In this document: positions 1 to 22,216 of the stretch, piece by piece
Numbering within the stretch: the first letter of the stretch is position 1
Layout of the letters: each line of letters begins with the position of its first letter
Origin: a virus
IMG/VR virus record: IMGVR_UViG_3300021963_000721
Span: 1-22,216 of that record
Direction: 5' to 3' (one strand)
DNA: 22,216 nucleotides
Notes under the pieces: generated by a model
What the model was told of the DNA's origin: nothing
The model's database searches: none
Seen by the model: only the letters and a program-made list of their open reading frames with translations
Program-made: the position numbers and the translations under genes

Positions 1-1
1 C

Positions 2-163
2 TTGGTGCAGGACTTTGCATGTGACCCTGCTGGCACTGCTGGCAAGTACGGTCGCCTGACGGGTGGTTGCAGTTTCTGCAAGCAGGGCTTGACAGACGAG
101 CGTAGCCTCAAGGTTGGTTACGGTCCAGTTTGCGCCAAGCACTTTGGTCTGGCATGGGGCTAA
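2..163 (+). CDS. C-terminus of a zinc-finger phage protein (DUF6011-like), 5' end outside the window
   Basis: An open frame runs from base 2 to a TAA at 161-163 and gives the last 53 residues of a protein. It contains the pattern G-K-Y-G-R-L-T-G, then C-S-F-C, then V-G-Y-G-P-V-C-A-K-H-F-G. This is a Cys2...Cys-His treble-clef-like zinc-binding end that I recognise from the small DUF6011 domain seen in phage and bacterial proteins. The domain's function is not known to me. The protein ends in W-G, and its stop codon lies inside a dyad that also overlaps the next promoter. What precedes residue 1 cannot be judged. Family recognition is from memory of the motif. Confidence 0.7.
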   Translation: MVQDFACDPAGTAGKYGRLTGGCSFCKQGLTDERSLKVGYGPVCAKHFGLAWG

Positions 164-185
164 AATAACGGTTGACCGTTAGCCC
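157..185. repeat. Inverted repeat over a stop codon and a -35 box
   Basis: GGGCTAA (157-163) is the exact reverse complement of TTAGCCC (179-185). An inner CGG/CCG pair (169-171, 176-178) closes a TTGA loop, with AATAA unpaired on the left. The left arm contains the stop codon of the upstream gene, and the loop carries the -35 hexamer of the rIIA promoter. No T-run follows, so an ordinary intrinsic terminator is unlikely. It could be an operator, a weak terminator or an mRNA 3'-end stabiliser. Confidence 0.5.
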
Positions 186-200
186 AAATCCGCTTATAAT
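172..200 (+). promoter_or_regulatory. Sigma70-type promoter for the rIIA operon
   Basis: A -35 box TTGACC (172-177) and a perfect -10 box TATAAT (195-200) are separated by exactly 17 bases. Transcription would start near 206-208. The mRNA would then carry a short leader with AGGAG at 221-225 ahead of the ATG at 231. Its consensus form suggests recognition by unmodified host RNA polymerase, so an early gene set. Confidence 0.8.
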
Positions 201-230
201 ACACTTACACTGACACACTTAGGAGCATCC

Positions 231-2339
231 ATGATTTTGAACCAGACGCAAGACAACCCAGCTGTCCTGTCCAACGTGGGCGAGATTGGCGAGTTTCGTA
301 TCCGTAACAGCGCCAAGGCGTTCAACATCCTGAGCTCGGGCTTGTATGCCAACAAGATCCGTGCCATTATCCGTGAATTGAGTTGCAATGCTGTGGACTC
401 ACACGTGGCCGCAGGCCAAGCAGAAGTGCCCTTTGAAGTGCATCTGCCTAGCACGTTTGAACCTTGGTTCTCTGTGCGCGACTTTGGCACAGGCTTGAAC
501 CATGCCCAAGTGACCAACATCTACACCACTTACTTTGAAAGCACCAAGACTGACAGCAATGCGTTCATCGGTGCGTTGGGTCTGGGTAGCAAGAGCCCGT
601 TCAGTTACACAGACAATTTCACTGTGACTGCCGTGCAAGCAGGTGTCAAAAACATCTACTCTGCGTTCATCAACGAGCAGGGTGTACCCAGTGTTGCGCT
701 GATGGAAACCATCAACACCGACGAAGCAAATGGCGTTGAAGTCAAGTTCAGCGTGGCTGATCGTTGGGACTTTGACAAGTTCCAGCAAGAAGCTCGTACT
801 GTGTTCACATACTTCAGCCTCAAGCCTGTTGTGACTGGTGTAAGCAATTTCTCTATCGCAGAACTTGGTTACAAAGAGCGAGACATTATTCCTGGTGTTC
901 ATCAGACGCATGACACACGACGCTCTCGTGCTGTGATGGGCAATATTGCCTATCCTATTGAAGTGCCCAACTCGGATACAAATCTAGGTGAGCTGGCACG
1001 TCTGCTCAACTGCGGACTTGAAATGCACTTTGAAATTGGTGACTTGGATTTCCAGGCCAGCCGCGAAGGCTTGAGCTACATTCCTTCTACGATTGGTGCT
1101 ATTCGCAAGAAGCTGGAACAGCTGAACGATCAGTTGTCTGTGCATGTTGCCGAGCGAGCCAATGCCATTCCCAACATGTGGGAACGTGCATTGTATCTTG
1201 CTGACAATCAGCGCGACGATCTGTGGAGCGCGGCTGTTGCCAAGTATGCCACCGATACCAAGTTTGTCATGGTTGATACCAGCAACCGTTATTCTTTCCT
1301 GCGCATCATGAAGGTGTCTGAAGAAGACCTGCGCGGCAAGTACAACATGGTAGTGCGTGGTTTTAGTACCAACACCGGTCATGGTGTGGCCAAGACACGC
1401 AATATCAAAGCTGAACACGAATATAATGCTGGTGCCGCCAAGAATGTGTGGCAGTTTATTCCACGCAAGACCACTGTGTTTGTTCGCAATGACACCAAGA
1501 CAGGTGCCGCTGAACGTGCCAAGTTCCACTTCTCACAAGACCGCAAGGCAGAACATGTGGTGTATGTGATGGATGCTTTTGACAAGACTCGTCCGGTGGA
1601 CTTTGCTGGCTTCCTGGCCGAGATCCACAATCCACCTACTGTGGTCGATGCAAGCTCGTTGGAAAAGAAAGTGGTAGAGCGTTCTAACATGAACAAGGTT
1701 GGCGTGATGCGTCTGACTGTTCGTGAAGATCGTTATCGTGCCAAGATAGTTTGGGAAGATGCTGGTGCATCATTCAATGACACTGACACCTACTACTACC
1801 TGCCATTGACCAACTACACTGCTGATTCCAAGATGGAGCCTGAGACTCTGCGTTCAAGCATGATCAAGTCGGGCATCAAGGATGTGACTGCTATCACAAT
1901 CTACGGTGTGCGCAAGAACCACATTGAGAGCGTGAAGTCCAACCCAAATTGGATCAACCTGGAAGTGTTCTTATCTGAGCGTCTTGCAAAGATTACGGAT
2001 GCTGAACTTGCAAAAATGTCGCTGTCTCTGGTTGACGGCCACGAGATATTCAAGTATACTCGTGATATTGTTAGCCAGCTTGGTACTGATAGTCCTGTTC
2101 GTAAGCTGAACGAGAAGATGATTGGTATCAGTCGTGACAAAGAGTTTGACCCTGCTAGCCTGGAACGCCTGTTGCGTACCTATGCCAAGCCTGCAAAGGT
2201 CACTGACCATCTGGATAGCATCCAGAAAGAGTGTGAGGGCGTGATGGATCGCTATCCGTTACTGCGTTGCCTGAGCGGGTATCGCAATGACAAAGCGGCT
2301 ATCGCACAGTATGTTAACTTGATCGACAACCAAAACTGA
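231..2339 (+). CDS. rIIA: rIIA-like protein, GHKL-fold ATPase
   Basis: The 702-residue product is close to the length of T4 RIIA (about 725). The N-terminal GHKL (gyrase/Hsp90/histidine kinase/MutL) ATP-binding signatures are clear: an N-box R-E-L-S-C-N-A-V-D at residues 48-56 with E49, N53 and D56, a G1 box D-F-G-T-G-L-N at 84-90, and a lid G-A-L-G-L-G-S-K-S-P-F at 114-124. In T4, RIIA acts with RIIB at the host membrane and is needed to survive Rex exclusion; its biochemical reaction is unsettled. The ATG follows AGGAG with good spacing and a strong promoter. Only 10 bases separate its stop from rIIB, and I found no in-frame AGA or AGG arginine codons. The symbol rests on domain order plus the adjacent rIIB. 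Confidence 0.85.
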   Translation: MILNQTQDNPAVLSNVGEIGEFRIRNSAKAFNILSSGLYANKIRAIIRELSCNAVDSHVAAGQAEVPFEVHLPSTFEPWFSVRDFGTGLNHAQVTNIYTTYFESTKTDSNAFIGALGLGSKSPFSYTDNFTVTAVQAGVKNIYSAFINEQGVPSVALMETINTDEANGVEVKFSVADRWDFDKFQQEARTVFTYFSLKPVVTGVSNFSIAELGYKERDIIPGVHQTHDTRRSRAVMGNIAYPIEVPNSDTNLGELARLLNCGLEMHFEIGDLDFQASREGLSYIPSTIGAIRKKLEQLNDQLSVHVAERANAIPNMWERALYLADNQRDDLWSAAVAKYATDTKFVMVDTSNRYSFLRIMKVSEEDLRGKYNMVVRGFSTNTGHGVAKTRNIKAEHEYNAGAAKNVWQFIPRKTTVFVRNDTKTGAAERAKFHFSQDRKAEHVVYVMDAFDKTRPVDFAGFLAEIHNPPTVVDASSLEKKVVERSNMNKVGVMRLTVREDRYRAKIVWEDAGASFNDTDTYYYLPLTNYTADSKMEPETLRSSMIKSGIKDVTAITIYGVRKNHIESVKSNPNWINLEVFLSERLAKITDAELAKMSLSLVDGHEIFKYTRDIVSQLGTDSPVRKLNEKMIGISRDKEFDPASLERLLRTYAKPAKVTDHLDSIQKECEGVMDRYPLLRCLSGYRNDKAAIAQYVNLIDNQN

Positions 2340-2349
2340 GGAACTGAAA

Positions 2350-3168
2350 ATGTCATATCCGTATATCATCCAAGGCAAGAACATTGTTGTCGTGATTGAC
2401 AACAAGCCGCACACAGTCACCACCAGCCACATTGGCTACGAGCGTATCAAGGACGCTATCAAGTCCAACGACTGGGACACTGTCAAGGACATCATTGAGC
2501 CCAAGCAGGTGGTGCTCAACTATGGCGCTGGCAATGTTTCCATCCAGGGCAATACGCTGTTCTGGAAGGGTGAGGAACTGCACACCACGCTGGCAGCTCG
2601 CCTGATCGAAATGTATCAGGATGGTTTTCCAATTGAGCCCATGATTGCTTTCATGGAGAATCTCATGCAGAATCCCAGCAAGCGAGCTGTTACTGAACTG
2701 TATGGCTTCCTGGAAAAGGGCAACCTGCCTATCACTCCTGATGGTCACTTCCTGGCCTACAAGAAAGTCAAGCAGGACTACAAGGACTGCTACACTGGTA
2801 CCATGGATAACTCCGTTGGCCAGACTGTTGAGATGGAACGTAACCGCGTGGATGACGACAAGGATCGTACTTGCTCAACTGGTCTGCACTTTTGCTCACG
2901 TGAGTATCTCAACCACTTTGGTGGCGAGCGTGTGATCATCGTCAAGATCAATCCACGTGATGTTGTTAGCATTCCAGCTGACTACAACGATACCAAGGGC
3001 CGTGCTTGCCGCTACGAAGTGATTGACGAAATTGACAAGGAAAAGGCCGATGAAGCTTTTGCCAAGGCAGTGCAGTCACAGGCTGAGCGTGAAGCTAGTG
3101 TCCTGACCGAAGAAGATCTGCGCAATCTTGCCAGGATCCTCAAGTCTGTTGCAAAGGGCACAGAGTAA
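2350..3168 (+). CDS. rIIB: rIIB-like protein
   Basis: A 272-residue protein directly follows rIIA and uses GAGGA at 2338-2342, inside the rIIA stop region, as ribosome binding site. The central part has the conserved RIIB-type stretch: L-P-I-T-P-D-G-H-F-L-A-Y-K-K-V (about residues 126-140), a T-G-T-M-D-N-S-V-G segment, then D-R-T-C-S-T-G-L-H-F-C-S (about 174-185). T4 RIIB is about 312 residues, so this is a slightly short homologue. RIIB partners RIIA in lysis control and Rex exclusion in T4. The C-terminal 45 residues are charged and helical. One AGG codon sits near the end; otherwise arginines are CGN as in rIIA. Confidence 0.85.
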   Translation: MSYPYIIQGKNIVVVIDNKPHTVTTSHIGYERIKDAIKSNDWDTVKDIIEPKQVVLNYGAGNVSIQGNTLFWKGEELHTTLAARLIEMYQDGFPIEPMIAFMENLMQNPSKRAVTELYGFLEKGNLPITPDGHFLAYKKVKQDYKDCYTGTMDNSVGQTVEMERNRVDDDKDRTCSTGLHFCSREYLNHFGGERVIIVKINPRDVVSIPADYNDTKGRACRYEVIDEIDKEKADEAFAKAVQSQAEREASVLTEEDLRNLARILKSVAKGTE

Positions 3169-3173
3169 GTCAA

Positions 3174-3419
3174 GTGAAGGATGTGCCCGTACACCAAGAT
3201 GTCTTGGGACGTGATATAAAAATTGGTGATTGTGTTGCAGTTTCGTCATACAACAGTTTGGCAATCTGCAAGGTCACCAATCTCACACCCAAGATGGTAC
3301 GGGTACATCTTATCAACTCCAAACGTGCTAGCAAAGGACATTTGAAGCGTCCTGAAGAAATGGTTGTGGTACCTGGCGAAGACGTGTTTGTTCACGTGTT
3401 GACAAATATAAAAGGCTGA
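3174..3419 (+). CDS. Small KOW/SH3-like phage protein
   Basis: An 81-residue protein starts with GTG at 3174, five bases after the rIIB stop. The only upstream purine run is GAGTAAG at 3163-3169; a second in-frame GTG at 3183 has AAGGA too close to it, so the start is uncertain. The middle is beta-rich: G-D-C-V-A-V, a turn, I-C-K-V-T-N-L-T-P-K-M-V-R-V. This resembles the small SH3/KOW-type barrels common in phages. Function is unknown. Its place between rIIB and an AAA+ ATPase, four bases before the latter, implies co-transcription. Confidence 0.65.
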   Translation: MKDVPVHQDVLGRDIKIGDCVAVSSYNSLAICKVTNLTPKMVRVHLINSKRASKGHLKRPEEMVVVPGEDVFVHVLTNIKG

Positions 3420-3423
3420 AAAT

Positions 3424-4485
3424 ATGACTTACTTTTTGAAATCCGGAAATACCTTCCGTGTGAGTTCTGCCGCGGCAATGGACCTACATGAAGTGTTGCC
3501 AGCTGGCAATTACATCATCAAGGCAGATCCTTTTGGCAACCTGTTCCTGGAACAGATTGACAGTTTCACTCGTCCTGGCAAGCTGTATGGCGATACGTTG
3601 CGCAACACTGACCGTATCTTGAACACATTCATGAGCCGTGATTCCAGCACTGGTGTCATGCTCAGTGGTGAAAAAGGTTCGGGCAAGAGCCTGCTGGCCA
3701 AAAACCTTTCTATTGAAGCTGTCAAGATGGGCATTCCTACCATCGTCATCAATGCTCCGTGGAAGGGCGATGCTTTCAACAAGTTCATGCAGGATATCGA
3801 ACAGCCAATTATCGTGCTGTTTGATGAGTTTGAGAAGGTCTACGACAGCGATGATCAGGAGCAGATGTTGACCTTGCTGGATGGTGTGTTCCCTAGCAAG
3901 AAACTGTTCGTGCTGACCTGCAACGACAAGTGGCGTGTGAATCAGCACATGCGCAATCGTCCTGGCCGCATCTTCTACATGCTGGAATACAAGGGTCTTG
4001 GCTACGACTTTGTGAAGGAATACTGCGAAGATAATCTGCAGAACAAAAATCACATTGAAAAGGTCTGCCAGATCTCCAGCTTGTTTGGTGAGTTCAACTT
4101 TGACATGCTCAAGGCCGTGGTTGAAGAAATGAATCGCTACAATGAGACTCCGCAAGAAGCACTCAAGATGTTGAATGCCAAGCCAGAGTTTGAAGAGAAT
4201 CACAAGTTCACCATGCGCTTGTTTGTGGGCGAAAAGGAAATTGATTCTACCAACTTTGAAGGTCCAGAGTGGCGCGGCAATCCACTGCAACAGGCAATCA
4301 ATGTTGACTACGATCCTGAACCAGACAACGACGAGGCTGACTGGAAGCGAGCCAAGTTCCAGCAGAACGACTTGCAACAGGTTGATGCGCCAAACGGACG
4401 TTTTGTGTTCATGAATGTAGATGGACACAAGCTGTTGCTGACACGTGTCAAGGAAAAAGCCTACAACTACTTTGACGCATTCTAA
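3424..4485 (+). CDS. AAA+ ATPase
   Basis: A 353-residue protein. Residues 1-60 form a beta-rich head. A Walker A motif G-E-K-G-S-G-K-S is at 82-89, a Walker B motif I-I-V-L-F-D-E-F-E at 129-137, a sensor-1 asparagine in V-L-T-C-N-D (N167), and an arginine-rich M-R-N-R-P-G-R at 176-182 that could supply the finger. The C-terminal third has a small helical lid and then an acidic tail. It should hydrolyse ATP to remodel a protein or nucleic-acid partner; the substrate is unknown. It sits in the rIIA-rIIB operon, seven bases before a small membrane-protein gene whose ribosome site overlaps its stop. It is too short and lacks the extra domains for a replicative clamp loader or a packaging ATPase. 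Confidence 0.8.
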   Translation: MTYFLKSGNTFRVSSAAAMDLHEVLPAGNYIIKADPFGNLFLEQIDSFTRPGKLYGDTLRNTDRILNTFMSRDSSTGVMLSGEKGSGKSLLAKNLSIEAVKMGIPTIVINAPWKGDAFNKFMQDIEQPIIVLFDEFEKVYDSDDQEQMLTLLDGVFPSKKLFVLTCNDKWRVNQHMRNRPGRIFYMLEYKGLGYDFVKEYCEDNLQNKNHIEKVCQISSLFGEFNFDMLKAVVEEMNRYNETPQEALKMLNAKPEFEENHKFTMRLFVGEKEIDSTNFEGPEWRGNPLQQAINVDYDPEPDNDEADWKRAKFQQNDLQQVDAPNGRFVFMNVDGHKLLLTRVKEKAYNYFDAF

Positions 4486-4495
4486 GGAAAAGAAA

Positions 4496-4663
4496 ATGGA
4501 AGTGCAACCAAAAGATACCAGCCGAGGACATTTTTATGTCAGCTTGGTTAAAAGTGGAATAAGAATCATCGCTGGTGTGTGTTTGATCAGCGGTAATTTG
4601 GTATTTGCCGGTGCTGGTTTTATCCTGGCCGAAGTGCTAGGCGTCGTTGAAGAACTAGTATGA
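4496..4663 (+). CDS. Small membrane protein
   Basis: A 55-residue product. The ATG at 4496 is chosen over an upstream in-frame ATG at 4445 because AAGGA (4484-4488) lies seven bases before it and because 4445 is inside the ATPase gene. Residues 1-20 are polar. Residues about 21-45 (I-R-I-I-A-G-V-C-L-I-S-G-N-L-V-F-A-G-A-G) form one long or two short hydrophobic segments, followed by an acidic end E-E-L-V. Comparable small proteins occur in other phages, but no function is known to me. A link with RIIA/RIIB at the membrane is possible and is only inferred from position. Confidence 0.7.
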   Translation: MEVQPKDTSRGHFYVSLVKSGIRIIAGVCLISGNLVFAGAGFILAEVLGVVEELV

Positions 4664-4664
4664 G

Positions 4665-4670
4665 TAAATA
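4665..4670 (+). promoter_or_regulatory. TAAATA late-promoter-like motif before the tRNA
   Basis: GTAAATAAG lies two bases after the end of the small membrane-protein gene and 12 bases before the tRNA. It resembles the T4 late -10 element TATAAATA and recurs at other unit boundaries in this window. It is AT-rich and short, so on its own it is weak evidence. Confidence 0.4.
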
Positions 4671-4682
4671 AGCTATACGAAA

Positions 4683-4760
4683 CTGCCCGTAGCTCAGCTG
4701 GACTAGAGCAACAGCCTTCTAAGCTGTGGGTCGCAGGTTCGAATCCTGCCGGGCAGGCCA
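4683..4760 (+). tRNA. tRNA-Arg (anticodon UCU), CCA encoded
   Basis: A complete cloverleaf can be drawn. The acceptor stem CTGCCCG (4683-4689) pairs with CGGGCAG (4750-4756). The D stem is GCTC/GAGC (4692-4695, 4706-4709). The anticodon stem ACAGC/GCTGT (4711-4715, 4723-4727) holds the loop CTTCTAA with TCT at 4718-4720. The variable loop is GGGTC. The T stem GCAGG/CCTGC (4733-4737, 4745-4749) holds the loop TTCGAAT. The discriminator is G4757, and CCA (4758-4760) is encoded. It reads AGA, and AGG by wobble. These codons are essentially absent from the rIIA operon but common in the late and virion genes downstream, which suggests it supports late translation. Confidence 0.95.
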
Positions 4761-4777
4761 ACTAAAGGGGAATTACA

Positions 4778-5194
4778 ATGTTAGAATGTCTCATCATGGG
4801 AGATAGTATTGCAGTAGGTGTTTCGCAACAGCGCAAGGAGTGTTCGGCCTATGTGCAAAGCGGTATCAGTAGCCCAAATTTCGTGAAGAAGTTTGGTGAC
4901 AAGGCAGGTACTCCTGCCAAGACCGTGGTCATCAGCCTGGGTGCAAATGACTACAAGACAAACACCAGAGAACACATTCTCAAAATCAGAGAAAAGGTCA
5001 AAGCTGATCATGTGTTTTGGTTGTTGCCCAATGAAGAAAAGAAGCCTGAAGCTGTAAAGGCTGTTGAAGAAGTTGCCAAAAAGTTTGGCGACACAGTGAT
5101 TCCTCGTCCAGACAAGAAGATGATCAGCAAAGACGGTGTGCATCCTACTACACAAGGTTACAAGGATTTGGCCGCAAAGACCAAGGTTAAATGA
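4778..5194 (+). CDS. SGNH/GDSL-fold hydrolase
   Basis: A 138-residue protein with the SGNH blocks in order: G-D-S-I at residues 8-11 (nucleophile S10), an oxyanion Gly at about 29 (Q-S-G-I), S-L-G-A-N-D-Y at 53-59 (G55, N57), and D-G-V-H-P at 119-123 (D119, H122 of the triad). This fold hydrolyses esters such as acyl or acetyl groups on lipids, sugars or peptidoglycan. At under 140 residues it is a minimal single-domain version without signal peptide, so it acts in the cytoplasm, is released at lysis, or is part of the virion. AAAGGGG precedes the ATG, and the tRNA ends 17 bases upstream. It overlaps the next gene by ATGA. The substrate cannot be read from the sequence. Confidence 0.8.
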   Translation: MLECLIMGDSIAVGVSQQRKECSAYVQSGISSPNFVKKFGDKAGTPAKTVVISLGANDYKTNTREHILKIREKVKADHVFWLLPNEEKKPEAVKAVEEVAKKFGDTVIPRPDKKMISKDGVHPTTQGYKDLAAKTKVK

Positions 5195-5403
5195 AGAAGA
5201 TAAAAATATCTATTTCTTTGACAGAGCAAGAAGCATACGAAGCATTACGCAGTTATATAGAGTCTCACTACGGCGTGGTAATGCCAGATGACATACAAAG
5301 CATTGCCATGCATGAAAGAGACAACAAGAGTGTGATCTTAGAATGGGAAACTTCTAATACAGAGTTGGTTCAACACGTATCACCTGATTCTCAAACTTCT
5401 TGA
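5191..5403 (+). CDS. Small protein of unknown function
   Basis: A 70-residue product whose ATG overlaps the stop of the SGNH gene (ATGA at 5191-5194), so it is probably translationally coupled. It opens with a short beta strand (K-K-I-K-I-S-I-S-L), then a helix, a loop, and a second strand (S-V-I-L-E-W-E). I do not recognise a family. Its last 16 codons lie antisense to the end of the reverse-strand gene that finishes at 5354, a tail-to-tail overlap of 50 bases. The polar tail after E-W-E may therefore be dispensable. Confidence 0.6.
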   Translation: MKKIKISISLTEQEAYEALRSYIESHYGVVMPDDIQSIAMHERDNKSVILEWETSNTELVQHVSPDSQTS

Positions 5404-6079
5404 TGCTACGTGACATAAGATCATCATAGCGATCTAGATCCATGACCCCATTTACAACCATGAGTATTTTGGCATAGTTGGGGTCATAGTCGCTGCCGTG
5501 ATAACAGGTTTCACAGTTGAAAACAAATGCATTGTTTTCTTTGGGTGGATCCATGTACAGGCGCTCGCCTTCTTGTCTTGCCAGATATCTTGATTGTTCA
5601 AAATCAGCATTGAGCCTGTCTTGCACAGGCGATAGATAAAATGTAGGCTTTGGGTTGCTGTCAGCCAGCATGGCACGAACTTCCATTGGATGCAAATATG
5701 GGCTAGGATTTCCTTCTCTGTGTGGCCATATCTCTTCTACACTGCGCCATAATCTAACTGTGCCAATTTTACTAAACGGCATGTGATCTTGGATCAAGGA
5801 CATCATGCGTGGGTTTGCATCTCGCATGCGTCGTGAAAAAGGCATTGCCCATGCTCGTTTTTCTGCTTTATCGTTTGTCCAAATTTCCATGCCCAACCAG
5901 TGCTTGGTTCCCACGTTGCGGCGATCGCTCCGCTGACGTTCTAGGTAGTCGCGTTCTTCGTGCCATATCTGCCAAAACTCTTGCCACGAGTCTGGGCGTA
6001 TTTCAGGAATATCCAACGGAGTGTATGCTATGTTTCCATACTTGCCGCTGAGGTATTGTTGTTTTTCTAGTTTATTCAT
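5354..6079 (-). CDS. Possible aspartyl/asparaginyl beta-hydroxylase-like (2-oxoglutarate/Fe) protein
   Basis: A 241-residue product when started at the ATG at 6079-6077, one base after the radical SAM stop, which implies coupled translation; a longer upstream frame has no supporting start. The C-terminal half looks like a double-stranded beta-helix oxygenase. W-P-H-R-E-G at 118-123 could give the H-x-E iron ligands. The N-A-F-V-F-N-C-E-T-C-Y-H-G-S-D-Y segment ends in a candidate distal histidine, H194. It is followed by K-I-L-M-V-V-N-G, where family members usually carry an Arg for 2-oxoglutarate; here K204 is the nearest base. The pattern resembles the beta-hydroxylase branch but is only suggestive. 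The N-terminal half is Trp- and Arg-rich (F-W-Q-I-W-H, D-Y-L-E-R-Q-R). No signal peptide is visible. Confidence 0.45.
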   Translation of the reverse strand: MNKLEKQQYLSGKYGNIAYTPLDIPEIRPDSWQEFWQIWHEERDYLERQRSDRRNVGTKHWLGMEIWTNDKAEKRAWAMPFSRRMRDANPRMMSLIQDHMPFSKIGTVRLWRSVEEIWPHREGNPSPYLHPMEVRAMLADSNPKPTFYLSPVQDRLNADFEQSRYLARQEGERLYMDPPKENNAFVFNCETCYHGSDYDPNYAKILMVVNGVMDLDRYDDLMSRSIKKFENQVIRVEPTLY

Positions 6080-6080
6080 T

Positions 6081-7541
6081 TCACTCACTGATGATCTTGC
6101 TGTAATATTTACCAGCAATATCGCGAGCACGTTCCAGCGCATGTGAATCCAAATATCCCCAGGTCATTGTGTCAATTTCCGCTTTGGTAAAACCCAAAGC
6201 CCTTGCACCACTGACATCCCATCCTGCTACCAATTTCTTTTCTGCCGTGGCACGATTGTTGGCCAGTGCAATTTTGGTGACATAATCAAAATCAATGTCA
6301 TTGATGGCCCAGTTAACAATGTTGTTTCGTTGACCGCCAGGTAGCACTGAATAGCCGTAGCTTTCTGGATTTTTGTCCATGTCGCTGGCAGCATCGCTGT
6401 TTTCAACATTGTGTATGTTTAGTGGTACCCAGATCCAGCTTTTGAACACATCTTGATTGTTCATGTACAACATGTCGCGTTCCAGCGTGGCACGTGTGTC
6501 ACCTGGTAGGCCAGCAATCAAACTGGCATGTATGCCTGAGGTTTTGTTGATGCGACTGCATGCTTCTAGCACAGGTTCCACCCAGGAGCTTTTTTTCACA
6601 CGACTACGGCTAATGGGTTCCAGACTTTCTAGGCCAACTGTGCCTCCTTCAAGTCCTGATTCAACCATCATGTCAATCTGCTCGGGCCACTTGACCATGA
6701 GTTCGGGTCGCAGGAATGTGGAGAATGATATATCAAAATCAAGACGCTTGACAGCATTGCCTACTTCTTCTAGCTTGTAAAGGCTGTCATTGTAGGTGTC
6801 ATCCAAGAACATGTAGCTGGTCGTGCCAAAGTGTTCGTGATTGTAGCGCAGTTCTTCCAGTAACAAATCTGCAGGCCGCACATAGTCGTTTTTGGTTTTA
6901 CCGTTCAGTTGAAAGCTACAAAATGCGCACTTGAAAATACAACCACGGGATATTTCTATTGGCAGCGGCTCCCATGACTCTATATAGTCTTCGGGCAAAA
7001 ATCGTGTGTTTAGGCGATCCATTGTGTCACCTGCAGAGCCCGGAGGACAGGAAACTATCTGTGTACCATTTTCTACCAGGCGCTCAAATTTCAATCCAAA
7101 TGTTGGTTTGCCGTGCACGTGTGCCAGAAGATCTGGCCAAATGCGATCGCTGTAGCCTTTGACATGATAATCAAACAGGTGCTGTGTTTGCACCATGCCC
7201 GAACCTGGACCACCCAGTACCAGTTTTACATGTGGCCAGCGTGTGTGCACACGATCAAAGAATTCTTCACTCAGTATGGCAGGCAATTGACCCCAATGCC
7301 AGGGTTGCCAAAATGTTGCACTAACACCAATCAACTTTGTGTCAGCAGTCACAAACTTCTCCAGGACCTGCATGGCACGATTAACATCGAGGCTCCAAGC
7401 AAAGTCTAGCACACGTGTATTGTATCCTCTTTCTTCGGCGGCACTGCGTAGGCGATAGGCCGCGTGACCACGAGCACCGCGATATCGATTGTATGCTCTA
7501 CTAACAAGTCCTGCAAATATAACAGCGTGATATTTTTTCAT
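6081..7541 (-). CDS. Radical SAM enzyme with B12-binding-like N-terminal domain
   Basis: A 486-residue protein. The ATG at 7541-7539 is preferred over a TTG 39 bases upstream because a GAGAAAG purine run lies just before it. Residues 1-150 form an alternating alpha/beta Rossmann-like region (for example K-L-I-G-V-S-A-T-F-W and V-K-L-V-L-G-G-P-G-S-G) typical of B12-binding radical SAM proteins. I see no D-x-H-x-x-G cobalamin motif, so cofactor binding is doubtful. The cluster motif C-I-F-K-C-A-F-C gives C201, C205 and C208, and G-L-E-S-L-E-P at 303-309 matches the SAM-contact strand. The C-terminal 100 residues are helical. It should cleave S-adenosylmethionine and modify an unknown substrate, perhaps with its one-base-spaced neighbour. 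It uses AGA codons (for example in S-R-A-Y near the N-terminus), unlike the rIIA operon. Confidence 0.85.
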   Translation of the reverse strand: MKKYHAVIFAGLVSRAYNRYRGARGHAAYRLRSAAEERGYNTRVLDFAWSLDVNRAMQVLEKFVTADTKLIGVSATFWQPWHWGQLPAILSEEFFDRVHTRWPHVKLVLGGPGSGMVQTQHLFDYHVKGYSDRIWPDLLAHVHGKPTFGLKFERLVENGTQIVSCPPGSAGDTMDRLNTRFLPEDYIESWEPLPIEISRGCIFKCAFCSFQLNGKTKNDYVRPADLLLEELRYNHEHFGTTSYMFLDDTYNDSLYKLEEVGNAVKRLDFDISFSTFLRPELMVKWPEQIDMMVESGLEGGTVGLESLEPISRSRVKKSSWVEPVLEACSRINKTSGIHASLIAGLPGDTRATLERDMLYMNNQDVFKSWIWVPLNIHNVENSDAASDMDKNPESYGYSVLPGGQRNNIVNWAINDIDFDYVTKIALANNRATAEKKLVAGWDVSGARALGFTKAEIDTMTWGYLDSHALERARDIAGKYYSKIISE

Positions 7542-7557
7542 GTTATCTTTCTCGTGG

Positions 7558-7563
7558 TATTTA
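7558..7563 (-). promoter_or_regulatory. TAAATA late-promoter-like motif for the reverse cassette
   Basis: Read on the reverse strand, AATAAATACC stands 16 bases before the radical SAM ATG, with the GAGAAAG ribosome site in between. The geometry suits a T4-like late promoter (TATAAATA, start about 6 bases downstream). It pairs with an opposite copy at 7600-7605. Confidence 0.45.
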
Positions 7564-7599
7564 TTGGCATGCGTAAACAATCAATAACTCTAGAAACGG

Positions 7600-7605
7600 T
7601 AAATA
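7600..7605 (+). promoter_or_regulatory. TAAATA late-promoter-like motif for the virion block
   Basis: GGTAAATAAAG lies 22 bases before the ATG at 7628, with AAGGG (7616-7620) between as ribosome site. With the reverse-strand copy at 7558-7563 it puts one such motif in each direction of the same short divergent gap. Confidence 0.45.
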
Positions 7606-7627
7606 AAGCATTAACAAGGGCAGACTC

Positions 7628-8194
7628 ATGCTGATTAATGAAATCATACAAACGTCTCAACAACTGTATCTATTGACCCCTGTGCTGGGTGAAGATGCCG
7701 GGGATGAGGATCAGGACATTGGTGCCCAAGGCGGCAGCGATGAACCCGACGAAGTAGAAGGGCAACGACTGCTGACCTTTCCTAATGGAACGCATCTGAT
7801 AAAAGTGTCCGATGTGTATGATTGGTACAAGCTGGGCATGAATATCAGCGATCTAGACGACATGCATCGAAATGAACTAGGCCAAGGTCCAGGCAATGCC
7901 ATGATTGTTTTCATGAGTCCTGAAGAAGAACGCAAAATGGCTCCTATGTTTCATAACCTTGGCTTGAAGGTCAAAGACATTTCTGGATCTGCTGAAGAAC
8001 CCGAAATAAAAGAAGCTGTTCGTGCCCAAGGTATTGATGAAATGTTGCGCAAGGTTGATGGCAAGTGGGCATTGGTAAGCAAGAGCAATCCCGACAAGGT
8101 ACTACAATACTACCGCGGCGGTGACGAACGTCCTAGCCGGGCCTGGGTAGACAAAGTAGAACGTCGCGTACAATATTTCAAGCATAGAGGTTAA
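7628..8194 (+). CDS. Putative virion/internal protein with capsid-targeting-like N-terminus
   Basis: A 188-residue protein opening M-L-I-N-E-I-I, a variant of the leader shared by several genes downstream. A possible prohead-protease site L-G-E|D is at residues 20-22, followed by a strongly acidic low-complexity stretch (23-45). The middle contains S-D-V-Y-D-W-Y-K-L-G-M. The last 45 residues (D-G-K-W-A-L-V-S-K..., then R-V-Q-Y-F-K-H at the end) form a basic module that I recognise as a recurrent C-terminal piece of proteins from uncultured tailed phages, without known function. AAGGG at 7616-7620 supports the start. It is two bases from the fibre-like gene. Virion location is inferred from leader and context. 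Confidence 0.65.
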   Translation: MLINEIIQTSQQLYLLTPVLGEDAGDEDQDIGAQGGSDEPDEVEGQRLLTFPNGTHLIKVSDVYDWYKLGMNISDLDDMHRNELGQGPGNAMIVFMSPEEERKMAPMFHNLGLKVKDISGSAEEPEIKEAVRAQGIDEMLRKVDGKWALVSKSNPDKVLQYYRGGDERPSRAWVDKVERRVQYFKHRG

Positions 8195-8196
8195 AA

Positions 8197-9822
8197 ATGC
8201 CATACCAACCAGAACTAACAGGCTTACCATATGCAATGCAACTCAATCCAGATACTGGATTGCCTGAAATTCGCGTAAGCATTGGCAGCGGAATTGATAT
8301 CACTGGAACAGTAAACATACCTGGCACTGTCACAGTGTCTAGCACACCAGCTGACCCTGTACATTCTCACATCACTGAAGTTGGTACCAGTGGCGTTTTG
8401 ACCACTGCATACTTGCCTGTTGGCGGTACGGTAACTGTACAGGATGGCGGCGGTACATTAACAGTGGATGGTTCTGTTAACATAGGAACCATGCCAGAAG
8501 TCGAAATTAAAAATGACACCGGCAATCCTATAGCCGTCAGCAAAAACAACACAACCAACTCTGAAGCTAATCCAATATTTGTCAAAGGCACCTCAGACAC
8601 CAGTTTCTTTAGTCCCATGCAAAGTGATGCATTTGGAAGACTGCGTGTGAGCAATCCCGAAACACTGTATGACAGTTTCAATACATACCAGGACAACGAA
8701 TCACTCACTGTGTACACTGCCGGAGGCGGCACATCTGCACACGATGCAAATGGTAGTACGGTGTTGATGAGCGTGGGCACTGCCAACGGCGATGAGGTTG
8801 TCAGGGAAACCAGCAAGGTATTTGCATATCAACCTGGCAAGAGTCTTGAAATTTTGCAGACATTTTGTCTATCGCCCGGGCAAACAAATCTGCGCCAGCG
8901 CATAGGTTACTTTGACACATCCAATGGTTTTTATTTGCAGTTGACCAACAGCACTTTGTCTTTTGTGCGCAGATCAAAATCAACAGGATCGGTTACAGAA
9001 TTGGTTGTGAATCAATCCAACTGGAACGTGGACTCTTTGTTGGGGACTGGTCCCAGCGGAAAAACTCTGCAAAAAGACAAAGCGCAAATCATGTTCATTG
9101 ACATTGAATGGTTGGGCGTGGGTTCGGTGCGCATGGGTTTTGTGATTGATGGTGTGTTTTGTCTGGCACATGTTTGGCATCATGCCAACAAAACCGCAGA
9201 CAGCATCAACTATCTCAACACAACTACCACATACATGGGCACAGCATGTTTGCCTTTGAGATCTGAAATTACCAACACAGGCGTTACCACAGCGTCGTCG
9301 GGATTCAGAGTAATTTGTGCCACGGTTATTTCAGAAGGCGGTTATGTCATTAAAGGAAAAGCCAAGACTGGCGGACACGATATTGCATTGCCTTACTCGT
9401 TGGCTTCAGCAAACACATTCTATCCGGTGCTCAGCATAAGGTTAAAAAGCACCCGCCTTGGCGCTATTGTATTGCCAAGAGAGTTTAGTCTTGGGCTAGG
9501 CGCCAATACCACATTTCAATACAAGATATATGCTAGGGCAATAACTTCAGGTGGTACATGGACTGATCCAGGTAGCGACAGTGCGGTTGAATACAAGACC
9601 AATGGGTCGGCTATCTCAAGTGGCACTCTAGTGAGGCAAGGATACATAGTCAGTAGCAATCAGGCCTCTGGTGGTATTTCTCTAGGTGACGTGGGATTCC
9701 TATTCCAGCTGGAAAGAAATACATTCACCAGCACTGCATATGAATTTGTTATTGCCGTGGCCACCACATCAAATACTTCACCCAGTGTATGGTCAGCTAT
9801 TGGCTGGGAAGAAATCACGTAA
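8197..9822 (+). CDS. Structural protein, probable fibre or appendage
   Basis: A 541-residue protein, rich in Thr, Ser, Gly and Val, with almost all-beta character. Residues 34-50 and 76-104 hold short G-T-V-x-V and G-G-T-L-T-V strands like a beta-solenoid or trimeric fibre stem. The segment D-A-F-G-R-L-R-V-S-N-P-E-T-L at 144-157 is a recurrent landmark of structural proteins in marine and freshwater tailed phages. The C-terminal 370 residues look like a jelly-roll or receptor-binding head. It lacks the capsid-targeting-like leader of its neighbours, as expected for an external protein. AGAGG at 8186-8190 supports the start. It could be a tail fibre, a head fibre or a decoration protein. Confidence 0.7.
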   Translation: MPYQPELTGLPYAMQLNPDTGLPEIRVSIGSGIDITGTVNIPGTVTVSSTPADPVHSHITEVGTSGVLTTAYLPVGGTVTVQDGGGTLTVDGSVNIGTMPEVEIKNDTGNPIAVSKNNTTNSEANPIFVKGTSDTSFFSPMQSDAFGRLRVSNPETLYDSFNTYQDNESLTVYTAGGGTSAHDANGSTVLMSVGTANGDEVVRETSKVFAYQPGKSLEILQTFCLSPGQTNLRQRIGYFDTSNGFYLQLTNSTLSFVRRSKSTGSVTELVVNQSNWNVDSLLGTGPSGKTLQKDKAQIMFIDIEWLGVGSVRMGFVIDGVFCLAHVWHHANKTADSINYLNTTTTYMGTACLPLRSEITNTGVTTASSGFRVICATVISEGGYVIKGKAKTGGHDIALPYSLASANTFYPVLSIRLKSTRLGAIVLPREFSLGLGANTTFQYKIYARAITSGGTWTDPGSDSAVEYKTNGSAISSGTLVRQGYIVSSNQASGGISLGDVGFLFQLERNTFTSTAYEFVIAVATTSNTSPSVWSAIGWEEIT

Positions 9823-9833
9823 AAGGAAACAAC

Positions 9834-10526
9834 ATGAGATTCGCACAAATTGTAATGGAAGGTGGCAACGTGTTCAAAAATGAACTGGCCACTGTGGACG
9901 TTAAACAAGCCGACGTAGCACCAACTATCCAATTTCTCAGTGGAATTGTAGGTGAAGATCTTACCGACGAGTGGCTCGGCAGCACAGGACAGAAAGCAGT
10001 AAGTGGAGACATTGACCTCAGCATGGACGCCAATGCCATTACCAAAGACGAACTGGTAGCAAAGCTCAGTGCCTGGGTCAAAGGCCACGGTGGAGATCCC
10101 AAGAACTATGTAAAGAAGTCGGGCGTTAGTGTGCATTTCCGTACTCCTATCGCTGGAGATCCCAACCAAGGCTTTGTACAAACAGATTTCATGTTTTTAC
10201 CAGATGTACAGTTAAGCAAGTTCAGCATGCGAGCTGATCCTGCCAGCAAGTTCAAAGACAGCCACAAGCACATCGTTCTGTCCAGCGTGGCCAAGCATCA
10301 TGGACTCAAGTGGAGCCCCACAGTGGGATTGATCAGCAGGACCACAGACAAGCTGTTGACCAAAGACCCAGATGAGATTGCAACCATGCTATTGGGGGCA
10401 AGCGCCACACGCAAAGACATTACCAGCGTGGAATCCATCGTACGCAAACTAGCCAACAATCCAGAAGGACAGTCTGCATTGCAAGATGCAAGAGATACAT
10501 TAGGACGCGAAGGTATTAGCATATGA
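9834..10526 (+). CDS. Nucleotidyltransferase-fold protein with capsid-targeting-like N-terminus
   Basis: A 230-residue product. The ATG at 9834 is chosen over 9789 because AAAAGGAAAC lies just upstream and because it exposes the shared leader M-R-F-A-Q-I-V-M-E-G-G, a V-M-E|G cleavage-like site at residue 9. The nucleotidyltransferase signature is present: G-S at 49-50, S-G-D-I-D-L (D59 and D61), and a third acidic residue in Q-T-D-F-M-F (D118). Such folds transfer NMP groups to proteins, RNA or small molecules; the substrate is unknown. The C-terminus is helical. It overlaps the next gene by ATGA. I infer it is packaged in the head and injected, by analogy with T4 Alt. Confidence 0.65.
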   Translation: MRFAQIVMEGGNVFKNELATVDVKQADVAPTIQFLSGIVGEDLTDEWLGSTGQKAVSGDIDLSMDANAITKDELVAKLSAWVKGHGGDPKNYVKKSGVSVHFRTPIAGDPNQGFVQTDFMFLPDVQLSKFSMRADPASKFKDSHKHIVLSSVAKHHGLKWSPTVGLISRTTDKLLTKDPDEIATMLLGASATRKDITSVESIVRKLANNPEGQSALQDARDTLGREGISI

Positions 10527-11905
10527 TCCAGCAACTAGACGAAAGCGTTGGCTTCCCTAATAGAGAGTTTGGCGACGTTTATCACAACCCCAGCAAGCCT
10601 GAAGATAGCATGGTGTTCCAGGACTTCCAGGCCTATCCAACCGGACTAACTGCATGGCCAGATGCCGCTCGCAGAGACAAAGATTGGAAGAAGCTGTGGC
10701 ACTGGATGAAGCAACAGGGCGAAGTCAAAGAACTCAACACACCCAATGCTGCCATGCTGGGCGTGATGGTTGTACACATGCTGGATCCAAAGAAGAAACA
10801 GCACTGGTTCTTTGCCAAGTGGGTCAAAGACATCTCTATCGTCAAAGGCAAGTTCACTGGCATTCCGGCTGGTGCTATCGATGATGCACACCCTGGCCTG
10901 GTCTACAAGAAGGGTGCAAGCGAAAGCCTCAAGCTCAAGCCAACTGACTTGCTGAACATGATTGGGCCTTGGTCCGCTCAACAACTCATGCGTGAGATAG
11001 GCAACTGGGATTTACGAGCCCAAGGGCCAGAAGATCTGGTCTCTCAACTGATGGAAGCAATAGTACACGTTGCTCGAAGGAAGCCCTGGCCTTGCACTAT
11101 TGAAGACGGCGCCCAGTACTTGGCTTTCCACAGCAAATACACCAACGAATGGCTTGCTCCTATTGCGCTCAGTGCAGGAATGATTCCAGGTCCAGATAGA
11201 TTGATGCTTGAAAAGAATTTGTTGGCCGGCAAAAGCATGATCAATGCTGACATATATTATTCCATGAGCGTGAGTGAAACACTCAGCGATTCCAGCATTG
11301 ACAAAGACGGTTTCAAGATCTATATTTCTAGCAAACAACAAGGTGGCGGTGCCGCTGCCAGCTTGCAGGGACTGTATGATGTGCTCAAGAACAAGAAAGC
11401 TGAATTTGGTTCTGGCTTCTTCAAGAATCCCAAGGTAGCAAAGTTTGTCAAGATCGTCAGCTCTATTGTTGAGAATGGTTCTCTCGAAGGCATGTTGCTG
11501 TCAGCGGTAGCTGTTGGTACCATCCCCGAACAGGATATGAAAGTGTTGATGGCAGGACAGCACACCAAGGTCAGTGCCAAGACCAAGAAGCTGATGTTGA
11601 GTTTCAATGCTCGCAAAGACAACCCCAACTACAGTCCTTACTATCATCAAGTAGCTGCCATTGCCACTGCAATGTGCGCCAAACTAAATGAAGAAGACTA
11701 CACTGATGTGTTCAAGGCCATCATCAACAAAGCATCATTGGTACAGGTTTACATGAAGACCAAGATCCGCAACAAGAAAGACCTTGACATCCTGGGAATG
11801 GATGTAGTTTGGCCTCCTGTGTTCTCCGGCAAGGTGATCTTTACAGCACAAAAAACATTTACAGGCAGCGAAGTTCGCGGACGACTTGGCTTCAAGATAG
11901 GATAA
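10523..11905 (+). CDS. Unknown protein coupled to the nucleotidyltransferase-like gene
   Basis: A 460-residue protein starting inside the previous stop (ATGA at 10523-10526). It opens M-I-Q-Q-L-D-E-S, so L-D-E|S at residue 7 could be a short version of the leader seen on neighbours. The N-terminal third is Trp-rich (for example W-K-K-L-W-H-W-M-K-Q-Q-G, and H-W-F-F-A-K-W-V-K-D). A Gly/Ala-rich loop K-Q-Q-G-G-G-A-A-A-S sits near residue 275-285, and the rest is helical with many Lys. I do not recognise a catalytic family. The coupling to an NTase-fold protein suggests a partner, or a second effector delivered with it. No signal peptide or membrane segment is visible. Confidence 0.6.
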   Translation: MIQQLDESVGFPNREFGDVYHNPSKPEDSMVFQDFQAYPTGLTAWPDAARRDKDWKKLWHWMKQQGEVKELNTPNAAMLGVMVVHMLDPKKKQHWFFAKWVKDISIVKGKFTGIPAGAIDDAHPGLVYKKGASESLKLKPTDLLNMIGPWSAQQLMREIGNWDLRAQGPEDLVSQLMEAIVHVARRKPWPCTIEDGAQYLAFHSKYTNEWLAPIALSAGMIPGPDRLMLEKNLLAGKSMINADIYYSMSVSETLSDSSIDKDGFKIYISSKQQGGGAAASLQGLYDVLKNKKAEFGSGFFKNPKVAKFVKIVSSIVENGSLEGMLLSAVAVGTIPEQDMKVLMAGQHTKVSAKTKKLMLSFNARKDNPNYSPYYHQVAAIATAMCAKLNEEDYTDVFKAIINKASLVQVYMKTKIRNKKDLDILGMDVVWPPVFSGKVIFTAQKTFTGSEVRGRLGFKIG

Positions 11906-11908
11906 CAC

Positions 11909-12952
11909 ATGAAGATACACGAAATCATACTAGAAGGAGGCTGGGACTCTACTGTTACACAAAATACAAAGATCACACCAGATGTGGTAAAACGTGCGTT
12001 GAGTGTGGTACAGCGTTTTACCAGCGACTTCAACATATATCTAAAGAAAGTGGGCATGCCTGCTGTGCAGATGGGACACCCAACTGGTTCCAGTGCGCAT
12101 CATGAAATTGACACAAGAGAAGATCCAGGCAAAGTATACGGCGACATTGACCTGCAGATGATCGCACCTGTGGCTGGCGAAGTCAAAACACATAGCCAAT
12201 ACCAAGGCGCATGGAACAAAGCGTCAGATGATTTTATTGCGACCACAAAGCCAGATTATATACACTACGAAGGCAAGCCAGCAAACGGTCATATCATTTT
12301 CGCCATTGGTGCTGATGCATACGTACAAGTGGACATGCTGTGGGCTCAGCCAGAAAATGCAGACTGGGCTCGCTATCGTACAACACCTGAGCGTGGTATC
12401 AAAGGAACCATCTACGGAAACCTTTACAGCAGCCTAGGCGAGATCATGGACATGAGCGTACAGCATGCTGGTGTGCAAATGAAGATACTTGATGATCAAC
12501 CCGTTAACTTCCAACGTGGACGCAAGTTCGATCGCATTGCCACATTGAGCAAAGACATTTCTAACTTTGGTATGGATGTGCTCACCAATCTATACCGAAT
12601 GATACACCCAGACCTTGCACCCGGTGACATGGTGATTGATCCTGAGCTACGTGCACATCCTGGTCTAAACAAAGAAAAGCCAGCAGTGGCAGACTTGGTT
12701 GCCATGATCCGAGGCTTGGCCAATAGCTTTGAAGCCAACGACATGTATGGTCGTTTCAATCTCAAAAACTTCACCAACGCACAGGATTTTGTTGCCAAGT
12801 TCCTACAGCACTATGAAGGCAAGGCGGCTGAAGCCATGGCTGCTACCAAATTTGACAAAGCAGAAACACCTGATGCCAAAGCACGTGCACAGGATGCCAA
12901 AGACAAACTGGCACAGGGTGTACAGCTGATAAGAAAATTATTCCAACAATAA
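11909..12952 (+). CDS. Second nucleotidyltransferase-fold protein with capsid-targeting-like N-terminus
   Basis: A 347-residue protein beginning M-K-I-H-E-I-I-L-E-G-G, the clearest copy of the shared leader, with I-L-E|G cleavage-like site at residue 9. The NTase pattern is G-S-S at 60-62, V-Y-G-D-I-D-L (D79, D81) and Y-V-Q-V-D-M-L-W (D142). The insert H-H-E-I-D-T-R between G-S and D-x-D is longer than in the 9834 product, so the two are not simple duplicates. The C-terminus (about 285-347) is Ala/Lys-rich and helical. AGGATAA before the ATG overlaps the preceding stop region. The reaction would be NMP transfer, target unknown. Related proteins appear in uncultured tailed phages; packaging is my inference. 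Confidence 0.65.
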   Translation: MKIHEIILEGGWDSTVTQNTKITPDVVKRALSVVQRFTSDFNIYLKKVGMPAVQMGHPTGSSAHHEIDTREDPGKVYGDIDLQMIAPVAGEVKTHSQYQGAWNKASDDFIATTKPDYIHYEGKPANGHIIFAIGADAYVQVDMLWAQPENADWARYRTTPERGIKGTIYGNLYSSLGEIMDMSVQHAGVQMKILDDQPVNFQRGRKFDRIATLSKDISNFGMDVLTNLYRMIHPDLAPGDMVIDPELRAHPGLNKEKPAVADLVAMIRGLANSFEANDMYGRFNLKNFTNAQDFVAKFLQHYEGKAAEAMAATKFDKAETPDAKARAQDAKDKLAQGVQLIRKLFQQ

Positions 12953-12965
12953 GAAAGAATTGCTT

Positions 12966-13778
12966 ATGAAAAAAATATTGCTTGTGTTAATGCTTGGTAT
13001 GTCTACTGCGGCGCTGTCTGCTGAACAAAAGCCTCCATTGCCACCACAAGCATGTGCTGTTCATGTGCCATACGGTGTTCCACAAATTGCCAGACCCAAC
13101 AATGTGCAAATTTGTCGTACCGGATACTTTTTGCAACACGATGCCGCACTGAAAATTCCCGTTTGGGTGTCGTGGTCATTGACCCCTGAGCATGTGAATG
13201 GCTGTGTGGAACGTAGCAATGCATTTCAACCGGATCAAAGCATTCCTCGTGGCAGTCGCGCAGAAATGGTAGATTATGCAGGATCCGGCTATGATATCGG
13301 TCACGTGGCTCCTAATGGAGATCAGGGCTGGGATCCACAGGTAGAACGTGAAAGTTTTTATCTCAGCAACATGATGCCACAACTGCCAGGGCTGAATCGC
13401 GGAATATGGAAACTGCTGGAAACCAGCACACGCGGCTGGGCCGCCCAGCGTGGCAATACACTGATTGTGCATGCTGGCCCCATATACGATGAGCGCACCA
13501 ACAAGCGCATTGGGCCAAACAAAGTCATCATCGCTGATGCATTTTACAAGATTGTGATTGACAGCAAAACTGGTGAAACTCTAGCGTTCATGTTCCCGCA
13601 TCAGGGCGGATTAGGCAATGATTTAAGCAAATTCCAAGTCACTGTAAATGACATAGAGCAGTTGACTGGTATACGTTTTGCAGTACCGCGCAACATGCCA
13701 AAAGATCGTGTATTGCCCTTATGGCCTGTTAATTTCAAGGCCATAACTGACAGTAAACGTGCTGCCTGCAAAAGATAA
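12966..13778 (+). CDS. Secreted DNA/RNA non-specific endonuclease (NUC1/Serratia nuclease type)
   Basis: A 270-residue precursor; the ATG at 12966 is preferred over a TTG at 12960 because it yields a standard signal peptide, M-K-K then a hydrophobic core, ending A-L-S-A before E20. The beta-beta-alpha metal nuclease motif follows: Y-D-I-G-H (H113 general base), then F-Y-L-S-N-M-M-P-Q (N135 metal ligand), then L-N-R-G-I-W-K-L-L-E (N144, W148, E152). The usual D-R-G-H Arg is Ile here. Four or more cysteines (30, 50, 80 and near the C-terminus) suit a periplasmic disulfide protein. It would degrade DNA and RNA in the periplasm or outside the cell, so it may block incoming phage DNA or digest released host DNA. 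It sits among virion genes but has a Sec signal instead of the head-type leader. Confidence 0.85.
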   Translation: MKKILLVLMLGMSTAALSAEQKPPLPPQACAVHVPYGVPQIARPNNVQICRTGYFLQHDAALKIPVWVSWSLTPEHVNGCVERSNAFQPDQSIPRGSRAEMVDYAGSGYDIGHVAPNGDQGWDPQVERESFYLSNMMPQLPGLNRGIWKLLETSTRGWAAQRGNTLIVHAGPIYDERTNKRIGPNKVIIADAFYKIVIDSKTGETLAFMFPHQGGLGNDLSKFQVTVNDIEQLTGIRFAVPRNMPKDRVLPLWPVNFKAITDSKRAACKR

Positions 13779-13796
13779 TTGCAATTGGAATCAAAC

Positions 13797-13802
13797 TAAA
13801 TA
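13797..13802 (+). promoter_or_regulatory. TAAATA late-promoter-like motif close to a start codon
   Basis: CTAAATAAAC stands only seven bases before the ATG at 13810. If used like a T4 late promoter, the transcript would begin at or next to the start codon and be almost leaderless. It is the first such motif inside the long forward block. Confidence 0.4.
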
Positions 13803-13809
13803 AACAATC

Positions 13810-14355
13810 ATGCGCATAACAGACATCATCAACGAAGACGGGGAAGCATCAAGCACACTGAGCAACAGCGTTGCCACCGTGGCTTTTCCGCTGTTTGGCG
13901 ACCAAAAAATGATACGCAGAGCAGTTGACCCCAAAGGTTATCTAAGCAAGAAGAAAAAGCCCCGGGTCACAGAAGCAGAGATGCATGCAGATAATGTGAT
14001 ATATCGACTAGATGCTGAAAATCCAATGGACGACAGCGAAATACTTGTTATAGGTGGTGCAGGCCGTTACAGCCTCAAAGGGCTACGTGCCAAGGCTAGA
14101 AAAGAAGCCGCTCAACTAGCACAAGATTTGCAAAGCGATCACGGCCAAAGTTTCCGTGGTGGCGCATACAATGTTAATCAATTGGCCAACACGCTGAAAA
14201 CAATCGTGGCAGCATATGATCAACTGAACAAGATTCGCAGTAAAGGCGGCACTAAGGCCCGCGGAATAAGAAACGAAGACAAAGCCCTGATCGACGAATG
14301 CATGAACATTGCCGAGCAGTGGACAACCAAATTCAAATCCAAGGTGACACAATGA
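13810..14355 (+). CDS. Probable internal virion protein with capsid-targeting-like N-terminus
   Basis: A 181-residue protein starting M-R-I-T-D-I-I-N-E-D-G, so I-N-E|D at residue 9 matches the cleavage pattern. The rest is basic and helical. A K-K-K-K-P-R run at about 47-53 is followed by a possible second site, V-T-E|A (about 54-56). After it come A-E-M-H-A-D-N-V-I-Y-R-L and long amphipathic helices (about 95-181) with many Lys, Ala and Gln. No enzyme family is recognised. There is no clear Shine-Dalgarno before the ATG, and the conserved leader decides the start. It ends in an ATGA overlap with the 824-residue protein. The basic composition would suit a DNA-associated head protein. Confidence 0.6.
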   Translation: MRITDIINEDGEASSTLSNSVATVAFPLFGDQKMIRRAVDPKGYLSKKKKPRVTEAEMHADNVIYRLDAENPMDDSEILVIGGAGRYSLKGLRAKARKEAAQLAQDLQSDHGQSFRGGAYNVNQLANTLKTIVAAYDQLNKIRSKGGTKARGIRNEDKALIDECMNIAEQWTTKFKSKVTQ

Positions 14356-16826
14356 AAATCAACCAACTAGGCCAAGTAGCCGAAGCCAAGATGAAATGCA
14401 ACGAAACCCCAGCTGGAGAAGCATGTCCAGTACACGGGCTTAAAGAATGCTCAGGGTACAGCATGACAGAAGTTGCTGAATCATTTACCATTCAACGAGG
14501 CAATAAATTTTTGCTGGGCGGTAAATCATGGGTCAGCAAAGAAGAAGTAGAAAAGCAAAAGTTTTTACTTTATCGACACAAGTCTATGGCACAGCAGGTG
14601 TTAGATAAAATTGGCAAGCCAGGTGATAAAATTGTTGCCATTGGCGGGGTAGCGGAAGCACGTACCGAAATCAAAGACAAAGAAGGCAAAGTTACAAGTT
14701 GGAAAGATGAAGGCGACTGGAAAAAGTCCACTGCCAAGAAAGATCCACGTGGTAAAGTTACCAACATGAGTGACAAAGCACGTCGTGAAACTGAAAAGTT
14801 ATCCAAAAATGAAAGCCTTAAAGAAGCTCACATCCTCAGCATGCATGTGGAAGACGACCACGAAGTAAAGATGGCGCAAGGCGATCTATATCAGATGGCC
14901 AAGAAAACAATCGCATTGCACAAGATGTTGGACAATGTTGATCAGCTGGAAGGTTGGGTACAAGGCAAAGTCACATTGGCAGCAGATTACATTGCCACAG
15001 TGTATGATTACATGGATCATCAGCTGGCCATGGCAGGCAACATTGATGGCATTGGTGAACAGATGGCCGAAGCCATCATGCCAACTGGTTCAACTGTGAG
15101 TGCAAAAAAGTTACCACCCCAAACAGCTCAAATTGTCAAGAAAGTTGCGCAGGGATTGAATCCATCACAAAATGCAGTGATGACTGACCCCGACGGAAAT
15201 GTATCTGTTGTGGCCAAGAAAGATGTGGCCAAGAAGAACGCACAAGGCAACATGCAAGTAACCGAAGATGATGGCCCAGCCGGACAATACAAAAGCCTAA
15301 ACGATGCATATCCAGCTGGTTCAACAGAGGTATGGTATTGGAAAGAAGATTTTGCCCGAGACGCAATGATGGGTGCCAATTGGCTGGCCAAGAAAGGTCT
15401 CATGCCCAAGCCAGAAAACATCAGCGACAACTACGTGTTGATTGGCAAAATTGCAGAAACCAATCCTGAAAAAGTTTACATGATGATGCAGGGTGAAATG
15501 TGGAGTCCACGTGGGCAGGCACGTAACATGATCCGTTCCAGCGGCACTGGCCACACTTCAATGAGCATGGGCGACATTGTGAAAATTGGCAACAAATACA
15601 TGATGGTTGACCGTTTTGGATTCCATGACATCACACAACAGCCACAAGAAGAAAGCGTCAAGGTGCAATTAAAGGCCAGGCCAGTAGAAGAAAGTGTCAT
15701 GAGCGAAATTGATGCAGAGCTTTCTGCGATTGCCAAGACTCAAGATATGGATGCATTATATGATTTGCTAACTGCCAACACACCTACCGGCAAGTATGTA
15801 CAAAACATGGCAGACGATATTGCAATCGATAATCGATTCCTTGACGACGATCATGAACAGCTACTAGACAATTTGATGGATCGAATTGTTGATGACTTTG
15901 GCATAGACGAATCACTCAAAGAAGATCTACAAGCAGACAGTGGTGAATACTATCAAGATTCAGCAGATTTCTTTGGACAATTTGAAGCAGATCACTTTGA
16001 CAAAGAAGAAACAAGTGACGACGGAATGGATGTACACGGTTATATCGATGGTAAACTTGTGATGGCATGGAGATTCAATGGCCCCGACAAGACAGACGGG
16101 TATGGCGCTTATGATGATTCAGAACTAGGCGAATCAACATTTGCTGATGCTGGTGCCACACTAGGCAGCACACTGGGTGCCGCAGGTGGATTTGCTCTCA
16201 CTAAAAAGAAAAGCGGTTATGCCGCAGGCGCCGCAGTGGGTTCAGCAGTAGGAGCCACTGCTGGCAAGTGGCTGGACAAGAAACTGGGCAACAAGCCCAA
16301 GGATGAAAAAGAAGTCAAGGAAGCAGATCAACCCGAAGCTGACGGCAACGAAAATGGCATCTATCAAATGCGCAAGGTAATCAACCTGCGCGGTCAATAT
16401 GATGTGCCTTTTGCTGATGGCAAGAAAGTGCGTGTTCCTGTAAACATGGCTCATGCAGTGTTGCAGAAGTTTGCCAGCATGAAGATGCCTGCAGACAAAC
16501 TGGCGTTCACTCGTGCAGTGACCAAGAGCTTTGATTCACTCAAAGCCGCAGTTGGTGTGAGAGAAGATGTTGATGCACGTGCCCGGAAGATATTTGGCGA
16601 AGACTGGGGTTCAAGCGACACATCGGCTGCCATCAACATGATGAAAGATTATATCCGTTCAAATCATGATGGAAAATACAACCCAGAAACAATTGAAGCG
16701 GCTGCACGAGATGCAGGAGAGTTCTATTACGAAGACATGGGATATGATACACCGGAAGAGGCAGCCGACAGTTTGGTCAGCCACTTTGTACGTCGTTGGA
16801 TGAGCGGTAGCCTAAAGGCTGATTAA
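14352..16826 (+). CDS. Modular 824-residue putative internal-head polyprotein
   Basis: The start at 14352 (ATGA overlap) exposes M-K-I-N-Q-L-G-Q-V-A-E|A. Motifs of type hydrophobic-x-E-[A/S/D] then recur at E43, E102, E158, E240, E305, E447, E520, E594, E657 and E738, each next to a change in character. The pieces are: a Cys/His module (C-N-E-T-P, C-P-V-H-G-L-K-E-C; 12-43); a small domain with R-G-N-K-F-L-L-G-G (44-102); a Lys-rich linker (103-158); a helical D-H-E-V-K-M-A-Q-G-D-L-Y module (159-240) known to me from T4-like phage proteins; a Lys/Ala stretch (241-305); a domain with V-W-Y-W-K-E-D-F (306-447); two acidic modules (448-594); a glycine-zipper segment (595-657); and two helical modules (658-824). 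T4 gp21 cuts prohead proteins after [L/I]-x-E. I infer a polyprotein processed in the head; a linear scaffold-like core protein is the alternative. Confidence 0.65.
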   Translation: MKINQLGQVAEAKMKCNETPAGEACPVHGLKECSGYSMTEVAESFTIQRGNKFLLGGKSWVSKEEVEKQKFLLYRHKSMAQQVLDKIGKPGDKIVAIGGVAEARTEIKDKEGKVTSWKDEGDWKKSTAKKDPRGKVTNMSDKARRETEKLSKNESLKEAHILSMHVEDDHEVKMAQGDLYQMAKKTIALHKMLDNVDQLEGWVQGKVTLAADYIATVYDYMDHQLAMAGNIDGIGEQMAEAIMPTGSTVSAKKLPPQTAQIVKKVAQGLNPSQNAVMTDPDGNVSVVAKKDVAKKNAQGNMQVTEDDGPAGQYKSLNDAYPAGSTEVWYWKEDFARDAMMGANWLAKKGLMPKPENISDNYVLIGKIAETNPEKVYMMMQGEMWSPRGQARNMIRSSGTGHTSMSMGDIVKIGNKYMMVDRFGFHDITQQPQEESVKVQLKARPVEESVMSEIDAELSAIAKTQDMDALYDLLTANTPTGKYVQNMADDIAIDNRFLDDDHEQLLDNLMDRIVDDFGIDESLKEDLQADSGEYYQDSADFFGQFEADHFDKEETSDDGMDVHGYIDGKLVMAWRFNGPDKTDGYGAYDDSELGESTFADAGATLGSTLGAAGGFALTKKKSGYAAGAAVGSAVGATAGKWLDKKLGNKPKDEKEVKEADQPEADGNENGIYQMRKVINLRGQYDVPFADGKKVRVPVNMAHAVLQKFASMKMPADKLAFTRAVTKSFDSLKAAVGVREDVDARARKIFGEDWGSSDTSAAINMMKDYIRSNHDGKYNPETIEAAARDAGEFYYEDMGYDTPEEAADSLVSHFVRRWMSGSLKAD

Positions 16827-16838
16827 GGGAACAACAAA

Positions 16839-18569
16839 ATGCGTGTGCATGACTTTTTTGAAAGCAAGATCAAGGGCGCCGACGGCAAAGCCTGTTGGAA
16901 AGGCTATCGCTATAATGGCACTAAGGATGGAAAAGATTCTTGTGTAAAAGTTGATGAGGCTCGCGCCGACGTTAACTTTGATGCTGAAGATCTCAAGCGG
17001 CTAGAACGCATCAATGACTTAGAAACACTAAAGACACAGGCATTTGGCCTGATCAGCAAACCCAGTGCTAAACCAATGAAGCCTGAAAAGGTAGCATGGT
17101 TCAAGCAGGCGCTGGCCAGTAAGTCAAACAAGATTGCTGTGATCAAGATGATGTATGATCTCATGCTGAGTGGTGAAGGCAATTCTGTTATTGGAAGCAA
17201 AAACAGCATGAACCCCAACAGCTATCGCAAGGTATTCAATTCGGCTACCATGGAAAGTGCAGAAAGTCTTAGCATAGGAGATGATGTTATCATCACCGGT
17301 AATGTTGAGTTCAATGGCAAGACTGGCGTAATTGATTCGTTTGGAAAAGACAAGCGTTTTGTTGTTGTGAATCTATACAATCATGGTAGACATAGCTTCC
17401 ATAGCAGTGATGTAAGCGTCAATGACTACGCAGACAGTGATGAAGAAGAATCTCGCATGTCAGAAGCATATCAAAATGATGAAGCAAATCTTTGGTACAT
17501 CTATGATAAAACTGATGGCCGTCTCAAACAAAAGATGATTGCCAATCTTGACGAACCACGTGCTCGTAGCATGGGTTATAGAGACAGCATAGATGCCGCG
17601 CTTCGTGTGGCCAATATCATCCGTAGCAAGTTTGATGCCAAAAAGTTTGTACAGAAGCAAGGCAACCAGTGGGTGCCTGTTTATCCTTTTGGCAAACCTG
17701 GCATGTCTGAAACAGCCATGGATCCTCGCTTGCAGAAATACATAGACAATAATCCCGAAGAAGTGTCTGACTCAATCGACACGCTGAGAGATCGGGCCAA
17801 TGCCGAAGGTGGCAGATTCAAGTGGGCGATTGGCAAATTGCCAGATGGACGATTTGTATTAGGTCTACAAGGCAACATTAAAATGCTAGGATTACCAATC
17901 GTTGATCAAGGCATAAGCGAAGCAAGTAGTCCAGCAAAAGGCTCACAGCGAGTTGATTCACTTGTCACCAAGGGATTAAAAATAATGCGCGGTCCAACAT
18001 GGTTGGATGCTGTGGCCGCAATAAAATATCAAGTTGGAGAAAGAGATTACAGAGAGCGTAAACAGTTTTATGATTTCTTTGTTAAACAACTGGTGGACAT
18101 GTATGGTAAAAAGGATGTGGCGGAAGGTGCAGAACAAATGACGCCAAATTGGGCCAAGTATGTGCTTGACCAAATTTACAACAGCAACGGTGCAGTTACT
18201 CTAACTGATCTATTTGATGAAGGCATCCCTGGACTACATGACATGTTTATGGCAACTGCACAAAAACATGGATTTGATCCTGAAGAAGATTTTGAAGATG
18301 TTCAACATGAACTAACATTAGAATTAGAAGACTTGATCAAAGGCGGTCATGACATGGACGAGGCTTACAGCAGTCCTCCTCCTTTCAAAGACATGATCGC
18401 ATCCGTCTACCAACCCAAAGTAGGCGACAAGATTCGCACACGCAAGGGCGGGCAGATTCCAGGCACAGTAGAAAAGGTTGGAGAAGTCAATGGCATTGAC
18501 TACTGCTGGTTTCGCCACCCCGAAGGCAAGTTGTACAAAACTCCATGTAGCAATGTAATGCGAGGTTAA
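16839..18569 (+). CDS. Modular 576-residue putative internal-head polyprotein
   Basis: AAGGGA (16825-16830) precedes the ATG. The protein opens M-R-V-H-D-F-F-E|S, and cleavage-like sites follow at E40 (V-D-E|A), E142 (S-A-E|S), E209 (M-S-E|A), E291 (M-S-E|T), E361 (I-S-E|A), E429 (V-A-E|G) and E508 (M-D-E|A), mostly 65-85 residues apart. The pieces are: a short Cys module K-A-C-W-K-G-Y ending D-S-C-V-K-V (9-40) seen widely in marine phage proteins; a helical module (41-142); a KOW/SH3-like module with G-D-D-V-I-I-T-G-N-V (143-209); an alpha/beta module (210-291); modules at 292-361 and 362-429; an acidic helical module (430-508); and a terminal SH3-like module with V-G-D-K-I-R-T and H-P-E-G-K-L-Y-K-T (509-576). 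It has no catalytic signature. With its neighbour it looks like a set of small head-packaged proteins made as one chain. Confidence 0.65.
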   Translation: MRVHDFFESKIKGADGKACWKGYRYNGTKDGKDSCVKVDEARADVNFDAEDLKRLERINDLETLKTQAFGLISKPSAKPMKPEKVAWFKQALASKSNKIAVIKMMYDLMLSGEGNSVIGSKNSMNPNSYRKVFNSATMESAESLSIGDDVIITGNVEFNGKTGVIDSFGKDKRFVVVNLYNHGRHSFHSSDVSVNDYADSDEEESRMSEAYQNDEANLWYIYDKTDGRLKQKMIANLDEPRARSMGYRDSIDAALRVANIIRSKFDAKKFVQKQGNQWVPVYPFGKPGMSETAMDPRLQKYIDNNPEEVSDSIDTLRDRANAEGGRFKWAIGKLPDGRFVLGLQGNIKMLGLPIVDQGISEASSPAKGSQRVDSLVTKGLKIMRGPTWLDAVAAIKYQVGERDYRERKQFYDFFVKQLVDMYGKKDVAEGAEQMTPNWAKYVLDQIYNSNGAVTLTDLFDEGIPGLHDMFMATAQKHGFDPEEDFEDVQHELTLELEDLIKGGHDMDEAYSSPPPFKDMIASVYQPKVGDKIRTRKGGQIPGTVEKVGEVNGIDYCWFRHPEGKLYKTPCSNVMRG

Positions 18570-18571
18570 TC

Positions 18572-19195
18572 ATGTTGCAGGTATCATCCAATGCGTTACG
18601 GGAAGATGCCACCCTGAAATGGGAAATAAATGACGCTTCTTTCACAGAAGAGAATATCAGGTATTATGACAAAGATGGTTTTGAACTGTGTCATCTTGAA
18701 AAAGCCTATTACCGCATACACGGCTATCCCTTTGAACCTCAGCTACACCACACCAACGTGTGGCAACAGTCATGGTTTACTCAATCTCCCAGCACCCACG
18801 GACTCATTGTTGATCATAGCATGATATTGCATCGCTGTGATTTTACACAACATGCCAGAGAACAACTGATACGACACTGCGATCGATTGCCCAGATTGCA
18901 TTTCATGTTACGCACACGACGCAAGTGGGGATTGGATCTAGCACTGGATTGGGCAGACGAGCAAGGTGCACTAGAAGTCATACATATAGAAATGGATTCA
19001 TATGATTACAATGAAACCATGCAAGACAAGCAACGGCTGGAAGAGTTTGTATCAAATACTGATTGGCATGATGCCGCTCAACGAATTAGAGCCACACGAG
19101 ATCAGTGGGAATCACTAACAGGGTTTGCACAAAACGACTGGAAAGCACGTTATTTTGGTTTTGTACGAGCCGAAAGGACACAAAAAAGTGGCTGA
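18572..19195 (+). CDS. Unknown phage protein, possibly virion-associated
   Basis: A 207-residue protein with GAGG at 18562-18565 before the ATG, two bases after the preceding stop. Residues 30-60 and 100-140 hold mixed alpha/beta segments (for example L-P-R-L-H-F-M-L-R-T-R-R-K-W-G and L-E-V-I-H-I-E-M-D-S-Y-D-Y). The rest is rich in Trp, His and Arg. Similar H-I-E-x-D-S-x-D-Y / T-D-W-x-D-A-A proteins occur in uncultured tailed phages, without function known to me. An L-R-E|D motif sits at residues 9-11, but the leader lacks the Met-basic-hydrophobic start, so packaging is not supported strongly. Confidence 0.6.
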   Translation: MLQVSSNALREDATLKWEINDASFTEENIRYYDKDGFELCHLEKAYYRIHGYPFEPQLHHTNVWQQSWFTQSPSTHGLIVDHSMILHRCDFTQHAREQLIRHCDRLPRLHFMLRTRRKWGLDLALDWADEQGALEVIHIEMDSYDYNETMQDKQRLEEFVSNTDWHDAAQRIRATRDQWESLTGFAQNDWKARYFGFVRAERTQKSG

Positions 19196-19196
19196 C

Positions 19197-19622
19197 ATGA
19201 TATTAAGACGAGCGTATCGCATTATTGAGGCAGTTCAAAAAGGTTGCCCGATAGAAACTGCTGACCTAGATGCAAATCTACGCAACAGACAAAAGGCAAT
19301 AGATGAATACATGTACGGTCCTGCAAATCCCAATGAGCCAGGCAACTTCTGGAAAGGTATCGCAGGGGTCTGGGACATACCCGAGTCTCAAGCAAAAACC
19401 ATGCGATGCGGTAATTGTTCAGCATTTGACGTCAGCGATGCCATGAGAGCCTGTATTGAACGCGGCATGATCGGAGAAGACAAAGCAGTTGATGCTATGG
19501 CCACTATCGAAAAAGCCGATCTTGGCTACTGCAATGTACTGCATTTCAAATGTGCTGGAGATAGAACATGCAAGGCCTGGTTGGTCGGGGGAGCCATTGA
19601 CAACAAGGATAGAACCAAATGA
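19197..19622 (+). CDS. Six-cysteine metal-binding-like protein
   Basis: A 141-residue product. The ATG at 19197, one base after the previous stop, is preferred to an in-frame ATG at 19125 that lies wholly inside the preceding gene. The C-terminal half has six cysteines: C71-x2-C74, C86, then G-Y-C (C112), K-C-A (C119) and R-T-C-K-A-W (C125), finishing W-L-V-G-G. The order C-x2-C...G-Y-C...C...W is reminiscent of small Fe-S (HiPIP-like) or zinc proteins. I recognise the arrangement from uncultured phage proteins but not a function. It overlaps the next gene by ATGA (19619-19622), so expression is probably coupled. No leader of the head type is present. Confidence 0.6.
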   Translation: MILRRAYRIIEAVQKGCPIETADLDANLRNRQKAIDEYMYGPANPNEPGNFWKGIAGVWDIPESQAKTMRCGNCSAFDVSDAMRACIERGMIGEDKAVDAMATIEKADLGYCNVLHFKCAGDRTCKAWLVGGAIDNKDRTK

Positions 19623-20209
19623 GATTGCATGAGCTGACCGAGGTTACCCTGATTCCTGGTGTAAAGAAAAAAGGCCGAGGCAACAGCTATCAACTGCCAA
19701 ACTCTGGAAGACCTATACCTGACAGTCGCAAAGAAATTGAGATGGGTAAATTTATTTCCAAGGTGTCTGGTGGGTACGAAATATGGCTGGATCACTTTAG
19801 CGGCTTTCCTGCTTACAACTTATACGATCCAGAAACCAAACGCGGTATTCTCAGTGTGTTTGGCACAAGATTCAAAAACAATCCCAACAGTTTGAAGATC
19901 ATGGGTACCTATGCCAACAGCAACAACCCTGTGAGAGCCAGCGAGTTTTATTATATACTCATAACAAAACTAGGTCTTACCTTGGTCAGCGACAAGCTAC
20001 AAAGTCCTGGCGGCCAGGCTGTATGGAAACAACTTGAGAAAAAGCATCGCGACGTTAATATTTTTGGTTGGGACATGAAAGCAAACAAGCCTGTGAACGT
20101 TTCCACAAGGGACGAAGAAGACACTCATGTGCCTGCTGGCGACAAGAAAGTCAATAGAGACATGCAGTACACAGCTAACAACATAAGAATGGTGGCCACG
20201 GCAAAATGA
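19619..20209 (+). CDS. Putative acetyltransferase-like protein with capsid-targeting-like N-terminus
   Basis: A 196-residue protein beginning M-R-L-H-E-L-T-E-V, so L-T-E|V at residue 8 fits the leader pattern less perfectly (Val after the cut). After a basic loop (K-K-K-G-R-G) comes a mixed alpha/beta domain: G-G-Y-E-I-W-L-D, then R-G-I-L-S-V-F-G-T-R-F, then L-G-L-T-L-V-S-D-K-L-Q-S-P-G-G-Q-A-V-W-K-Q-L. This last stretch resembles the end of GNAT-type acetyltransferase folds as seen in some phage proteins, but an acetyl-CoA R/Q-x-x-G-x-G/A loop is not evident. Function stays open. It is linked by ATGA overlaps to genes on both sides. Confidence 0.55.
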   Translation: MRLHELTEVTLIPGVKKKGRGNSYQLPNSGRPIPDSRKEIEMGKFISKVSGGYEIWLDHFSGFPAYNLYDPETKRGILSVFGTRFKNNPNSLKIMGTYANSNNPVRASEFYYILITKLGLTLVSDKLQSPGGQAVWKQLEKKHRDVNIFGWDMKANKPVNVSTRDEEDTHVPAGDKKVNRDMQYTANNIRMVATAK

Positions 20210-20601
20210 AAAAACTAATAACCATTGTGATATTATCGACCTCACTTGCAGGTTGTGCTGGAATCATGGATTTGTTTCCCAGTCATTGGGACGCAAATGA
20301 ATCCGCAGCCATTACTGATGCCAGGTATTCTGCGGTAAAAGCAGATTGTGCTAATCCCAAAGTTGCAGATGACTTGTTGAAAGTACAACAACGACTAGAC
20401 TGGCTGGTTCTGTACACACAAAGCAAAGGCAGCAGGGACATCAACAAGATGCTGACTCCTGTCAAAGAAACACTGGATCCGCTAGTGCAGAGAGCACAGC
20501 AAGGCGGCATGAGCCCTGCTTATTGCCAGTTGAAAATGAGAATCATACGTGCTGAGCTAGATGCAGTGGCACGTGGAACAAATGCAAGGAACATGCCATG
20601 A
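20206..20601 (+). CDS. Small lipoprotein, possible outer-membrane spanin or exclusion lipoprotein
   Basis: A 131-residue precursor with M-K-K, a hydrophobic core and the lipobox L-A-G-C, so Cys17 would be lipidated after signal peptidase II. The +2 residue is Ala, which in enteric bacteria favours outer-membrane sorting. The mature part is helical, Lys- and Gln-containing, with two more cysteines (in A-D-C-A-N and A-Y-C-Q-L). In phages such lipoproteins serve as o-spanins or as superinfection blockers such as T5 Llp. Closeness to the endolysin favours lysis, but no inner-membrane spanin partner is evident. It is joined to the genes before and after by ATGA overlaps. Confidence 0.7.
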   Translation: MKKLITIVILSTSLAGCAGIMDLFPSHWDANESAAITDARYSAVKADCANPKVADDLLKVQQRLDWLVLYTQSKGSRDINKMLTPVKETLDPLVQRAQQGGMSPAYCQLKMRIIRAELDAVARGTNARNMP

Positions 20602-20837
20602 CACTAGAACAATTGGCCCAGTGTGGGCTTCCGTGGGCAGAAGAACGTGCTCGTATAGCTGTAGATCTACAGAGAATGTTTGCAAACAATGAAATGAGCA
20701 AGGACGAGTTTGTAGAGCTTACACAGGATCTAATACGTGCCGATCAACTGGACAAAGATGCCGATAATATGGAAGTAAAAGCGGCGTTAGAAACTGGTAT
20801 CAAACAACTGATTTCCATTGTGAGCGGTATGGTTTGA
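20598..20837 (+). CDS. Small helical protein of unknown function
   Basis: A 79-residue product starting in an ATGA overlap with the lipoprotein gene. It is acidic and almost wholly helical (E-E-R-A-R-I-A-V-D-L-Q-R-M-F, then M-S-K-D-E-F-V-E-L-T-Q-D-L-I-R-A-D), with a hydrophobic C-terminus L-I-S-I-V-S-G-M-V too short and polar-flanked to be a confident membrane segment. I do not recognise a family. Expression with the lipoprotein, and its place before a membrane peptide and the endolysin, would fit a lysis accessory role, which is not shown by the sequence. Confidence 0.6.
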   Translation: MTLEQLAQCGLPWAEERARIAVDLQRMFANNEMSKDEFVELTQDLIRADQLDKDADNMEVKAALETGIKQLISIVSGMV

Positions 20838-20843
20838 TAAATA
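20838..20843 (+). promoter_or_regulatory. TAAATA late-promoter-like motif before the lysis-region membrane protein
   Basis: GATAAATATT overlaps the end of the preceding gene's stop region and stands 19 bases before the ATG at 20863, with AGGAG (20851-20855) in between. ATAAATA matches seven of the eight positions of the T4 late consensus TATAAATA. Confidence 0.45.
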
Positions 20844-20862
20844 TTTGAATAGGAGAAATGCT

Positions 20863-20982
20863 ATGTTAGACATTTTATTATGGATTGCGGTTGGTGCGTT
20901 TGTTGGTTGGAATTTTCCACAGCCATTTTGGGCAAAAGCCATACAAGAAAAAATTCAAGCCATGCTGGCTAAAAAGGGTTAA
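20863..20982 (+). CDS. 39-residue membrane protein, possible holin-like
   Basis: A very short gene: ATG at 20863, TAA at 20980-20982. AGGAG at 20851-20855 is one of the best ribosome sites in the window. Residues 4-18 (I-L-L-W-I-A-V-G-A-F-V-G-W-N-F) form a single hydrophobic segment. After P-Q-P-F-W-A comes a short amphipathic helix ending A-K-K-G. The endolysin downstream lacks an export signal, so a holin is expected, and this is a candidate; a membrane anchor or antiholin is equally possible. It is separated from the Dps-like gene by 10 bases, so they are probably co-transcribed. Confidence 0.65.
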   Translation: MLDILLWIAVGAFVGWNFPQPFWAKAIQEKIQAMLAKKG

Positions 20983-20992
20983 GGGGTAAACC

Positions 20993-21430
20993 GTGGAAGA
21001 ACTAGTAATTGCCCTCAAAAAAGTATTGGCCAATACCTATGCGTTTGGCCTAAAAACACAGAACTATCATTGGAACGTCACTGGTCCCGATTTCAAACAG
21101 TATCACGATTTGTTTGGTGATATCTATCAAGAAGTTTATGGCAGCATTGATACACTGGGCGAAGAAATTCGTGCGCTAGGTGATTTTGCACCTGCTAGCT
21201 TTGCACGGTTTGGTCAACTGTCTGACATTGAAGACGAACTCAAGGTACCTGTAGCCATAGTCATGTTTGAAAGACTAATTGCTGACAACGAAAAAGTATT
21301 GGCATCAATTGAATCAGCATATGAATTAGCTGAAGTACAACACAAACACGGCCTGAGTAACATCCTGGCAGAGCGTCAAGATGCGCATGCCAAGCATGCA
21401 TGGATGCTGTCAGCAACAGCAAAAAGATAA
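20993..21430 (+). CDS. dps: Dps-like ferritin (DNA-protection/iron-storage protein)
   Basis: A 145-residue protein, GTG start at 20993 with AAGGGG (20981-20986) six bases before. The Dps core is clear: N-Y-H-W-N-V-T-G-P-D-F at 24-34, H-D-L-F at 38-41, and S-I-D-T-L-G-E-E-I at 51-59. H26, H38, D53 and E57 have the spacing (12, 15, 4) of the inter-subunit ferroxidase ligands of Dps proteins such as that of Listeria. So it should oxidise Fe(II) with peroxide and may store iron or bind DNA as a dodecamer. There is no long Lys-rich N-terminal tail, so DNA binding is less certain. Placement between a membrane peptide and the endolysin, rather than among host-takeover genes, is unexpected. Confidence 0.85.
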   Translation: MEELVIALKKVLANTYAFGLKTQNYHWNVTGPDFKQYHDLFGDIYQEVYGSIDTLGEEIRALGDFAPASFARFGQLSDIEDELKVPVAIVMFERLIADNEKVLASIESAYELAEVQHKHGLSNILAERQDAHAKHAWMLSATAKR

Positions 21431-21442
21431 CAAGGAACAGAC

Positions 21443-22057
21443 ATGATTGAACTAGCAACACTACAGGCTTGCTTTCCGCAAACCAAACCCGATCGAGTAG
21501 AATATTTCCACGAAGGTATTTGCCAAACATTTGAAGTGTTTGAAATCAACACACCTCCACGTATGGCAGCATTTCTAGCCCAGTGCGGTCATGAAAGTGG
21601 TGGTCTCCGTTTGACAGAAGAAAATCTCAACTACAAAGCAGATGCTCTCACAAGATTGTGGCCCAAGCGTTTTCCACCTGACGTGGCTGCTCGTTATGCT
21701 CGCAATCCAGAAATGATTGCCAACAGAGCCTACTGCGACAGAATGGGCAATGGGCCAGAATCCAGCGGCGAAGGTTGGGCCTATAGAGGTCGCGGCTTGA
21801 TCCAATTGACTGGCAAAGCCAATTACACCGCTTGCTCTGATGCATTGGGTATTGACCTAGTGAGCGAGCCCGATCTGGTAGCACAGAACCCAGTTGCAGT
21901 ATTATCAGCTGGTTGGTTCTGGGACACCAATCGATTAAATGCCTTGGCCGATGCTGAAGATATCTTGACAATGACCAAGAAGATCAACGGCGGCACAATT
22001 GGACTGGATGATCGCATCAAACATTTCGAACACATGAAGCACGTTCTGGGCGCATAA
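21443..22057 (+). CDS. GH19-type endolysin (chitinase-like lysozyme)
   Basis: A 204-residue single-domain protein, AAGGAA at 21432-21437 before the ATG. The GH19 features are in order: F-L-A-Q-C-G-H-E-S-G-G at 44-54 with catalytic E51 and a second acid at E59/E60, then G-W-A-Y-R-G-R-G-L-I-Q-L-T-G at 111-124, and K-K-I-N-G-G near residue 178-183. Phage and prophage members hydrolyse peptidoglycan glycan strands at lysis. No signal peptide or N-terminal membrane anchor is present, so release needs a holin, and no wall-binding domain is attached, as usual for Gram-negative hosts. It ends the forward block; the gap behind it has a new promoter. Confidence 0.85.
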   Translation: MIELATLQACFPQTKPDRVEYFHEGICQTFEVFEINTPPRMAAFLAQCGHESGGLRLTEENLNYKADALTRLWPKRFPPDVAARYARNPEMIANRAYCDRMGNGPESSGEGWAYRGRGLIQLTGKANYTACSDALGIDLVSEPDLVAQNPVAVLSAGWFWDTNRLNALADAEDILTMTKKINGGTIGLDDRIKHFEHMKHVLGA

Positions 22058-22073
22058 ACGGTAACTAATCTCC

Positions 22074-22102
22074 TTGACAGACAGTTGTTATTCTAGTATT
22101 AT
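22074..22102 (+). promoter_or_regulatory. Sigma70-type promoter for the last gene
   Basis: A perfect -35 box TTGACA (22074-22079) and the -10 box TATTAT (22097-22102) are exactly 17 bases apart, the same spacing as the rIIA promoter. Transcription would begin near 22109, about 20 bases before the ATG at 22129. AAGGAGA follows at 22116-22122 as ribosome site. Confidence 0.75.
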
Positions 22103-22108
22103 AACAAC
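22084..22108. repeat. Perfect 8-bp inverted repeat over the -10 region
   Basis: GTTGTTAT (22084-22091) and ATAACAAC (22101-22108) are exact reverse complements around a 9-base spacer that contains most of the -10 box. A dimeric repressor bound here would cover the -10 and the start site, so it is a good operator candidate. No T-run follows, and it lies upstream of the transcription start, so it is not a terminator. Confidence 0.6.
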
Positions 22109-22128
22109 TATCAACAAGGAGATTTTTT

Positions 22129-22216
22129 ATGCCCGCAAGAATGTTCTCGGCCGAAGAGAAGGCCAAACTCACTCGTATTATCAATGAAGGTATCCAAGTC
22201 ACAACTGAGATGCAAA
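22129..22216 (+). CDS. Start of a small helical phage protein, cut by the window end
   Basis: The ATG at 22129 has a strong ribosome site (AAGGAGA, 22116-22122) and its own promoter. The 29 visible residues open M-P-A-R-M-F-S-A-E-E-K-A-K-L-T-R-I-I-N-E-G and are predicted helical and basic. The opening resembles small DNA-binding-like proteins seen in T4-like phages (M-F-T-x-E-x-K-x-x-L-x-R-x-I-N-E-G type), but too little is present to name it. Early expression is expected from the promoter type. Confidence 0.6.
   Translation, partial: MPARMFSAEEKAKLTRIINEGIQVTTEMQ

Follow-up and report, generated by a model that had tools for sequence, protein, structure and literature searches.

A probable polyprotein of internal head proteins in a T4-type phage, with prohead protease-type motifs at the borders of its modules

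Within a 22,216-base virus fragment from IMG/VR (the window), the open reading frame at 14352-16826 (+) encodes an 824-residue, 90.8-kDa protein, P, that we consider likely to be a capsid-targeted polyprotein, cleaved by the prohead protease to yield small cargo proteins inside the head. Cleavage, the protease responsible, location in the virion and any role in the host are inferences. What we observed in the family to which P belongs are a modular architecture, junctions of a specific kind, mosaic evolution and changes in module order. One criterion for a polyprotein is fulfilled, in that a protease-type motif (hydrophobic-x-Glu, hereafter hxE) is conserved at the borders between independent units and absent inside them, and P holds several different domains in one polypeptide.

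Protein P and its modules

The window encodes rIIA and rIIB and is a fragment of a large, uncultured T4-type phage; its close relatives have a T4-type DNA polymerase that, among isolates, comes closest to those of Sinorhizobium phage Phosso (49%) and Agrobacterium phage Atu_ph07 (47%). Elsewhere it encodes a secreted-type non-specific endonuclease (12960-13778; PF01223), a Dps/ferritin-like protein (20993-21430; PF00210, E 3e-21), a GH19 endolysin-like protein (21443-22057; PF00182) and, judged by eye only, a radical-SAM-like protein (6081-7580, - strand). The start of the P reading frame is suited by an AAGGTGA ribosome-binding site, and the frame overlaps the one upstream by four bases (ATGA), an arrangement conserved in 4 of 4 close relatives. 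Homologues of P were found on four related contigs (L001, L002, L003 and L125).

A preliminary description of this DNA had named ten sites in P with a hydrophobic residue two positions before a Glu, and all ten are where it placed them: VAE/S at E43, VAE/A at E102, LKE/A at E158, MAE/A at E240, VTE/D at E305, VEE/S at E447, IDE/S at E520, LGE/S at E594, VKE/A at E657 and VRE/D at E738 (the slash marks the putative cut). Two more lie beyond these ten: VAE/A at E11 closes a leader of 11 residues, and a deletion boundary coincides with E434. By number alone the motif is weak evidence, at about twice chance: hxE[AGS] occurs 11 times in P against 5.7 expected (P value 0.024), with no enrichment of hxD, hxK or hxQ decoys in the same test. 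If this modest excess were all there was, P could be an ordinary multi-domain phage protein whose Glu-rich linkers match the motif by coincidence, but comparisons made independently with homologues and with another module (A5, below; 42 contexts) already speak strongly against that, and we give it almost no credence. Two or three further matches (E23, E803, E369) are probably not junctions, E369 sitting inside a confidently predicted fold, so the motif alone is insufficient to define a site. It is position and not number that raises the sites of P far above chance, as they coincide with module borders in homologues and in the wider family.

All modules of P lie on the + strand. The leader, MKINQLGQVAE/A (14352-14384), ends at junction E11 and is near-invariant in five homologues; it is a possible capsid-targeting sequence (CTS), with only a loose resemblance to the T4 CTS MKTYQEFIAE/A. 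Next comes a Cys/His knuckle of the form CxxxxxGxxCPxHGxxEC (residues 12-43, 14385-14480), similar to knuckles in L204 and in S-SM2 gene 109, and its closing junction, E43, borders a block that is swapped in L001-L003. That block is the basic module 44-102 (14481-14657, junction E102), in whose place these three homologues have an unrelated Cys-rich module (CSQCGKGF); the same basic module recurs in L105, directly adjoining the 658-738 module. The Lys-rich module 103-158 (14658-14825) ends at E158 and is followed by the DHEV helical module 159-240 (14826-15071, junction E240), the basic module 241-305 (15072-15266, junction E305) and module 306-447 (15267-15692, junctions E434 and E447), which contains the fold 306-434. 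Of two acidic modules, 448-520 is helical (15693-15911, junction E520) and 521-594 (15912-16133, junction E594) is also present in unrelated reading frames of L115, L107, L104 and L118. The glycine zipper 595-657 (16134-16322, junction E657; PF13488, E 6.5e-6) is retained in five of five homologues, module 658-738 (16323-16565, junction E738) occurs in 16 proteins, and the C-terminal module 739-824 (16566-16823) is conserved in five of five homologues. The knuckle, Lys-rich linkers, DHEV module, acidic modules and glycine zipper had all been correctly described beforehand, and the earlier proposal that the sites fall at or near borders of distinct modules was borne out by comparison with homologues and the wider family.

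Searches of Pfam, PHROGs, PDB sequences and PDB folds for module functions gave nothing useful apart from the glycine zipper, which was the only Pfam hit in P; no enzymatic, DNA-binding or peptidase domain was detected by Pfam, and the PDB sequence search matched Utp8 at E 0.0098. None of the modules of P is known to act on the host.

When the whole chain was modelled with AlphaFold2, the prediction was poor (mean pLDDT 52.5, pTM 0.26), with separate confident islands at residues 320-429, 451-518 and 755-818. The earlier description had held that its reading would be refuted if structure prediction buried the motifs in folded domains; this was not the case, with nine of the ten sites at pLDDT below 50 and E447 at an edge, but the test is weak because 58% of residues in P have pLDDT below 50. 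Folded by itself, module 306-434 (15276-15653) was well predicted (pLDDT 82.7, pTM 0.77), and while its fold had no match in the PDB, it has stand-alone structural relatives of 109-136 residues (E down to 3.7e-5) in giant viruses (Fadolivirus, mimivirus) and the haloarchaeal virus HCTV-1. The good prediction in isolation and the stand-alone relatives suggest that this module probably folds alone as an independent unit.

Module exchange at the junctions

It had been predicted that module order should vary among homologues while the junction motif stays, and we found loss, gain, swapping and reordering of modules at the junctions. Besides the swapped block described above, the segment E520-E594 is cleanly absent in L002 and L003, where IDE/S...LGE/STF has become VDE/STF. 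L125 lacks E43-E158, its flanking junction there being VKE/G, and E447-E594, and carries at E305 an additional module of 77 residues; the window has the homologue of this module between junctions of a neighbouring polyprotein, Q. Among 31 inserts in P and two neighbours, compared across four relatives, 36 of the 62 boundaries lay within 5 residues of hxE[AGS] as compared to 7.1 expected, whereas decoys stood at 6 vs 6.3 (hxD), 3 vs 3.0 (hxK), 2 vs 5.3 (hxA) and 7 vs 2.8 (hxQ). These counts were drawn from related pairs, and the events are not independent. HSP ends also fell near sites in 36% and 44% of cases, against 16% by chance. DNA-level recombination sites were considered as a cause of the junctions and rejected, as the peptide motif is conserved across differing DNA (VAEA is encoded by 8 different 12-mers among 9), which indicates that selection acts on the protein.

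The idea that P is a polyprotein is thus supported by comparison but was too narrow as first put, for P is one of several adjacent polyproteins in a widespread family. Protein Q (16839-18569, +; 576 residues) has the leader MRVHDFFE/S and junctions at VDE40, MSE209, ISE361, VAE429, MDE508 and others, with 7 hxE[AGS] matches against 3.2 expected (P value 0.036). Its relatives in L001-L003, of 560, 293 and 384 residues, differ by gain and loss of modules at junctions, and L125 has a different version of 186 residues. Upstream of P, protein R (13810-14355, +; leader MRITDIINE/D) exists in the window in a single-module form; its lengths are 181, 181, 282 and 384 residues, the longer versions in L002 (282) and L003 (384) arising through added modules at VSE, VKE and MTE junctions. 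The leaders of Q and R fit the T4 CTS pattern well, in contrast to the loose fit of the P leader. Two other proteins of the window (9789-10526 and 11909-12952) combine a nucleotidyltransferase-like GDIDL motif with T4-CTS-like leaders (MKIHEIILE/G; MRFSQIIMEGG in the L125 homologue), and may possibly be further head cargo.

Profile searches showed that five of the eleven P modules recur in non-orthologous long reading frames. The DHEV module turned up in 20 proteins with many different architectures; it is also present in the cyanophage genes S-WAM2 170, S-SM2 109 and one of S-RIM8, and in two copies in gp079 of the cultured Flavobacterium phage immuto (L264, 1571-4096), an 841-residue hypothetical protein. 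Module 306-434, present at 27 viral loci in many contexts, precedes 658-738 in P and follows it in L112, L113 and L114, and it lies ahead of the DHEV module in L155. Large relatives of up to 285 kb, found via their polymerase, have polyproteins encoded side by side in clusters, the longest reaching 1493 residues.

Further evidence on site position came from A5, a 60-residue module of relatives that is not in P and occurs at 534 viral loci. In 42 distinct contexts a junction lay within 10 residues upstream in 31 (74%) and within 10 residues downstream in 29 (69%), against a null of 16% on either side, and only 1 site fell inside A5 where 44 were expected. Neighbouring groups were at least 20 upstream and at least 22 downstream, and none of the K, Q, N, A and G decoys was enriched on both sides in these contexts. 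A search of hosts found no A5 in bacterial or archaeal genomes.

These observations bear on whether P is cut at all. Injection is established for polyvalent proteins, some of which are packaged unprocessed (PMC5512222), and domain mosaicism by itself needs no cleavage; P might accordingly be a multi-domain injected protein of that sort, delivered whole and working as one chain, its hxE linkers no more than flexible joints that tolerate recombination. The joints seen here are, however, specific for Glu, preceded at two positions' distance by a hydrophobic residue and followed by Ala, Gly or Ser, and decoys with D, K, Q, N, A or G in place of the Glu show no enrichment on both sides. The same motif occurs in the gp23 propeptides and gp22 of relatives, export-type signals directly follow junctions in some relatives, and Pfam detected neither enzymatic nor peptidase domains. 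We therefore regard an uncut P as unlikely.

Several polyproteins of relatives have such signals. In L112 (7420-10050, - strand) a Tat-like signal at residues 157-175 stands directly after a junction (TAT_signal in Pfam at E 1.9e-4, narrowly short of the curated threshold), and Tat-like or Sec-like signals following junctions were also seen in L112 (10047-12164), L113 (9690-12356), L115 (13140-14846), L117 (13370-14860) and L119 (3684-8165), all on the - strand, the Sec-like stretches being judged by eye. At such positions cleavage would expose the signals as new N-termini, and perhaps they send cargo to the periplasm. A Pfam scan of ten related polyproteins revealed no enzymatic, DNA-binding or peptidase domains. 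One module of the 1493-residue polyprotein (L119, 3684-8165, - strand; residues 352-413) matches KVP40.0154, a stand-alone protein of 83 residues in KVP40-like Vibrio phages.

In cultured cyanophages, the gene between gp16 and gp17 (S-SM2 gene 109, 708 residues, L265 2201-4327; also L266-L271) is a mosaic of small Lys/Cys-rich modules, among which DHEV, CWKGY and CPVHG have counterparts in the window's P and Q, and it is possibly a polyprotein of the same kind. Other cultured phages with a relative are S-RIM8, ACG-2014f and Synechococcus phage Syn9 (gp114). Sequence similar to S-SM2 gene 109 was present in 502 records, only 5 of them with coverage of at least 80%. The hxE motif is less enriched in these cultured relatives (S-SM2, z 1.1; immuto, z 0.1), so the outcome of a test on them would not be settled in advance. 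Since cultured cyanophages and a Flavobacterium phage carry relatives that share modules, the polyprotein idea can be tested.

The prohead protease and the fate of the pieces

In T4 the prohead protease gp21 cuts after L/I-x-E (PMC9026906), Alt being cut at ITE-6 and LTE-619 (PMC5694885), and gp245 of SPN3US cuts after A-X-E (PMC10052503). The 22-kb fragment contains neither gp21 nor gp23, and a search of the window's own record with the HK97-type family PF04586 found no protease; gp21 (Peptidase_S77) was found only in relatives. In all nine large relatives that have gp23 the two co-occur, and vice versa, and the gp23 propeptides of relatives have conserved sites of L-x-E type (LLE/S, LLE/G, YLxE/[NTSA]). 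That gp21 is the protease that cuts P is therefore an indirect inference, drawn from relatives and without cleavage data. When the proteins of the 285-kb relative are ranked by excess of the motif, those leading the list include two polyproteins, the scaffold gp22, gp21 itself and a single repetitive protein; with the eight most motif-rich proteins removed, the remainder has 225 matches vs 201 expected. The repetitive protein (1284 residues; G002:C1:105283-109137, in L134), probably fibre-like, has the largest excess of all, 13 against 1.6 expected.

A P that is cut in the prohead might still be something other than cargo. The T4 core proteins gp22, gp67 and gp68 have many L/I-x-E sites at which they are cleaved, and most of the resulting material is lost (PMC9026906); P might likewise be a core or scaffold protein whose pieces are shredded to free space and for the most part leave the head. 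The relatives, however, already own separate gp22, gp67-like and gp68-like genes in their head operon, and P lies elsewhere, not in the gp22-type position upstream of gp23. Shredded scaffold would also need no intact folded modules, while the sites here avoid module interiors (as with A5), and the modules are diverse, individually conserved, in some cases stand-alone in other viruses, and swapped in a mosaic manner like T-even internal proteins. A scaffold role consequently appears to us quite improbable. That P is cargo rather than waste scaffold remains an inference with nothing direct behind it; it rests on the conservation of modules, the exclusion of sites from them, their stand-alone relatives, export-type signals after junctions, and exchange resembling the mosaic exchange described for T-even internal proteins (PMC3012670).

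If P is a cargo polyprotein, its N-terminal leader, alone or with partners, would carry the chain into the prohead core, where a gp21-type protease would cut after Glu at hydrophobic-x-Glu/small sites at the time of gp23 trimming and gp22 shredding. The predicted products are the leader of 11 residues and some 11 small proteins (32-142 residues, 3-16 kDa). These differ in charge, basic and acidic ones both being present, and include a zinc-knuckle-like protein and one with a glycine zipper; they would remain in the head with the DNA and probably be ejected into the host. As each junction has a cut site of its own, the loss, replacement or transfer of one module from polyprotein to polyprotein would leave the rest unharmed.

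Relation to known systems and implications

One close likeness is to T4 IPI, IPII, IPIII and Alt, which have a CTS that gp21 cuts after hxE; the cut-site motif is shared, and CTS-like leaders (MRITDIINE, MRVHDFFE, MKIHEIILE) occur in the window. T4 internal proteins and P modules are both small, often basic and hypervariable, but in T4 each internal protein has its own gene, whereas P joins about 11 in one chain with internal sites, and we found no sequence homology of P to the T4 proteins. Several cuts per chain at Glu motifs of the prohead protease are also made in T4 gp22 and core proteins and in the propeptides of SPN3US and phiKZ (A-X-E or S-X-E); there the pieces are scaffold or propeptide remnants, while the putative cuts in P fall between conserved, exchangeable modules. 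Polyvalent proteins (Iyer et al. 2017, PMC5512222) are likewise multi-domain, shuffled and thought to be injected, and proteolytic processing has been proposed for them. That processing is ascribed to internal zincin-like or assemblin-like peptidase domains, of which none was found in P, its motif pointing instead to a separate prohead protease, and prohead-protease junctions are not described in that work. The polyproteins of RNA viruses and retroviruses also place viral protease sites between the products of one chain, but they deliver a fixed essential set, in contrast to the exchangeable accessories that P modules represent in an unrelated dsDNA tailed phage.

We found no description of a cargo polyprotein in a phage, in a literature search from which most subscription journals and preprints were outside the scope; matches to "polyprotein" in phages concerned only a DNA polymerase fusion or concatenated sequences. 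Within the literature searched, a cargo polyprotein cut in the head thus appears to be new for tailed phages.

If this is true, polyprotein processing, known from RNA viruses, would join the ways in which tailed phages load cargo proteins. It would account for the long mosaic "hypothetical" genes of large T4-type phages, as illustrated by a single module at 534 viral loci, and would supply a rule, cleavage after hydrophobic-x-Glu when a small residue follows, by which the likely mature proteins of such genes could be told apart and hundreds of candidate injected proteins would become searchable. It would also suggest a natural way for a single gene to supply a phage head with several foreign proteins at once. 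More broadly, we lean towards the view, with some reserve, that T4-type phages run exchangeable cargo cassettes, that is, polyproteins made up of arrays of small host-takeover proteins, which one leader brings into the prohead and which are cut by the maturation protease and between which site-flanked modules move, and that such cassettes are widespread in environmental phages.
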